The notes under the pieces are model-generated. The model ran no database searches. It saw nothing but the letters and a program-made list of their open reading frames with translations, and was not told the DNA's origin. Of a DNA stretch of 64,000 nt, positions 1 to 64,000 are shown piece after piece. Origin of the DNA: Thermoguttaceae bacterium (GTDB taxonomy: Bacteria; Planctomycetota; Planctomycetia; Pirellulales; Thermoguttaceae); NCBI GenBank assembly GCA_025060325.1, contig JANXBW010000016.1:1-64000 (forward strand). Reading direction: 5' to 3'. The translations under genes and the position numbers were made by a program. The first letter of the stretch is position 1, and the number at the start of each line of letters is the position of its first letter.

Positions 1-70
1 CCCGCCCCAACCGGCGGACCAGCCGCAGTTGCCGGGTAGTTTCGAGGAAGGTCTTGACTAGCTCGTTCAT
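1..70 (-). CDS. N-terminus of an unidentified protein, cut by the window edge
   Basis: Reading leftwards from an ATG at 70, an open frame runs to the window edge and begins MNELVKTFLETTRQLRLVRR. The upstream purine stretch (AGGGGCAG) is only a weak ribosome binding site. It lies in the same direction as the isochorismatase-PyrE gene, about 370 bp further downstream. Only 23 residues are visible, so no function can be given. Confidence 0.35.
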   Translation of the reverse strand, partial: MNELVKTFLETTRQLRLVRRLGR

Positions 71-438
71 TGCCCAACTGCCCCTAAATTGGTCACCGGC
101 AATGGACACTCCGACACAGGAAGGCCTTGGATGCCTGCGGGCCACACACCCGTCTCATAGCGGTGCCAGATGTGCAACACACAGGGCCTGGCTAACCACC
201 TTCTAGTTTATTTCGGGGCTCCGTCGCAAGCGATCCTGACCGCCAAGCTGGGGAAGCGCTTCGACCCTACCAGTTGCCCAGTCTGGTTCTTTCATTTAGC
301 CGGAAATTATTCGAAAAGAATTGGCAAGAATTTATCTTTCTGCCAACGAAGGCCGTGTGCACAAACTCCCTCGGGCGTTTACACACCATCTTCGATTTAC
401 CAAAATGGGCAATGCCCCACCCGCTATCAAGCCCGTTT
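71..438. other. Intergenic, no gene seen
   Basis: This stretch separates the fusion gene from the partial gene at the left edge. It includes an A/T-richer patch around 300-350 that could hold a promoter for the partial minus-strand gene, but I could not pair a convincing -35 and -10. No terminator hairpin followed by a T run is obvious. Confidence 0.5.
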
Positions 439-1641
439 TTACTGGCTTGCCGGCGGTTTGATCCCTAGGTCCTCGATCGTAAGTAGCGTTTGAAGGCTAA
501 GGCCGGCCTGAGCTAGCGCCTCCCGACCACCTTCCAATCTGTCGACAACGCCCACGACGCCGAGGACCTGCAGACCGAACTCCCAAGCTCGCTTTGCCGC
601 GGTAAGCGAAGATCCGCCCGTGGTCACCACATCTTCCACAATCACCGCTCGTTGACCGGGAGTGACCGGGCCTTCCACAAACCGCTGCGTACCGTGGCCC
701 TTTGCTTCCTTGCGGACCAAAAACCCGAGGACATTTTTTCCGCGCATGCCAGCCATTGTCACCACAGCACCCGTAATGGGATCCGCTCCGATAGCTAGCC
801 CGCCCACGGCATCCGGCAAAGTGCCCTGGGACTCAAACAGCTCAAGTATCCCGGCGCCAATGAGCCGGGCACCTTGCGGATCAAGCGTTACCTGCTTGAG
901 ATCAAGATAGTACGTTGACTTTTTGCCCGATGTTAACGTAAAGTCACCAAAGCGAAGGGCCTTTTCTTTGATAAGCGAGACAAGGGCATTCTTGTCATAA
1001 ATCCCTTGCTTCCCCCCAGTCTGTACTCCAGGAGGAGCTAATTGCGAGCCGGTGCCAGCCGCCGGTGCTTGCTCGCGAACGATGGCGCTTAGCTCCTTAA
1101 ACTCCCACGTTCCTGCTACCTCGCACCATTCAAAAAGTACAGCCTCTGTACTTGTCAGGATAGCGCCAGAGGCCTCCATCCGCCGCAGGGCTGCTTCATA
1201 ATCAACAACAAACCGCGATCCGACGGCATCAACCGGCACATAAACACGAAATCCTTCCGCGATTAAATCCAGCACGCTTTGCAGCACACACACATGGGCT
1301 TCGATACCGACTACGAGAACTTTGTGGCGATCGGCCGCCCGAAGCTCCCGAAAAATCTCTCCACATTCCCGACAGCTAAACATCAACTTCGAAGGCAGTG
1401 GGCCCAGCAAATCCCTAAGCTGCGGCACCGTTGGCCCCAAGCCCTTGGGATATTGCTCCGTGCCAAACACCGGCACCCCCAGAAGCTTAGCCGCTCGAAT
1501 TAGCCGGCCAATGTTCCACACAACCAGATGACCGCGATCAATCACTGGCAAAAGCCGCTCTTGTACATCAATGACCAGAAGTGCCGAATCGTGCCGGCAC
1601 ATTAGCTCCGGACTTCTGTGCGGGAGTGCCACTTCCGCCAT
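439..1641 (-). CDS. pyrE: Isochorismatase-family hydrolase fused to orotate phosphoribosyltransferase
   Basis: This 400-residue protein has two complete domains. Residues ~15-190 match the isochorismatase-like cysteine hydrolases: the triad positions are present as Asp25 (VIDVQE), Lys85 (PSKLMFSC) and Cys118 (EAHVC), and TEQYPKGLGPT is the family signature. Residues ~215-400 are orotate phosphoribosyltransferase, which makes orotidine monophosphate from orotate and PRPP in pyrimidine synthesis. They show the catalytic loop RKEAKGHGT, the PRPP-binding VIVEDVVTTGGSS and the family-typical IEDL end. An Ala/Gly/Pro/Gln-rich linker joins them and contains no in-frame ATG or GTG. The ATG at 1641 has GGAGG eight bases upstream. 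Stand-alone PyrE is about 180-220 residues, so each half is full length. The substrate of the hydrolase half is unknown; a role in pyrimidine metabolism is only inferred from the fusion. Confidence 0.9.
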   Translation of the reverse strand: MAEVALPHRSPELMCRHDSALLVIDVQERLLPVIDRGHLVVWNIGRLIRAAKLLGVPVFGTEQYPKGLGPTVPQLRDLLGPLPSKLMFSCRECGEIFRELRAADRHKVLVVGIEAHVCVLQSVLDLIAEGFRVYVPVDAVGSRFVVDYEAALRRMEASGAILTSTEAVLFEWCEVAGTWEFKELSAIVREQAPAAGTGSQLAPPGVQTGGKQGIYDKNALVSLIKEKALRFGDFTLTSGKKSTYYLDLKQVTLDPQGARLIGAGILELFESQGTLPDAVGGLAIGADPITGAVVTMAGMRGKNVLGFLVRKEAKGHGTQRFVEGPVTPGQRAVIVEDVVTTGGSSLTAAKRAWEFGLQVLGVVGVVDRLEGGREALAQAGLSLQTLLTIEDLGIKPPASQ

Positions 1642-1719
1642 TTAGCCAACCTCCAACTACCTGTGCGCTTGCTTCCCATCACACGGCCAAAGGCAGTGTG
1701 CGCATGGTATCGACCCACA

Positions 1720-1760
1720 GCGCAAAAACAAAGCCCCAGGGACTAACCCCCGGGGCTTTG
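1720..1760 (-). terminator. Intrinsic terminator after the Cys/Pro-rich gene
   Basis: AAAGCCCC (1730-1737) pairs perfectly with GGGGCTTT (1752-1759). Read on the minus strand the hairpin is followed by TTTGTTTTTGCG. It lies about 160 bp beyond the stop at 1917 and just before the fusion gene's start region at 1641. Confidence 0.7.
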
Positions 1761-1916
1761 GTGGAGTTCCCTAACGGCAGCGGCAAGCGTCTGCTAGTCG
1801 AAGGGTGCGCCGATAACGCCTACGGGTATCCTAAAACCTGTAAGAGCACGGCCCTTCAGGCCCAAATAGAACCGAAGAACTGCTATGGCCTCTGGCAGCT
1901 TCCGAAGCGCTGCGTT

Positions 1917-2726
1917 TTAAGACTGTTGCTCAGAGGCAGCCTGAGCCTGCTCCCCTTGCTGCTCCGGCTTTTGTTCCTGGGTGGCAGGCTTTTCCTCGGC
2001 GGCCGGGGCCTCTGTGCTTTCAGGCTTAGGTTGCTCCTGCGGCATGGCCTGCGGCGCCGGCTCCTGCGGGGCCGCTTGCTCAGGCTGAGCAGCTGGCTGG
2101 CTGGGAGCTTCCGGAGCAGGCGCGGCTTCTTGCTTTTCCTCGGCCATCGCTGCAGGCGCTTCGGGCGCGGCCGGCGGAGCTAGTGGAGCCGCCGGTGCCT
2201 CTACTGCCGGTGCCGGCGGTGATTGCGGTGCGGGTTCCGCCCGAGGCTGCTCAGCGGGCGGAGCTTGAGCTGGCGGAGCCGGCGCCGCTTCCGGAGCCGG
2301 GGGCACTGAAGGCATAGCCCCTTGCGGGGGAACTTGCACTGCCTCGGGAGCCGGGGTCACCTCTGGCTTCTCTGGCTGAGGTGGCTGCTGGGGTTCGGCG
2401 GGTGGGGCGGGCTTTTCCTCCGTCACTGCCGGAGGCGCCTTGGGTGCCTCCGGAGCCTGTGTGGGCTCGCTCACCGGCTTCTCTTCTTTCGGAGCGGCTG
2501 GAGCAACTTCCGCCGGCGGTTGCGGTTGTTCCACAGCAGGGGGGCACGGCGGCACGCACCAAGTTGGGCAGCAGTAAACCGGACAACATGGCCGGCAACA
2601 TCGAACCACTACCGGACAGCATCGCCATCGGTATAACAGCCGGCACAAGAGTCCGGCCTGGGTGACCTCCGCCCAACCTAAGGCCACCACCGCAGCGAGC
2701 GCTAGCCACACAAGTCTTCGTCGCAT
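1917..2726 (-). CDS. Exported protein with Cys-rich segment and Pro/Ala/Glu-rich tail
   Basis: The 269-residue product starts with a signal peptide (RRRLVWLALAAVVALGWAEV). Residues ~25-65 then hold eleven cysteines, several as CC pairs (RCC, RCC, PCC, YCC), among aromatic and proline residues. The remaining ~200 residues are low-complexity Pro/Ala/Glu/Gln with no hydrophobic core. The ATG at 2726 has GGAGG seven bases upstream, supporting the start. I do not recognise a family. The layout fits a planctomycete cell-envelope protein whose cysteine block is cross-linked or binds metal and whose tail is an unstructured spacer, but that is inference. A terminator lies downstream at 1720-1760. Confidence 0.75.
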   Translation of the reverse strand: MRRRLVWLALAAVVALGWAEVTQAGLLCRLLYRWRCCPVVVRCCRPCCPVYCCPTWCVPPCPPAVEQPQPPAEVAPAAPKEEKPVSEPTQAPEAPKAPPAVTEEKPAPPAEPQQPPQPEKPEVTPAPEAVQVPPQGAMPSVPPAPEAAPAPPAQAPPAEQPRAEPAPQSPPAPAVEAPAAPLAPPAAPEAPAAMAEEKQEAAPAPEAPSQPAAQPEQAAPQEPAPQAMPQEQPKPESTEAPAAEEKPATQEQKPEQQGEQAQAASEQQS

Positions 2727-3442
2727 TGGTACACCTCCTCTCTTGTCAGCCCGAAGGTTCCGAGCAACTTAAAAGCTCACGCTCATTCGGAAAGGCTACT
2801 CTCCGCAAAATTTCCCAAGGAAAACCTTTCTTGTTTCTCCAGTTTCTCGAGTTTACTTTGCCGGGATATCCTTCGCAATAACCCAAAGCGAGGATCCTTT
2901 GCTTTCCCCCACCGCGTAAGTTCCGCATAACTCCTTCGGTTTGTTCCGGCGGTACGCCTACTAACAACGAAACCCGACGTCGCCCCCGGGCCTCGTTACG
3001 GATTCGAAACGCCATCGTTCTTTTCCCGGAGGAGCTTACCCGCACCAATGTCCTTTTGATCCCATTATAGCGGGGGTCAGCCTGCCCTCTATCGCGGAGA
3101 AAGAGCACAAAATGATTATTACGCGGCATAATATGCCGATATTAAGACGCCCATTAAAGCTGCATGTTCTAGCGCGTGGTTGCAGCCGGCTTTCGCCCCG
3201 GCGGGGGTCGGGCTGGGCGACGATTAGTAGACCCGGCCCCCGGCAGTTACCGATGGGGAAAGCGTGTGAGCCCGGCTCGCCGGACGGCTTTCACGATGCC
3301 CTCGACCAGGGATAGACCCCGAGGTTGGCGCGAACTGGACTAGCCCAGCGCCCGCTTCCTCCCCCCGGCCAAACGCGGATTGCTCCGGGCTTCCCCTCAA
3401 ACCGAAGCCAAGTCACGAGATGACGCGGGAGGAAAACGATCG
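2727..3442. other. Divergent intergenic region between the Cys/Pro-rich gene and ileS
   Basis: About 700 bp separate two genes reading away from each other. A perfect TATAAT on the minus strand (3069 to 3064) could be the -10 of the Cys/Pro-rich gene, leaving a leader of ~330 nt. A 127-codon minus-strand frame (2746-3129) fills that leader, but its composition (Arg/Gly-rich, no recognisable domain) does not look like a gene. A 15-bp palindrome at 3124-3138 is listed separately. The part nearest ileS is GC-rich and shows nothing I can name. Confidence 0.5.
3124..3138. promoter_or_regulatory. 15-bp perfect palindrome, possible operator
   Basis: CGGCATAATATGCCG is a perfect inverted repeat around a central A, in the divergent region between a minus-strand gene and ileS. 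It includes CATAAT, close to a -10 element. Its position and symmetry fit a repressor site, but no -35 is convincing and no regulator can be assigned. Confidence 0.3.
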
Positions 3443-6400
3443 ATGTTTCGCGAGGTCGACAGCTCGGTTCATTTTCCGTCGTTGGAAGAGGAAATCCTAA
3501 AGTTTTGGAAGGAGCACCGCATCTACGATCGCTCCCTGGAGCTGCGGCGCGGTGGGCCACGATTTGTCTTCTACGAAGGTCCTCCCACGGCCAATGGGCT
3601 ACCCCATCCGGGCCACTGCCTCACCCGAGCGATAAAGGATCTTTTCCCGCGATATCGCACGATGCGGGGCTACTACTGCGAGCGAAAAGCCGGCTGGGAT
3701 ACCCACGGTCTACCGGTGGAGGTGGAGGTGTCCAAAGAGCTGGGCCTTCACTCAAAGGCTCAGATCGAAGCCTACGGCGTCGAGCCCTTTATCCACAAGT
3801 GCTTGGAAAGCGTCTTTCGCTACAAGAAGGAATGGGAGGACCTAACGGAGCGGTTGGGTTTTTGGATCCATCTTGAGGAAGCATATATCACCTGCAGTCG
3901 CGAGTATGTGGAGAGCGTATGGTGGGCCCTCAAGACGCTTTTCGACCGAGGGCTCCTCTATCAGGGATATAAAATCGTCTGGTGGTGGGCGCAGGGGGGG
4001 ACGGTGCTGTCCTCGGCCGAAGTTGGCCAGGGCTATCGCCAAGTAGCCGACCCTAGCGTTTACGTCCGTTTACCCTTGCTGGACGAACCGGATGTTGACC
4101 TCCTCATCTGGACCACTACTCCCTGGACTCTTCCCTGTAACCAGTTTGTCGCCGTCAAACCGGACCTTGAGTATGTGGTCATGAAACTAGACGGCGACGA
4201 CCGCCGGGTGATTGTGGCGGCTGCCTTGGCAGAGCAAGTAGCGGCCAAAGTTGGCAAGTCGTACACGATCGAACGCTCTTTTCTCGGCCAAGCACTGATC
4301 GGGAAGCGCTACCGGCCGCCGTTTGATTATTACTGGGGCAAAGACGGAAACCGAACGGGGCGACTGAAGAACGGCGGGGAGGAATACATTGCCTGGCGAG
4401 TGGTTGGGGCCGATTTTGTCACCATCGATACAGGCACCGGTGTCGTTCACCAAGCCCCGGCATTCGGGGAGGTTGACTACGAGGTACTTCTGACCGAGCA
4501 GGCCCGGTTCGAAGAGGGCCAAGGACCGCCGCTTATTTGCGGGGTAGCTCCCGACGGAACATTTACCACCGAGGTGCCCGACTACCAAGGGCGGTGGGTC
4601 AAGGACGCCGATCCGGACATCATCCGGGCCTTGCGGGCCAAGGGTATCCTTTTCCACGCGGAGCAATATGTTCACGAATATCCCTTCTGTTGGCGCGCGG
4701 AGGAAGATCCCCTGCTTCAGTACCCGCGAAAAAGCTGGTTTATCCGTACCCGGCAATTTCGCGAGCAAATGCTCGCCAACAACAAACTGATCAATTGGCT
4801 ACCCCCAGAGATTCGCGACGGTCGGTTTGGCAACTTTCTGGAAACAAATGTCGACTGGGCTTTATCACGGGAGCGGTGGTGGGGAACACCGCTGCCCATC
4901 TGGGTCTGCGAAGCCAGCGGTTACGCGGAGGCCATCGGCAGCTATGCCGAGCTCCTTTCCAAGCCGGATGTCCAGGGAACGGAAGTTTGGGAGCAAGCCA
5001 AGGCCCAGCGACCGGATTTGCCGGACGATCTTGTCGTCCACAAGCCGTACATCGACGCGATCACGTATGCTTCGCCTAAAGTCCCGGGAGCACGGATGCG
5101 CCGGGTGCCGGATGTGATCGACTGCTGGTTTGATTCGGGCGCCATGCCGTTTGCGCAGTGGGGCTTCCCGCACGTACCCGGCTCGGCCGAACGATTCCTG
5201 GAACAATTCCCGGCCGATTTCATTAGCGAGGCAATCGACCAGACCCGCGGATGGTTTTACAGCCTGCTGGCTATCAGCACACTTTTATTCGGTGAACATG
5301 CGGATAGATTGCCTCCGGCCGAGGCGTTTCGCCAAGGCAAGCCGGCTGCCATTCCCTGGCCGCACCCCTTCCGCAATTGCGTGGTTTTGGGGCTTATGCT
5401 TGCTGAATGGTGGGAAAGCAGCGACGGCAAGCGCCGCTTCCTAACGGAAGCGGAAGCCCGGGCCGCCTGCGGCACCCGGGTGGTGCGCAAGGTGGGCAAG
5501 ATGTCAAAACACCTCCGGAACTACCGACCTCCCCAGGAGATCTTTAATAGTTACGGGGCCGATGCCCTGCGCTGGTATTTCTTCGCCTGCCAGCCGCCGT
5601 GGACATCCATCATTTATAGCGAGCAGGCGATCAAGGACTCGATGTCCGAATTTCTCCTGCGGTTATGGAATGTTTACAGCTTCTTTGTCATCTACGCCAA
5701 TATCGATCATTTTGAGCCGGAAAAACGGATCGCGGGCCAAGCCGACCAGTTGACACCGGCCACTCTGTGCCGAGGCGAAGGCTATCGCCCCTATGCCCAG
5801 CGAAGCGAACTAGACCGCTGGATCTTGACGGAGCTAACCCGGACCACAGCTGCCGTTATCGAGGCAATGGACCGTTACGACAACTTCTCCGCCTGCCGAG
5901 CACTCCACGAGTTTGTGGACGCCCTATCCAATTGGTATGTGCGGCGGAGCCGGGGCCGGTTCTGGACGGGGGAGGCATCCCAAGATAAGACCGATGCCCA
6001 CTGGACCTTGTACGAGTGCCTCATCACCCTCTCGAAATTGGTGGCGCCTTTCATCCCCTTTACGGCAGAGGCTATCTGGCAGAACCTTGCGGTCCAAGCC
6101 TTTGGGGATCGCGTCCGCGAAAGTGTACACCTGTGCGATTATCCCCAACCACAACCCGAATATGTTGATGATGTACTTGCCGCCCGAATGGCGGTTGTTC
6201 GGGAGATTGTCTCCTTGGGCCGAAGCGCGCGAATGAGCGCTAAACTGAAGGTTCGGCAGCCGCTGCGTCAAGTGGAGGTGGTGCTGGCGGATAAGTTGCT
6301 CCGCCCCTGGCTGGAGGAACATAGTAGCCTCATCGCGGAAGAACTTAACGTGAAACAGGTGGCCTTTGTCGATCAGGCGGAAAAATATATCCGCTACGAG

Positions 6401-6949
6401 GTTCTCCCCGACTGGAAGCGTCTTGGGCCACGGCTAGGGAGGCGCTTGCCGGAACTGAAAGAGTGGTTAGCCCAGGTGGACGGCAGCCAAGTGCTCCGGC
6501 GGTTGGAAGAAAAGGGGATGCTGACGGCGGAACTTCCATCCGGTCCGGTGGAACTGAGCCGAGAGGATCTTCAAGTGCGACTTCACCCCAAGCCGGGCTG
6601 GACAGCCGCACAGGGCAGGTCGGCCGTGGTCATTCTTTCCACCGAAGTTGACGAAGCCTTGCTGGTGGAGGGGGTGGCCCGGGAGTTGGCCCATGTCGTC
6701 AACACATGCCGGCGGCAGGCGGGATGTCGCTATACGGACCGCATCCGTCTCTCCGTGGTGAGTTCAAGCGACTTGGTCAGGCAAGCCGTCCGCGATTTCC
6801 ACCACTACCTCTGCCAGGAAACCCTCGCTGTGGAGCTTACCACCGATCCCCTTGTGAGCTGCAACCCGATGCCGGCCAAGGTGGGCGATGATTCTGTCAC
6901 AATCTATCTGGAAGTAGCCGAAGGGTCCCCCGCGTGCTCGACCGGTTGA
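3443..6949 (+). CDS. ileS: Isoleucyl-tRNA synthetase, type 2 (eukaryote/archaea-like)
   Basis: Charges tRNA-Ile with isoleucine. The class I signatures are present: HPGH at residues 55-58 for HIGH, and KMSKH near residue 687 for KMSKS. The context YYCERKAGWDTHGLPVEVEV, the KMSKHLRNY form and the ~1168-residue length all point to the longer IleRS type 2 rather than the ~930-residue common bacterial type 1. Type 2 enzymes are generally insensitive to mupirocin. The editing domain (CP1) includes DFVTIDTGTGVVHQAPAFGEVDY, and the C-terminus has RELAHVVNTCRRQAGCRYTDRI, also type-2-like. I start at the ATG at 3443 because GGGAGGAAAA precedes it; the frame is open upstream to 3380 but without a ribosome site. 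A weak hairpin overlaps the stop. Confidence 0.95.
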   Translation: MFREVDSSVHFPSLEEEILKFWKEHRIYDRSLELRRGGPRFVFYEGPPTANGLPHPGHCLTRAIKDLFPRYRTMRGYYCERKAGWDTHGLPVEVEVSKELGLHSKAQIEAYGVEPFIHKCLESVFRYKKEWEDLTERLGFWIHLEEAYITCSREYVESVWWALKTLFDRGLLYQGYKIVWWWAQGGTVLSSAEVGQGYRQVADPSVYVRLPLLDEPDVDLLIWTTTPWTLPCNQFVAVKPDLEYVVMKLDGDDRRVIVAAALAEQVAAKVGKSYTIERSFLGQALIGKRYRPPFDYYWGKDGNRTGRLKNGGEEYIAWRVVGADFVTIDTGTGVVHQAPAFGEVDYEVLLTEQARFEEGQGPPLICGVAPDGTFTTEVPDYQGRWVKDADPDIIRALRAKGILFHAEQYVHEYPFCWRAEEDPLLQYPRKSWFIRTRQFREQMLANNKLINWLPPEIRDGRFGNFLETNVDWALSRERWWGTPLPIWVCEASGYAEAIGSYAELLSKPDVQGTEVWEQAKAQRPDLPDDLVVHKPYIDAITYASPKVPGARMRRVPDVIDCWFDSGAMPFAQWGFPHVPGSAERFLEQFPADFISEAIDQTRGWFYSLLAISTLLFGEHADRLPPAEAFRQGKPAAIPWPHPFRNCVVLGLMLAEWWESSDGKRRFLTEAEARAACGTRVVRKVGKMSKHLRNYRPPQEIFNSYGADALRWYFFACQPPWTSIIYSEQAIKDSMSEFLLRLWNVYSFFVIYANIDHFEPEKRIAGQADQLTPATLCRGEGYRPYAQRSELDRWILTELTRTTAAVIEAMDRYDNFSACRALHEFVDALSNWYVRRSRGRFWTGEASQDKTDAHWTLYECLITLSKLVAPFIPFTAEAIWQNLAVQAFGDRVRESVHLCDYPQPQPEYVDDVLAARMAVVREIVSLGRSARMSAKLKVRQPLRQVEVVLADKLLRPWLEEHSSLIAEELNVKQVAFVDQAEKYIRYEVLPDWKRLGPRLGRRLPELKEWLAQVDGSQVLRRLEEKGMLTAELPSGPVELSREDLQVRLHPKPGWTAAQGRSAVVILSTEVDEALLVEGVARELAHVVNTCRRQAGCRYTDRIRLSVVSSSDLVRQAVRDFHHYLCQETLAVELTTDPLVSCNPMPAKVGDDSVTIYLEVAEGSPACSTG

Positions 6950-6969
6950 AAAAAGCGGCCTGGTCTTTT
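6940..6969 (+). terminator. Weak terminator overlapping the ileS stop
   Basis: GACCGG (6940-6945) can pair with CC-T-GGTC (6959-6965), with one bulged T, and TTTT follows. It spans the TGA stop. The stem is short, so read-through into the PurN-like gene 70 bp on is possible. Confidence 0.3.
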
Positions 6970-7039
6970 CATCGCGGTGACTGAGGGGTAGAATCGCGAA
7001 GAGGCAAGTTTATCCACAACGGGCAATAGGAGGCTCCTG

Positions 7040-7714
7040 GTGTCGATTCCTCGATTCGAACGAACACCGCTGCGACTAGCTGCCCTCATCTCCGGCCGAG
7101 GAAGAGCCTTGGAAAATCTTATCCAGCGTTCCGAAGCCGGCACACTCAATGCCCGGGTTGTGCTTGTCATGGCACCCAGCACCCGTACCCCAGGCTTACA
7201 GGTGGCCGAAAAAAGGGGCATCCCCATACGCATTGTTAGTGCCGGCGATTACGCACCCCTCATTGTGGAAGAACAAATTGCCCGGTTTAGCGACGCCGTC
7301 TTCGCCGCGTGTCAACAAGCGCAAGTGGACCTACTGGTTTTGGCGGGATTTGTGGGGCGAATCCGCGTCCCCCCGTCTTTCGCCTATCGAGTTATCTCCA
7401 CTCATCCGGCATTAACGCCGGCTTTTTCTGACCCGCATCTATTTGGCTTGCAAGTTTACGAAGCCGTGGTGGCCTATGGGGTCAAAATCACCGGCTGCAC
7501 TGTCCATTTTGTGGACGATCATCCCCACCTTGGGCCGGTGATCTTTCAACAGCCGGTGGAGGTGCGGGAACATGACACCGTCACTTCCCTTGAAGCCCGG
7601 GTATTCGCCCTGGAGTGCGATCTTTTGCCGGAAGCGATTAACCTTCTTGCTGCCAACCGATTGGTAGCCGATGGTCGTCGGGTCCGGATCCTCCCGCCAC
7701 CGGGGGCTTCGTAA
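7040..7714 (+). CDS. PurN-like formyltransferase homologue with altered active site
   Basis: The 224-residue frame aligns along its whole length with glycinamide ribonucleotide (GAR) formyltransferase, which adds the first formyl group in purine synthesis. Clear landmarks are VDLLVLAGFVGRI, STHPALTPAF and GCTVHFVDDHPHLGPVIFQQ. Key positions differ. By E. coli numbering, catalytic Asn106 is Ser, Asp144 is His and only His108 remains; in the phosphate loop, Ser12 and Asn13 are Arg and Ala (SGRGRAL instead of SGNGSNL). The GTG at 7040 follows AGGAGG, so the gene looks translated. It could be a paralogue with another function, an enzyme with shifted residues, or a decaying copy; the frame is intact. 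I therefore withhold the gene symbol. Confidence 0.8.
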   Translation: MSIPRFERTPLRLAALISGRGRALENLIQRSEAGTLNARVVLVMAPSTRTPGLQVAEKRGIPIRIVSAGDYAPLIVEEQIARFSDAVFAACQQAQVDLLVLAGFVGRIRVPPSFAYRVISTHPALTPAFSDPHLFGLQVYEAVVAYGVKITGCTVHFVDDHPHLGPVIFQQPVEVREHDTVTSLEARVFALECDLLPEAINLLAANRLVADGRRVRILPPPGAS

Positions 7715-7875
7715 CCCGGGCCGACCAAGCTAATCGAATTTCCCCCCACAAGAATCTCCCACGGCCAACTCCTGCGGTAAAGTCGTCGACAAATCTCCGT
7801 TGACAAAGGGTTTTCGTCGGCCAGTGGGGAGGTCCAGAGGATTAGAGCAAACAAAGCCCATTTCATATCGAGGGG

Positions 7876-10554
7876 CTATCTTCTTCCCGTCCGGGCTTCC
7901 ACTTTAAGCCAGAAAGGATGCTGCCGATCAGCGCGGGTGCGGACATCCTCTAGGAGAGTTCGCACCTGGAAATCGATATCAGTTAACAGATCCACTGATT
8001 TTCCGGCCCGCGATGGCGAGGTACTTTCGCCGGCGGGAGCCTCGGAAGCCGCAAGCGCAATTCTCTGGCCGTTGACAATAACGGTCGGCCTTTGGGAAAA
8101 ATCGACAAGTTCCGGATTTAACCACAAAGTGACCTTCTGGGCGCCGGTAGTGACATAAATGGTGCCGCCTGGCGTGATGGAACTTCGGGTCACCATGGGC
8201 TGGCCCACGCGAACTCGCCCCCAATCGGCTGGGTCGATCATGGCCCCAGGTGGCATCCCCTCCAGTTCCACCCACCAAAAGAAATTGTCCCACGGCCGGA
8301 GCGAAGCAGCGGCAAAGCTCCGCGGAGGCTGCGGCCGTTTGGTTCGCTCCATCCAATCAAACAAGCGATGAAGTTCATCAAAGAAAAACTCGTGCCCCCG
8401 ACCCAAATACTCCACCACCGTGGCGTTATATCCCCGCTGCAAATACCGATCGAAGTCCCGGGCATTGGTGACCATCCGATCACCATCAAGTTCGCCACAG
8501 ACAAAGTAAAAGGGCACATACTGAGCGTTTTGCCAGTAGATGGGGATGTACTTGTCGCTTGTGGGAACGATCGGGATCACTCCGGCCCAAAGATCAGGAT
8601 GCGCAAGCCCAATATCCCAGGCTGCATCGGCGCCCATTGAATGGCCCGTTAAATAAACACGATCGGTGTCAATGGCGAAATGTCGACATGCATCGCGCAA
8701 CACAGCTAGCACAGCGGCATGTTCCCGGGCCGAAAATTGATACTGCTTTTGATACGGGGCCGCCCAAGCAGGAGCAATGACGATGTATCCCCGCCGCGAG
8801 GCCTGCCCCCGCCGCCAGCCTTGTGGTGTCCACGGACCAGCCCAGAAGTCAATTTGCATCTGCGGGGTTGACCCAGCTCCATGCAGCGTCAAGATTGCAG
8901 GATAACGCCGGTACGGGTCGTAATCCGGCGGAAGCTGTACCCAATAGGTCACAGGCGGGGCAGAGGCAAGGCCCATGACGGACAAACGGTAAAAACCTGG
9001 GGCAAATTCGGGGCCTTTACCGTCGACAGCCAATTGGGAGACACTTTCCGCGGCGGCTTGCTCGGCATCAGCCGGCCGTGATTGGCCGGAACTTTCACCG
9101 CCTACCCCTTCAATCCCGGACTGATCCTTCCCTTCGTCAACGGCGCTGGCGGCTGCCTCGTCAGCAGGGGCATTTTCTGCCTCGCCCGGGCCACGATCCA
9201 CTTTCGTTCCCTCCTTGTCGGCAGGAGCTACCTCCTGCCACGGAATAAACGCATCCGCCGGGAGAGTCTGGGGTGGTTTCATCGCCGCCACAATCCGCGC
9301 AACTACCGCCGGGGTGCAGGCTTCCTCTTGACGCAGTTGGCCGAACACCCGCTCCCGCTCAAGCGGATCGGTTGCCTCAAGATAAGCGATGACCAATTGT
9401 CGAACCCGATACATCGAGAGGCTAAGGGGCAACTTCGGCGTCGGTTCCACACCCCCTTGGAGCCACGAACTGGCAGCGATCGCAAATTTTTCTTCCCCGG
9501 AAAGATCGGGATCCTGAACAAGTTGCGCAAAAGCCAAAAAGCGCGGCAGGGTGTTAAAACTAAGCTCCTTGATCATTTCTTCCTTTAAATCGGCCAAGCG
9601 CGCCCGTAGGCTCGAATCGCCAATTTGCCGCCAGGTAGCCTCAATTTGCTGGCGGACTTCGCCCATTTGCTTTTGTTGGCGTTCATAGTCGGCCAACATC
9701 TGCCGGACTTGTTCAAGGATACCTCCCCCTACACCTTCGCTAGGAAAAGTGGACAGGGCTTTGAGGGTCAGAGAATGCTGCCCGGCTTGTTGACGAAGAC
9801 GCAACTCATCTAACAGTTGCTGGGCGTTTAGCTGGCGAACTTGCCGCAGGATTGGCTCGATTTGGTCCCGAATGCCCGGTGTTTCCGCGAAATCCTGCAA
9901 GATTGCTTCTAGCTCCCGGACCGCTTCGTGGAATCGCTTTGCCTGGATGTAAAACCGAGCCACCCGTTTACGACCTTCCAAATCTTTGCTGTCAATTTGC
10001 CAGGCGAAGATGGCCTTCAAGGTTTCTGGCGGAATAGCCGCCGTTGCCAGGCGCATGTCCCACACGTAGTTGTGTCCCTGTACACGCGTCCAAACCGGGG
10101 TAATCTCTGTAATACACTGAATGATGCCCACCGGCCCTTGAGTGGTGCTCATGTAGACAATACGGCGGCCATAGTTGTCAAAAGGTTCGATCGCGATTAA
10201 GGGGCCAACCGATTTGATAGCCCGGCCGGTTTCCACCACCGGCTGCCGAATGCGGAACCGCTCGAGGATCTCGCCGCTATCTTCCTGGCGCAATTCCACA
10301 ATCTGCCGTTTGGAAACAAAAGTGCGGCGAAGGCCATCGTCAACAAAAACGATCAGTTGTGGTTCCGGTTGATCTTCGGGCCGAGGGGGTTTGGGCACAT
10401 CGGCAAGGCCCGTGACAAGCCCGATTTTGCCCTCAAGCACCCGCCCATCGCGAAGCCAAATCTGGGCACCTAAAGCAGACCAGCTCCCCAAAACCGCAAG
10501 AAATAAGGCGCCCACTAACGACAAATGAAGCCACGCGATAGCCCTTTTTGTCAT
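7876..10554 (-). CDS. Large exported protein with C-terminal alpha/beta-hydrolase (esterase) domain
   Basis: About 892 residues. I prefer the ATG at 10554 because it puts a signal peptide (TKRAIAWLHLSLVGALFLAVLG) at the N-terminus; the frame is open 75 bases further up. The first ~450 residues look helical with tetratricopeptide-like segments (RFYIQAKRFHEAVRELEAIL), followed by an acidic Ala/Glu/Gly linker. From about residue 530 there is a serine hydrolase: oxyanion region LTLHGAGSTPQ, nucleophile elbow GHSMGAD, acid in CGELDGD, and histidine in GRGHEFF. This resembles the PHB-depolymerase/feruloyl-esterase type. The last ~130 residues form a beta-rich tail. The substrate, perhaps an esterified polysaccharide, is unknown. 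The upstream ribosome site is weak. Confidence 0.85.
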   Translation of the reverse strand: MTKRAIAWLHLSLVGALFLAVLGSWSALGAQIWLRDGRVLEGKIGLVTGLADVPKPPRPEDQPEPQLIVFVDDGLRRTFVSKRQIVELRQEDSGEILERFRIRQPVVETGRAIKSVGPLIAIEPFDNYGRRIVYMSTTQGPVGIIQCITEITPVWTRVQGHNYVWDMRLATAAIPPETLKAIFAWQIDSKDLEGRKRVARFYIQAKRFHEAVRELEAILQDFAETPGIRDQIEPILRQVRQLNAQQLLDELRLRQQAGQHSLTLKALSTFPSEGVGGGILEQVRQMLADYERQQKQMGEVRQQIEATWRQIGDSSLRARLADLKEEMIKELSFNTLPRFLAFAQLVQDPDLSGEEKFAIAASSWLQGGVEPTPKLPLSLSMYRVRQLVIAYLEATDPLERERVFGQLRQEEACTPAVVARIVAAMKPPQTLPADAFIPWQEVAPADKEGTKVDRGPGEAENAPADEAAASAVDEGKDQSGIEGVGGESSGQSRPADAEQAAAESVSQLAVDGKGPEFAPGFYRLSVMGLASAPPVTYWVQLPPDYDPYRRYPAILTLHGAGSTPQMQIDFWAGPWTPQGWRRGQASRRGYIVIAPAWAAPYQKQYQFSAREHAAVLAVLRDACRHFAIDTDRVYLTGHSMGADAAWDIGLAHPDLWAGVIPIVPTSDKYIPIYWQNAQYVPFYFVCGELDGDRMVTNARDFDRYLQRGYNATVVEYLGRGHEFFFDELHRLFDWMERTKRPQPPRSFAAASLRPWDNFFWWVELEGMPPGAMIDPADWGRVRVGQPMVTRSSITPGGTIYVTTGAQKVTLWLNPELVDFSQRPTVIVNGQRIALAASEAPAGESTSPSRAGKSVDLLTDIDFQVRTLLEDVRTRADRQHPFWLKVEARTGRR

Positions 10555-11733
10555 GCGCGTCACCAATTCCACAAAGTGAGTTTGGTCGGAATAAAAGATC
10601 GCCTTTCGGATGGCAAAGCCCACTGCCAAAACCGGTCGTTGCCTGACTAACGCTTGCCGTTCAGGTGTTGACAGATAGCGCCCGGTTTAAGCTTCCGCTT
10701 GAAAGGAGATTGGTTAGCTGAGCAATCCGCCTCCCTACGCTCGGGGCTAAAGACGGCTTCACCCTAGCCCGCTATGGTCCCGCCGGCGTCTTTCCCCGCA
10801 CGAGGGCCGCAAACATTTGACGCTCCGCTACCGCTTCGAAGCCTGGATTTTCGGTCTATACAGAAGCCTGGGTTGTCGACCTATACAGCGGTGGTCGGGC
10901 CTTTCCCGGGCCTGGCAGCTGGCCTTTTTGGAGTGGGCGAGCTCTCACCCCATCATATCATGCCTTGATACGGGGTACCGGGGCGCCAGAACTTTAGGAC
11001 AGGGCCCGTTGCCCATTCCGAAGCTACGCCCGCCCCAAGTCCCCGCCTACCGCCAGCACTTTGCCTGCTTCAGCAGCGGAGCGGTGAGGACCCGGCCTTT
11101 GCCGGTCCGACCGAGATTTCTCTTCACCGCGGCAAAGCACCGTTTCCCCACCGTCCCTAGGGACTGAGGCTGTTCGAAACTTTTGGCAAGTCGGTGGAGC
11201 ACTAAAACTGAAGACGGCCGGGCAGCCCGTCCCGTTGACCCGGCTACGCTTTTGGGAAGAGAGCGCAACCGGCTTGGCCCGCGCAAGGCGACGAGGGCTG
11301 GATAGCTCAGCCGGCCTTATCCCCCTAACGGGTGAAAGTCCTTTCCCCCTCGCTTTGCACGGCTAGAGAGACTTGTATCGGCCTCCCCAAACGGGTCGGG
11401 CAAAGCCACGCAGATCGGCTTTAGCCCTCAAAGTTCCGAGTTCTCGACCAGCGCCCCGGGTGAGACCGCGCACAACTCTGCCGGCGAGCAATTTCGCACT
11501 TTCCTTTAACTCGCTTGGTACAGCTCCGAATCGCTCCCAAAAACAACACGCCGGGCTACCGATTAAACCGCGGCGTGAATTCTCCCTCCGTGGCCCCTTT
11601 CGGCCAGTGGGCTTCCAAGGTTCGGACTTGCACGGGTGGGCTGCGGAACTAGAATGCAAAGTTAAGCCGTAAGCTTCCCGTCACGTTGGTGATGGCTATT
11701 TAGCTGGCAAACATAGTAAAGATGGAGCGACCA
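10555..11733. other. Long gene-free stretch (1.2 kb)
   Basis: Several frames of 60-116 codons exist on both strands, but none has a ribosome site, plausible composition or recognisable motif. A tandem 25-bp duplication (10838-10888) is listed separately. A D-arm-like TAGCTCAGCCGG near 11303 lacks the rest of a tRNA. I did not find RNase P, tmRNA or SRP RNA signatures. Confidence 0.5.
10838..10888. repeat. Tandem duplication, 25-bp unit
   Basis: GAAGCCTGG followed by CTATACAG occurs twice back to back (10838-10863 and 10863-10888, sharing one G). The two copies agree at 22 of 26 positions. It lies in non-coding DNA upstream of the esterase gene, which reads away to the left. Confidence 0.6.
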
Positions 11734-12099
11734 ATGAAAAGGCTACGGATGGCATTACTTGTCGCGGTAGTTTTAGTGGGTGCGATGGGTTTGGGGGGCG
11801 TAGTGGTTGGCCAGCGGACACCGGTCGGATTGGCCTGGCAGTCAAGCCCGCCGATCGCAGGTACCTCAGGTGCCGGCTTGTCAGCTGTTGCCACAACAGT
11901 GGAGGGCCGCTATCAGCAGGTCGTCGTTATCGACCCGGTTCAGCGGGCTTTGGCGGTTTATCACGTAAAGTTGGATTCCGGGCAAATCGAGCTGAAAAGC
12001 GTTCGAAATATTCACTGGGATCTGCAGCTAATTGAATTCAACGGTCAGCGGCCGTTGCCTCAGGAAATTCAGTCGGTAGTTTCCGGTGCGCGACAGTGA
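11734..12099 (+). CDS. Small exported protein of unknown function
   Basis: About 121 residues from the ATG at 11734 (another ATG is four codons earlier). The N-terminus is a signal peptide (KRLRMALLVAVVLVGAMGLGGVV), followed by a short flexible part. A compact domain ends the protein: EGRYQQVVVIDPVQRALAVYHV, then KLDSGQIELKSVRNIHWDLQ and EFNGQRPLPQEIQSV. I recognise the pattern as one seen in short planctomycete proteins that couple a beta-strand reading out a value to a helix, but cannot name a family. It precedes, in the same direction, the HTH/membrane protein, with about 265 bp and a possible promoter between them. Confidence 0.7.
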   Translation: MKRLRMALLVAVVLVGAMGLGGVVVGQRTPVGLAWQSSPPIAGTSGAGLSAVATTVEGRYQQVVVIDPVQRALAVYHVKLDSGQIELKSVRNIHWDLQLIEFNGQRPLPQEIQSVVSGARQ

Positions 12100-12176
12100 G
12101 GTCGGAGCCGTAAAACGCCCGTGACTTCGGCTTTGGGTATGTGCCCTTAAGGCTGCGGATCCGGCGGAAGCAGCTG

Positions 12177-12220
12177 TTAGCCAACAAGTTCGTTCCTCAC
12201 CTATAATTAAGGTGTGAGGA
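12177..12220 (+). promoter_or_regulatory. TATAAT inside an inverted repeat, candidate promoter/operator for the HTH gene
   Basis: A perfect TATAAT (12202-12207) sits between TCCTCACCT and AGGTGTGAGGA, which pair apart from a two-base bulge. A TTAGCC about 17 bp upstream is a poor -35. The symmetry around the -10 would suit a repressor or autoregulator. The next gene downstream starts at 12364. Confidence 0.35.
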
Positions 12221-12363
12221 TCGGTGCGGGCATTGGTTGACTCTTGTCCACTGTCTTACCGGCGGCCAGATAAGAGTTTGCTCTCCAGGGGATAGGAGGG
12301 AGTCCTGGCCGGAAGTTCCCGGCAGGAGGCTGGCTTCCGAGCCGTCCACCCGGGAGGTAGGTC

Positions 12364-13515
12364 ATGGCTCAGGAACAAAAGTATTATGACGTTCAAACGG
12401 CGGCGGCTATTCTAGGGATCACTCCGGCGGAAGTGAATCAGCTGCGGGAGCGCAACATCCTTCGTGGCTTCCGCGATGGGGCCACTTGGAAATTCCGTGT
12501 GGAGGATGTCCATCAGCTTCAGCGTCAGCGCCGGGCTCAGGGGTTGGGCGAGCCGACAATTGATCAGCCCGGCAGTGAGGAAGTCTTGGCTCTCGAACCC
12601 GAGCGGGCCCCTGGGGATGCGAGCGGCTCAGGGTCCGTCTTGGGGCTGGATACGGGTAGGTCACCCGGTGATACAGATTTGACGCTTAAACCGGCCTCGG
12701 GAGAAGAGCTCGACCTTATTGATGCGGAACCCGGCCAGGTCCATGCTCCGATCCCCCGATCGGAGCATGAAGATGAAGAAATCCCCGGGCTAGCGGAGGC
12801 TGACTTTACTCTGTCAGATGCCGGGGTGGCCGAAATTTCCCACCCCGCTTCCGGCGGTTCGAGCCAGTCCGGTATTCTGCTTGTCGAAGAAGAGGTCCCT
12901 GCTGGCGAGCGAAGCGACGTCAAAATCGGCCAGGATAGTGGCATCTCCTTGCTGGATCCTCACGACAGTGGGCTTTCGCTAGAGGAACCCATTAAGTTAG
13001 CTGACGAAGAAGAGTTATCGCTGGGCGAAGAGGACATGTTGACAATCGCGGCTGACAGTGTGCCTACAGCCGCCGAAAGCCGCCCGGAAGTGGAGTTCCA
13101 GCTTACACCTACCGAGGATGAGTACGGTCTGGAGGACTCCGAGTCAGCTTCCCAGGTAATTGCCCTTGCGCCGGAGGGGGTTAGCCAGGAGTCGCCCACC
13201 CTCGTAGCGGAGGGAGGTCTTGGAGCTCCGTTTGAAGAATTGGCCCCGGGGGTTGCCCCGGTAGCTGCGCCCGTAGCAGGGATGGTACCAGCTGCGGGAC
13301 CGGCGATGGGGCCTGAGGCAGCCGGCATGGCCCCGGTGGCGATGCCTGAAGCGCCCTACGGCACGCTCGCAATGGTAATGCTATCGGTGACCGCCGTAGT
13401 GCTGGTGTTGGCGGGCATCATGGTGGTGGATCTTGTCCGCAACATGTGGAGCTGGAACGGCCCGATCCCGCTCAACAGCTGGCTCATGGATATGCTGGCG
13501 GGGATTTTCGGCTAA
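12364..13515 (+). CDS. Helix-turn-helix protein with C-terminal membrane segment
   Basis: The 383-residue protein starts with an excisionase/MerR-type winged helix (residues ~6-55: YYDVQTAAAILGITPAEVNQL, then RGFRDGATWKFRVEDV), a fold that binds DNA or partner proteins. About 250 residues of acidic, low-complexity linker follow, with repeated short motifs such as SGISLLDP, SGLSLEEP and LAPEGV. A hydrophobic stretch near 335-355 (LAMVMLSVTAVVLVLAGIMVVDLV) makes a membrane span, followed by a short amphipathic tail. GGGAGGTAGGTC precedes the ATG. The layout suggests a DNA-binding head tethered to the inner membrane by a long disordered arm. Related planctomycete proteins exist, but their role is not known to me. 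An AAGGG hairpin overlaps the stop. Confidence 0.8.
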   Translation: MAQEQKYYDVQTAAAILGITPAEVNQLRERNILRGFRDGATWKFRVEDVHQLQRQRRAQGLGEPTIDQPGSEEVLALEPERAPGDASGSGSVLGLDTGRSPGDTDLTLKPASGEELDLIDAEPGQVHAPIPRSEHEDEEIPGLAEADFTLSDAGVAEISHPASGGSSQSGILLVEEEVPAGERSDVKIGQDSGISLLDPHDSGLSLEEPIKLADEEELSLGEEDMLTIAADSVPTAAESRPEVEFQLTPTEDEYGLEDSESASQVIALAPEGVSQESPTLVAEGGLGAPFEELAPGVAPVAAPVAGMVPAAGPAMGPEAAGMAPVAMPEAPYGTLAMVMLSVTAVVLVLAGIMVVDLVRNMWSWNGPIPLNSWLMDMLAGIFG

Positions 13516-13531
13516 GGGTTTTGCCCTAGCC
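13510..13531 (+). terminator. Possible terminator overlapping the HTH gene stop
   Basis: GGCTAAGGG (13510-13518) pairs with CCCTAGCC (13524-13531) across a TTTTG loop with one bulged A. The downstream T run is poor (CGTTTGGG), so termination efficiency is doubtful. Confidence 0.3.
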
Positions 13532-13734
13532 TCGTTTGGGGAGCGCCGAGAACACGCGACTGCATCGGCCGGCTCGGGACGTGGCTGTTTCATCGATTAA
13601 GCTGTTCGCCCGCTATTCTTGTGTCTAGTGGACAAGAGGCTTCAGGAGTTTCTGAACCAGCCCGCAAGGGGTTATCGCGCTGGGTTGGTGGGTGACAGCT
13701 ACATTCCTGGCACACGGGCGGGATTTAGCAGTTG

Positions 13735-14268
13735 TTAAAGTCCAAGTTCCCCGCGCTCCACTCGTCTTATGAATCGGCAACCCACTTTGAAGAGTTTTTG
13801 CGGTCCGCCGTGGCTCCCCTGGTTCTCTGTGGGCCGGCTTATTTGGTTGCCTTGGTCACTCCCCCCACTTGGCTCCACTAAGCCACATTCCCAAAAGTAC
13901 ACCGGCTGGGAATAGATAACCTCCGCCAGCACATATATCGGCTCCGAGCGGGTTCCCAATTCGGCGATCACTTCCTTAAAATCCGGTAATGTCGGCCAAA
14001 GGAATGCAAAGCCGCAACGATTGATATCTAAACAAGTAGCCTCGGCAAAGCCCTCTGGCCGCGGAAATGTCGGCCCAAGAACCGGAGCCACCCGGTACCT
14101 TGTCCATAGCGGGATCCGTTCCTCGGACCGCCTCTCAAAAGTGACCGGGCACTTTCGCGCTTCCAGCAAGTCGTGCACAAGCCGGTAGAATTCCGCATCA
14201 GCTTGGGAGGGAGTTAAATGCACTGTCATAGTGGAAGGCCCGCTGTTTACCTCTGGGCTAGGAAGCAA
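13735..14268 (-). CDS. PilZ-like domain protein
   Basis: The 177-residue protein has the PilZ layout: an Arg motif near the start of the domain (RRSEERIPLWTRYRV, RxxxR), then CLDINRCGFAF (DxNxxG in place of DxSxxG), and a closing strand KVGCRFIRRV. PilZ domains usually bind cyclic di-GMP and change the behaviour of a partner protein. The Ser to Asn change and a ~40-residue insert before the last strand leave nucleotide binding uncertain. The start is unclear: TTG/ATG options at 14268 and ATG at 14229 both lack a good ribosome site. It converges with the HTH gene across a ~220 bp gap. Confidence 0.6.
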   Translation of the reverse strand: MLPSPEVNSGPSTMTVHLTPSQADAEFYRLVHDLLEARKCPVTFERRSEERIPLWTRYRVAPVLGPTFPRPEGFAEATCLDINRCGFAFLWPTLPDFKEVIAELGTRSEPIYVLAEVIYSQPVYFWECGLVEPSGGSDQGNQISRPTENQGSHGGPQKLFKVGCRFIRRVERGELGL

Positions 14269-14644
14269 GCGAGGGTCATCCGTGTCGTTGAAACACCCGG
14301 CTGCGCGGAGACAGGACCCGCAATGGAACCTCCGGGCAGCTCAATGCGGTTCAAACGTCCACCAGGTCGGGAAGGCTTTGGGGGCTTTGCCAAAAGCGAT
14401 TGTCCGGCGGGGCAATGTGCTACCCTCCGAAAAATTCCTTTTCCTCATCGCCCCGACACCAAACGAGGGAGCCGCGGCGAGGTCGGCTCGACCAAGCCTT
14501 AGTCCCCCATGAAAAAGTAGAACGCCGAAAGGCGACGGCCGCCTGCGGCCCGTTGGTGCTTCGTAGGCGCCGGTGTGTTAAGGGATATAATGGCACCGAT
14601 TACGCCGATTGAATCGAGACTTGCGAGATTCGGAGGAAACGCCG
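14269..14644. other. Divergent intergenic region upstream of trpB
   Basis: The region holds the TATAAT listed separately and the ribosome site of trpB. I looked for a Trp-rich leader peptide or attenuator hairpin and saw neither. Confidence 0.5.
14586..14591 (+). promoter_or_regulatory. -10 element of the trpB promoter
   Basis: A perfect TATAAT ending 53 bp before the TTG start at 14645, which would give a leader of about 47 nt. No good TTGACA sits at the right distance, so a -35 is not assigned. Confidence 0.45.
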
Positions 14645-15850
14645 TTGCGAACTGCACTTCGTGATTGGCCGGACACTCGGGGTCGTTTTGGACCTTTTGG
14701 CGGACGTTTTGTGCCGGAAACGCTGATTTTTGCGCTGGACCAACTAGAGCGAGCCTACGAGGCAGCTCCGGCGGATGTCAATTTCCAGCGCCAGTTGGAG
14801 GCACTTCTTGCCGAGTATGTCGGCCGGCCTTCGCCGCTTTATTTTGCAGCCCGACTTACTGAGCATTGTGGCGGGGCCCAGATCTTTCTGAAGCGAGAGG
14901 ACCTCAATCACACCGGTGCCCACAAAATCAACAACACGCTAGGCCAAGCCCTTCTTACGATTCGGATGGGCAAGCGACGGGTGATCGCCGAAACCGGTGC
15001 CGGCCAGCATGGTGTAGCTACTGCCACCGCTTGTGCACGATTTGGCTTGGAATGCGTCATCTACATGGGCGAAGAAGACATGCGGCGGCAGCGCCCCAAC
15101 GTATTTAACATGCGGCTTCTGGGAGCAGAAGTCCGACCGGTCACCAGCGGTTCGCGGACACTTCGTGATGCGATAAACGAGGCGCTCCGTGACTGGATGA
15201 CCACAGTGGAGACAACCCACTACTGTTTAGGATCTGTAGTGGGGCCGCATCCCTTCCCACGGATTGTCCGCGATTTTCAGTCCGTCATCGGCCGCGAAAC
15301 TCGGCAACAATGTTTAGAACGCCTCGGGCGACTCCCTGACATCGTAGTAGCCTGTGTGGGTGGCGGAAGTAACGCTGCCGGAATGTTCTACCCCTTTATC
15401 GACGACGAAGAGGTGCAGCTTGTCGGCGTGGAAGCCGGCGGCCGGCAGCTCCAGCTTGGTCAACACGCTGCCACACTCCACTGCGGTCGTCCCGGGGTAC
15501 TTCACGGCTCGTATAGCTACGTGCTCCAAGACGAAGACGGCCAGACGCTGCCTGTGCATTCGGTATCAGCCGGCCTCGATTATCCCGGTGTTGGGCCTGA
15601 ACACAGCTACTGGAAAGAAGTCGGCCGGGTTCGATATACTGTCGCCACGGACGAGGAAGCCCTAGCCGCCTTTGACACGTTGGCCCGTCTGGAAGGAATT
15701 CTTCCCGCCCTAGAAAGCGCCCACGCCCTGGCGGAAGCCATGAAGCTTGCTTCCACTCTCCCCAAGGACAAAGTGATTGTCGTGTGTTTGTCCGGTCGAG
15801 GAGACAAAGACGCCGCCGAGGTCGCCCGAATTCGGGGGATGCCATTCTGA
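14645..15850 (+). CDS. trpB: Tryptophan synthase beta chain
   Basis: Joins indole (from TrpA) with serine to form tryptophan, using PLP. The 401-residue protein has the PLP-lysine segment HTGAHKINN, the glycine loop GGGSNA that holds the cofactor phosphate, GAGQHG, and the C-terminal CLSGRGDKD. The family is normally ~390-410 residues. I choose the TTG at 14645 because GGAGG ends eight bases upstream; the frame is open back to a TTG at 14609, which would start almost at the predicted transcription start. trpA follows in the same direction after ~250 bp, so the two may be transcribed separately or with a long spacer. No other trp gene is in the window. Confidence 0.95.
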
Positions 15851-16098
15851 CCGGAAGACCTTTGCCGACGAGGGCGAGCCCTTGATTCGTCCACAAAAGG
15901 CCAACAGGTAAACCGAAAATGGAGCGGATAAAGACGGCCGGTATTCGGGCAGGTTGGTCCTCTTTCCCAAAGAAAGCCGTTTCCGGCTCCCGTGGGATTC
16001 GTCAAGTTTCTGACAACAGAGATTTTTTGAAATTGCCCTCTTAGGACCTTGGCTTATTTTTTCCACAGCATGCGTTGACGACAATTGCCACAGGAACG

Positions 16099-16920
16099 AT
16101 GTCCGCCATTGACGAACTTTTCCGAAGATTGCGTACTATCGGCCGGCCAGCCTTTGTGGCGTTCGTCCCAGCTGGCGATCCTGACCTTCAGTTTACCGAA
16201 GACCTTCTGCACCGCTTCGCTCGTTTAGGCGTTGATCTATGCGAGCTGGGAATCCCCTACAGCGACCCGATAGCCGACGGCCCGGTCATCCAAGCAGCAT
16301 ACACCCGGGCGCTGGCCAAAGGGATCAAAGTGCAAGAGGTGTTTGACCTTGTGGGCCGAATTGCCGGCCGTCTGAATTTTCCCATTGCGTTGATGACAAG
16401 CTATTCCATCGTCTTCCGCCGAGGCCTTGAAGACTTCGTCCGGCAATGTGCACGGACGGGAGTAGCCGGCCTTATCGTTCCCGATTTGCCCATTGAAGAG
16501 GCGGCGCCCTTGGGAGAGGTCTGCCGGAGCTTCGATCTGAGTCTCATTCCCCTGGTGACACCGACAACCCCGCCGGATCGGGCACGGCGGATTGCTGCCC
16601 AGGCCTCCGGATTCATTTACTACGTGAGTGTCACCGGCATCACCGGGGAAAGGGACCAACTGCCCGAAGAGCTTGTACAGAAACTCAGTTGGCTTCGAAG
16701 CCAAACGGACCTACCTGTTTGTGTGGGATTTGGCATAAGTCGCCCGGAACACATTGCCACGCTCGCCCCGATTGCTGACGGGGTCATCGTCGGCTCGGCG
16801 ATTGTTCGGCGTATCGCAGAGGCTCAGTCCAAGCCCCGGGAACAGGTTCTCGAAGAAACCTGTCAGTTTGTGGACAGCTTGCTTAGGCCAATCCGGGGAA
16901 AAAACCCGACTTTTCCCTGA
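16099..16920 (+). CDS. trpA: Tryptophan synthase alpha chain
   Basis: Cleaves indole-3-glycerol phosphate to indole, which is channelled to TrpB. The TIM-barrel protein shows the catalytic Glu in CELGIPYSDP and Asp in SDPIADGP, the GIVPDLP-like segment (GLIVPDLPIEE), and the phosphate-binding VGFGIS and VGSAIV. From the ATG at 16099 the length is 273 residues, typical for the family. A TTG at 16075 would add eight residues, and the ribosome site (AGGAA) is close to the ATG, so the start is not settled. A hairpin with a T run about 120 bp downstream may end the transcript. Confidence 0.95.
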   Translation: MSAIDELFRRLRTIGRPAFVAFVPAGDPDLQFTEDLLHRFARLGVDLCELGIPYSDPIADGPVIQAAYTRALAKGIKVQEVFDLVGRIAGRLNFPIALMTSYSIVFRRGLEDFVRQCARTGVAGLIVPDLPIEEAAPLGEVCRSFDLSLIPLVTPTTPPDRARRIAAQASGFIYYVSVTGITGERDQLPEELVQKLSWLRSQTDLPVCVGFGISRPEHIATLAPIADGVIVGSAIVRRIAEAQSKPREQVLEETCQFVDSLLRPIRGKNPTFP

Positions 16921-17810
16921 CCCACCTTACCCATCTAAATCCGCTAGAAAATGTAGACTGCCGCCGGAGAAAGCCCGCCTGGAATACGGCCCTCATACGT
17001 CGCCTCACCAAAGATTCGACGCCGAAAGGTAAGAATCTTACCCCGTCTGCCAAGGGGTTGGGTTTTTAGTCGCGAAGTGCCGCCCAGACCAGGTAACATG
17101 ATCGTCGGTACTGGCGTTCTTGCCCGCCGTTTACGCCGGCAGGGTATGAAGTTCTCGCCGGACGTTTAGCCTTGCCAAATTTATCCGTGCCTACCCTCCT
17201 TCCGGTGCCCCAGATGGGGATTGTCTCCTTAGGCCAACTTTAGCCCGGGGAGTTTAAAGCAAGCCCCGATCGCGGAGGTGTTTACTGATGATATTCCGAC
17301 CTTGAGATATTCCCACCTTGATGCGAACTGAACCAAGATAAGCCGCCATGACTTGCGGTTCACCCAGATTCTTGGCAAACGGTCCCAAGGCAAGAAACGA
17401 GGCCATGGGCCTTCAGCAACAAGCAAAAAAGCTCTTCCGATTGGCCGGCTAAACCTTACTCCGCCAGGTCGCTTGAAGTGTTACGGGGCCCGAGATGTCC
17501 GGAACTTTCGAGATCCCTGGTGGGCAGGATTCTTCGTCGACCGGATTTGCGGTGTGACTCCGTGAGGCTTAAGGCGGAGGGAAACGACTCGTTATCCTCT
17601 GGTAGCGCCTCCTCTGTCATGTATGCCAAATTGGCAGGACGATCGTAGGGCGGCAGATTCCACCCCCTCCGGAACCCAACCAATCTCCCCAACTTTTCTG
17701 GATTGACGCGTCGTAACTCTCTAATTAAGCTTGCGGTTAGCGCAAGTCAGCGCCTGGCGACCGTTTCTGGCATCGTAGTTGCAGGGCTGCCTTCCGCCGA
17801 GGAGGTGGCC
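16921..17810. other. Gene-free stretch after trpA
   Basis: About 890 bp with a 15-bp palindrome (17028-17042) and an adjacent weak terminator near its start. Frames of up to 78 codons on both strands show no motif. The frame of the response regulator is open upstream to 17703, but the ribosome site places its start at 17811. Confidence 0.5.
17028..17067 (+). terminator. Palindrome and weak terminator after trpA
   Basis: GGTAAGAATCTTACC (17028-17042) is a perfect palindrome. Immediately after, ACCCC (17040-17044) can pair with GGGGT (17054-17058), followed by TGGGTTTTT. The two hairpins overlap and exclude each other. Together they may end the trpA transcript. Confidence 0.4.
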
Positions 17811-18227
17811 ATGATGTGGCATCCCGCCCTGCTTATTGGAGATGACGACCGGCTTCTCCGGGAGACGCTTGGAGAGGTCTTCCGGCCGCGGGGTTTCCGC
17901 ACTTTTTTGGCCGCCGACGGCGAGGAAGTGCTTTCGATCCTTCGGGCCAACGAAATCCACGTAGCCCTACTTGACTTGCACATGCCGAAGTTGAGCGGCC
18001 TGGAAGCTATCCGAGCGGTTCGGGAGCTCCGGCTTTCTCTTCCGTGCGTGCTAGTGTCGGCCAACTTCGACGAGCAGATCCGGGCACAGGCCCGACTACT
18101 TGAGGTCGTGCGACTCCTTGCGAAGCCTTTCTCCCTTGAGGAAGTCGTGCGGACCGTGCTCGAAATTATGGAGGAACGTTACGGGAACTACGTGCCTCAA
18201 TTCCCCACAAAAGGCCTCAAGAATTAA
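17811..18227 (+). CDS. Stand-alone response regulator receiver domain
   Basis: About 138 residues, essentially only a CheY-like receiver. The acidic pocket is GDDDR, the phosphorylatable Asp is in LLDLHMP, the conserved Thr/Ser is the Ser of LVSAN, and the Lys is in AKPFS. No output domain follows. GAGGAGGTGGCC directly precedes the ATG at 17811, so I reject the longer reading from 17703. No histidine kinase is nearby, so the partner must be elsewhere. Single-domain receivers often act in chemotaxis or phosphorelay, which cannot be decided here. Confidence 0.85.
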   Translation: MMWHPALLIGDDDRLLRETLGEVFRPRGFRTFLAADGEEVLSILRANEIHVALLDLHMPKLSGLEAIRAVRELRLSLPCVLVSANFDEQIRAQARLLEVVRLLAKPFSLEEVVRTVLEIMEERYGNYVPQFPTKGLKN

Positions 18228-18948
18228 AACATCCTAGTTTATCCATTCACGCTAGATTGCTGATCTCCTCCATCCCCTCAGCTTTCAGCATTCCTCTGCC
18301 GCCCTTTTTTGCCTATTTTTGCCTATTTCTGACGAGCTTGAGGTTCGCTATTAGTTGCCCGGGGAAAGTTTTTGGCTGGGTGGCGATCTGTAGAAGTGCG
18401 CGCCAATCCGGCGGATAGCCCCCAATCGACTGATTCGCTATCCTAACGATTGACTCGTGCCGAACCCTTGGGCCTGCCAACAACGAGCCACCAATCGTTT
18501 TCGCCAAGGGCTCTCTTAAAGCCTCAGCCCTCCTTCTTCCGTGGCTTCCCCCGGCCAACTTTCCTGGGGGCTAGCGACCGGCGAGATGGTCACAAAGCTC
18601 GAGATGGGCGGGATTTTTTAGGTAACCCGGGCTGGCAAGACTTTGGCAAAAGGCTCGCAGTCCTTGGCGAGCCGCCGCGGCTAATAGACCTGCGTTTCCC
18701 CATAATTGACGATAAATGAGCTAGCTTTTAGAATGCGTCGATCTCGTAAACCGCCCCGGCCGCTAGGAACCCTAAATCTACGCGCAATCTAGGGGGGAGT
18801 GTATCTCAAGCGGCAACGCTAGCCGTCGGGTGAGCCTGGCGGACGCTGCGTAAAAGCGTCGGCCGTCGGTCATTGAAGTTCAACCGGTAAATATTCGTTC
18901 GGTCCATTAAGAGCTTGTGTCAACCGCTTTTCGGGAGGAAGGTGTCAA
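18228..18948. other. Intergenic region upstream of acs
   Basis: About 720 bp. Near its start the 10-base unit TTTTTGCCTA is repeated (around 18304-18325), giving a T-rich patch that could help end the response regulator transcript. An 11-bp palindrome TTGAAGTTCAA (18873-18883) lies 66 bp before acs and might be an operator. No gene is supported. Confidence 0.45.
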
Positions 18949-20910
18949 ATGGCTCAAACGAAAGCTGCCGAAATCACCGCCGTCATGAAAGAAGAGCGGG
19001 TCTTCCCACCGCCGCCCGAGTTCGTCGCCAAAGCGCGGATTAACTCTAAGGAACAATACGAGCAGATGTGGAAGGAGGCCTACGAAGACCCCGAGGGCTT
19101 CTGGGGCAAATACGCTGGGGAACTCCATTGGTTTAAGCCCTATGAAAAGGTCCTCATCTGGAATCTGCCATTTGCTCAATGGTTTGTTGGTGGGCAGACC
19201 AACGTCTCCTATAACTGTTTGGATATTCACCTAAAGACGCATCGTCGGAATAAGGCTGCTTACATTTGGGAGGGCGAGCCGGGCGAGGTCCGCGTGCTCA
19301 CTTATGAAATGCTCCATCGGGAAGTATGCAAGTTCGCCAACGTGTTGAAAGGCCTGGGCATCCAAAAGGGTGATCGGGTGTCCATCTACATGCCGATGGT
19401 CCCCGAGCTGCCCATCGCGATGCTTGCTTGTGCACGAATCGGCGCGATTCACTCGGTGATTTTCGGTGGCTTTTCTGCGGAAGCGGTGGCCGATCGGAAC
19501 AATGACGCCGGCGCTAAATTGGTAATCACAGCCGACTGCGGCTACCGGCGGGGGAAGGCGTTAGCATTAAAAGCCGCTGTGGATCAAGCGCTGGCTAAAT
19601 CGCCCACGGTGGAAAAATGTATCGTCTTCCGCCGCGGTGCCGGCGATTGCCCGATGACCCCCGGCCGGGACTTCTGGTGGCATGAACTCATGGAGAAAGC
19701 CTCGCCCAACTGCCCGGCCGAACCAATGGATAGCGAAGCCCCGCTTTTCCTGTTGTACACAAGCGGCTCAACGGGCAAGCCCAAAGGGGTCAAACACACG
19801 ACGGCAGGATACAATCTCTACGCCAAGAAGACCTTCGAGTGGGTCTTTGATATCCGTGATGAGGACGTTTACTGGTCAACGGCGGACATCGGGTGGATTA
19901 CCGGACACAGCTATGTCGTCTACGGACCATTGTCTGCCGGGGCCACCATCCTCATTTACGAAGGGGCGCCAGACTGGCCCGATCCCAGCCGCTGGTGGCA
20001 AATGGTGGAGAAGTATCGCGTAAACATCCTGTACACAGCACCGACGGCAATTCGCTCCTTCATTAAGTGGGGCGATCAATGGGTTGAAAAGCACGACCTA
20101 TCGAGCCTGCGGCTTTTGGGGTCGGTCGGCGAAGGTATCAACCCTGAGGCGTGGATGTGGTATTACGAGAAGATCGGCGGCAGCCGATGCCCCATTGTTG
20201 ACACCTGGTGGCAAACGGAGACCGGCGGCATCATGATGTCGCCCTTGCCCGGGGTGACGCCGCTCAAACCGGGTAGCTGTTGCCATCCATTGCCCGGTGT
20301 CGTACCGGAGGTGGTGGCCGAGGATGGAAGCCCGGTGGAAACCGGCAAAGGCGGTTGGCTCGTCATTGCCAAGCCTTGGCCCGGAATGCTCCGCGGGATT
20401 TGGGGCGATGATGAACGGTACGTCAAACAGTATTGGTCGGAGATCCCGGGCAAGTACCTTACCGGCGACAATGCCCGGCGGGATGAAGACGGTTACTACT
20501 GGATCCTTGGCCGAATCGATGATGTGCTTAACGTCTCCGGCCACCGGTTGAGCACAATCGAAATCGAAAGTGCATTGGTGGCTCACCCGGCTGTGGCGGA
20601 AGCCGCGGCGGTTGGTCGGCCGCATGAAATCAAGGGCGAGGCGATCTGTGTCTTCGTGACCCTGACCGAGGGCTTTCAGCCCAGCGACCAGCTCAAGCAA
20701 GAGCTGAAGAATTGGGTCCGCCAGCAAATCGGCGCTTTGGCCGTCCCGGATGACGTCCGATTCGCCGCCGCTTTGCCCAAGACTCGAAGCGGCAAGATCA
20801 TGCGGCGGTTGCTCCGCGATATTGCCGCCGGTCGGGAAACCGTTCAAGACACAAGCACCCTGGAAGACTACAGCGTGTTGGCTCGCCTGCGGCAATCGGA
20901 AGAAGAGTAA
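18949..20910 (+). CDS. acs: Acetyl-CoA synthetase
   Basis: Activates acetate to acetyl-CoA through acetyl-AMP. The 653-residue protein is full length and carries the ANL-superfamily motifs: [13 protein letters not shown] (P-loop), [21 protein letters not shown] (acetate/adenine pocket), [21 protein letters not shown], and [12 protein letters not shown]. The C-terminal TRSGKIMRR holds the lysine that is acetylated in many Acs enzymes to switch them off. GGGAGGAAGG precedes the ATG. No acetyltransferase or deacetylase lies next to it. A strong terminator at 21073-21110 closes the unit. Confidence 0.97.
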
Positions 20911-21566
20911 AGCCAGGAGGAAAAACTCAAGGACCTCCGGTTTAATCAGTCGCCCGGATTGCGATGAGAAAGCCTCGCTATGCGGGGGTTTCGCCTCGGG
21001 GTGACGGGGTGAAAGCTCGTTTTTGGCGGCTGCTTGACCAGCGCTTTTAGCCTCGGCTGAAAAGTGAGACCGGGGACCTACCAGGTGGTGGTAGGTCCCC
21101 GTTTTCTTTTGGGAATTGGGGCCCCGATTCAGTCAGCCGGGCTCAAGCCCCAGTTCTACCGATGCCTATTCTCCCCTATCCACTACCGGAAACGTTCGAG
21201 GGCGAGTAAGTAGACCCAAAGCTGGTTTCGCTCGGAGACCGAGGGATCCCGCCCAAAGCTCCGATTTCCCGGCAGCGGGCCTACTGACTGAAGGCTACTC
21301 TTCGGATCGGAACCTCATGCCCCGCAAGAGCGGGGCCAAATTCTCGCTTCCGGTCTTCTCGCATGCCGAATTAGGATCCCACCCCGAAAAACCGGCCGGG
21401 CGGCAACGGACTTTTGCCGCCTACGAGTTTCTGCGCGTTGCCGGGCGTAATTAAACCCCTATTTCGAGGGGTTCATACTAGTAAGTGAAAACCGGCGGTG
21501 GCAATCCCGGCTCGGAGGGTAGCGTTCTCGAAATCTGTCTCGGCCCGAAAGGAAGCACGGACTGCT
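20911..21566. other. Intergenic region after acs
   Basis: The acs terminator occupies 21073-21110. The rest carries a 112-codon plus-strand frame (21116-21454) that is Arg/Ser/Pro-rich with no ribosome site, so I do not call it. Confidence 0.5.
21073..21110 (+). terminator. Strong intrinsic terminator of acs
   Basis: GGGGACCTACCA (21073-21084) pairs perfectly with TGGTAGGTCCCC (21090-21101) around a 5-base loop. GTTTTCTTTT follows. It is 160 bp after the acs stop and is the clearest terminator in the window. Confidence 0.92.
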
Positions 21567-23414
21567 ATGAAGCCAACAAACGTCGCCGAGATGGCCATCC
21601 TCTTCGTTATCGCGGCCTTCGTATTCTTACCTTATCTCGGAGCAGCTCGGCTTTGGGACAGGGACGAGCCCCGGAATGCCGGCTGTGCTCGCGAAATGCT
21701 TGAGCGCGGAGACTGGGTTGTGCCCACCTTCAATGGCCAGCTTCGCGCCCATAAGCCGGTGCTCCTTTACTGGGTCATAATGGCCGCCTATTCCGTTTTT
21801 GGGATCTCTGAGTTCTCTGCCCGAATTGGTTCAGCCTTGGTCGCCACGGGAACGCTGCTCGTCACTTATTGGGTGGGACAAAGGCTTCTGCCCGGTAGGA
21901 GCGGTCTTTGGGCGGCCGCCAGTTTGGCCACGATGGTCCTTTTTGCGGTTTCTTCCCGCAGTGCCACCCCGGATGCCCTGCTTGTGTTTTTCTCCACACT
22001 GGGACTTGCCGCTTTCATGCTCGGGCACTTTTCCCTAAGTCTCCAAGAAGCCCGACAAATCGGCCAAGCCGTGGGTGACCCCGCCCAGTTACCGTCCGGG
22101 GAGCCGGGCTCGGGCGAAAAACACGTCCCGCTCCCGTGGAAATATGCCTTCCTCATGTACACGGCCTGGGGAATGGCAGTACTGGCTAAAGGCCCCGTTG
22201 GATTTGCTTTACCCGCGCTAGTGGTTTTTGTCTACTTATGCTGGGAAAAGAGCATCGGACCAAAGCTTTCGCCGGTGGATCGTAGCCCATCATTATCCAC
22301 AAGGAAGAACATCCTTGTTTACTTTCCGAACCGTTGGTCGCCAAAGATCTTGTGGCAAGTGGCCAGCGACATGCGGCTTGTGCCCGGGACGTTGCTTGCA
22401 CTAACCGTTGCCACCCCCTGGTACACTGCGGTAACGATAGCGACCGGCGGAGAATTCGCTCAAGAATTTTTCCTCCGCCATCATCTCGCCCGAGCGCTAA
22501 CCCCCATGGAAGGCCACGGTGGCAGTATCCTTTTCTACCCGTTTGCCCTCCTTGTGGGCACCTTCCCTTGGAGTGTGCTTGCTATACCTTGTTTACTCGT
22601 TTGGTTTCGAAAAGCCAAAGAAGACCGCCACTGTCTGAATATTTCCGTGTTTCTTCTTGGCTGGGTCATTGTATACATGTTGATATTCTCCTTAGCGCAA
22701 ACAAAGTTGCCGAGCTATCTTCTGCCCAGCTATCCGGCCGCTGCGCTTCTTGTGGGAGTTTGTCTTGAAGAGCTAACGAAGACAAGGACGGTCTCTTTGC
22801 GACACTGGGCTTGGGCTGCGCTAGGTGTGCTTGGGACTATCGGCCTTGCCATTGCGATCGCCCTCCCGCTTGCCGCCCGTCGATTTCTTCCCGGCCAGGA
22901 GTGGGCGGGCGTCATTGGCGTTGTGCTTATCACCGGGGCCCTCCTGGGGTTGTACTACCTCAGGCGGCAGCAAGAGAGACTTTTTATCCACGCCTTAGTT
23001 ACAACTGCCTGTGTTTTTACGATCCTTACGGTAGGGCTCCTTCCTGCGCGGGCTTCCCGGCACCGCTGGGTTGAGCCGATGCTCGAAAGTTTCCGAGGTA
23101 CCTTTCTTCCCGTGGGGGCGATCGAATTTTGTGAACCAAGCTGGGTGTTTTACTTCGGCCGAGCTATCCCTATGCTCTCCGCCCAAGATCAACAGGAAAT
23201 AGCCTCCATCCTTCGTCAAGGGATTATCATTCTCCGAGATGAGACATATGCGGAAGTCAAGGACAAGCTGCCGCCCCATCAAATTGTGGCAGTGGGACCG
23301 CGGTTTCTTCGGCGCGACAACCTCGTATTACTTGCCCCGCCGGCAAGTTCACAAAACGGATCTCAGCTTGCCTCCCTGAAGGGCCAAACTACGGAACCTG
23401 AAAAGCGGCGCTAA
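21567..23414 (+). CDS. PMT/ArnT-type glycosyltransferase (GT39-like), integral membrane
   Basis: About 615 residues with roughly ten or more membrane spans. The first outer loop carries the family acid motif in LWDRDEPRNAGCAREML, followed by HKPVLLYW, as in ArnT and related enzymes that move a sugar from a polyprenyl-phosphate donor to lipid A, protein or glycan. A soluble C-terminal part of ~100 residues ends the protein. I start at the ATG at 21567 (KPTNVAEMAILFVIAAF) with AAAGGAAG upstream; the frame is open to 21498. No lipid A modification genes are adjacent, so the acceptor is unknown. It converges with the ThpR gene. Confidence 0.85.
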   Translation: MKPTNVAEMAILFVIAAFVFLPYLGAARLWDRDEPRNAGCAREMLERGDWVVPTFNGQLRAHKPVLLYWVIMAAYSVFGISEFSARIGSALVATGTLLVTYWVGQRLLPGRSGLWAAASLATMVLFAVSSRSATPDALLVFFSTLGLAAFMLGHFSLSLQEARQIGQAVGDPAQLPSGEPGSGEKHVPLPWKYAFLMYTAWGMAVLAKGPVGFALPALVVFVYLCWEKSIGPKLSPVDRSPSLSTRKNILVYFPNRWSPKILWQVASDMRLVPGTLLALTVATPWYTAVTIATGGEFAQEFFLRHHLARALTPMEGHGGSILFYPFALLVGTFPWSVLAIPCLLVWFRKAKEDRHCLNISVFLLGWVIVYMLIFSLAQTKLPSYLLPSYPAAALLVGVCLEELTKTRTVSLRHWAWAALGVLGTIGLAIAIALPLAARRFLPGQEWAGVIGVVLITGALLGLYYLRRQQERLFIHALVTTACVFTILTVGLLPARASRHRWVEPMLESFRGTFLPVGAIEFCEPSWVFYFGRAIPMLSAQDQQEIASILRQGIIILRDETYAEVKDKLPPHQIVAVGPRFLRRDNLVLLAPPASSQNGSQLASLKGQTTEPEKRR

Positions 23415-23512
23415 GGCCAGGCAACTGCCGAGGTTTCCTCCGCCAGTAAGATCGTCAACAAAACGGCTTACGAACGCCGCCAGCCAAAGAGAATCGAGAC
23501 ACAGCAAGAGAG

Positions 23513-24091
23513 CTACTTGCCTTGCAAACGAAGGGTGGCCAAAGGCTCGTAAATTGGGCCTTCGGGCGTTAGTTCGCTTGAGAAAACAACAACCTCCTCT
23601 ACAAAGGTCTCCGCCCCGGAAAAGCTCGCCTGGTCCCGCAGGAGCTGCGCCAAGCGGGCAAGCCCAGGACTAGCCCGACGAACCCGTCCCAGAGTCAAGT
23701 GCGCCTTAAACGGCCGACCTTCTCGCGGAAAACCAAGCGGAAGCAGGGCATCTTCGACCGATCGCTGAAGGCGAGCTAACTGCTCTTCCCCTTCTGAAAG
23801 CCCCAGCCAAATGGTGCGCGGGCGAATAACATCCGGAAATGCTCCCGCCCCAGCCACCACCAACGGGAATGGCTCAATCTGAGCCACCGCCTTTTGCACA
23901 GCCTGGCAAATGTGGTAGATGTCGCGGGATAACACCTCACCCAAAAACTTTATCGTGATATGGAGGTTTTCCGGCTCCACCCATTTCACATCAGCCTGAG
24001 CCGTCCGCAGGATGTCCATCAGATCCAAAGCACGCTGCCGGACGTAACTATCCACTTCCACGGCAATAAAGGTGCGAATTCGTTCCCGCAT
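23513..24091 (-). CDS. thpR: RNA 2',3'-cyclic phosphodiesterase
   Basis: Opens 2',3'-cyclic phosphates on RNA; family members were first described as 2'-5' RNA ligases (LigT). The two HxTx motifs are clear: HITIKFLGEV and HLTLGRV, each contributing a catalytic His. The start RTFIAVEV and PENLHITIKFLG are typical. From the ATG at 24091 the protein has 192 residues. A TTG at 24121 would add ten; neither start has a strong ribosome site. No tRNA-repair genes are adjacent. Confidence 0.9.
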   Translation of the reverse strand: MRERIRTFIAVEVDSYVRQRALDLMDILRTAQADVKWVEPENLHITIKFLGEVLSRDIYHICQAVQKAVAQIEPFPLVVAGAGAFPDVIRPRTIWLGLSEGEEQLARLQRSVEDALLPLGFPREGRPFKAHLTLGRVRRASPGLARLAQLLRDQASFSGAETFVEEVVVFSSELTPEGPIYEPLATLRLQGK

Positions 24092-24507
24092 GGGTACAAC
24101 CCGAAGATGCGTGGACCCCAAGATGATTGGTTAACGGCCAAGATTTTGCGACCCCGAAAAGCCAATTTCAGCTCTCCGGTTTATCAGCCGGGATAGTCGG
24201 ATTTCGTATCATATTACCGGAGTACGGATCTGGGAGATAGGCCGAGTGCACCCCCGGGGCCTAGGCTCCTTGAGAGCTGTGCTCGGCAAAATCTTTTAGG
24301 CAGGACCAGACGGCTAAAGTTTAGGGTCGTTCGCAAAGACCGTGGGCCGGTGTCGGCCGCCCGCTATTAGCTGGGCAGGACCGTCAAACCAACCGGTACT
24401 CGCACCAAGCGCTTGTGTTTCGCGCGATTTTTCTTTTTTGGCGATCCATTTTTCCCGCGTAAGCAACCTTGCGCAGGAGCTGCCAGGCATAGAGGGAAGC
24501 GATTCGC
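24092..24507. other. Divergent intergenic region
   Basis: It separates the thpR and DHH-like genes, which read away from each other, and so should hold both promoters. A somewhat A/T-rich patch at 24196-24222 is the likeliest place on the minus strand. No clear consensus was found. Confidence 0.4.
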
Positions 24508-25446
24508 ATGAGGCAACCGTGGGCGCCACTACCTCCGAACCAACCCGAGGAAACTAACGAACCGACTGCATGCCCGTCAGCTGCTCCCCAGTCGCAGGGG
24601 CATGATCCGAGAAATTGCGTTGTGATCCATCCCTGGGTGGATCTTGACGCGGCTGCGTGTGTGGCGCTGACCGGTGTGGCGATCGAAGATGTGTACTTTC
24701 TGCCGGCCAATGCCACCGAAATCCCGGAATGTCTTAAGCATGCCCGGATTCTCGATCACCCCTTGGGCCTTAAGGGTTTCCTGGAAAGCAACGGGCTGCA
24801 GCATTCAGCAGCAGCTTCGCTCCCAGAGGCGGCGGACCTAGCCGAAAGCGATTTTCTCCTGGAGGTAGAAGAGCAGGATATGCAGGGGTATGCTCAGCCC
24901 CGGTATTCCCTTGCCCGGATTCTGGCGTGCGTGCGGGCGTATTTCCGCGACCAAAAGCTCGCGGGGGAAGAGCTGGATCGGGCCGTGCTCCGGATAATCG
25001 TGCCAGTCCTGCGGGCAATTGCCCACGCGGAACGCCAAAATCGCCAGGTGCGACAAAGCCCATTGCCGGAGGTGGAAGTCGGTCCTTATCGCTTCGTGCT
25101 GCGACTCGGTCCGAGTGACGAACCGCCAATGCTTCCCCGCGGCTATGCGGGGATCATCTATCAGGATGGATTTAACCTTGGCGTGGTGAGGCATCCGCGG
25201 CGACGAGAGCTCGACTTCCGCATCCTTCGGGAGGATCTCCCCGGATGGTTCATTCATTCGACAGGGTTCATGGCCTGCTGGGGAAGCTTTAAAGCCCCGG
25301 CTTCCGGTCCCCCACCGGAGGGCACACCTCGCACAGCCGCCGAGCTAGCCGAACTTCTCCGACAAAAGCTTGTACCGGTGCTTTGCCCACCGCCTGGCAA
25401 CCCTCCTGACGAACCGCCGCGCAGCCATCACCCGCCCGCTGGCTAA
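24508..25446 (+). CDS. Unknown protein with DHH/MYG1-like motifs
   Basis: The 312-residue protein begins with a ~25-residue Pro/Glu-rich lead, then VVIHPWVDLDAAACVALTGV. This His-x3-Asp-x-Asp pattern resembles motif I of DHH-type phosphoesterases, where these residues hold Mn ions. ILDHPLGLKG follows where DHH enzymes have the DHH motif, here with DHP. Near residue 250, WFIHSTGFMACWGS resembles the closing FVHAxGF segment of MYG1-type proteins. A charged helical middle region lies between. GAGGGAAG precedes the ATG. The missing second His means nuclease or phosphatase activity cannot be assumed. The C-terminus is a Pro/Asn-rich tail. Confidence 0.7.
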   Translation: MRQPWAPLPPNQPEETNEPTACPSAAPQSQGHDPRNCVVIHPWVDLDAAACVALTGVAIEDVYFLPANATEIPECLKHARILDHPLGLKGFLESNGLQHSAAASLPEAADLAESDFLLEVEEQDMQGYAQPRYSLARILACVRAYFRDQKLAGEELDRAVLRIIVPVLRAIAHAERQNRQVRQSPLPEVEVGPYRFVLRLGPSDEPPMLPRGYAGIIYQDGFNLGVVRHPRRRELDFRILREDLPGWFIHSTGFMACWGSFKAPASGPPPEGTPRTAAELAELLRQKLVPVLCPPPGNPPDEPPRSHHPPAG

Positions 25447-25955
25447 CCCCCGCGCCATGGGCCCTGAATTTCCGTGATTCGGACCTGCCAGTCTCAGGGA
25501 TGAGTACCCGCACGGCAGCTGCCTGGCGATGGGTCGCCAGGAGCTCTCCCGGCCTGGGCAAGTTCCAGAGGTGGCCGTTGCGGTTAGAGCTTTCCTGAGC
25601 GACTCCCTGCGACCCGGATGAGCTAGGGCGGCCGAGCGGGTACTATTGAACCACTAACAAAATGGGCCTTGTTCGGTCCAGCAAGCAGCAGCAGAATCAC
25701 ACGAGCCCGCCAATGCCACCGACATCCTGTGGATGAAAACCGGTAGCACCCTGCCGGCGCTGCCGAACCGAAATCAAGGCCCGTTCTTCTTCGGCGAACC
25801 TAACTTCCGCACCCGCGCGAAAGGCCCGACCAGTGGCGGGGTTTGTCAACAAAGCCGACTCATCGATCCCGCCTGGTCTGTCAGCCGTGGGACTTCACCA
25901 AATGTGGGCGACCTAGCGGCTATACCCAATTGACTGAAGGTGCCGGCCGAAAGGG
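25447..25955. other. Intergenic between converging genes
   Basis: About 500 bp between the DHH-like gene and the oxidoreductase, which converge. No gene is supported, and I saw no clear hairpin with a T run for either side. Confidence 0.45.
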
Positions 25956-27428
25956 TCAAACCTCTTCGGTGACCACAAATGGTTCGCGGTACTTCCGGGT
26001 AAGGAGCTTGTTGGCCTCGTCGTTGCCCACAAATTTTTCTTGGGCCGGGTCGTAGGTCAGCTCCACACCCAATTGGTACGTCGTCTTTTCGATGTCAACG
26101 CCAAGCGTGCCTTTCAGCGTGGTGGTGATCTCCTTCCAGCTCTTGGCAATCTCCTCATGCCAGGAGAGCACGTCCGGCCGGACCGTGCCGGCAACTCGCT
26201 GGCCTAACCGCCAGGAGATATTGCCCAGGTGGCACATGGCACTTGAGAGGTGGCCCTCCAGGATATCCGCGTCCAAATCTTCCCGCCGACCGGAGCGGAT
26301 GCAATCGATAAAGTTGCGGAAAGGATCGCCTGATCGCGGCTTGACTTCGACTTTCAATTCTTCCCCTTTGTCGCTTCCTTTCGGGAAGAAGCGGTTCTCG
26401 CGGATTACACCTTCCTCAGTGATAAACTCGTTATCCACTCGCTGTGGATAACTCTTACCGTCAACGCCCTTCTTCCCTACTAAACCGATGATCTCAAACA
26501 CAAGGAGCACGCCGCCAAAATCAAACACAGTAAGATGCATATTGGGAGTTTCGCCCTGGTCCTTGAAGTTCCGGTTCGGCTCATCCACCCAGCGATCGCC
26601 TAAGCTGATTACCCGAGTGGGACCCACTTTGCCGGTTGCGGCTGTGATCGCCCACCGGGCGATGTCCATCTGGTGGACACCCTGGTTGCCGATTTCGCCG
26701 TTGCCCGTCTCCCAGAACCAGTGCCAGTTGTAATGGACCAGATTTTCGTGATAAGGCATCCACGGGGCCGGCCCCAACCAGAGGTTGTAATCCAAGTGCG
26801 GAGGTGGATCGGTGACCGGTTTAAACCCAATGGACCACCGTGGCTTGGAAGCGTAAGCCTTCGCCACAAGCAGCTTACCGTATTTGCCACTGGCCACCGC
26901 TGCCACCGTGCGAGCCCAGCTTGTTGCCGACCGACTCTGGGTACCATGCTGGACAATCACACCATACTTTTCCGCGGCACGGACGCACTGCCGGCCCTCA
27001 AAGACATTGTGACTGCAAGGTTTTTCCACATAGACATGCTTCTTATGTTGACACGCCCAAAACGTCATCAACGCATGCCAATGGTTGGTGGTGGCAATGG
27101 AAATGGCGTCACAATCGTCGGCCTTTAGTACTTCCCGCACATCCTGCACGCACTTCGGGGCAAGTCCACTGCGCTCCTTTACCCGGGCAGCCAACCGTTC
27201 GAAGAGGCTTTTATCCGGGTCGATCAGATAAGCCACTTCCACACCGGGAATCTTGAGGAATGCGTCGATGTGTGCCTGACCACGACCGTGGATGCCGGCC
27301 ACCCCCACTCGAATCTTCTCATTGGCTCCCATGACCCGGGAATAAGACCGGGCAGACAAAAGCAAACTGCCGGCAACAAATCCAGCTGCCGACTGACCGA
27401 GGAAAGCTCGCCGTGTGTGCCGCGTCAT
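25956..27428 (-). CDS. Gfo/Idh/MocA-family oxidoreductase, Tat-exported
   Basis: NAD(P)-dependent sugar or polyol dehydrogenase family. From the ATG at 27428 the protein has 490 residues and starts with a twin-arginine signal: HTRRAFLGQSAAGFVAG, then a hydrophobic stretch. The Rossmann motif is IRVGVAGIHGRGQAHI, and the family EKP signature is YVEKPCSHN, which holds the catalytic Lys. The C-terminal part has GNGEIGNQGVHQMDIARW. AAGGAG lies about 11 bases upstream of the start. The export signal implies cofactor loading before transport. Planctomycetes carry many such paralogues; the substrate cannot be told from sequence alone. The frame is open upstream to 27524 but that part is Cys/Arg-rich and unlikely to be translated. 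Confidence 0.92.
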   Translation of the reverse strand: MTRHTRRAFLGQSAAGFVAGSLLLSARSYSRVMGANEKIRVGVAGIHGRGQAHIDAFLKIPGVEVAYLIDPDKSLFERLAARVKERSGLAPKCVQDVREVLKADDCDAISIATTNHWHALMTFWACQHKKHVYVEKPCSHNVFEGRQCVRAAEKYGVIVQHGTQSRSATSWARTVAAVASGKYGKLLVAKAYASKPRWSIGFKPVTDPPPHLDYNLWLGPAPWMPYHENLVHYNWHWFWETGNGEIGNQGVHQMDIARWAITAATGKVGPTRVISLGDRWVDEPNRNFKDQGETPNMHLTVFDFGGVLLVFEIIGLVGKKGVDGKSYPQRVDNEFITEEGVIRENRFFPKGSDKGEELKVEVKPRSGDPFRNFIDCIRSGRREDLDADILEGHLSSAMCHLGNISWRLGQRVAGTVRPDVLSWHEEIAKSWKEITTTLKGTLGVDIEKTTYQLGVELTYDPAQEKFVGNDEANKLLTRKYREPFVVTEEV

Positions 27429-27738
27429 TAGCTCTGGCTCCTTCTTTTTCAACGAACAAACACACCTCACGCATAACCGGGACTGCAAAGCCCTTAGCTT
27501 CCAACCGCAAGGCTGCCTGCACATTAATGAGTGTGAGCTGGGGATGTGCCGCCTTCAAGCCCTGGACCAATTTTCTTCTCAGGACAGGCACCTCCGCTTC
27601 GCGGCAGGCCCCAGGCAATATGCTAAAATGCGGGCTTTTTGCTTCGGCGAGGCCAGTGAACGGAATGGAACTAACTTAGGGGTTCCTCACTTGCTCCGCA
27701 TTCGATGTGGTCTCAATCCCCGCGGGGGCACTGAACCA
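27429..27738. other. Intergenic between yjbQ and the oxidoreductase
   Basis: About 310 bp between two minus-strand genes. A TGCTAAAAT near 27618 resembles an extended -10 but on the plus strand, where no gene follows. A perfect CCCCGCGGGG lies close to the yjbQ stop without a T run. Confidence 0.4.
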
Positions 27739-28161
27739 TTACTCGCCAATGATCTTAATCAGCACTCGCTTAGGACGCCGGCCGTCAAATTCCCCGTAAA
27801 AAATCTGCTCCCATGGTCCGAAATCGAGTTTGCCGTTAGTGACGGCGACGACCACCTCTCGGCCCATGATTTGACGTTTGTGGTGGGCGTCGGCATTGTC
27901 CTCACCGGTCCGGTTATGGGCATATCTGGTAGGCGAGGGGTCGAAGGGCGCAAGTTGCTCCAGCCAGCGACGAAAGTCTTCGTGCAATCCCGGCTCGTCG
28001 TCGTTAATAAATACCGACGCCGTAATGTGCATCGCGTTGACCAAGCAGAGGCCTTCCTTTATGCCGCTTTTGCGAACCGCCGCCTCGACCTGCGGCGTGA
28101 TGTTCACGAAATCCATCCGCTTGGGGATATTGAGCGTCAAATACTCCGTGTAGGATTTCAT
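27739..28161 (-). CDS. YjbQ/UPF0047 family protein
   Basis: The 140-residue product matches the YjbQ family over its whole length: [19 protein letters not shown], then [21 protein letters not shown], and [20 protein letters not shown]. Some members make thiamine phosphate as a secondary activity in E. coli; the true physiological role is unclear. I take the ATG at 28161, since family members usually begin just there ([11 protein letters not shown]); a GTG at 28182 would add seven residues. A long plus-strand frame covers the same DNA but is an antisense shadow. Confidence 0.88.
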
Positions 28162-29002
28162 CTCGACCGTTCCAGCCTTCACATTGCTTGCTTAGTCAAC
28201 AGTAAATCTGAGATCCGCAAGCCACTTGGGGGAATCGCCTATCCCCCTTACAGCCTCAAAGCTGTTAGTCGGCCTCGGGTCTTGGAAGCGTGGGGCAACC
28301 GCCCGGCAGCTCCGGCGACTGCGCCACTGGCTTTAGAAACCCCGCACACCCCAGCGCGAATGACGAAGTTTACAAAAGGGAACTTTGACCTCTGGCCCAA
28401 CCCCGGCCCGCCAGGCCCCGGCGATCACTGTCTCCCTCAGCGGTCGGCCGGCTTTCCTTCCAGTTGGACCAACACACTCTCCCCCAGAGCCCCGGAGCTT
28501 TCGTCGACGAATAACGGCCGGTCCTGTCGAAAACCCAACCCTTCATGGGTTTTCCCGGCGATAGCGCCAACCAACCAGTCCCGGAATTCTTTTCATTTTT
28601 TTAACGAGTCTCCCGCTGAGACTCAAGAATTCCGGGTGGTCGCCAATAAGCTTGCGCAAAAGTCGCGCTAAGGCGCAACCTGCCCCGACTATTCGCCACC
28701 TGGCAGGACCCGGCCAATCCTTACGCCCCGGAGGAAAGAAGCAGATCATCTGTACACAGTTTCAGCATGTGTCGTTCACGCCCGAAAAGACTCTTAGGCC
28801 GACGTTTAGTCGCGATAGGCGCACTGCCCGGTCAAATTAGGCGAGCGGTCGCTCAGCACCCTTTGCGGACGAAGTAGCTGCCGAGACAACCGCCAGAGCC
28901 CGATTCCCGTCATCTCATGCCCACGCCCTTCCCCATAACCTCTTTAGCCGCCACCCTTCTGCCGGGTTAAACTTAAAGAGGATAATTGGGGAGGACCGCA
29001 CG
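28162..29002. other. Divergent intergenic region upstream of the kinase
   Basis: About 840 bp. Its main feature is the nested inverted repeat at 28580-28636, listed separately. No gene is supported; the frames seen have no ribosome sites. Confidence 0.5.
28580..28636. repeat. Nested inverted repeat with inner hairpin
   Basis: Outer arms CCCGGAATTCTT (28580-28591) and AAGAATTCCGGG (28625-28636) pair perfectly over 12 bp. Inside, GAGTCTC (28606-28612) and GAGACTC (28618-28624) form a second perfect 7-bp hairpin with a CCGCT loop that abuts the right arm. The left side has a 14-nt bulge including TTTTTTT. No T run follows on either strand, so it is not an ordinary terminator. Confidence 0.75.
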
Positions 29003-29899
29003 GTGATCTGGAACAAAATCGCCCAAATCTTCACTCCCCGTAAGGGGCCGGTGGACATCCAAAGCCGCTTCGAGCTTTTGCGCGAGGCCATCACCGGGAC
29101 TATGTCCCGATTCTACATGGCTCGCGATAGGCAGACGGGAGAAATCGTCGGCTTAAAAATCATTGACCCGGTGAAGATGGCCCAGCTCGAGGAGCGTTTC
29201 CGCGGGCTTAAGAAGCCCCCGGAGGGCGAGATCGCAATCCGCTTTCAACACCCGAATATTGTCCGGACCTTCGAGTATGGATGGACCACCAAAGGTGAGC
29301 CATACATCGTGATGGAATACCTCACAGGAGGGGTGTTAAGCCACCTTTTGGTGGCAAAAGACCCCCGGTTGGAGGGAATTCGGCTTAAGATCATCCGGCA
29401 GGCGGCCGAGGCCTTAGCCGTGGTTCACGAGGCCGGCTTTATCCACCACGACATCTGTCCCCGCAATCTGTTTCTCCTAGCAGACGAGGACGTGGTCAAA
29501 CTGATCGACTTTGGCCTCACGATCCCCGCCACTCCAGAGTTCTGTCGACCGGGAAACCGCACCGGCACCCCGGACTATATGGCCCCGGAGGTCGCCCGCC
29601 GTCAGCCGGTCGACCAAAAGCTCGATATCTTCTCCTTCGGTGTGACGGCTTACGAGATCTTGACTGGCCAGCTCCCTTGGCCGCGGGGGACAACCGCCCT
29701 CAATCGAGGGACAACAATCATAGCGGTGATGGCCCACAGTCGACCCGGCACCGACATCCGCCAGTACCGTCCCCAAATCCACCCGGACCTGGCCAAGGCC
29801 ATCCATGCCTGCATTGAACCCGACCCAAACCGCCGCTGCCCCTCGATGCGCCATTTCTTGGCGATGATTCGTAAACTTGAGCACGAGGATATCCAGTAA
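29003..29899 (+). CDS. Serine/threonine protein kinase
   Basis: A 298-residue, Hanks-type kinase domain without membrane span or sensor. The ATP Lys is in EIVGLKIID. The catalytic loop is HHDICPRNLFL (HHD in place of HRD), with the metal motif DFG in KLIDFGL and the APE motif as YMAPEV. DIFSFGVTAYEILTG is the F-helix. The glycine loop is degenerate (LREAITGTMSRFYMAR, lacking GxGxxG), though Lys, Asp, Asn and DFG are all kept, so activity is likely. It starts with GTG at 29003 after GGGGAGGACC. It belongs to the planctomycete kinase expansion; the substrate is unknown. No phosphatase is adjacent. Confidence 0.9.
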   Translation: MIWNKIAQIFTPRKGPVDIQSRFELLREAITGTMSRFYMARDRQTGEIVGLKIIDPVKMAQLEERFRGLKKPPEGEIAIRFQHPNIVRTFEYGWTTKGEPYIVMEYLTGGVLSHLLVAKDPRLEGIRLKIIRQAAEALAVVHEAGFIHHDICPRNLFLLADEDVVKLIDFGLTIPATPEFCRPGNRTGTPDYMAPEVARRQPVDQKLDIFSFGVTAYEILTGQLPWPRGTTALNRGTTIIAVMAHSRPGTDIRQYRPQIHPDLAKAIHACIEPDPNRRCPSMRHFLAMIRKLEHEDIQ

Positions 29900-30224
29900 A
29901 CGGCCAGCCTACTTTCGCCGGAAGCGCTCACCCTGCCCGGCGCACAAGTAATGAGCCCCCTGCGGCAATAGCCTTCGTAGTAGCCCAACCTATTGGCCAT
30001 CCGGCCTAGCCACAACTTCAGAGGGGCTTGCCGGTCAACATTAGTGAGACTAAACCGCCGGGAAATGTTTCCCCAACTAGTCCTGGGGAGCCTCCCCTCC
30101 CGGGAATCGGTTCAACTTCCTCCGGGACAAATCATCCTGAGCGTCTCAAGCCCCACGCAGTGCGTTTAGCTTGGGGCCTTATCCATATCCCGGGAAGGTC
30201 GCTCGTGCGCCATCCCAAGTTCCC
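29900..30224. other. Intergenic between converging genes
   Basis: About 325 bp between the kinase and the converging glycosyltransferase. No gene and no clear terminator seen. Confidence 0.4.
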
Positions 30225-32078
30225 TTAACTTGGGGAACCATCTGCGGCGCCACTTGCCCTTCTGCTGGCCGGGATCGACTGCCGGGTGGAGTCATCGGCC
30301 AACGCCACCACCCGAGCAAGCCATACCCCCTGAAGAGAAAACTCGTAAACAACCCGTCCCTCCTTTAAGAATTCGGGCACGGCGTGCCAATCGGCTCGGC
30401 GGTGGTAAAGAATAGCAACCCGGCAACCTGGCGGCGGCAACCTCCAGGCCGGGTCCCAGCCGATAATCTCTGCTCCACAAGCTTCATCCACACGAAAGAC
30501 CATGTTTAAGCCGGCTGACTGGAAAGGGGCTAAATTCGGGGCAAATAGGATCGGTTGCAACCCGGCTTCCTTAGCCTGCGCTCGATCCACCAGTTGACAT
30601 GCCCGTTTCACCACTGCATCGGTCACAGCATCACCCCAGTAGTTGACCTCTAGTCCCAGCCTTGCCGCCCCCCGAATACCCCCAACAAGCGCATTGTAGT
30701 AACTTAAGTACACAGGCCTATAAAGTAGGTGCCCGACAATCGATAAGAGAGCGAGAATTACCACAGCCGTCGTCGCGAGCCAGCTTCTTGGCCCCAAAAA
30801 CGGTGCATGCTCATAAAGCCATTTGGCTCCCCACACCACCGGAAAAGCCCACAGCGGATAAAGCACAAGGAAGAGTCTTTCCCCATCATAAACGGGTATA
30901 CCCGGCCAGGCGAAAATCGCAACCCAGAAGAAAAGCTGTAGCAAGATCATCGCCTCATAAGTACGGGAAACGCGTGAGAGCGCAAGCCACCGTTGAGCAG
31001 GATACTGCCGGGCTTGAGCGAGAAGCTCGCAGCTCCGCACCATCAAGCCCACCAGCCCCAAGATCAACAGCGGCAGCGGGACGGTAGTGACGAAAACAAC
31101 CAGGGGATAATGCCAAGGCACATCCACATCATTCCATGCCTGCCCGAAATAGTAAACATGAAGTGGCAGCCGATTGGCCGAGCTTACCGCAAATCGCCAC
31201 AAATTTAGCACAGGATTTAACCATAGCCACGGCCAACCAGCAGTAAACGTCGCCAGGGCAACCGCTCCGCACACGGCAGCCACTAAAAGGCCTTTTACTC
31301 CCCCGGCAACCAAAAGCCAGAGTACCACAGGAGCTACGAGGAGGAACCCGTGAAAGCGTGTCAACATGGCAAGGCCCAAAACCAGGCCGGTCAAAATCAC
31401 CTGGCCCCACCTTATCGTCAACTGCGGGTGACTCTGCACCGCCTGGCCAATGCCGAAAACCGAAACCGCTGTCAAGGCCCCCCCTAAGCACGTAGTGGCC
31501 GTCAACAGATCAAGCCCCGCCAGATGTGCATGGCCAAAAAGACGAGGCATTGCCGCACAAGCCCATGCCCCTAAAACGCCTAGAAGCCGCCCTTCGAGGC
31601 GGGCCACACTTCCCCCAACAATTACCAAGAGGCAGCACAACACAACCGGGCCAGCAAACCGGGCCGAAATGATCGAAACAGCCTGCACGTCCTGTGGATA
31701 AAAATCAAAAAGGGCATGGACAACGCCAATGAGCCAGTGACCAAGCGGGGGATGAAACGGCGGATTGTCCACATCGCCATACGGGAAGTTTTGCCGAATC
31801 CTATGCGGGAGAAAAAACTCCCAGCCCTGGGTTTGCAAGGCCGCTATCAGCCTCTTGCCCTGGTAAGCATGGTAAAGCTCATCGCACGTTATGCCCGGGC
31901 CCCCTAGCTGAGGCGCCACTTCCAAAGCCGCCCACCCCGTAAAGACCGCGGCCACAAGAGCAAGACCAAGCGAGCTATCGATCCCCGGGCAGACGGGGCT
32001 GCCGCTTCGCTTCGCCCGATTGCCCGCGTCCCAGTGGGCTAACTGGTCGCTGGCCTTTTTCCGACTAGAGGACCTCAT
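30225..32078 (-). CDS. PMT-like integral membrane glycosyltransferase
   Basis: A 617-residue protein with about ten predicted membrane spans. The first outer loop holds the acidic pair in GGPGITCDELYHAYQGKRL, then NPPFHPPLGHWLIG, the pattern of GT39/GT83-type enzymes that use polyprenyl-phosphate sugars. A soluble C-terminal domain of ~140 residues follows (NYWGDAVTDAVVKRACQLVDRAQ, then ILYHRRADWHAVPEFLKEGR). GGAGGGAAGG lies ten bases upstream of the ATG at 32078. It shares the class of the gene at 21567 but not close sequence. The acceptor is unknown. Confidence 0.82.
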   Translation of the reverse strand: MRSSSRKKASDQLAHWDAGNRAKRSGSPVCPGIDSSLGLALVAAVFTGWAALEVAPQLGGPGITCDELYHAYQGKRLIAALQTQGWEFFLPHRIRQNFPYGDVDNPPFHPPLGHWLIGVVHALFDFYPQDVQAVSIISARFAGPVVLCCLLVIVGGSVARLEGRLLGVLGAWACAAMPRLFGHAHLAGLDLLTATTCLGGALTAVSVFGIGQAVQSHPQLTIRWGQVILTGLVLGLAMLTRFHGFLLVAPVVLWLLVAGGVKGLLVAAVCGAVALATFTAGWPWLWLNPVLNLWRFAVSSANRLPLHVYYFGQAWNDVDVPWHYPLVVFVTTVPLPLLILGLVGLMVRSCELLAQARQYPAQRWLALSRVSRTYEAMILLQLFFWVAIFAWPGIPVYDGERLFLVLYPLWAFPVVWGAKWLYEHAPFLGPRSWLATTAVVILALLSIVGHLLYRPVYLSYYNALVGGIRGAARLGLEVNYWGDAVTDAVVKRACQLVDRAQAKEAGLQPILFAPNLAPFQSAGLNMVFRVDEACGAEIIGWDPAWRLPPPGCRVAILYHRRADWHAVPEFLKEGRVVYEFSLQGVWLARVVALADDSTRQSIPASRRASGAADGSPS

Positions 32079-32379
32079 CCGCTAAAGCCTTCCCTCCAAG
32101 AGAACATCTTTTGCGGTCAATTAACAACTCAACGATTTGCCCAGTATTTGTCAACAAAAGTCCGAAAATGAAGGTGCCAAATGCATTCCCGGGATGGAAC
32201 CATCATCCGGTGATAGGGTAGTCCGCCGCGGTTGCCTTGGCTAACGCTCAGGCCTGGAAGCCGATGTCGATGGTGGGCAATTCTCACGGGTATAGGCATG
32301 GCCACTGCCGAAGCATATGGTGTTGCCTCCTCCTGGGACGAGACACTTCGGAAAAGTCCTGGCGAGATAAGGGGGCAAT
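32079..32379. other. Intergenic region
   Basis: About 300 bp between two minus-strand genes, holding the ribosome site of the glycosyltransferase. Nothing else recognised. Confidence 0.4.
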
Positions 32380-32955
32380 TCAAAAAGCCGCCCTGGGTTT
32401 GGCCTCCGGCTGCTTTTCCCACTGAAGCAGAAAAGCTTTTAGCCAATCACCCTCAGCATATCGGCCCAAAGAGCCATCAGCCCGAACCACCCGATGGCAC
32501 GGAATCAGAATGGGGACGGGGTTACGACGCATCCAACTGCCTACTGCGCGGGCTGCAAAAGGGTGCCCCACCGCCCCTGCCAAGTCGCGGTAGGTCACGG
32601 TTTCCCCCGGCCGGGTTTTCCTTAAGGTCCGAAACACCGCCAGCGCAAACGGAGACCGGAACGGGATCGCCACCGGAACATGATCGAGTGGAACAAAATC
32701 TTTGGAAAAATAGGCCCGAATTGGGTAAGCGCTAGCATCACTATCCTCACAACTTAGGTGGACATGCGGTCCCCACAAGGCGCGGATGCGCCGGTCCAGC
32801 GCTTCGAACGCCGCCTCGCGCGATGGCTTCCCAAGGGTGAAAGCCACCGCGAACTCCCCCGCCCATGCGATTCCTGCCCAACCAAGCGGTGTTTCGCTTG
32901 CGCCGAAACGAACTGTAGAAAGCGAGGGCAAAGCCTTGACGACACACTTCCGCAC
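32380..32955 (-). CDS. ogt: Methylated-DNA-[protein]-cysteine S-methyltransferase
   Basis: Repairs O6-alkylguanine by moving the alkyl group to its own cysteine, once per molecule. The active-site motif LIPCHRVVRADGSLGRYAEGD is exact, and the DNA-binding helix region TYRDLAGAVGHPFAARAVGSWMRRNP precedes it. At 191 residues with an N-terminal domain lacking the Ada zinc site, it fits the Ogt/MGMT type. The open frame starts at a GTG at 32955; the ribosome site (GGGGCACC) is weak, so the true start may be somewhat later. No Ada regulator or AlkA glycosylase lies beside it. Confidence 0.93.
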   Translation of the reverse strand: MRKCVVKALPSLSTVRFGASETPLGWAGIAWAGEFAVAFTLGKPSREAAFEALDRRIRALWGPHVHLSCEDSDASAYPIRAYFSKDFVPLDHVPVAIPFRSPFALAVFRTLRKTRPGETVTYRDLAGAVGHPFAARAVGSWMRRNPVPILIPCHRVVRADGSLGRYAEGDWLKAFLLQWEKQPEAKPRAAF

Positions 32956-33521
32956 TGCGGGGTGCCCCTAACTGGAGCGACCATAAGCAGTAATCCGACA
33001 AACACCGCATTAGGCGCGGCTAGATTACCGGGTCAAAAGCATCTCGGCGCTCTTGGAAGCCCGGAGAACGTTCAGGGCCAGCCTTGTCTCTCCGGAAACG
33101 AACCTCGCCCCGAAGGGCCCCTCTTCCTCCTACCCGGTCCCGCGGCAGAGCAAAAAGTCGAACCTCCCACCTTGCAATCGGCATCCTCCTTGTTGGGTCT
33201 TGCGGGATTATAACTAAATTTCGAAGGTCACTAAGCTAATCCAAGAGGTGCTTGCGCTCCTTGGCCGGAAACAGCCATTAAAGGATCCGGAGCGGCGTTG
33301 GCTTCTCTTCCCCGGCAGGGTCAGCTTGGTCGTATAATTCGCAGTGCTTAACGGCTTTTTGGCCGATTGGGACAGAAAACTATGGGCCATGGAAGGCCTT
33401 AAATCGCTTCCGGCCCTCCGGACGTGTAAGGCTTAAATTGGAGATCAAGCTAGATTCGGCTTAAGCTCCGGGCGGGGAAAGCTTCTTCCAAGCTGACGGG
33501 CGGTGCCCAGGAAAGGTTCCA
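32956..33521. other. Divergent intergenic region
   Basis: About 565 bp. A perfect TATAAT on the plus strand at 33333-33338 could serve the gene at 33522 (leader ~175 nt), but has no clear -35. Confidence 0.45.
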
Positions 33522-34265
33522 ATGATTCACCTCGGTGCCCTGTGCGATGATTACTACATCAATATGACGTTAAATACCGAGATGGAGCTGGCCACCACTC
33601 GGGAGTCGCTCCTGCATTTCTTCGAGCAGATGCATCGCCGGTTCCCGGCAATGCACTGCTTCTACGCGCGAGACCGGGATGAGTACGTGCTGGAAGAGGA
33701 TAAGGACCGAGGCAGTTATCGCTGGTGCAGCATCGAACCCAATCGCATCTCCTCCGGTTACGTCAACCCGGAATCGGTTGAGCTCGCGATGGAACAACAC
33801 CGCGTCGTGTTGGAGCTTATCCCATATGAATTGACCGTCACACCCCTGGATTGCGGAGCACTCGATCTCCTTTTTGGTTTCGACTACACCTACCGAGGGA
33901 ATCACAACGAACTGGTGGCTGAAGCCCTGGGACTACCGCCCGCCTATGAAAACCTGCTTAGTTTGCCGGGGGCAAGGATCGTCAACTATGAACCAAGCCT
34001 GACGATTGCCTTGGATGCCGACTGCCGCCTCCAGTGCCGGGTGGCGATCGAAACGCGTACTAATGCCTACAACATCCGTACCGAGGACTATCCGGAAGAT
34101 CAACTGAGCGTTTACGTAACCGCAAGGCACTACGGCAGCTTGCCGCACAATACAAGTTTTGTCGATGTGCTCCGGAAGCTTCAGGAGATGTGCGTGCTGC
34201 TTTTGGAGCGGCATGTCGTGGATCAAATCCTCCGGCCACTGGCCCGGACCATTGCCTGCAAATAA
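33522..34265 (+). CDS. Conserved-looking protein of unknown function
   Basis: A soluble 247-residue protein with no signal peptide or membrane span. It has a balanced composition and strong codon structure, and AGGAAAGG lies upstream of the ATG, so it is a real gene. Visible stretches are ESLLHFFEQMHRRFPAMHCFYARDR, PNRISSGYVNPESVELAMEQH, and LFGFDYTYRGNHNELVAEAL. The central LFGFDYTYRGNHNELVAEALG segment with alternating acidic and aromatic residues suggests a compact alpha/beta fold. I recognise no family. Its neighbours (Ogt and NAD kinase) give no hint. Confidence 0.75.
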   Translation: MIHLGALCDDYYINMTLNTEMELATTRESLLHFFEQMHRRFPAMHCFYARDRDEYVLEEDKDRGSYRWCSIEPNRISSGYVNPESVELAMEQHRVVLELIPYELTVTPLDCGALDLLFGFDYTYRGNHNELVAEALGLPPAYENLLSLPGARIVNYEPSLTIALDADCRLQCRVAIETRTNAYNIRTEDYPEDQLSVYVTARHYGSLPHNTSFVDVLRKLQEMCVLLLERHVVDQILRPLARTIACK

Positions 34266-34996
34266 GCACCCGCTCCTCGTCGAAGGTGGCCACTGGCGCT
34301 CCAAGCAGCTTGGGGGAGGACCGCCGGGGAGGGGCGCTATTTTTGTCAACGGATGCCAATATACAAGCCCCAATCTGTTTCAGTGTCTTCCCCACTGCCT
34401 CCTAATTTTTCGCGAGGCTCTGAGAAGCTTTCCAAAGAAAGGCGAAAAACTAGCAGAGCCTAACCGCATGCGTGTTTGGCCTCTTGATGACTTCTCGCGG
34501 TGCGATCTTGCGGAAAATGGCTTTTGTTCCACGGCGCCACCCCTGGTACCATCCCCTCAAGCCCAAGTTTGCTGTCCCACCTGCCCGCGCGAAAGTTGCC
34601 ACCTGGGGACGTATGGTTAGTAACTGGGTCTCGTCCGCTGGGCCGATTGCATTTTTGCCCGATGCCTCTCGCGCGGCGTCAATTTGCGCTTGCTTTTCGC
34701 CAATGTAAAACGAAGATGGGCATGCCGGTTGGTAGGCACATTGGTTGCCCAATCTTCGCCGAAACGATCGGGAGGCAATTGCCCCGGGATGGAGCGGTGT
34801 CAGCCGGAGCGGCAAAATCCTGCCGAAGACCAGCCCGGCCACCCATATTGTTTATGAAATTTCGCTTAACCTAATGATTAGTCGCGGGCAGGGGACCGGT
34901 TACGGGAAGAGGAGCACAATTCAGTTCGCGAGGTCGTTCATTTACGCATCATCACGCAGCGCGGAGATCGCTTGAAGAAACGGCGGAAGGCTTGCC
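34266..34996. other. Gene-free stretch before the NAD kinase
   Basis: About 730 bp. Overlapping frames of 110-130 codons on both strands (34450-34874) have the character of noise: no ribosome sites, high Arg/Pro/Ser. A slightly A/T-richer part at 34840-34900 may hold the nadK promoter. Confidence 0.45.
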
Positions 34997-35869
34997 ATGC
35001 GCTTCATCGTCTTAGGGACAGCCGGTTGGAGTCCGCAAAGCCCCGAGATTGCACCAATCCTCGAGGTGATAGCCAAATTCGGGGAAGTTGTGCTGCATGA
35101 CTTTACCGGCGAGGCGGACCTCAGCGAAGTGGAGGCTGACTTCGTAGTCGTGCTCGGGGGAGACGGGGCCATCCTGCGGGCAGCGCGACAAATGGAGAAC
35201 AATCAACGGCCGGTGCTTGCGGTGAATTTGGGCAGGCTGGGGTTTCTGGCCGAGTTTGGTCCTGGGGAAATTGCCACGGCACTTCGGCGGATCGGTCAGG
35301 GGGACTATCGCGTCACTGAACATTTGATGCTCGTTTGCCAGGTGAGCCACAACGGTCAGACGATAGGCCAACGTCTGGGCCTAAATGAGGCGACGGTTCA
35401 AACGGGCCCACCTTACGCCTTGATGGAGGTGGATCTGTACGTCGACCAGGAATGGGTCACCACCTACCGCTGTGACGGGCTAATTATCAGCACCCCGGTG
35501 GGGTCGACCGCCCATAATCTTTCCGCCGGTGGGCCTATTCTGCGGAAAGATCTGCAAGCCTTCGTTATTTGTCCGATTAGTCCTCACACCCTGAGTCACC
35601 GGCCGGTGGTGGATTCGGCCGACCGGCTTTATGAAGTGGTGATTGTGCGGGCCCGGGGCAATCCCGCGGCGGTTGTCGACGGCGTTATCGCTGCCCATTT
35701 GTTGGTGGGCGATAGTGTCACGATACGCCGGGCTCCGGTGACTTTTAAAACCGTCACCTTCCCCGATCGGGGATACTACCGCACCTTACGAGAAAAATTG
35801 GGCTGGGGAGGCCAACTCGAATTGGCTATGATGCGGCGCCGACAGGATCCGCCGGAACTCCGCAGGTGA
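34997..35869 (+). CDS. nadK: NAD kinase
   Basis: Makes NADP from NAD and ATP or polyphosphate. The 290-residue protein shows the GGDG motif (VVLGGDGAILRAA), NLGRLGFLAEF, the NAD-binding LNEATVQTG, and DGLIISTPVGSTAHNLSAGGPI. The length and motif order are typical. GGAAGG lies just upstream of the ATG. Small replacements, such as LNEATV for the usual LNEVV/LNEAVI, are within family variation. It is followed in the same direction, after 128 bp, by an unrelated exported protein. Confidence 0.95.
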   Translation: MRFIVLGTAGWSPQSPEIAPILEVIAKFGEVVLHDFTGEADLSEVEADFVVVLGGDGAILRAARQMENNQRPVLAVNLGRLGFLAEFGPGEIATALRRIGQGDYRVTEHLMLVCQVSHNGQTIGQRLGLNEATVQTGPPYALMEVDLYVDQEWVTTYRCDGLIISTPVGSTAHNLSAGGPILRKDLQAFVICPISPHTLSHRPVVDSADRLYEVVIVRARGNPAAVVDGVIAAHLLVGDSVTIRRAPVTFKTVTFPDRGYYRTLREKLGWGGQLELAMMRRRQDPPELRR

Positions 35870-35997
35870 AATCCTGTGACCAGCTTTCCCGGCAGTGTGG
35901 CCGGCATCATTTTGGCAATAAAGACTCTGCCAGCCAGCTCGCCGAAACCGTTAAAACCCGAATCTTCCTTATGGACTGAGATACCAAGGATGGACCG

Positions 35998-37587
35998 ATG
36001 AACGAGCAACCGGTTCTGCTCGGAGGAATTCCCCCTCGATCAAGCCTCAAGTCACCTCGTAGGGCGTTCTCGCCTGGTGTCCTCGTCCCGAACCTCCTGT
36101 CCGGGCCTTCCCCAAGTCGCCGGGGTGACCGGCCTTGTCCAATTGCGGCCGGTGAGGGGTTTCGCGCTAGGCCAGAAAGTCGGAGGAGGTCTTGTCTACT
36201 TTTGGCGACCGTATTTGTGTGGGCAAGCTTTTGCGGCATCGGTCTGTCCCTAAAAGCTGAGTCGGCACTAGCGCAAACGAATTCCAGCGAAAGTGAGTCC
36301 GCCGAAGCATCAGGCACCCCACCCCCATCGAATGATGCTGCACAGAACCCTGGAACAGCCAAGGAACCGTCCCAGCCAGCCGGGCCGCAAAATCCCGGGA
36401 AGGACGCCCCTCCGCCCCCAGTTCCCGCCGGGGAGGCAATCGAAAGCTCCCCGCCGCCTCCGCCGGCAGAGGAATCCGCGGCCATGAATGATTCACCACA
36501 ACCGCCCACCCCCTCAACTCCGCATCCAGGCAGCCAATCTGGAGAATCCAAAAAAGAGGGACAAGAGAGAGAAGGCGGCCGAGAGAGCCTGTCGCCGGCA
36601 GGTTCTCGGGCCCAATCGGTCGAAAACCAAACTGCCGCGGAAGCTTCGGCCTCTCCGCCCTCAGAGGGGGCAGCCCAAACCGGCCAACCAGCAAGCCAGA
36701 GCAACTCAAGCCCCAAGCAACTAGGGCAGTCCAACACACCACCGGGGAATCAGCAAGCCGCAGGCCCCTCGGAGACGGGGCCCTATCTTTTGCGCTACCG
36801 CTTCCAACCGGGGGAGATTGTCCGCTGGGAAGTGGTTCAACAAGCCCGCGTGAAAACAACGGTGGGAGGCACGACTCAAACGGCCGAATCGGTCGCCCGT
36901 TCCGTCAAGCTCTGGAAGGTCCTGGAAACAAAACCGGACGGCACAGCGACCTTTGAACATCGGGTTGAGTCCGTAGAGATGTGGCAGAAGCTGACCGGCC
37001 GGGAGGAAGTTCGCTACAACAGCCAAAGTGGACAAGAGCCACCGCGCGGGTTCGAAGCCATCGCTCAAAGCATCAATGTGCCCTTAGCCACAGTGACCAT
37101 AAACAGCCGCGGGCAAATCCTGAAGCGGACCCGCCACCCGGTCAAGGCCCCCGTGGATACCGAGCCCCTCATGACCATCCTTTTACCTGAAGAGCCTGTC
37201 CAGCCCGGTGCCTCCTGGTCTTTCCCCTATGAAATCGAACTTCCCCTAGAAAACGGCACGATGAAGCTCATCAAGGCCGCCGAGATCTACAAGCTGCGGG
37301 AAGTCAAAGCGGGCATTGCCATCATTGAAGTGGCCACCAAAGTCCTGACGCCGATCAATGATCCCCGGTTGGAGGCCAAGCTCGTCCAGCGCGAACGCGA
37401 GGGCATTGTTAGATTTGACATTGCTGCCGGGCGCCTATTGGAACAACAAATAGATTTGGACCGCCGGGTGGTCGGGTTCAGCGGCCCCGCCAGTACCCTC
37501 CAGTATGTAAGCCGGATTACGGAGGTCCTCCTGCCCTCTCAGCCGGTAACGGCCCAATCCTCCGCAACACCCTCTTCACAAAGGTAA
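35998..37587 (+). CDS. Exported protein with disordered linker and conserved C-terminal domain
   Basis: The 529-residue protein has an unusually long N-terminal lead of ~60 Arg/Pro-rich residues before a hydrophobic segment (CLLLATVFVWASFCGIGLSL) that acts as a signal or anchor. Residues ~95-255 are low-complexity Ser/Pro/Glu/Gln. From ~255 a folded domain begins: YLLRYRFQPGEIVRWEVVQQ, with TVGGTTQTAESVARSVKLWKV, PLATVTINSRGQILKRTRHPV and TPINDPRLEAKLVQREREGIV. This domain is seen widely in planctomycete exported proteins; I believe it corresponds to a DUF6263-like family, but I am not certain. No shorter start with a ribosome site could be found. The role is unknown. Confidence 0.75.
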   Translation: MNEQPVLLGGIPPRSSLKSPRRAFSPGVLVPNLLSGPSPSRRGDRPCPIAAGEGFRARPESRRRSCLLLATVFVWASFCGIGLSLKAESALAQTNSSESESAEASGTPPPSNDAAQNPGTAKEPSQPAGPQNPGKDAPPPPVPAGEAIESSPPPPPAEESAAMNDSPQPPTPSTPHPGSQSGESKKEGQEREGGRESLSPAGSRAQSVENQTAAEASASPPSEGAAQTGQPASQSNSSPKQLGQSNTPPGNQQAAGPSETGPYLLRYRFQPGEIVRWEVVQQARVKTTVGGTTQTAESVARSVKLWKVLETKPDGTATFEHRVESVEMWQKLTGREEVRYNSQSGQEPPRGFEAIAQSINVPLATVTINSRGQILKRTRHPVKAPVDTEPLMTILLPEEPVQPGASWSFPYEIELPLENGTMKLIKAAEIYKLREVKAGIAIIEVATKVLTPINDPRLEAKLVQREREGIVRFDIAAGRLLEQQIDLDRRVVGFSGPASTLQYVSRITEVLLPSQPVTAQSSATPSSQR

Positions 37588-38627
37588 CGCGTTGCTGCGT
37601 GCCGGGAGTTCGCTTCGCGGGATAACAGGTGCTCGGCCCACTCAGCAATTGCCCCGGCCAAAAAATTGCCCCAGCCAGCATTTGGGGACGGGCACTATCG
37701 TTTGAGACCCGGGTTTTTGAGCCGCGGAGGAGGATTCCTAGGATCGCTCAGCCAAGGGCAGTCCCGGGCGGCCAACACGCCCTCGAACAAACTTATCCGC
37801 ACCGGTCTTAAGAGGTGCCGGTAAAGAGAGCTTCCAGTAAACTCGGCCCCCTCGGTAAAGCTTCAACCGCCTTACTGGGCCCCAAGGAAGCCAACCGACT
37901 CGGCGCCCCTTACCCCGGAAAGCAAAAGCTCTCCCGTCGTTACCGGGGATAATGCTTCCGCGGGAAGATCGTTGTGAGTTTACCGGCACTGCCCACAAAC
38001 GCACTCCAAGCCCCACAATAGGGTATGCCCGCCATAACTCACGAACGCCCGCTCCCTATCGTGTCTTCTCGCGGCTCATCATCATTGCACAAGACCGGCT
38101 GGAAGGTAGGCTCAGCTGGCCGTGTGCCCAGGGGCAACGCTTATCGCATCGGCCTGGCCGCCCCCGCTCGAGGCCAAGTTGTTTGGTTAACCTACTAAGG
38201 CATCTGGCCCCCAGTGTCTGTCGAAGGAAAGTTCAGTCGGCAATCTGACCCCGTCGACTGGCTACGCCAGTCTTGTCCCCCGGAAGTTGCCAAGAACCTC
38301 CAAACCGCTATACTAAGCCGATTACTTTTTGCGGTAATAACTGCCGCACCATAGCCTGAGGGCAACCGAGTGGCCTGGCTAGCTGGAATTGGGGGAGGAC
38401 GGCTTGCGGGGGACCCTTCGGCTTGTGTTACCTGAACCTAGGGGACGCGAGTATGAGCGGTTTTTTAGCGCAGCCCCGGGGATGAAACTTTAAAGGAAAG
38501 AGGGAACCAATCTCCTACCTTCTTTGAAAATTGCCGTGGTAATCGCCAACTTGGCCGGGATTTCGGCCAACAGATTCTGTCACCCAACTTAATCAACAGT
38601 AACCTGCTACTTGACGGAGCTGGTCGA
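37588..38627. other. Gene-free stretch (1 kb) before bacterioferritin
   Basis: Both strands carry only short frames (up to 98 codons) without ribosome sites. I looked for tRNA and structured RNA signatures and found none. A T run at 38460-38466 (GCGGTTTTTTAGCGC) is flanked by GCG/CGC but the hairpin is too small to call. Confidence 0.45.
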
Positions 38628-39095
38628 ATGAAAGGCAATCCACAGATTATCGAGCGCCTAAACGCACGGCTTGCAGAGGAACTCACCGCGATCAACCAGT
38701 ACATGGTCCACGCCGAAATGTGCGCCAACTGGGGCTACAAGCGGCTACACGAGGCAGTGGAAAAACGGGCTATCGTGGAAATGCGACATGCGGAAAAGCT
38801 CATCGAGCGAATTCTCTTCCTGGAAGGAACACCTATCGTTAGCAAGCTTTTGGCCATCCACATTGGTCAGGACGTGGGTGCACAATTCCGCAATGATCTG
38901 AATGCCGAACTGGATGCTGTTCGCGCTTACAACGCCGACATCCAGTTTGCCGCCCAAGTGGGTGATCACGGCACGGAGCAGCTGCTAAAAGGCATCCTCG
39001 AGGACGAAGAACAGCATGTGGATTGGCTGGAAACCCAGCTTGAGCAAATTAGTCAAATGGGTCTCCAGGTCTACTTGGGGCAGCAAACCGAATAG
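38628..39095 (+). CDS. bfr: Bacterioferritin
   Basis: Stores iron in a 24-subunit shell. All ferroxidase ligands are in place by E. coli numbering: Glu18, Glu51, His54, Glu94, Glu127 and His130. Met52, which binds the shared haem between subunits, is present too. The length of 155 residues is standard. GGAG lies upstream of the ATG. No bacterioferritin-associated ferredoxin gene (bfd) is adjacent, which is common. A 6-bp hairpin (AGCTGG...CCAGCT) spans the stop without a T run. Confidence 0.96.
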   Translation: MKGNPQIIERLNARLAEELTAINQYMVHAEMCANWGYKRLHEAVEKRAIVEMRHAEKLIERILFLEGTPIVSKLLAIHIGQDVGAQFRNDLNAELDAVRAYNADIQFAAQVGDHGTEQLLKGILEDEEQHVDWLETQLEQISQMGLQVYLGQQTE

Positions 39096-39179
39096 CTGGG
39101 TCGGGTCGGCCAGCTGCCTCAAACTATCGCCGGCCCAAGGTGTCTTCATAAAAAGTCCTCAAACTGAGCTTGGCAGGCG

Positions 39180-40196
39180 GTGGCGCAAAGACGGTTTCCC
39201 CCACCGATGGCCTTGGCCATTGATAATGTTTACGGAATGGATTGCTTGGAAGGATTCCGACTGATTGAGTCGGGGTCTGTCGACTTAGTTTTTGCCGATC
39301 CGCCCTTTAACATCGGTTATGAATACGATGTTTACGAGGACCGGCTAGAGGCAAACCGATACCTCGACTGGTCCCGCCAGTGGATTGGCGAGGTGGTCCG
39401 GGTTCTCAAGCCGCACGGGACTTTTTGGCTGGCCATCGGGGACGAGTTTGCTGCCGAGCTGAAACTCATCGCGCAGAGGGAGCATGGCCTTTTCTGTCGA
39501 AATTGGGTCATTTGGTATTACACGTTCGGTGTCCACTGCCAGAACAAATTTGCCCGCTCCCACACTCATTTGCTTTACTTTGTAAAGGATAAGCGGCACT
39601 TTACCTTTAACGCCGATGCCATCCGGGTGCCCTCGGCTAGGCAGCTTGTTTACGCAGACCGCCGTGCCGCCCCGCACGGACGAATCCCAGACGACACCTG
39701 GATTCTCCGCCCCCAGGACCTGCCGGATGGATTTACTCCGTCAGAAGACACCTGGTATTTTCCCCGGGTGTGCGGCACCTTTCGGGAACGGCAAAACTGG
39801 CACACCTGCCAAATGCCCGAGCGACTTCTTGCACGAATCATCTTGGCCTGTAGTCGGCCAGGAGACCTTGTGCTCGATCCTTTTGCCGGGAGCGGCACGA
39901 CTTTAGCAGTGGCGAAAAAACTAGGGCGACACTTCATCGGCTTTGAACTCTCGCCCAACTACGTTGCTCAAATCCGCGCCCGATTGGCTGCTGTCTCCCC
40001 TGGGGACCCTTTGGAAGGAGCGGAACACCCTCTCACAAGTGCGCCTCCCACTGGAGCTGGGCGATCTCTCGTAGCTGGTGTCAATAGGGGCGGTGATCGA
40101 CCCCGTCTCAGTCGAAGGAAACGATCTTTGGGTCAACAAAATCTGCTTCTTTTGCCGCTTGGTGACACAGCCCAGGAAAGTCCGAGAAGTTCTTAG
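39180..40196 (+). CDS. DNA methyltransferase, beta class, orphan
   Basis: Adds a methyl group to an exocyclic amino group of adenine or cytosine in DNA using S-adenosylmethionine. Catalytic motif IV ([13 protein letters not shown], near residue 40) precedes the AdoMet motif I ([14 protein letters not shown], near residue 235), with the target-recognition region between them: the beta arrangement. DPPF is more common in N6-adenine enzymes. No restriction endonuclease, specificity subunit or Vsr gene is adjacent, so it looks like a solitary, possibly regulatory, methylase. The start is GTG at 39180 or ATG at 39207; neither has a clear ribosome site. The last ~50 residues are low-complexity and may be poorly folded. 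It follows bfr by 84 bp. Confidence 0.9.
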
Positions 40197-40555
40197 CAGA
40201 GGATCCTTGGAAACATTCTCCGTTATTACCACGGTCGCTTCCCCGCAAAGCATGCTCGGCGCAGCTGGGTTATCACCATGAGGAAGCGTCTTTAAAAAGT
40301 AGCGTTGAAGCAGCGGCAAACGGCGAGCATTGTGCTGGATGTGAACTCCAACTTGTTAGACCAAATAGCGTGCGGTAAGGTGGCCTGACATTACCGATGG
40401 AAGTCGGAGGGAACAAAGATCAACATCCGTAAACAGGTCGCGTAAGCCTGCATTCATTTCAACTGGGGGATGATGACTACTGCGCACTCTGTGGATATAG
40501 CGGGCCACGGCGAATCCAACAATTAGCCATCTATCCAATCAGCGGGGGAAATCCA
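40197..40555. other. Intergenic region
   Basis: About 360 bp between the methyltransferase and the epimerase. No gene, promoter or terminator could be pinned down. Confidence 0.4.
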
Positions 40556-41404
40556 ATGCGATTTGCCATCTGTAACGAAACATTTGTCGACTGGCCGCTG
40601 GAGAAAGGCTTTGCTTTTGCCGCAGAGTGTGGTTATGCCGGCGTGGAGATCGCCCCGTTTACTATCTCCCGTTATGTGACGGATATTCCCGCGGCTGTCC
40701 GCCGAGAAATTCGCCGGGAGGCCGCGGCCGTTGGACTAGAGATTGTTGGTCTTCACTGGCTCCTGGCCAAGACCGAGGGCTTTCACCTTACCAGTCCTGA
40801 TCCAGTGGTGCGCCGCCGGACGGCCGACTACCTTCGGGAGCTTGTCCGCTTTTGTGCCGACTTGGGCGGACGGATCCTCGTTTTTGGCTCACCCGCCCAG
40901 CGAAGTCTCCCCTCGGGAGTGTCGTTTGACCAAGGCCTTGTCTACGCGGCGGAAGTCTTCCAAAGTATCGTACCGGAGCTAGAGAAAAACGGCATTGTGC
41001 TGGCTGTGGAGCCGCTTTCACCCTCGGAAACAAACTTCCTCTGCACCGCGGCCGAGGCCATGCAGCTTATCAACATGCTCCGCTCGCCTCACGTACAGCT
41101 GCATCTTGATTGCAAAGCCATGGCCAGCGAAAAGATCCCTATCGAAAAGCTCATTCGCGATCACGCCACAGTGCTCGCGCATTTCCACGCTAATGATCCC
41201 AACCGGCAAGGCCCCGGTTTTGGCAGTCTTGACTTTGTCCCCATTTTGCGCACGCTGCTTGAGATCAAATACCAGGGCTGGGTGTCCGTTGAGGTGTTCG
41301 ACTATACGCCCGGGCCGGAGGCGCTAGCCAAAAAGAGTATCGAGTATTTGCGGGTTTGTCTTGAAAAGGCTCGCGAGCAAGAAATCGAGAACAACTCGGC
41401 CTAA
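40556..41404 (+). CDS. Sugar phosphate isomerase/epimerase, TIM barrel
   Basis: A 282-residue protein of the xylose-isomerase-like superfamily that includes ketose 3-epimerases and hydroxypyruvate isomerases. The four metal ligands expected in the family are visible: Glu in VLAVEPL, Asp in LHLDCKA, His in AHFHANDP and Glu in VSVEVFD. The start RFAICNETFVDWPLEKGFAFAAECGY is typical. GGGGGAAA precedes the ATG. The substrate is not determinable here; the gene next door is a glutamate-synthase-like protein on the other strand. A bidirectional hairpin lies after the stop. Confidence 0.9.
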   Translation: MRFAICNETFVDWPLEKGFAFAAECGYAGVEIAPFTISRYVTDIPAAVRREIRREAAAVGLEIVGLHWLLAKTEGFHLTSPDPVVRRRTADYLRELVRFCADLGGRILVFGSPAQRSLPSGVSFDQGLVYAAEVFQSIVPELEKNGIVLAVEPLSPSETNFLCTAAEAMQLINMLRSPHVQLHLDCKAMASEKIPIEKLIRDHATVLAHFHANDPNRQGPGFGSLDFVPILRTLLEIKYQGWVSVEVFDYTPGPEALAKKSIEYLRVCLEKAREQEIENNSA

Positions 41405-41430
41405 ACCCCGGGGAAGTGCCGACTGCCCAA

Positions 41431-41467
41431 AAAGAACCGGCCCTTTCCGCAAGCAGAAAGGGCCGGT
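41431..41467 (-). terminator. Bidirectional hairpin between converging genes
   Basis: ACCGGCCCTTTC (41436-41447) pairs perfectly with GAAAGGGCCGGT (41456-41467) around an 8-base loop. On the minus strand TTCTTTTTGGG follows, giving a proper terminator for the glutamate-synthase-like gene, about 250 bp beyond its stop. On the plus strand only a weak T tail (CTTGC) follows, 32 bp after the epimerase stop. Confidence 0.8.
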
Positions 41468-41720
41468 CTTGCAAAGTTAAGACCCATCACCGGAGCTTGC
41501 GAACAGACCTCGCCAATTACCGGGCTAATGCCCCGACTCAAATTCGGGCCACCGGGCTCCTGCCACCCCCCGGTAGCCGGGGCTTTGCGGTTGCTACTTA
41601 TCGCGCTCGGAACCGCCTTGGCCAATGGGCGACTCCACCTTAATGTTGCCGCCCACTTAACCTTCGCCCGGGCTTATGTCAGCAAAAGCGTAGTAATTTC
41701 CGGTCGGCATTTTGAGCCAA

Positions 41721-43400
41721 TTAGAACCGCTTGCTCCCCACGACCGCGCCGCTGAACTGGCCATCCAAAATTTGTAGTGCCCGATCTGATTCTGCATCGG
41801 TGACGAACGGGATGCCGATCTCGGCGGCCGTCTCCCGATTGGCCGAGACAATGTCATCGCGCGAGATTTCCGTCACGGAGAACTTCCTCGCCCCAGCCAG
41901 AAGTTGCTGGAGACCGGCCATCAGTTTGTCCACAAAGGTGTAAAGCGCAATGGCGCCGAATGGGATGTTCTTAATTTCCGCCGAGCCGACCTTCCGCTCT
42001 ACCTCGTAGTAACAGGCGAACAATTCCTCCGGCTTGTCGCCGATTTCCCGCACATTAGGCGGCAACTTTTCCCAGTAACCGAGTTGTTGACCGCCAGCGA
42101 TCCGCCGCTCCGGACGAAGCACACCCTCGATGTTTGTGCCCAGGAATGCCGGGATCATAAGCGCCCGACCCATGCACACTAACTTGGCAAAGGGAGCACC
42201 CAGCGCCAAAGCCTTGAAGATATGATCTTCCCGGGCAAGACCGCCGCCAAATGCTAAGTCAACAACAGGCATTCCCCGATCGGCAAGCCGCTTGGCAAAC
42301 TCGTAGGCCTTGGCATGCAGTAGGAGCGACGGCACACCCCAGTGTTCCATCATGTTCCAGGGACTCATTCCCGTGCCGCCACCGGCGCCGTCAATTGTCA
42401 ACAGATCGAGGCCAGCCTCCGATGCCAAGCGGATCGCCAGGGCTAGCGCTTCCATTCCGTAAGCGCCGGTCTTCAGCGTGATGCGCTTGTAGCCAAGTTG
42501 CCGCAGGTATTCCACCTGGCGGAAGAATTGCTCGGCCACCTCGGCCGCTGAAGATTGTTCGACATAGCCCAATCGACTGTGCCGGGCAAAAGCCTTAATC
42601 TGGCCATGCTCGAAAGCCTCGCGGACACCTGGTGCCTCCGGGTCGGGATCGAGGATATAGCCGCGCCGCTTAAGGAATAGTGCATAATCGTACGAGGTGA
42701 CCTGGATTTCCCCGCCGATGTCCTTTGCCCCCTGACCCCACTTCAGCTCGATCGCTACCTTGTCGCCGTACCGATTGATCAGGTATTCGGCTACGCCATT
42801 GCGGCTATCCTCCACGTTCATCTGCACAATAACCACCCCGTAGCCGTCGTAATACCGCAGGAAAACACTCACACGGCGATCAAGCTCCGGTGAATGCTTA
42901 ACCTTACCGTTTTCGAAAACAGCCTCGCGGTCCACGCCGACAACATTCTCGCCGACAACGATGGGGATCCCAGCCAGGGCGGCTCCAACGGCTAGGGGTT
43001 CCCAAAAACGGGCAGCAACAAACGTGGAACCCAAGGCCCCGCTAACGATTGGCGCCCGAACCTTGGTCTTGACCGCACTGCCGAAGGCTGACTCCACGTT
43101 GACCTTCGTAAAGGCGCCGGACTCCCCGTTATCCTTGCCTTGATCCCGGGAGCCGCCGTAAAGACGCCCTTGAATCCGCAGCGAATGGTACCCCACCCCC
43201 ACGTGCACGATATTGCCAGAGCCGGCAGTTACATGGCCGAAATCCCGGGGATAAAGCAAATTCCTCCCCAAGAGGCTGGACAGCCAAGTTTCACACTTGC
43301 CCTGACAATCCGCCCGACAAAGCGTGCACAGACCGGATTCCGTGGGATTGCCGCGATTGATAGTTCCTAATACGTCGTTTTGCTTCCGCCACTGGATCAT
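41721..43400 (-). CDS. Glutamate-synthase-like FMN-domain protein
   Basis: The 559-residue protein is related to the FMN-binding synthase domain of glutamate synthase. It has TIDGAGGGTGMSPWNMMEHW, LAFGGGLAREDHIFKALALGA and GRALMIPAFLGTNIEG, which form the FMN/2-oxoglutarate barrel. The N-terminus carries CTLCRADCQGKCE, a short cysteine cluster seen in archaeal-type, stand-alone versions. There is no amidotransferase domain and no GltD or GltA partner gene nearby, so ammonia or a separate donor would be needed. The ATG at 43400 is supported by AAAGGAG nine bases upstream; a TTG at 43406 would place that site too close. Actual glutamate synthesis cannot be claimed. Confidence 0.88.
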   Translation of the reverse strand: MIQWRKQNDVLGTINRGNPTESGLCTLCRADCQGKCETWLSSLLGRNLLYPRDFGHVTAGSGNIVHVGVGYHSLRIQGRLYGGSRDQGKDNGESGAFTKVNVESAFGSAVKTKVRAPIVSGALGSTFVAARFWEPLAVGAALAGIPIVVGENVVGVDREAVFENGKVKHSPELDRRVSVFLRYYDGYGVVIVQMNVEDSRNGVAEYLINRYGDKVAIELKWGQGAKDIGGEIQVTSYDYALFLKRRGYILDPDPEAPGVREAFEHGQIKAFARHSRLGYVEQSSAAEVAEQFFRQVEYLRQLGYKRITLKTGAYGMEALALAIRLASEAGLDLLTIDGAGGGTGMSPWNMMEHWGVPSLLLHAKAYEFAKRLADRGMPVVDLAFGGGLAREDHIFKALALGAPFAKLVCMGRALMIPAFLGTNIEGVLRPERRIAGGQQLGYWEKLPPNVREIGDKPEELFACYYEVERKVGSAEIKNIPFGAIALYTFVDKLMAGLQQLLAGARKFSVTEISRDDIVSANRETAAEIGIPFVTDAESDRALQILDGQFSGAVVGSKRF

Positions 43401-44150
43401 CGTCAATTTCTCCTTTCGACTGCTAAGGGCACTTAGGGACTCGTGAGGTATTCGAGAGTTACACCGAAACTAGCGAATTGATCGCCGCTAATGAAAGGGG
43501 GCAAATTCCATAAGGGAAGCCGAAGCTTGAAGGCGGGAGTATAAATAAATCGGCAAATTCAGTAAAGCAGGTTGATTCCCGCTTATTCGGCGCCACAAAT
43601 CAAGCCCAAAAAATGATTCGTGGCAAAGCAAACTCGGCGTTGCCGTCCTATCTATTAAGTTCGCGAGGCGAAGTTGCAGAACGGAGAATGATCAGAAATG
43701 CAATTATCTTGGTAAATCACTGTCGTCTCCTCGACCAGGAGTTCAGCTCTGTTAGCTTTTGCCGACGCTAACGGAAGCGCCCGGGCGAAACCGGGGAGGC
43801 AACAGGTGAGACCTGGTAAGGGGGCACTTAGCGACCGGCCGCGTTACCAGGGATCTCTAAACTTGCCTCATACTGCCAAAATGGCAGGACTGCCTCTACC
43901 CGAGGGGCGGCAGCCGCGCTGGCTGCCGAGTGATGGTTGCGGGCTGAATAGAGCGTCGTCAGCTTGGGCGGGCCCGACTCCTCCGCCAGGACTTGGGTCT
44001 CCAAGGATGCGGGAGCGAGGGCTCTTCTGAGCTCTCAGTTCTAAGTCTGCACGTATCAGGAACTTACGCAGGCCATCGGTTCTCCATGGAAGGTTACTTG
44101 TTGACGCCAGCGGAATCCGCTCATACCGTGCTGGTTAAGCGACTTATGCC

Positions 44151-44167
44151 GCTGGGACACACCCAGC
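44151..44167. promoter_or_regulatory. 17-bp inverted repeat, candidate enhancer-binding site
   Basis: GCTGGG (44151-44156) and CCCAGC (44162-44167) are perfect inverted arms around ACACA. The centre lies about 67 bp upstream of the predicted sigma-54 start. Activators of sigma-54 often bind such repeats at -60 to -150. No activator gene is in the window. Confidence 0.35.
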
Positions 44168-44200
44168 AGTCGGGTCATAACCGAATAGAGGCGGCGATTT

Positions 44201-44216
44201 TGGCACAATTATTGCA
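44201..44216 (+). promoter_or_regulatory. Sigma-54 (-24/-12) promoter
   Basis: TGGCAC, five bases, then TTGCA match the RpoN consensus in every conserved position, and GG and GC are exactly ten bases apart. Transcription should start near 44226, giving a leader of about 145 nt before the sigma gene. Confidence 0.7.
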
Positions 44217-44369
44217 CAAGATCTGGCGGATTTATTTGGGTGGCGCGACCGACTGGGAAGGGGGGAGGCGGTCGGCGTCCTGCCTCGATCGGAGTCCTTT
44301 GAGCCCCAGGATATTCCAAACATCGCCCCTTGGAGTTTTTCATTTCCCTTTGCATCGGAAGTGCCTAAA

Positions 44370-45122
44370 ATGTTGGCAATTGACGACAAAAGGATCAATG
44401 TGGCGTTGATCGAGGCGCCAGGGGAAGCGCCTGTCGCGCCCTATCGAACCTACGAAGAAAAGGGCTCGTACTGGATGAAGCAGGCGGATGTGGCAACGAG
44501 GCGGTGTTTTCCGTGGCATCTCCCGCTGCGGGAGTGGTCCGATGAGGACCTCTTGCTCGGCTATCGGGAGACAGGGGATCGCCGTCTTTTTGAAGAGCTC
44601 ATCCGCCGGTACGAGCGGGAGCTTTTTAATTACCTGCGGCAGTATCTTGGTGACCCGCAACAGGCCGAGGACGCTTTCCAGAGCACGTTCCTCCAGGTGC
44701 ACTTAAAATGCGACCAATTTGATCCGGAACGGCGGTTTCGGCCTTGGCTCTATGCGGTCGCGACCAACCAAGCGATCGACGCTCAGCGGCGTCGCCGGCG
44801 GGAACGAATGATCAGCCTTGACCAGGCGACTGGTTCCGGCGATCAAGCCAGTCAGCTTAACGAGCTTGTGGACTCGCCGGCAGAGCTTCCTGGCGAGGAC
44901 ATGGAGCGGGATGAACAGCGCGAACTTGTCCGCCGGGCTGTCGACGAGCTGCCTGAACCGCTGCGGCAAGTACTGCTTTTGGTTTATTTTCGAGGTCTCA
45001 AGTATCGGGAAGCTGCCGAAGCGTTGGGTGTGCCTGTAGGCACCGTGAAGAGCCGGCTCCATGCGGCGATTCGAAAACTAGAACAAACCCTCAGGCAACA
45101 TCAGTCGCCAACATATGCATAA
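44370..45122 (+). CDS. ECF-type RNA polymerase sigma factor
   Basis: Directs RNA polymerase to stress or envelope promoters. Region 2 is LFEELIRRYERELFNYLRQYLGD followed by QAEDAFQSTFLQVHLKCDQFDP and FRPWLYAVATNQAIDAQRRR. Region 4 is ELPEPLRQVLLLVYFRGLKYREAAEALGVPVGTVKSRLHAAIRKL. The ~50 residues before region 2 are an unusual lead; the ATG at 44370 (GGAAG upstream) is my choice, with GTG 44361 or ATG 44475 as alternatives. The stop overlaps the start of the next gene by eight bases, so the partner is translated together with it. A sigma-54 promoter upstream suggests one sigma factor is controlled by another. Confidence 0.92.
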   Translation: MLAIDDKRINVALIEAPGEAPVAPYRTYEEKGSYWMKQADVATRRCFPWHLPLREWSDEDLLLGYRETGDRRLFEELIRRYERELFNYLRQYLGDPQQAEDAFQSTFLQVHLKCDQFDPERRFRPWLYAVATNQAIDAQRRRRRERMISLDQATGSGDQASQLNELVDSPAELPGEDMERDEQRELVRRAVDELPEPLRQVLLLVYFRGLKYREAAEALGVPVGTVKSRLHAAIRKLEQTLRQHQSPTYA

Positions 45123-46404
45123 GCGACTTCAGCTTGACCTGCTCGGTTTGGTCATCGGCGCTTTAGAAGACCACGAGCAAGCTGAATTTGCTGAAAAGTG
45201 CCGCAGGGATCCTCGTCTGAGAAAGAAATATAGTTGTTGGCGCCAACGTCTAAGCTTTCTTGCATCCTTAGAGGAAGACTGTGACCCACCAGCGGGCTTG
45301 GCGGAGCGGACCTCCGCCTTTGTTTTTTCTCAGGTCATTGGGTCCACCGTTGTCCCCGCCGTAGCGCCGACAAACTACTCAGAAGATAACGTGGACATAT
45401 CCGGCCCTTGTGAGCACTTTGCCGAAACATCAACTTCTCTTCACCAACAAGCGCTAGGCGGACCAGTAGTTGCCGCTAAGTGTACTACCCGCGGAGCGTC
45501 AACGCTCGATTTGCCGACGAAAACGCGGTCGGCCCGAGAAGGTCGCCAAGGCCGTGGATGGTCCTCCCACAAAAAGGGAAAGTATTGGGTTCATCTCCCC
45601 AGTCAAGAATCTTCATTTCGGGAAGGCCCGCCGCTTGCCGGCGCTTTTATCCAGGCGGCTTGGTGGCGCATTCTTTTCGTGACGGTCGCGGTGGTCGTTG
45701 TTTTAGCAGTGGTGCCGCCGGCTATTTACGAAAGCAGGGTCCAGTCTGCCACGCTTAAATGCCAACACTTCTGGTGTTGGCTTCGGGGAATTGGCGACCA
45801 CCTGGCCATGCTCCATGTTGGCAGGCAGAACACGCCGGCCCACGACCACCGCAGGCCTTTGTTCATTGCCGCCCACCAGATTCCCGCTTTCAGCGATCCT
45901 ATGCTGGGTCAGGTCTCTCATCCACAGCTTAGTGCGTTTCCGTATTCTGAGAGCAAGATCGATCGTACTCAACCCGCTTTTTACGTGGCCATAGAGCCCA
46001 GTCATCAAGGCGAGTGTAAGGTTTGGATTATCGGCTGCCAAGCGCCCCCCGCAATCTGCCAACGAATCACCTCGGTCATCGGACCGATCAGCCCGGAAAA
46101 CTTGGCCAACTGGCCGGCGCACGAAGGCCCCGGCAGTTGGCCCAAGTCGGTTTATGAGTGCCGATTTCGCACAGAGAAATCGGTAAATGTTTTTTGGCAC
46201 CCACCGCTAAGTGGTGGTGGGCAAAGCGATCATTGGCTGGGCGAAGTTTCCGCTTCACCTGTTTTCCGGCCCTTCCCCGATGTTCCTTGGGGAGATGAAT
46301 TGGTTTTGGTTTCTGGAGAAGCGCCTCCCACTCCTTCGGACCGGGCTGGCTTCGCTACCCAGCAGGTGGCTCGTCATTCGGAGTGGCTTGGCGATTGGCG
46401 ATAG
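45115..46404 (+). CDS. Membrane anti-sigma-like partner of the ECF factor
   Basis: A 429-residue protein whose start overlaps the sigma gene. The first ~80 residues (QLDLLGLVIGALEDHEQAEF, DPRLRKKYSCWRQRL, PPAGLAERTSAFVFSQ) match the cytoplasmic head of planctomycete anti-sigma proteins, without the HxxxCxxC zinc site. A single membrane span lies near residues 182-205 (WWRILFVTVAVVVVLAVVPPA), and ~220 residues follow outside the membrane. The layout suits a sensor that holds the sigma factor until a signal arrives. Release by proteolysis is common in such systems but not shown here. Confidence 0.8.
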   Translation: MHKRLQLDLLGLVIGALEDHEQAEFAEKCRRDPRLRKKYSCWRQRLSFLASLEEDCDPPAGLAERTSAFVFSQVIGSTVVPAVAPTNYSEDNVDISGPCEHFAETSTSLHQQALGGPVVAAKCTTRGASTLDLPTKTRSAREGRQGRGWSSHKKGKYWVHLPSQESSFREGPPLAGAFIQAAWWRILFVTVAVVVVLAVVPPAIYESRVQSATLKCQHFWCWLRGIGDHLAMLHVGRQNTPAHDHRRPLFIAAHQIPAFSDPMLGQVSHPQLSAFPYSESKIDRTQPAFYVAIEPSHQGECKVWIIGCQAPPAICQRITSVIGPISPENLANWPAHEGPGSWPKSVYECRFRTEKSVNVFWHPPLSGGGQSDHWLGEVSASPVFRPFPDVPWGDELVLVSGEAPPTPSDRAGFATQQVARHSEWLGDWR

Positions 46405-46516
46405 GGCCAAGCGCTCGGCGAGGTGCCAGTTGATCTCATCCGGGGCGGTTGCCCTAGATCAACAAATGAGGATCAGCGGTTTTTGCTTCTTTTAGTAAAC
46501 AGCGTAAGGCCTAGCG

Positions 46517-46562
46517 AATAACCGCGGGAAATCGGTCCTTTGGTAGTTGACGACCGGTTATT
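46517..46562. repeat. Inverted repeat upstream of the glycerophosphodiesterase
   Basis: AATAACCG (46517-46524) and CGGTTATT (46555-46562) are perfect 8-bp arms 30 bases apart, in the 210 bp gap before the phosphodiesterase gene. An internal CGGTC can compete for the right arm. Confidence 0.35.
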
Positions 46563-46615
46563 TATCTAAAGGTTGACCCAAGATTTCCCTTGGTTTTGTG
46601 TATGTGGTTGTGTCG

Positions 46616-47452
46616 ATGGCGGGTCAGAGGATTCCGACCAGATTGCTCTTTCTCTTGGCAGTTGCGGGCTTTATGGTCGGCCAGTCAGTCGGTTTTGGCC
46701 AGCGTATAATCGCCCACCGTGGAGCGTCGGGCGATGCACCGGAAAACACGCTCCTTGCTTTTCGTTTAGCATGGGAACAGGGCGCCGACGGAATCGAGGG
46801 GGACTTCCGTCTGACAAACGACCACCAACCGGTTTGCATCCACGACGCGGATACTTCCCGGATTACTGGCGGCAAGACCAAGCTCGAAGTTGCCAAGGCC
46901 ACCTTCGCCCAACTGCGAGAGCTTGACGTAGGGCGGTGGAAGGACGAGCGGTTTGCCGGCGAACGCATTGCCACCCTGGCCGAGGTCCTCAGTGTCCTCC
47001 GGCCAGGCGGCAAGTTCTTCCTGGAAATTAAAGGCGGGCCCGAACTTGTGCACCCGATCGCGGAAGTGCTCCGCCAAGCCAAAGCTGATCTTTCCCAGAT
47101 TGTTATCATCTCCTTTGACCACCGCACGGTCGCCGAGGTCCGCCGCACCCTGCCCGAGGTTACAGCTTATTGGCTTGTCTCTTACGAAAAGGACAAAGAA
47201 ACCGGCCGATGGAAACCATCTGTTGATGAAATACTCGAGACCCTTCGAGCGGCAAACGCCCACGGGCTGGGCACACAAGGAAATCCGGAGGTGGTGACGG
47301 AACAGTTCGTACGACAAATCCGGCAAGGCGGTTTCGAACTTAATGTGTGGACGATTAACGACGAGGGACTTGCGCGATATTTTCAGCAGCTGGGTGTTGA
47401 CTCGATCACCACCGATTATCCCCTGCGAATTCGAAGAGCTTTGGGCCGCTAG
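46616..47452 (+). CDS. Glycerophosphodiester phosphodiesterase, exported
   Basis: Splits glycerophosphodiesters into glycerol-3-phosphate and an alcohol. From the ATG at 46616 the protein has 278 residues and a signal peptide (RLLFLLAVAGFMVGQSVGFG). The family signature follows: IIAHRGASGDAPENTLLAF (His and Glu for catalysis), GIEGDFRLTNDHQPVCIHD (metal Glu/Asp and catalytic His), FFLEIKGG, and VWTINDEGLARYF. In-frame GTGs occur up to 46598; no start has a ribosome site. It acts outside the cytoplasm, perhaps to recover phosphate or glycerol from lipids. Confidence 0.92.
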   Translation: MAGQRIPTRLLFLLAVAGFMVGQSVGFGQRIIAHRGASGDAPENTLLAFRLAWEQGADGIEGDFRLTNDHQPVCIHDADTSRITGGKTKLEVAKATFAQLRELDVGRWKDERFAGERIATLAEVLSVLRPGGKFFLEIKGGPELVHPIAEVLRQAKADLSQIVIISFDHRTVAEVRRTLPEVTAYWLVSYEKDKETGRWKPSVDEILETLRAANAHGLGTQGNPEVVTEQFVRQIRQGGFELNVWTINDEGLARYFQQLGVDSITTDYPLRIRRALGR

Positions 47453-47536
47453 GGGTCTCCCCCCGGCAGCGCTCGCTCGTTAGTTATTCTTGGGTAAAGC
47501 ACACCGCTTAATTCGGCAAGTCAGACAACCAAAAGT

Positions 47537-47571
47537 AAAACCGCCGATCATCCGTTGCGAATGATCGGCGG
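47537..47571 (-). terminator. Terminator of the peroxiredoxin gene
   Basis: CCGCCGATCAT (47541-47551) pairs perfectly with ATGATCGGCGG (47561-47571). Read on the minus strand, TTTTACTTTTGG follows. It is about 100 bp beyond the stop at 47667 and may also stop the converging glycerophosphodiesterase transcript. Confidence 0.85.
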
Positions 47572-47666
47572 CACTTTCAAGAGAAAGGAGGAGGTTGCCC
47601 AGTGGTTAGCTGCCGAGTTCTTGCAACTCCGTTAGTGTGCTAGCGCTTCCCTGCCCAGCCGGGACG

Positions 47667-48266
47667 TTACTTGTTTGGCACGTTCTGCTTTATCCAGGCG
47701 GCTAAATCTTTTGCGTGGGTTTCCACGTTAACTTTCTTGTCGATGTGAAGGATCTTGCCATCCTTTCCGATCACGAAGGTCCACCGCCGGGCAAATCCTT
47801 TAACATCATCCACGACCCCATAGGCAAGGGCGACCTTGCGGTCTGGGTCGCTTAGGATTGGATATTTGGCGCCAAGCGATTCGGCAAAGCGGCGGTTATC
47901 CTCCGGCTTATCGCAACTTGCGGCAAAATAGACAACACCCAGCTCCGCTAGGGCTTGGCCTTCCTGGGCCAGCGACTTGCACTCCCGTGTACACCCTGGA
48001 GTAAAGGCCTTTGGGAACCAAGCAATTACCACCACACTCTTGCCCCGAAAATCACTCAGCCGGTACGTCTTACCGTCACTACCGGGAAGCTCAAAATCGG
48101 GAGCCTCATCGCCGACGGCGAGTTCCCCTTTGGTCGCCCCTTGCCCCACGGCAAGACCCAAAGCCCCCGCACACGGACATAGGGCTGCAGCCGGCAAAGC
48201 AAGCAAGACTGCTCCGACCGCTTTCAACCGACACCAGGTAAGTTCCCACCAACTCATCGCTGCCAT
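47667..48266 (-). CDS. Exported peroxiredoxin, BCP/PrxQ type
   Basis: Reduces peroxides through a reactive cysteine. The peroxidatic Cys is in [13 protein letters not shown]; a second Cys follows four residues later (the usual BCP spacing is five). [22 protein letters not shown] and [10 protein letters not shown]-like segments are present ([19 protein letters not shown]). The N-terminus is a signal peptide ([20 protein letters not shown]), giving an extracytoplasmic enzyme. AGAGAGGT precedes the ATG at 48266. A partner reductase is not in the window. Confidence 0.92.
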
Positions 48267-48608
48267 AACTGACCTCTCTTTCTGCTCAACCTAACTTTTC
48301 CTGACAAACTCCGACCTTCACCAACATGAACACCCCGGGTAATGCCAAGCTAAATCGCTCCAAAACATCGGCAGGTGGCGAGAAGCGAAGCGTTCTGGAA
48401 AATTTGTAGGCGACTGGCGACAAAAATCAACCCCCGCACCACTTCTGGAGGAAAAAAACCAAGGCCGGCCTGGTCGAGGGATTACGTCAGGTGTGGCATT
48501 TCGGGGAAAAATTCCGGAATTAAACCGGTCTCGCGCTGGAAACAAGCCCAAGATTCTCGTTTGGCCCATGAGCGGATCCGAGGACAAATCGCTTGGCAGG
48601 AAGATACG
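48267..48608. other. Intergenic region
   Basis: About 340 bp between two minus-strand genes, holding the ribosome site of the peroxiredoxin gene. No other feature found. Confidence 0.4.
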
Positions 48609-50771
48609 CTACTGCAAAAGTGATCTAAGTCGAGCGCGGCCATTTTGCGCCACTTCAATTTGAGCGCGGACCACTCCGCCTTGGATGGCCTCTATCCAGG
48701 CCCTGAGTTCGTTTTGCCTAGCGAAGAACTTTTCAAATCCGTAACGAACTGTCACGTTGCAGTCTGACATGCGGACAACCTGGCCTAAGGCGGCCTCTCC
48801 CGACAAAGATCCGTACACAATCTTCCCTCGAAGGAAGAGCCCTGACCGTGGCCGGCTGAAGCTTGCATAAACGCGTTTCAGAGATAGGCCGTCCTCGGCA
48901 AGTTCCAGGGCGACGTAAACTGTTCTCCCTGTCACCGACCGTAGGGCGCTCTCAAGCTCCCCCGGGGCCCACAACTCATCGGCCGGCTGCCGTCCCGCCG
49001 CCTGAGACAAGATCTGCCCGATTCCCTCCACTTGGGCGCAGGGGACTTCGTTGACGACAAGATTAAGAAGGATGTACTGACCCTTAAAAAACTGCCGCTC
49101 TGGCCATGACCCGCGCTTTAGCACTGGAATTTCCACGACAGCGGTCGGTCCAACAAAAGCAAGTTGCTGCGCCGCGACAAATTCCCCAAATACGCCGGCC
49201 TGCCACACCGCGCAGATCACAAGCCACAAGCGTGGACTAATCCGTTTGTGGAAGGTATGGAGAGCGGCCACGGACTGGTCTGCCGGAGGCGCGGGATCAT
49301 CAGGGGCCGGGGCAACCTCTTCGGCGACAAGCTGGCCCCGGCGATGGACCCACCAGATAAAGATGGGCACCGCTCCGAGCACAATCCCACTTGCTGCAAA
49401 AAGCAAGGCCGCCTCCCGATAGTCCACGCCAAACGCATCGGCTAGCCGGGTGAAGACCCAGCTCAAAAATGTCAGCACGCAGGCAACTGTCCAAATCCGA
49501 TTTTGGCCAGCGTAGCCTTTCCCTAAAAGAAAACCGATCCAAGCCACGGTTAGGACGATAGCACCGAACCAGCCTGCCACGCGCCGGTCGTACGGTACAA
49601 AGCTCAGCCCAAGATCGGGCAAATTGTCCACAACCAATAGGAAGCTAAAGCAAGCCAAAAATACAGCCGGCCCCACAACCCGAGACAAGATGGGAGCGAT
49701 TGCGGCGGGCCTGGGGAGCCGGAGAATCCGGCCTTCCCAAACCCTGCGACCCCAAACGATAGCGGCAAAAGCCACGGTCAAACCGCCGATAAGGCTTACC
49801 TCCCAAAAAGCCTCGGCCCAAGGATGAAAGGGCGGGCTGTTCACGTAGGCCTCAGCTAACCAAATGTCCAAATGACCCAAGGGAATGATGGTCGCCCATA
49901 CAAAAACAAGTCCCCAAAAAACGAAACAGCTTGCAAGCCAACCGAGGTTCCCCAAGGCGGTTCCTAAAGCCACCAGCCATGCCCCCACCATCCCGCAATA
50001 ACTTGCGGTTTCGGTTGCTCGCCAAATTTGCCAAAGAGGCGGCCCATGGAAAAGCGGCCAGTGGTTCGGCAAAGCCACAAGCCACGCTCCCAGCAAACCA
50101 ACCAAAACAAACATCACCACACCACGTTGCCGGGCATAGAGCGCGGCACAAAGCAACCACGCAAGCGGAAAAATAAAAAAGCGGATCTGTTCGGAAAGCC
50201 CGGAGGCAGGGCTTCCAGGCCCGATCAGGCCCACTACCGAATCGCCCCAAAAGGCGAGCGCCACTACGACCGAAAAAAGGACGCCCGCAGTCTCTGTGCG
50301 AAAGGCCAGAAGAAAAGGCAAAAGGCCAACAGCCCACCGGAAGAGTATGTCCCGGTCGGAAAGGTCAACCCCGTACAGGAAGGAAAGCTGGGCCAACACA
50401 AGCGGCACAAGACCCGCCACGCCAAGTATGCCGATTTCCTTCGCAACCCAAACCCGATGCCAGGCTTTCCAACTAAAAAGAATGGCATACCCGGCGGCCC
50501 ATCCCGCCAGAAGTATCGCTAGTCGCCCCAAATCCCCGAGCTGGTCCCAATGCCCGGCGACCCAAGCGGCGAGACTAGCGGCCCACAAAGCTACCCCTAG
50601 CACCACAAACGTAGCCAGGACTTGTTGACCAAATCGCCGGCGGGCCTCAGATTGCAGATTGTCGTAGTAAGCGCGGATCTTTTCGGCTTGTTCTGAGGAG
50701 ATGAGGCCGGCCTCGACAAGCCGGGGCAATTGGCTAGATAGCCACCGCTGTCGCACGCCATCCCAAATCAT
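48609..50771 (-). CDS. DUF2157 membrane protein with GDYXXLXY C-terminal domain
   Basis: About 720 residues. The N-terminal helix pair (QLPRLVEAGLISSEQAEKIR, then QVLATFVVLGVALWAASLAAWVAGHWDQ) is the DUF2157 start. About twelve membrane spans fill residues 55-480. The soluble C-terminal third has RQFFKGQYILLNLVVNEVP and RTVYVALELAEDGLSLKRVY, matching the GDYXXLXY domain usually found behind DUF2157 or DUF4401 proteins. The function of the family is not known; it is often annotated only as a membrane protein. The ATG at 50771 is more likely than the GTG at 50786. Confidence 0.85.
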   Translation of the reverse strand: MIWDGVRQRWLSSQLPRLVEAGLISSEQAEKIRAYYDNLQSEARRRFGQQVLATFVVLGVALWAASLAAWVAGHWDQLGDLGRLAILLAGWAAGYAILFSWKAWHRVWVAKEIGILGVAGLVPLVLAQLSFLYGVDLSDRDILFRWAVGLLPFLLAFRTETAGVLFSVVVALAFWGDSVVGLIGPGSPASGLSEQIRFFIFPLAWLLCAALYARQRGVVMFVLVGLLGAWLVALPNHWPLFHGPPLWQIWRATETASYCGMVGAWLVALGTALGNLGWLASCFVFWGLVFVWATIIPLGHLDIWLAEAYVNSPPFHPWAEAFWEVSLIGGLTVAFAAIVWGRRVWEGRILRLPRPAAIAPILSRVVGPAVFLACFSFLLVVDNLPDLGLSFVPYDRRVAGWFGAIVLTVAWIGFLLGKGYAGQNRIWTVACVLTFLSWVFTRLADAFGVDYREAALLFAASGIVLGAVPIFIWWVHRRGQLVAEEVAPAPDDPAPPADQSVAALHTFHKRISPRLWLVICAVWQAGVFGEFVAAQQLAFVGPTAVVEIPVLKRGSWPERQFFKGQYILLNLVVNEVPCAQVEGIGQILSQAAGRQPADELWAPGELESALRSVTGRTVYVALELAEDGLSLKRVYASFSRPRSGLFLRGKIVYGSLSGEAALGQVVRMSDCNVTVRYGFEKFFARQNELRAWIEAIQGGVVRAQIEVAQNGRARLRSLLQ

Positions 50772-51133
50772 TGCCAATGCCCCCACGCTTGCCCCGGTTC
50801 ATGTGCCGGCAAGAATCGCCATCAGTTCCTTATGAAAACAAACTAAACTATCGGACGGTTCCCTCCCGCGGAAAGCCCGGTGCTTTTGGGTGACGGTTCG
50901 CAAAGCGAGGAAATAGTCTGATATGCTATTTGTTAACAGTCCAGCTGGGACCCCGCGGAGTACTTACGTGCGCACAACCTGTTTACCAAGAAAGACCCTT
51001 ACGCTTTAAGACAGCCGCAAGACTCGCGCACCAGGTGCAGCCCTAACCCCGCAAGGTCCCGGCGAACCTATGATGACGTTTTTTAAACAGCAAGTTGACC
51101 AAAAGGGTGATCACCAGCCCGGGGACACCGGTG
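50772..51133. other. Intergenic region
   Basis: About 360 bp between minus-strand genes. GGTGATCACC (near 51107-51116) is a 10-bp palindrome just beyond the ACT gene's stop. A T-poor tail makes it a doubtful terminator. Confidence 0.4.
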
Positions 51134-51622
51134 CTAATCTTCCAGGCTCATCAACGCCCTCTTGCTTGTACGCGGCCGTTTGACTACCGGAAGCTGAGCC
51201 CGTCGCCGGGCGGCCTGCCCATTGTCCGAAAGGACCTTCTGGGCTTTAGCTAAGTCGTTGACGCGAATGACAGCCAAGCCGCCACTTTTCGTGCCCATTT
51301 CCCCGCCAAAGGAGCAGTAAGCGTAATCGATGTTGAGGTGCTCGGCGGCCAGACGCTCGCAGACACGTCGGAAAGCGCCGGGTTGGGCGGCAACTTCCAC
51401 CACCAGCACGTCCGATTGTTCGAAGGGCACATTCATCTCCTGGAGGACCTGGCAAGCAGCCTCCAAGTTATCCGGAATAAACCGGACCGTCCCCCGGTTA
51501 CCGGAGTCCATGACGCACAAGGCCAAGAACTTCACCTTTTTCTTGGCCAAGGCATTCAGCATGGAGGCTAACCGACCAGGCTTGTTCACCAGAGAGACTG
51601 ACAGCTGCTTGGCCGTCCGCAT
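51134..51622 (-). CDS. ACT-domain protein
   Basis: The 162-residue protein carries two ACT-like segments: QLSVSLVNKPGRLASMLNALA and VLVVEVAAQPGAFRRVCERLA, each followed by strands that bind amino acids in the family. There is no enzymatic domain. Such proteins usually sense an amino acid and adjust a partner enzyme. It ends in a basic Arg/Lys tail (RRRAQLPVVKRPRTSKR) that could bind nucleic acid, which is speculation. AGGAGG lies upstream of the ATG. No amino acid biosynthesis gene is adjacent. Confidence 0.88.
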   Translation of the reverse strand: MRTAKQLSVSLVNKPGRLASMLNALAKKKVKFLALCVMDSGNRGTVRFIPDNLEAACQVLQEMNVPFEQSDVLVVEVAAQPGAFRRVCERLAAEHLNIDYAYCSFGGEMGTKSGGLAVIRVNDLAKAQKVLSDNGQAARRRAQLPVVKRPRTSKRALMSLED

Positions 51623-52397
51623 AGGCAGGCTCCTCCTATGATGGAACTACAGGACAAGAGACGACCCTTCCCTCCGTGGCCCGAATTGGAGCAGAACCTT
51701 CATCCTTTGGCATCATATCTAATGGCTTGGCGCTGTCAACGTCGAAATGCGCAAAACCTCTCGGTAAACCGCCTTCTGGAATTACCAATGATCGGCCAAA
51801 AACAAAAAGGAAAACTTATCGGACAGGCAGCAGGGAAGGCAGAACCCTCTTTTCGCGGCGGAGGAGTTAATCGATCACGGCTTTCCACAAACCGACCATC
51901 TGCACCTATAAGCCCGTGCACAATCGGCACACTCGGCATTTATGCGATATTCCGTCCCTGACGAACCTTCCCCAGGTGATCCAAGCGAAGGGCACGCCGA
52001 TTTGGGGAGTGCCAATCCCTACTTAGCCGGCAAGAGAATTCCCACTCACGATTGACCGGCGAATCGTTTATTTCCTTTTCCGCGTGAGACAAAAAACCCA
52101 CTGCAAACCAAGTGCCCAAAGCGCGGGTGATGCTCGGCTTAACTTAGTTCCAGGAGCGAATTAGTACCATCCCTAGAGGAATGCGCCCCGAAGCCCCAAT
52201 CCGCGAAGAAAAGACAAGAGTAACCGCCCGCTGGCTGCCCCGCCAAAACACGAGGCTATTTACTGCAGTATTAGCCTCACTTGTGACGGAGGCATCTGGA
52301 CATGCCGCCCGGTGTTCTTGGATATCAACCGCGGCCTTGGCCGTTGCCCACCTCGGCTAGCCTTTGAGTTCACCAGCCGGTCATCGCCCAAACAGAA

Positions 52398-52420
52398 CGC
52401 CCTTGACAAGGGCGCTTTTT
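52398..52420 (+). terminator. Orphan plus-strand terminator
   Basis: CGCCCTT (52398-52404) pairs with AAGGGCG (52408-52414) around GAC, then CTTTTT. No plus-strand gene lies upstream within several kilobases, so it would end an untranslated transcript. Confidence 0.5.
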
Positions 52421-52682
52421 CCGTACGAATCCTGAGCTGGCGTCAGCAACCGCCGCTAACGACTGAAGTGGGCCATCTCTAATTTCTTCGGGGAATAGCA
52501 GCGCGGAGGCGGGGCTGATTCCCTAGGTAGGCGCAGCTCCTGCTTCCCGGGGGGTTAATGCCATGCTTAACGGATTGCTCTATAGCGCCTCCACGCCCGG
52601 TCTTCCCCGGGCCGCTTGCGGCATCGAAGGGGCATCTGCGAAGTTAGCGTGACCACTGTGCGCCTCGCCGACCATCTTGGAG

Positions 52683-52767
52683 CCTCCGTGCATTCCCCGG
52701 CGGTAGTCCAAAAGCGGGGGCTTGACCGGCTCCGAGAACCGACCCTCCGTGTACTCCCGGGCGGTAG
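52683..52767. repeat. Direct repeat pair, 24 bp, 61-bp period
   Basis: CCTCCGTG...GGCGGTAG occurs at 52683-52706 and 52744-52767. The copies agree at 21 of 24 positions. The spacing of 61 bp is the same as that of the pair at 52922. Confidence 0.6.
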
Positions 52768-52921
52768 AGCCTAGGCCCCGGGTTTTGCCGGGCCGGTTGA
52801 CGCCCCATTTTCACTTCGAGTTTCCGCCGTCCCCACAAGGGCCTTAACTAAAGATCTAGGCCTCTCTTTTCCGCGGCACGCCCCTACAAGCTAACTGGGA
52901 ATCGGCAGACGGCACGCCGCC

Positions 52922-53011
52922 CTGCTCCCCGCCCACCCCAGGACCAGGGTTCGGTCACGATAACTCCGTGGACCATTATTTGCTGCTCCCCGCCCACCCC
53001 AGGACCAGGGT
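52922..53011. repeat. Exact 29-bp direct repeat pair, 32-bp spacer
   Basis: The repeat starting CTGCTCCCCGCCCACCCC occurs at 52922-52950 and 52983-53011, identical over all 29 bases and no further on either side. The spacer is 32 bp. Repeat and spacer lengths equal those of type I-E CRISPR arrays, and the first half resembles the I-E repeat TGCTCCCCGC. Only two copies are present and no cas gene is in the window, so I do not call it CRISPR. Confidence 0.7.
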
Positions 53012-53324
53012 GCTTGACATCCCCGCTGCTTCGTGAGAGCCCCTGCGGTAAGCCTTTCTGGAAACGGAGGGTCGGCTGGTTTTCGCGGGAGAAACTTATC
53101 GGGAACTTCCGGCGACCTCGGTGTGTCCAAAGAGTTGAGAACAATGGGGCGGGCCTTGGAAAACCGGGTTCCGCCACCTGCCGCCAGCTCATTTTGGCGA
53201 CAAATGCTAGCAAGCCCGGCACCTGGTTGGGCGGCCGGGAGATACCAGCTGGACGACGGAGGGTTTGTTCTCCAGGTAAAGGGCGGAAATTCGGGCAAGT
53301 TTGGGACAAGAAGGAGGGTAAGGC

Positions 53325-55736
53325 ATGAGCAACCATCGAAAGCGAGTTGTCGAGGCGGTCAAGTCGCAGCGATCAGTGCGGGGCTTCTGGCTGCGCGTGG
53401 TGGGCGGTGCTGCCCTAATTGTGCTTCTGTGGTCGGGATTAATTGGGGATTGGGGCCTTGGTGCCGGGGTGGCACTTGCTCAGGGGCTGTTGGTGGTGGT
53501 TGACGGGGAGCCGGCACAATTGCCGCGGTCGCACATCTGGCCTCCTCGGCCGCCGATTCCGCCTGTACCGCCGCCCCCGCCCCGTCCACCTCGACCCGTT
53601 CCACCGCCTGCTAGGTACAAGATTGACGAGCTTCAGGTCCAGGCCACCGTCCGTCATCAGACGGCCCAGGTCGAGGTAAGCCAAACTTTCCTCAACACCG
53701 GAAGTAGGCAACTGGAGGTCGTGTTTGTCTTCCCACTTCCGTACGATGGGGCAGTGGATCGGATGACATTCCTTGTTGACGGGAAGGAAATACCTGCCCG
53801 GTTGTTGCCGGCTGACGAAGCCCGGCGGTTCTACGAAGACATCGTTCGCCGAAGCCTCGACCCGGCACTGCTGGAATGGATTGGCACAGGCCTTTTCCGC
53901 ACAAGTGTGTTCCCTGTTCCACCGGGCGGCAAGCGCACCGTTTCCATCCGCTACAATCAGGTGTTGCGGATGCAAGATGGTCTTGTGGACTTTCTCTTCC
54001 CGCTGAGCACGGCCAAGTATACCGAGGAACCAATCCGCGAACTCAATATTCGTGTGTCGATCGAAAGTGATGAGGAAATCAAGAACCTTTATAGCCCCAC
54101 GCACACCGTTCAGATCGATCGGCCCGATCCTCGTCGGGCAATTGTTCGCCACCAAGCCTCCCACACTGTGCCAACCACTGACTTTCGGCTGTATTACGAC
54201 GTGGGTCGCGGTTTGGTCTCAAGCAAGATCATCAGTTACCGGCCTCGGAGCGACGAGGACGGGTTCTTCCTTATGCTGTGCACTCCGGCCGTGCCCCAAG
54301 GCCCCGAGCAGCCTATCCCCAAGACCATTATCTTCGTTGTGGACCGATCGGGCAGCATGTCCGGGGAGAAGATCGAGCAGGCCCGGCAAGCAGCCAAGCA
54401 GGTGCTCAATGCCTTGCGGCCGGGAGATTTGTTTAACATCATTGCTTACGATTCAACGGTTGAGCTATTCCGGCCGGAGCTGCAGCGCTTTGAAGACGAA
54501 ACCCGGAGAGCGGCCCTGGGCTTTATCGACGGTCTTTCGGCCGGCGGTAGTACCAATATTAACGACGCCCTGCTGAAAGCGCTTGAGCAAATCCAGGATG
54601 CCTCCCGGCCGAGTTTTATCCTGTTCCTCACCGACGGGTTGCCGACCGCTGGGGTAACTGAGGAGCCCGTCATTGCTCGCAACGTGCGGAATGCCAACCG
54701 ATATCGGGCACGATTGTTTGTGTTTGGTGTAGGTTACGACGTCAACGCACGGCTACTTGACCGACTGGCCCGGGATAACCTCGGCACGACGGCTTACGTT
54801 CGGCCTAACGAGAGTATCGAACAGGCGGTAAGCCAATTGGCTCGGCGAATCGAGCTACCTGTTCTGACCGACGTTGGAATCCGGTTTGTTCACGAGGGTG
54901 CCCGGCCGGAAGATCCCCCAGTGTTTTACCAGGTGTACCCAAAGCCGCCGCTCGATCTATTTGTGGGTGATCAGCTGGTGCTGGCCGGCCGATATCGTCG
55001 CCCGGTTAGCGGCGAGGTTGTTCTCACTGGCCGGGTCCGCAGCGAAACCATCGAGACTCGATTCCCGGCACACCTTACCGCCTCCAGTCCCGACACGTCG
55101 CTTAGCTTTGTTGAGAAATTGTGGGCGATGCGGCGGGTAGCGGACATCATCGAAGAATTGGACCTTCATGGTCGGAATGAGGAGCTCATTAAAGAGCTTG
55201 TGCAGCTATCCACGCGCCACGGGATTCTCACGCCGTACACATCGTTCCTTGCGGATGAGGAAGTCCGGCATGATCGCCTGGCCGATAACCTCCGACGGGC
55301 AAGGAGCCGGCTTGAGGCCCTAGCACAGATCCGGGATGCCCTCGGAGTGGAGCAGCGGTTATTCGCTTTCCAACTCCGCGAAGCTCACGCGCCAGCATTG
55401 GCCGCCCCGGCGATCCCCAAGGAGGCGCTTGAGGCAGCTCTGCTTGCGGAACGCGCGTCAGAGGGGGTTGTGGCCCAGCTGGCGGAGGGAGAGCAAATCC
55501 GAGCCCAAGCTAACATTCGGCAGCTAGGCGACCGGACCTTCTTTAATCGCCGTGGCCGCTGGATCCAGAGCAGCCTGTCCGAGGCCCAGGAGAAGCAGGC
55601 CAAGCGTGTTCAGATGTTCTCCGATGAATTCTTCGCCTTGGTCGCCCGGTATGGCCGTCGCTTAACCCAGTACTTGGTCAACGCCGAACCAATAGTCCTT
55701 GAATTGGATGGTCAAGTGTACCTGTTTGAGCCGTAA
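53325..55736 (+). CDS. VIT and VWA domain protein, exported
   Basis: An 803-residue surface protein. After a signal/anchor (GFWLRVVGGAALIVLLWSGL) and a Pro-rich spacer, a VIT domain (residues ~95-240, YKIDELQVQATVRHQTAQVE to VSIRYNQVLRMQDG) is followed by a von Willebrand A domain with a complete metal site: DRSGSMS, GGSTN and TDGLP. The C-terminal ~250 residues are helical and end with a short strand domain. VIT/VWA pairs are known from inter-alpha-trypsin inhibitor and occur in many planctomycetes, where binding to surface or matrix proteins is suspected. GAAGGAGGG precedes the ATG. The gene follows the repeat-bearing gap directly. Confidence 0.92.
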   Translation: MSNHRKRVVEAVKSQRSVRGFWLRVVGGAALIVLLWSGLIGDWGLGAGVALAQGLLVVVDGEPAQLPRSHIWPPRPPIPPVPPPPPRPPRPVPPPARYKIDELQVQATVRHQTAQVEVSQTFLNTGSRQLEVVFVFPLPYDGAVDRMTFLVDGKEIPARLLPADEARRFYEDIVRRSLDPALLEWIGTGLFRTSVFPVPPGGKRTVSIRYNQVLRMQDGLVDFLFPLSTAKYTEEPIRELNIRVSIESDEEIKNLYSPTHTVQIDRPDPRRAIVRHQASHTVPTTDFRLYYDVGRGLVSSKIISYRPRSDEDGFFLMLCTPAVPQGPEQPIPKTIIFVVDRSGSMSGEKIEQARQAAKQVLNALRPGDLFNIIAYDSTVELFRPELQRFEDETRRAALGFIDGLSAGGSTNINDALLKALEQIQDASRPSFILFLTDGLPTAGVTEEPVIARNVRNANRYRARLFVFGVGYDVNARLLDRLARDNLGTTAYVRPNESIEQAVSQLARRIELPVLTDVGIRFVHEGARPEDPPVFYQVYPKPPLDLFVGDQLVLAGRYRRPVSGEVVLTGRVRSETIETRFPAHLTASSPDTSLSFVEKLWAMRRVADIIEELDLHGRNEELIKELVQLSTRHGILTPYTSFLADEEVRHDRLADNLRRARSRLEALAQIRDALGVEQRLFAFQLREAHAPALAAPAIPKEALEAALLAERASEGVVAQLAEGEQIRAQANIRQLGDRTFFNRRGRWIQSSLSEAQEKQAKRVQMFSDEFFALVARYGRRLTQYLVNAEPIVLELDGQVYLFEP

Positions 55737-55856
55737 ACAGGACGTTCCCCGAAAATTCCCTGACCGCCAGCAAGCAGCATTCCACCGAAGGTAGCCGTCC
55801 ACAAACTTGGCCTCCGCTTTCCCGGCCGGTGTTTCCTTTCTGCAGCCGGATAACCG

Positions 55857-55862
55857 TATAAT
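55857..55862 (+). promoter_or_regulatory. -10 element upstream of the fucosidase-like gene
   Basis: A perfect TATAAT 68 bp before the ATG at 55930. The closest -35 candidate (TTTCCT, spacer 19) is poor. Confidence 0.35.
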
Positions 55863-55929
55863 GATGCGGTTTTTGGCGTGCAAAAAGGAGTGACATCCGG
55901 CGGTTTGGGGTAAGCGGAGTTTTTTTACT

Positions 55930-57375
55930 ATGAAAAGCTCCTTTAGACTCTTGCAGGTGGTGAGCTTGGTTCTTTGCACAATCCATATGGCGCGGGCGGA
56001 GGAAACCCATCGCACCGACTGGTTCTCCGCTGCCAAGTACGGAGTATTTGTCCACTATCTTAATTCGGTGCAAAACGATCCGGAACATGTCGCCAGTTTG
56101 GGAAAGCACACCTCCTGGGATGAATGTGTCGCGGAATTCAATGTTGAGCTTTTTGCTCAACGGATGGCCGAGGCCGGCGCCGGTTATGTCATTTTTACCG
56201 CCATGCAGTTAGAGCGTTTTCTCATTGCCCCGAACGCCACCTTCGATAAGCTAACGGGGTACCAACCTGGCGAGGCCTGTGCCACTCGGGATCTCATTGA
56301 GGAGCTTTACCAAGCCCTGGCTCGTCGGAACATCCCGCTCCTCCTTTACTGGACCGGCGACGGCCCGGCTCACGATCCTCAAGCAGCGGCAGCTCTTGGG
56401 TGCGGCACGCCTGTCTCGGAAGAATTCGTCCGTCGCTGGGCAGCAGTGGCAGCGGAATATGGCCGCCGGTATGGCTCAAAGATTAGAGGCTGGTGGGTAG
56501 ACGGCTGCTATCCTTGGACCGGGTATGACGAGAAAAAACTGGGCATACTGGCCGAGGGGCTCCGAGCCGGATTTCCGGACCGGATTATCGCACTGAACCC
56601 GGGCGTCCAAGACCGCGTTCGTCCCTACAGCACCCACGAGGACTTTACAACCGGTGAGCAAAATGTGTTTTTCGATCGGCCGATCGATCGATTCGTCAAC
56701 GGCAAGCAGTGGCACATTCTCGCCCCCCTCGGCCGGACGTGGGCTGAACCGGGCACTCAGCTTGGCAAGCGCCAGTTGGCTGAATACGTGTTTGCTGTAA
56801 CCGCGGTGGGCGGGGTTGTCTCGATCGAGGTGCTTCTTTATCGCGACGGGGACCTTGACCGATCGCAGCTTGAGGTCCTCAAACCGCTGCGGGAGCGACT
56901 GGGACTTTATGAACAGCTTGCCCATGCCTGGCGTGAAGGAAAAGCAGTTCCGCCTCACAATAAAGCTTGGTGTAAGCCGGCAAGACTGCTTAATGTCGAC
57001 GGACTGTATGCTCTCTTTCCTTCCGCGGAAGTCTTCCATGCGTATTTAGGAGTAGACGGCAATCCGGATACCTTTGCCCAAGCAGGCGGCGAGTGGCCGT
57101 GGGCATTCGAGGTCGATCTCCTTCGACCCGAGACAATCCGCCGCATCGTCATCCAGTTCGGCCCCGGATATGCGACCGAGTACGAAGTGCTCACTTCCAC
57201 CGACTTTGAAACTTGGACAACTTTAGCGCGCAAGACCGACGGCAAAGGTGGCCGCGTCGAGTTTGAGATAAAGCCGATGAAAGCCCGGGTCATCCGTGTC
57301 CGCGGACTTCGCCCTGATGGCCCCAACCAAGAAGGAACGCAAATGTCCATCGCGGAGCTACAGGTATTTGAGTAG
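55930..57375 (+). CDS. Alpha-L-fucosidase-like exported protein with C-terminal sugar-binding domain
   Basis: The 481-residue protein begins with a signal peptide (SSFRLLQVVSLVLCTIHMARA). Residues ~28-350 resemble the GH29 barrel: AAKYGVFVHYLNSV, TSWDECVAEFNVELFAQRMAEAGAGYVIFTAMQ and the nucleophile context IRGWWVDGCY. EHVASLGKHTSWDE is not a classic GH29 start, and the usual HHDGF is replaced by TAMQLERF, so fucosidase activity is uncertain. The last ~110 residues (ETIRRIVIQFGPGYATEYEV, then ARVIRVRGLRPDG) form an F5/8-type (discoidin) carbohydrate-binding domain. A TATAAT lies 68 bp upstream. Confidence 0.82.
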   Translation: MKSSFRLLQVVSLVLCTIHMARAEETHRTDWFSAAKYGVFVHYLNSVQNDPEHVASLGKHTSWDECVAEFNVELFAQRMAEAGAGYVIFTAMQLERFLIAPNATFDKLTGYQPGEACATRDLIEELYQALARRNIPLLLYWTGDGPAHDPQAAAALGCGTPVSEEFVRRWAAVAAEYGRRYGSKIRGWWVDGCYPWTGYDEKKLGILAEGLRAGFPDRIIALNPGVQDRVRPYSTHEDFTTGEQNVFFDRPIDRFVNGKQWHILAPLGRTWAEPGTQLGKRQLAEYVFAVTAVGGVVSIEVLLYRDGDLDRSQLEVLKPLRERLGLYEQLAHAWREGKAVPPHNKAWCKPARLLNVDGLYALFPSAEVFHAYLGVDGNPDTFAQAGGEWPWAFEVDLLRPETIRRIVIQFGPGYATEYEVLTSTDFETWTTLARKTDGKGGRVEFEIKPMKARVIRVRGLRPDGPNQEGTQMSIAELQVFE

Positions 57376-57434
57376 AACCAGCGCTTGCTTTGCCCCGCTT
57401 GACGCGAGCGATACTCTTGCAAGGAGCCACACGG

Positions 57435-57932
57435 TTGGACGAACTTCGCTTGCCGGCCTGGGCGCTCTTTCCAGCAATAGCCGGACGATCAGCCGCGTGT
57501 CTTTCCCGAGCTTCGTTATGGGCATGCTGCCGTGACGCACTCTGGCTAGCAAGCCTCCGGAGGTCGCTCCCGCAACAAGTGAACATTCTGCCAGCAGAAT
57601 CAATTGCTGATCTGTTGGGGGTCCTTCGGTCATCCGGGCCACTCTTTTTTGTTTACCAGTGGCAGGCAGAGTCGCTGGAAGAGTTCACCCGCTTGGCCAG
57701 TAGCGTGGCCGGTCGCCCTTGGCCCACCGGTTTTGCTGTCGTCGGACGAGGTTTTTCCCCCGGACAACTGATGACTCTGCGGGCTTTCGGCGCGTGGGAG
57801 GTAGTGTCCAGCCCGCGAAACATGGCGGTTTTGGCCCGGGTGATCGTCCGCTTTTTCCAAAAAGCCCCGTGGTGGTCCTGGCCGGAGCGGTCCCTTTCTC
57901 CCGTGCACCTGCCTTGGCAAGAGCGGTTGTAA
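57435..57932 (+). CDS. Small protein of unknown function
   Basis: About 165 residues from a TTG at 57435, which has AAGGAG nine bases upstream; the frame is open from 57390. There is no signal peptide. The C-terminal half looks folded: SGPLFFVYQWQAESLEEFTRL, RPWPTGFAVVGRGFSPGQLM and LRAFGAWEVVSSPRNMAVLARVI, alternating strands and helices, somewhat like a receiver or Rossmann-type half domain. I recognise no family. The gene starts 59 bp after the fucosidase-like stop, so the two may be cotranscribed. Confidence 0.6.
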   Translation: MDELRLPAWALFPAIAGRSAACLSRASLWACCRDALWLASLRRSLPQQVNILPAESIADLLGVLRSSGPLFFVYQWQAESLEEFTRLASSVAGRPWPTGFAVVGRGFSPGQLMTLRAFGAWEVVSSPRNMAVLARVIVRFFQKAPWWSWPERSLSPVHLPWQERL

Positions 57933-58801
57933 ACTTCTTCCCCAGGAATAGTTGCGGTTGAGGGTCCCCGTTTGCCCCAAAACCATGGGGTCAAGTGGCT
58001 CCCCCGGAAACCATCCGAGGAGGAATTGCCCCGGCCAACACAAAGATCTTTGCTTGCTTTTTTAGTAAAAGCCAATCGCTTGCCGCCTATTCGCCTGCAA
58101 GTCTTTATTCCGCAGCGAACCTATGGTCTTACAGGAAGGCAAACGATACTGGTCCTTTGACTTGTTGGTACTTCCGATCGGCAGGGCGGCGCATGTCCGC
58201 ATTCCCTACGGCGGGGTAAGATATATCGACTCCCTTGACCGGCGAAAGTGCCCTTTGCAAGGCAGGCAGGTTTTTTCGGCCACACCAAGCCGGTCCGTCT
58301 TGGTGGGGAGAGGCTGAAACCGTAGGGATAACGGGGGCCAAAGTGCGGCGGCGGATCCTCAGTTGCGCCCGGGCCAGCAATCTGCCCCTGAAAGGCCCCT
58401 TGGCAAGAGAGCTTCCGGCAATTGCGCGGAAAGGGACGAGGTATTTCGGCCGCTAGACCGCCAGGGTCGTCCTCGTCACCTAACCCGGAGAAAGCAGCCG
58501 GAGATCAAAGCTGGAAAAGAATTCGCGGCAACCGAATAGCGCGCTAACCGAGCGGGCATTATCCGGCTCGGAGTGTTTGCCGGCTTGCGCCCCGCGATTT
58601 TGCGGGGATAGCCCGAAAAGTGGTGCTCGGAAAAAGCTCCCGGTTTAGCTCGCATGGGCAAAATTAATCGGCACGGTTGCGCAGCTGGGTACGGCTTGCG
58701 GCCTTGCTCGACCCGGCAAACCGCCGATCGAGCCGTTATGAGTCAACCGTAGCTACCCGTCTTGGCAAGATTCATCAACAAAAGGTTTTGCGGATAGGAC
58801 G
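57933..58801. other. Gene-free stretch before the Mrp gene
   Basis: About 870 bp. An interrupted 7-bp hairpin (CACCAAG...CTTGGTG near 58282-58304) lies in the middle, without a T run. Short frames only. Confidence 0.45.
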
Positions 58802-59878
58802 ATGGATTCGCTTAGCACCCAGGAGATCAACCGACTCCTCGACGAATTCGCTGATCCGGAAACTGGCCGGGGACTTGTTCGCGAGGGCCAGGTGCGGGCG
58901 ATCACTGTGCATGATCGTTCCCTCCAAGTGGAAGTTGGCTTTTCGCGATTGGTGGCCCCGCTGTGGGCGGATCTTGCCCGCCGCCTGGAAGGACATTTGT
59001 CCTCTCGCTTGGGCAATCAGTGGACAATCCGTGTAAACGTGGCCGAGCACCCTCGACCGGCGCAAAAACTTGAACCGATCGGTCTGGCCGCCAAAGCCGT
59101 TGTCGCAATTGGCTCGGGCAAGGGAGGTGTGGGCAAAAGCACAGTGACAGTCCTTTTGGCCTACGGGCTTAGGCGAGCGGGGGCTCATGTGGCCATTTTG
59201 GATGCCGACGTTTTCGGCCCAAGCATTCCCCACTTGCTCGGAGCAAGTGACCGACCCACAGTTGTCGACAATAAGATTATCCCCGTGCTGGTGAACGATG
59301 TGCCCATTCTCTCCATGGGGCTTTTAGTTCCCGAGAGGGAGGCGGTCATTTGGCGAGGTCCCATGGTCCACAATGTCCTGATGCAATTCCTGCGGGATAC
59401 CAATTGGGGTGAACTTGATTATCTGCTTGTCGACATGCCGCCCGGCACAGGCGATGTGGCGATCTCCCTTTCTCAACTGGTGCCCCTCACCGGCGCGGTG
59501 GTTGTCTGTACGCCGCAGGACCTTGCCCTCTTGGATGCGGTCAAAGCAGTGACCATGTTCCGGCGCGTCAATGTGGAAGTGCTTGGGATGGTCGAGAACA
59601 TGAGCTACTTTATCTGCCCAGGGTGCGGAAGCCGGCATGAAATCTTCGGTCACGGCGGCGCCCGAAGTAAGGCCACCGAACTGGGGATCCCATTTCTGGG
59701 CGAAATCCCGCTGCACGTAGACATTCGTGTACGGGGCGATAGCGGCCAGGTGCTTGCTTGCCTGGATGATCCACGGGTCAGCCCCGCCATTGAGAACCTG
59801 ACCAAGCGACTGGTGGAAGAGGTAATCAACGAAAGGCGGCGCCGGCCGGTATTGCGGCAGCTTACGGTGATCCATTAA
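58802..59878 (+). CDS. Mrp/ApbC iron-sulfur carrier ATPase
   Basis: Carries and hands over Fe-S clusters. An N-terminal MIP18/DUF59-like part (EINRLLDEFADPETGRGLV, then VRAITVHDRSLQVEVGF) is joined to a MinD-type P-loop domain: deviant Walker A GSGKGGVGKSTVTVLL, switch VDMPPGTGDVAISLSQL, and the cluster-binding CPGCG (Cys-x-x-Cys) in NMSYFICPGCGSRHEIFG. The length of 358 residues is usual. AGGACG lies next to the ATG. There is no suf or isc gene nearby, as is common for this family. Confidence 0.94.
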   Translation: MDSLSTQEINRLLDEFADPETGRGLVREGQVRAITVHDRSLQVEVGFSRLVAPLWADLARRLEGHLSSRLGNQWTIRVNVAEHPRPAQKLEPIGLAAKAVVAIGSGKGGVGKSTVTVLLAYGLRRAGAHVAILDADVFGPSIPHLLGASDRPTVVDNKIIPVLVNDVPILSMGLLVPEREAVIWRGPMVHNVLMQFLRDTNWGELDYLLVDMPPGTGDVAISLSQLVPLTGAVVVCTPQDLALLDAVKAVTMFRRVNVEVLGMVENMSYFICPGCGSRHEIFGHGGARSKATELGIPFLGEIPLHVDIRVRGDSGQVLACLDDPRVSPAIENLTKRLVEEVINERRRRPVLRQLTVIH

Positions 59879-59965
59879 CCGAGCCTCCCAGGGCCGGTCG
59901 AGGGCGCACGGCACCGGCCGGTCGGTGCTTCGCAGTCTGAGGCAAAAAGCGTCCGGACTTGGGAA

Positions 59966-59980
59966 TGGCACGAACAATGC
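59966..59980 (+). promoter_or_regulatory. Candidate sigma-54 promoter before hflK
   Basis: TGGCACG, four bases, then ATGC keep GG and GC ten bases apart. One base of the -12 element (TTGC) is changed. The start would be near 59991, about 83 nt before hflK. It is weaker than the site at 44201. Confidence 0.4.
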
Positions 59981-60073
59981 CCTGTTGACGATTTGAGCTT
60001 CTTGCCCCCGCAGAATAAGGCGGTAACCTCGGTTTTAGAGCCTGGGGCGCATACCCAATAAGGAGGAAGACGG

Positions 60074-61069
60074 ATGGCCCGGCGGGTCTTTCGCGATTTT
60101 CCCGTCTCTGATGTTCAGGAATTTCCTTGGATGATGGCCATGGGCTGGATTGCCGTGGTTGTGCTTGCCACCGCAGTGCTTTACATCATTTTTGACGGAT
60201 TTTATACCGTGGATGCTCACGAGCGGGCGGTGGTGTTGCGGTTCGGCAAATTCCGCCCACCGATCGTCGAACCTGGCCTACGTTTTAAAATTCCTGTTGT
60301 TGACGAAGTGATCAAGGTCAGTGTTGCCGAAAATAGCCTCCGCCTGCCTTTCGGGCAACCGCAACGGGGCGAAGCCGCAGAGGAAGAGTCGACGTTAATG
60401 CTCACCGGCGATCTCAACGCCGCCTCGGTGGAATGGACCATCCAGTGGAAAGTGGAAAGTCCGGAGAAATTTGTCTTCCGTTTTTACCAACCCAACGACC
60501 CGCAGTACGCCGAGCGGGTTATTCGGGCTGTGGCCGAAAGTGTCATGAACCGCCTCGTGGGCGATTACTCAATTGACGAAGTGTTGACGGAAAAGCGCTC
60601 GGAGATCGCCCACATGGCCCGGGAGGCGACCCAACAGATCCTCGATTCCTATGACTGCGGGGTGGTTATCCGCGACTTGCAGATGCAGCGGGTCCGGCCA
60701 CCGGAACGTGTCCGCCCGGCATTCGAAGAGGTCAACGCCTCGCTCCAAAAACGCGAACAACTCGAAAACGAAGCCAAGAAAGAGCGCAACGAACGGCTGC
60801 CCATCGCCCTGGCCGAACGCGACAAGCTCATCCGCGAAGCGGAAGGCTACGCCCAGCGGCGCCGGGCGGAAGCTCAGGGCGAAATTGCCGCCCTTCTTGC
60901 CCAGTATCGGCAATACCAAAAAGCTCCGGAAGAGACGAGGCGGCGGCTTTACCTGGAAACAATGGAAGAAGTTCTAAGCCGCGTACAAGTCCAGATCGTC
61001 GTTGACGAAAATCTTCGCCAAGCGGTCTTGCCTCTGCTTTCGCTCCCGACTGATACCAAATCAAACTAA
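60074..61069 (+). CDS. hflK: HflK-like membrane protease modulator
   Basis: A band-7/prohibitin protein that, with HflC, encloses FtsH protease in other bacteria. A single N-terminal span (WIAVVVLATAVLYIIFDGFYTV) is followed by HERAVVLRFGKFRPPIVEPGLRFKIP, the start of the SPFH domain, then a long charged coiled coil (REQLENEAKKERNERLPIALAERDKLI). The Gly-rich N-terminus of E. coli HflK is absent. AAGGAGGAAG precedes the ATG. hflC follows after 136 bp in the same direction. Confidence 0.9.
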   Translation: MARRVFRDFPVSDVQEFPWMMAMGWIAVVVLATAVLYIIFDGFYTVDAHERAVVLRFGKFRPPIVEPGLRFKIPVVDEVIKVSVAENSLRLPFGQPQRGEAAEEESTLMLTGDLNAASVEWTIQWKVESPEKFVFRFYQPNDPQYAERVIRAVAESVMNRLVGDYSIDEVLTEKRSEIAHMAREATQQILDSYDCGVVIRDLQMQRVRPPERVRPAFEEVNASLQKREQLENEAKKERNERLPIALAERDKLIREAEGYAQRRRAEAQGEIAALLAQYRQYQKAPEETRRRLYLETMEEVLSRVQVQIVVDENLRQAVLPLLSLPTDTKSN

Positions 61070-61205
61070 ACATGTTGCCAGCTATGATTGCTTCATAAAG
61101 GAAACCAACTTAGCACGTTTACGATGCCGAGCATATTTCCCGTTTGGGAAGCGGGAGTCACCTGGGCAAAGAACCAAGGCGGCTAAGCTCTCCAGGGGAT
61201 AAGTT

Positions 61206-62336
61206 ATGACGCGACTATTTCCGGCCATTATCACCCTTGCGATTGTCGTGGTGGTGCTCTGGATTCTTCTGACCAATGTGCTCTTTACTGTTGACGAAAG
61301 GGAGCTAGCGGTCGTTCTTCAATTCGGCGAACCTGTGGCGGGCTATACCGAGCCGGGGCTGAAATGGAAACTTCCATTTATCCAACAAGTGGAGCGGCTC
61401 CCCAAAACCTACCAATTTTGGCTGGGTACTGGCCGCGAAATTCTCGTCGATGTCCCCACTGCCGACGGGAAAAAGGTAGAGGTGACCCTGTGGGCCATTT
61501 GGCGGATTACCGATCCGATTCGCTTTATCCAAGAGTTGCGGACCGTTAGTAACGCCGAACAGCGTATCAAAGATTTCGTCCGCAGCGAGGTTCGCGATGT
61601 GATCACGGCCCATAACCTCATCGAGGTTGTCCGCAGCACAAACCGCAAGTTGACGTACACGCTTCAGGTGGAAGCTCCTGTTCAGGTGGGTGGGGACGGA
61701 GCACTTCGGCCGGAAGCGCCTTCCCCCAACCCCCAAGAAACTGTTATCACGCCGCTTCAGCCCGGGGTGACGGAGACTGTGCGGCTGGGACGGCAAAAGC
61801 TAGTCGAACAAGCCAAGGCCGGCGTTCAGCAGACATTGGGGCGCGATTCCCAAGGCCGAAATATCAGTCGCGGTATCGAGCTTGTCGACCTGGGCATTGC
61901 CCGCATCGACTTTGTCCCCGCAGTTCAGGAAGCAGCATTTCGCCGGCTGATTGCTTTCCTGGAATCGGTAGCTGCCTACTATGTCAACGAGGGCCAGCGC
62001 CGTAAGCAAGAGATCCTCAATTTAACTAACTACGAAGTGGAAAAAATTTTGGGCGACGGCAAACGGGAGGCCAATCGCATCCGCGGCGAAGTTGAAGCCG
62101 AGGTCATCCAGATGTATGCTGAGGCTATTCGCGAAATGGGCGAATTCTACCAGTTCGTCCGCACCCTTGAAGTGTACAAGAAAGCCATCGGACCGAATAC
62201 CCGCCTGGTGGTGACGACTGATTCGGACATATTCAGTTTCTTCCGCCGGCTGTCGGAAGGACCAAAGCTCCCCGTGGCTAGCGCTGTTGGTCAAGCGCCG
62301 GTGACCACGCCCACTGGCGCTTCCTCCCCGCCATGA
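61206..62336 (+). CDS. hflC: HflC-like membrane protease modulator
   Basis: The partner of HflK. One N-terminal span (LFPAIITLAIVVVVLWILLTNVLFTV) and the SPFH domain (ERELAVVLQFGEPVAGYTEPGLKWKLPFIQQVE) are clear; QRIKDFVRSEVRDVITAHNL and ELVDLGIARIDF are typical. A ~40-residue Pro-rich insert (near residues 158-196) splits the SPFH region and is unusual. The C-terminal tail is Pro/Ser-rich. No ftsH gene is in the window. Confidence 0.9.
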   Translation: MTRLFPAIITLAIVVVVLWILLTNVLFTVDERELAVVLQFGEPVAGYTEPGLKWKLPFIQQVERLPKTYQFWLGTGREILVDVPTADGKKVEVTLWAIWRITDPIRFIQELRTVSNAEQRIKDFVRSEVRDVITAHNLIEVVRSTNRKLTYTLQVEAPVQVGGDGALRPEAPSPNPQETVITPLQPGVTETVRLGRQKLVEQAKAGVQQTLGRDSQGRNISRGIELVDLGIARIDFVPAVQEAAFRRLIAFLESVAAYYVNEGQRRKQEILNLTNYEVEKILGDGKREANRIRGEVEAEVIQMYAEAIREMGEFYQFVRTLEVYKKAIGPNTRLVVTTDSDIFSFFRRLSEGPKLPVASAVGQAPVTTPTGASSPP

Positions 62337-62488
62337 GGGCCCACCTAGGAAAGCCAATGCCTACCGACAGCCCTTTGCCCGACGCAATCGCTCTCGGCGA
62401 CAAAGGGGCAAACCACTCGGTTCAAGGCCGAGGATCGCTGTCGCCACAGTCAGTCTCCCCTTCGACCCTTACCATGAGGAGCCAGATT

Positions 62489-63547
62489 ATGAGCCATCGC
62501 CGGTTAGTAAGCGCCGCTCAGGAGGTTGCAGCCGCACAGGTCTTCGTTCTTCTGAGCGCTGGCATCGCCCTTTGGGCATCAGGATCAGTTAGCCCGGCTG
62601 AGGAGTTACCGGAAGGTCCTGGACTTGCCGCTCAATACCCGGGCGATCGGGGGATTGCCCAGGATCCTAACGTTGTGTTTGCGGAGGATTTCGAAGCGGA
62701 GGAGATTACCGAAGTCCTTCGCCGGTGGACAGATGCGCGCAATCCCAAGGAATCACCGCTGCGGCTGGCGGAGGATGTTCCCCCGGGAAGTGCCGGCAAC
62801 CGCAGCATCCTGATGACGGCCGTGCCAGCGGTCAACACGGGCTCCCACTTGTATAAGAGATTACCCCAGGAATTGGATACCGTTTTTGCCCGTTTTTACG
62901 TCAAGTTTCCCAAACCTGCCGGTTATATCCACCACTTTGTGACGATCGGTGGCTATCGGCCAGCAACCAATTGGCCTCAAGGCGGAGCGGGGACTCGTCC
63001 CCGGGGCGATGACCGCATCACGGTGGGAATCGAGCCTTTTGGGTTTTCCGGGAAATATCCGCCCCCTGGCCTATGGAACTTTTACGTGTACTGGCACGAG
63101 ATGAAAATCTCGGCAGACGGGCGCTATTGGGGCAATGGTCTGCAGCCCGCCTCCGATCAGCCTGTGCCCGTAGACAAATGGCAGTGCGTGGAGGTGATGA
63201 TTCGCCTTAATAGTGGGCCGGATGCCTCCGACGGAGACCTTGCCCTTTGGCTTGACGGCAAGTTGGTGGCACATTTCCGCAAGGGTGCACCGCGCGGGCC
63301 GTGGACCGGGCTAGGCTTTCGCCTCTTGCGGGAAGGAGGGACGCCCTTTGAAGGATTCAATTGGCGGACCGACCCAGCTCTAAAGATCAATTTCTTTTGG
63401 CTTTTGCACTATGTCACGCCGGAGGCACTGCGACGTAATAAAGTAACCGATTTGAAAGCGGAAAATCGTGTGCTTTTCGACCAGATTGTTGTCTCTCGGC
63501 GATACGTGGGACCAATCGTGCCGATTTCGTCGACATCGGCAAAATAG
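62489..63547 (+). CDS. Exported LamG/polysaccharide-lyase-like protein
   Basis: About 352 residues from the ATG at 62489 (GAGGAG eight bases upstream), with a signal peptide (AAAQVFVLLSAGIALWASGSV). The rest is a jelly-roll-like beta sandwich: VFAEDFEAEEITEVLRRW, FARFYVKFPKPAGYIHHFVTI, KWQCVEVMIRLN, and LALWLDGKLVAHF. This pattern is found in concanavalin-like domains such as alginate lyase or LamG folds. No catalytic residues could be assigned. The frame is open upstream to 62333, overlapping hflC by a few bases, but that part is not protein-like. It precedes the truncated gene at the window's end by 25 bp. Confidence 0.82.
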   Translation: MSHRRLVSAAQEVAAAQVFVLLSAGIALWASGSVSPAEELPEGPGLAAQYPGDRGIAQDPNVVFAEDFEAEEITEVLRRWTDARNPKESPLRLAEDVPPGSAGNRSILMTAVPAVNTGSHLYKRLPQELDTVFARFYVKFPKPAGYIHHFVTIGGYRPATNWPQGGAGTRPRGDDRITVGIEPFGFSGKYPPPGLWNFYVYWHEMKISADGRYWGNGLQPASDQPVPVDKWQCVEVMIRLNSGPDASDGDLALWLDGKLVAHFRKGAPRGPWTGLGFRLLREGGTPFEGFNWRTDPALKINFFWLLHYVTPEALRRNKVTDLKAENRVLFDQIVVSRRYVGPIVPISSTSAK

Positions 63548-63572
63548 GTCTAAGGAGCTCCCGCGCGCACCG

Positions 63573-64000
63573 ATGGAAATTCTGGAAGTTCAATTCCTCA
63601 TTCCTTGTGCGGAGTTAGAGGAGCTAACAGTTCACCGAGACAGCCGGGAAGCCAATGAGCTTCTGGTGGGCTGGACAACGCTGTATCACCCGGCACTCAT
63701 TGCCGCCACCGGAAAACTGCCCCGGTGGAGCCGGGCCGAAAGTCCGCCTGGGGAGCTAAATGGCCGGCTTGTTATCATTCCTGGCGCAAGCCATGGTCGG
63801 CTGCCGGAGGGGTGGCTTCAGGAGGTCCGCACTCGGGCCGCCGCTGTTGTCGAAAGTTATCAGGGCCGCGAAGATCTTCTCCAGCGAATCTCCGCGGCCG
63901 GTATTATTCTGCCCGAGCTCCCGCCCGAGCTGGTCCAAAACTTTTTCGCCCTAGGGTTTTGCCACTATCAGGTCGAACTCCTCACACGACAACTCCGCTA
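63573..64000 (+). CDS. Unknown protein, truncated by the window edge
   Basis: An open frame begins MEILEVQFLIPCAELEELTV at 63573 and runs without a stop to the edge (142 codons). Strand and helix patterns alternate (LVGWTTLYHPALIAATGKL, RLVIIPGASHGRLPEGWL), and AAGGAG lies 15 bases upstream. No family is recognised from this part. Close spacing suggests cotranscription with the preceding gene. Confidence 0.65.
   Translation, partial: MEILEVQFLIPCAELEELTVHRDSREANELLVGWTTLYHPALIAATGKLPRWSRAESPPGELNGRLVIIPGASHGRLPEGWLQEVRTRAAAVVESYQGREDLLQRISAAGIILPELPPELVQNFFALGFCHYQVELLTRQLR

Follow-up and report, generated by a model that had tools for sequence, protein, structure and literature searches.

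The window analysed here (the whole stretch of DNA, 64,000 nucleotides) carries on its minus strand a gene that, judged from its sequence, is a genuine one-frame fusion of an isochorismatase-like cysteine hydrolase and PyrE, with both active sites kept. We consider it probable that this is a real, recent and lineage-restricted fusion, in which the two enzymes work side by side. Two known families are thereby found in a domain combination of which a literature search (titles and starts of abstracts) yielded no description among the matches listed. The gene, its parts and its upstream neighbour are arranged as follows.

439–1641, minus strand: fused gene, 400 codons plus a TAA stop codon, with an ATG start and GGAGG upstream of it
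1057–1617, minus strand: isochorismatase-like cysteine hydrolase half, residues 9–195, MAR1/ISOC-like, with Asp25, Lys85 and Cys118
1003–1056, minus strand: linker, residues 196–213
1000–1002, minus strand: residue 214, ATT (CGG in the sister species), where separate pyrE genes have their ATG or GTG start
448–1002, minus strand: PyrE half, residues 214–398, with the R310/K311/K314/H316 loop and the PRPP loop at 333–344
1917–2726, minus strand: upstream gene, signal-peptide-like and rich in Pro, Ala and Glu, also present 5' of the fusion in the sister species

Both halves are recognised by family models. Residues 19–166 match PF00857 (Pfam) with 98.4 bits against a cut-off of 27, which places them in the isochorismatase superfamily, and residues 223–392 match TIGR00336 (pyrE, NCBIfam) with 137.8 bits against a cut-off of 106.8, which makes them members of the PyrE family; the match of residues 254–374 to PF00156 (Pfam), at 24.2 bits, lies slightly below the cut-off of 26.3. 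The preliminary description of this DNA had given a single frame at 439–1641, which is correct, the strand being minus, and had named Asp25, Lys85 and Cys118 as catalytic residues, all of which are found at these positions. It had also held that the PyrE loops are kept, in agreement with the residues of the two loops listed above.

With regard to the PyrE half, residues 217–394 align with positions 7–179 of the 180 of 2p1z (E 3e-38), and residues 216–394 align with 5hkf (E 4e-33). In an alignment of 18 rows (the fused protein and 17 sequences from viral contigs), R310, K311, K314 and H316 are invariant, as are E336, D337, T340, T341, G342 and S344. We take the RKxxKxH loop to be catalytic and the 333–344 loop to bind PRPP, so that the fused protein keeps both loops of the known PyrE proteins (TIGR00336; 2p1z, 5hkf). 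In the fused form, unlike in stand-alone PyrE, a hydrolase domain forms the N-terminus and the PyrE part lacks a usual start codon. PyrE is likewise one domain of a bifunctional chain in UMP synthase (3qw4) and in NF004034/PRK05500. However, the partner in PyrE–PyrF fusions is the next enzyme of the same pathway, whereas the planctomycete partner is a hydrolase without a known link to it, and the OMP-decarboxylase family gene of the source genome (hereafter G000) is single and separate (PF00215, 111.2 bits; presumably pyrF). In a survey of viral contigs (IMG/VR), 137 stretches were seen to encode PyrE relatives, and 80 of these (L089–L168) are 38–46% identical to the PyrE half.

In G000, 438 bases separate the fused gene from the contig end, a position that lends itself to reading the frame as the product of a frameshift, a missing stop codon or an assembly artefact. 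However, the assembly of a sister species of the same genus (G001) contains the same frame well within a contig of 298,777 bases and with a diverged linker, which makes such an origin barely conceivable and rules out an artefact for practical purposes. The frameshift or assembly error that the preliminary description had named as able to overturn its reading therefore does not hold. The two fused proteins share 73% identity over residues 8–398, distributed very unevenly: the hydrolase halves are 76.6% identical and the PyrE halves 74.6%, but the linkers only 11.1%. The corresponding pN/pS ratios are 0.21, 0.22 and 0.89, figures that are coarse, since synonymous sites are saturated in this comparison (pS 0.80) and the linker comprises 18 codons only. 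On this coarse measure, both halves appear constrained between the two species and the linker unconstrained. The fused pair groups together in a hydrolase tree of 47 rows (support 100/99) and in a PyrE tree of 25 rows (support 99/95). In the latter, the congener G002 adjoins the pair, albeit weakly (84/75); its position is not resolved in the 47-row hydrolase tree. The fusion was retained through 27% protein divergence and could thus be useful beyond a neutral joining.

The joint between the two halves retains traces of how it may have formed. Separate pyrE genes have their start codon exactly at fused residue 214 in 23 of 23 genomes (ATG in 15, GTG in 8), a count obtained from 31 PyrE loci by removing four fused-gene rows and four duplicate rows, out of 54 genomes with a separate pyrE. 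In an alignment of 49 planctomycete hydrolase rows, in which the ends of L038, L043, L068 and L083 are overextended, separate hydrolases mostly stop soon after the residue at which the linker begins. Taken together, these facts suggest that the hydrolase stop codon was lost, that intergenic sequence became the linker, and that the former start codon of pyrE decayed along separate lines in the two species. In G000, residues 181–260 contain no in-frame ATG, GTG, TTG or CTG; the linker thus lacks ATG and GTG, as had been remarked from the window alone, and TTG and CTG as well. A check for rarer start codons detected ATC187, ATT214 and ATC224 and no others in this region. In G001, residues 191–275 include CTG199, CTG223, CTG249 and TTG242, in addition to ATA and ATT codons, with TTG242 situated inside the PyrE domain.

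The same region bears on whether PyrE is also, or only, made as a separate protein, through cleavage of the linker or through an internal start at ATT214. ATT is a rare start codon, and with the GGGGGG stretch upstream of it ATT214 could in principle act as a weak internal start in G000. Moreover, the linker, besides being unconstrained, is predicted with low confidence, with pLDDT below 50 from residue 197 in the hydrolase-guided model. This is one of two full-chain models, guided by 16 hydrolase rows and by 17 viral PyrE rows, respectively, each of which is good for its own half only; the former has block means of 77–97 over residues 11–190. An alignment combining fused proteins with hydrolase and viral PyrE rows was discarded, as the viral sequences fell on the hydrolase half. 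Production of separate PyrE nevertheless seems unlikely to us, as G001 has CGG at residue 214 and, from residue 191, no in-frame ATG, GTG or TTG before TTG242.

The preliminary description had raised the question of how often the fusion occurs and whether a separate pyrE exists beside it. Within the genus, two of three genomes are fused (G000 and G001) and G002 is split. At E 1e-84, the fusion was found in 2 of 396 genomes sampled from the order and in 1 of 392 sampled from the phylum (G000), the two samples overlapping; this threshold is a level that no separate half attained in the set of 60 genomes described below (best 8.4e-82), and a poorly conserved fusion outside the order could escape it. 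A scan of named genomes returned 36 loci, all planctomycete, and a search of these stretches for PyrE found none, hence none is fused; one of them, L035 (recorded as uncultured Thermogutta sp.), reproduces part of a G002 contig in reverse complement. In a set of 60 genomes, 51 had a hydrolase match, 56 a PyrE match and 48 both, four of the hydrolase matches being weak (35–52% identity; G011, G019, G021 and G022) and perhaps paralogues. A member of the order that is 99% complete (G044) has the hydrolase and no PyrE match at E 0.001.

Two genomes with both genes carry the fusion, and in the 46 others the genes are on different contigs (42 genomes) or on the same contig at least 140 kb apart (4 genomes). 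The hydrolase and pyrE were not seen side by side in any of these 46 relatives, among whose fragmented assemblies contig ends could hide pairs. A pre-fusion operon of the two genes has no support, given the same lack of adjacency in assemblies of which many are fragmented; the neighbourhoods of seven unfused genomes were examined. In G000, which is 95.57% complete, neither a second PyrE nor a second hydrolase of the same kind was found, the only other whole-protein match reaching 18.3 bits (E 0.002); the genome has two further PF00857 matches, of which that on contig 16 scores 92.5 bits and that on contig 22 is partial. Since no second PyrE was found there, the fused gene should carry a step essential for growth without pyrimidines.

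The hydrolase half shows the full set of catalytic residues throughout its planctomycete relatives. In the 49-row alignment, the triad is invariant among the rows with a residue at the site (D in 47 of 47, K in 48 of 48, C in 48 of 48), so that the loss of the triad in orthologues, which the preliminary description had considered as damaging to its reading, does not hold either. E114 and H116 are equally invariant (48 of 48 rows), and a FEWC motif at residues 170–173 (window 1123–1134, minus strand), present in 49 of 49 rows, adds a second invariant cysteine. By sequence and by fold, the half is nearest to the MAR1/ISOC-like group and well separated from RutB and biuret hydrolase; the name ISOC for this group, and its limits, are our own assumption. 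A fold search with the hydrolase-guided model ranked first 2b34 (MAR1 of Caenorhabditis elegans), 8rkz (Phytophthora infestans) and 8rl0 (Ustilago maydis), at 36–39% identity, followed by Leishmania MAR1 chains (30–32%), YcaC (23–25%) and RutB (18–19%), and with biuret hydrolases at 14–17%. In sequence comparisons, the five MAR1/ISOC-like PDB chains (8rl0, 2b34, 8rkz, 1x9g and 1xn4) align over residues 16–196 or nearly so (E 4e-31 to 2e-19). A GIExHVC block surrounds the nucleophile in three of them and is GIEGHAC in the two Leishmania ones. All five differ from the planctomycete rows in lacking the FEWC motif, and from the present protein in that the latter is fused to PyrE. No match was obtained to a curated model of the MAR1/ISOC-like group. 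Members of the group also occur in animals, fungi, oomycetes and trypanosomatids. To our knowledge, it has no known substrate, and the literature search (titles and abstracts) found none among the matches listed.

Other identities were rejected. RutB is absent from the 20 NCBIfam families listed at E 0.1 or better, in a library which presumably includes a RutB model, and has the low identity in the fold search given above. YcaC (NF041461) scores 40.4 bits against a cut-off of 310, in addition to its lower rank in the fold search. Nicotinamidase (NF008623, PRK11609) scores 20 bits against 174, and biuret amidohydrolase (NF050097) 12.4 bits against 370.

These comparisons bear directly on the suggestion, made in the preliminary description, that the hydrolase handles a pyrimidine-ring or N-carbamoyl intermediate. 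Under such a scheme, a pyrimidine-related or carbamoyl compound would be the substrate of the hydrolase half, which the fusion would couple to PyrE, for instance in clearing or producing an orotate-like compound. Both halves are constrained while fused, as this would lead one to expect, and hydrolases of ureidoacrylate (RutB), biuret and triuret belong to the superfamily, all of them appearing, although lower, among the structural matches, and RutB and the biuret hydrolases sharing its fold with the hydrolase half. Nicotinamidase, of the same superfamily, feeds a phosphoribosyltransferase in NAD salvage and offers a precedent by analogy. However, the five best fold matches are all MAR1/ISOC-like, RutB and biuret hydrolase fall far behind in the fold search and in the family models, the two genes are apart in the 46 unfused relatives, and the commonest same-strand neighbour of the hydrolase gene is an aminotransferase. 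We therefore consider a pyrimidine or carbamoyl role quite unlikely, and the suggestion has gained no support. Also conceivable is a functional fusion in which the hydrolase would generate or clear a small carboxylate or amide either used by PyrE or inhibitory to it, for instance in a salvage route where, as with nicotinamidase, a hydrolase precedes a phosphoribosyltransferase. We regard this as very unlikely; if it were true, the fusion would name the substrate class of an orphan enzyme family.

The neighbourhoods of the separate hydrolase genes point elsewhere. The commonest gene family beside them, a class-V aminotransferase, is found at 10 loci just downstream and on the same strand, while the next families reach 8 loci and are on the opposite strand where placed. 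Among the 38 loci with at least 1.5 kb of downstream sequence, the aminotransferase gene is directly downstream in these 10 (L040, L043, L045, L050, L053, L056, L058, L060, L062 and L064); L057, with less than 1.5 kb, also has it. In the one member scanned, the best NCBIfam model was BhcA, L-aspartate–glyoxylate aminotransferase, with 221.9 bits against a cut-off of 650. This neighbourhood points weakly to amino-group or glyoxylate chemistry, and the adjacency may help to identify what this orphan hydrolase group acts on; no lead towards pyrimidines came from the hydrolase neighbourhoods.

Human ISOC1 is taken here as a relative. It is described as peroxisomal in PMC3583843, which calls its function unknown. 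Its location, together with the gene adjacency and the BhcA match, is consistent with a hydrolase that belongs to glyoxylate or amino-group metabolism with the class-V aminotransferase, so that the join to PyrE would be meaningless for its reaction. Against this, 28 of the 38 loci are without that neighbour, no such gene was found at E 1e-40 in six of nine genomes searched, G000, G001 and G002 included, and the G041 copy (64% identical) lies about 2.1 Mb from the hydrolase. An aminotransferase link is thus possible, if somewhat doubtful; it would be compatible with the side-by-side fusion that we favour, and would narrow it.

The flanks of the fused genes provide hints as to which gene moved. 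The upstream gene, Cys/Arg-rich at first and then rich in Pro, Ala and Glu, is common to G000 and G001 (51% identity over 55 residues) and has no NCBIfam match at E 0.01. When low-complexity filtering and composition correction were switched off, the G000 copy was weakly similar to genes lying 5' of the separate hydrolase, with E 4e-5 in G032 and E 4e-4 in G024; the G001 copy shows no such similarity to these genes. As the upstream gene resembles genes 5' of the separate hydrolase, there is a slight hint of a transfer of pyrE to the hydrolase locus. Downstream of the fused gene, G000 and G001 are not clearly similar.

With regard to the fusion of two independently acting enzymes that we prefer, the following course of events can be proposed. 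In the ancestor that two species of one genus share, pyrE would have landed directly downstream of a MAR1/ISOC-like hydrolase gene. The hydrolase stop codon would then have been lost, intergenic sequence providing a linker of about 18 residues, and the old pyrE start codon would have decayed subsequently, leaving PyrE to be translated as the C-terminal domain of a single chain. Each domain most likely folds by itself, with a flexible tether between them. The PyrE half would convert orotate and PRPP into orotidine 5'-phosphate for the cell, and the hydrolase half would cut a small substrate by means of the Cys118 nucleophile, in a separate reaction. Independent action appears likeliest because the partner genes are unassociated in other genomes and the join is found in a single small lineage. 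Some coupling is conceivable, since the two halves have remained constrained while joined. The frame, the two active sites, the constraint on the halves, the lost start codon and the distribution are seen in the sequences themselves; production as a single chain, the activity of each half, the course of events and the independence of the reactions are inferred from them.

In the PyrE dimer, each subunit contributes its loop to the site of its partner. The title of 1yac describes Escherichia coli YcaC as octameric. By analogy with these two oligomeric states, the fused protein may form larger assemblies.

The system represents a clean example of how a domain fusion originates, in which close relatives let one read the separate genes, their joining and the decay of the start codon thus buried. 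Should the join be functional, it would offer a lead on the substrate of MAR1/ISOC-like hydrolases. As PyrE is often used as a selectable marker, genetics in the fused species calls for caution, for removal of pyrE also touches the hydrolase. Elsewhere in the window, a PurN-like formyltransferase gene (7040–7714, plus strand; 127.9 bits, below the cut-off of 150.1) adjoins ileS (3446–6949).
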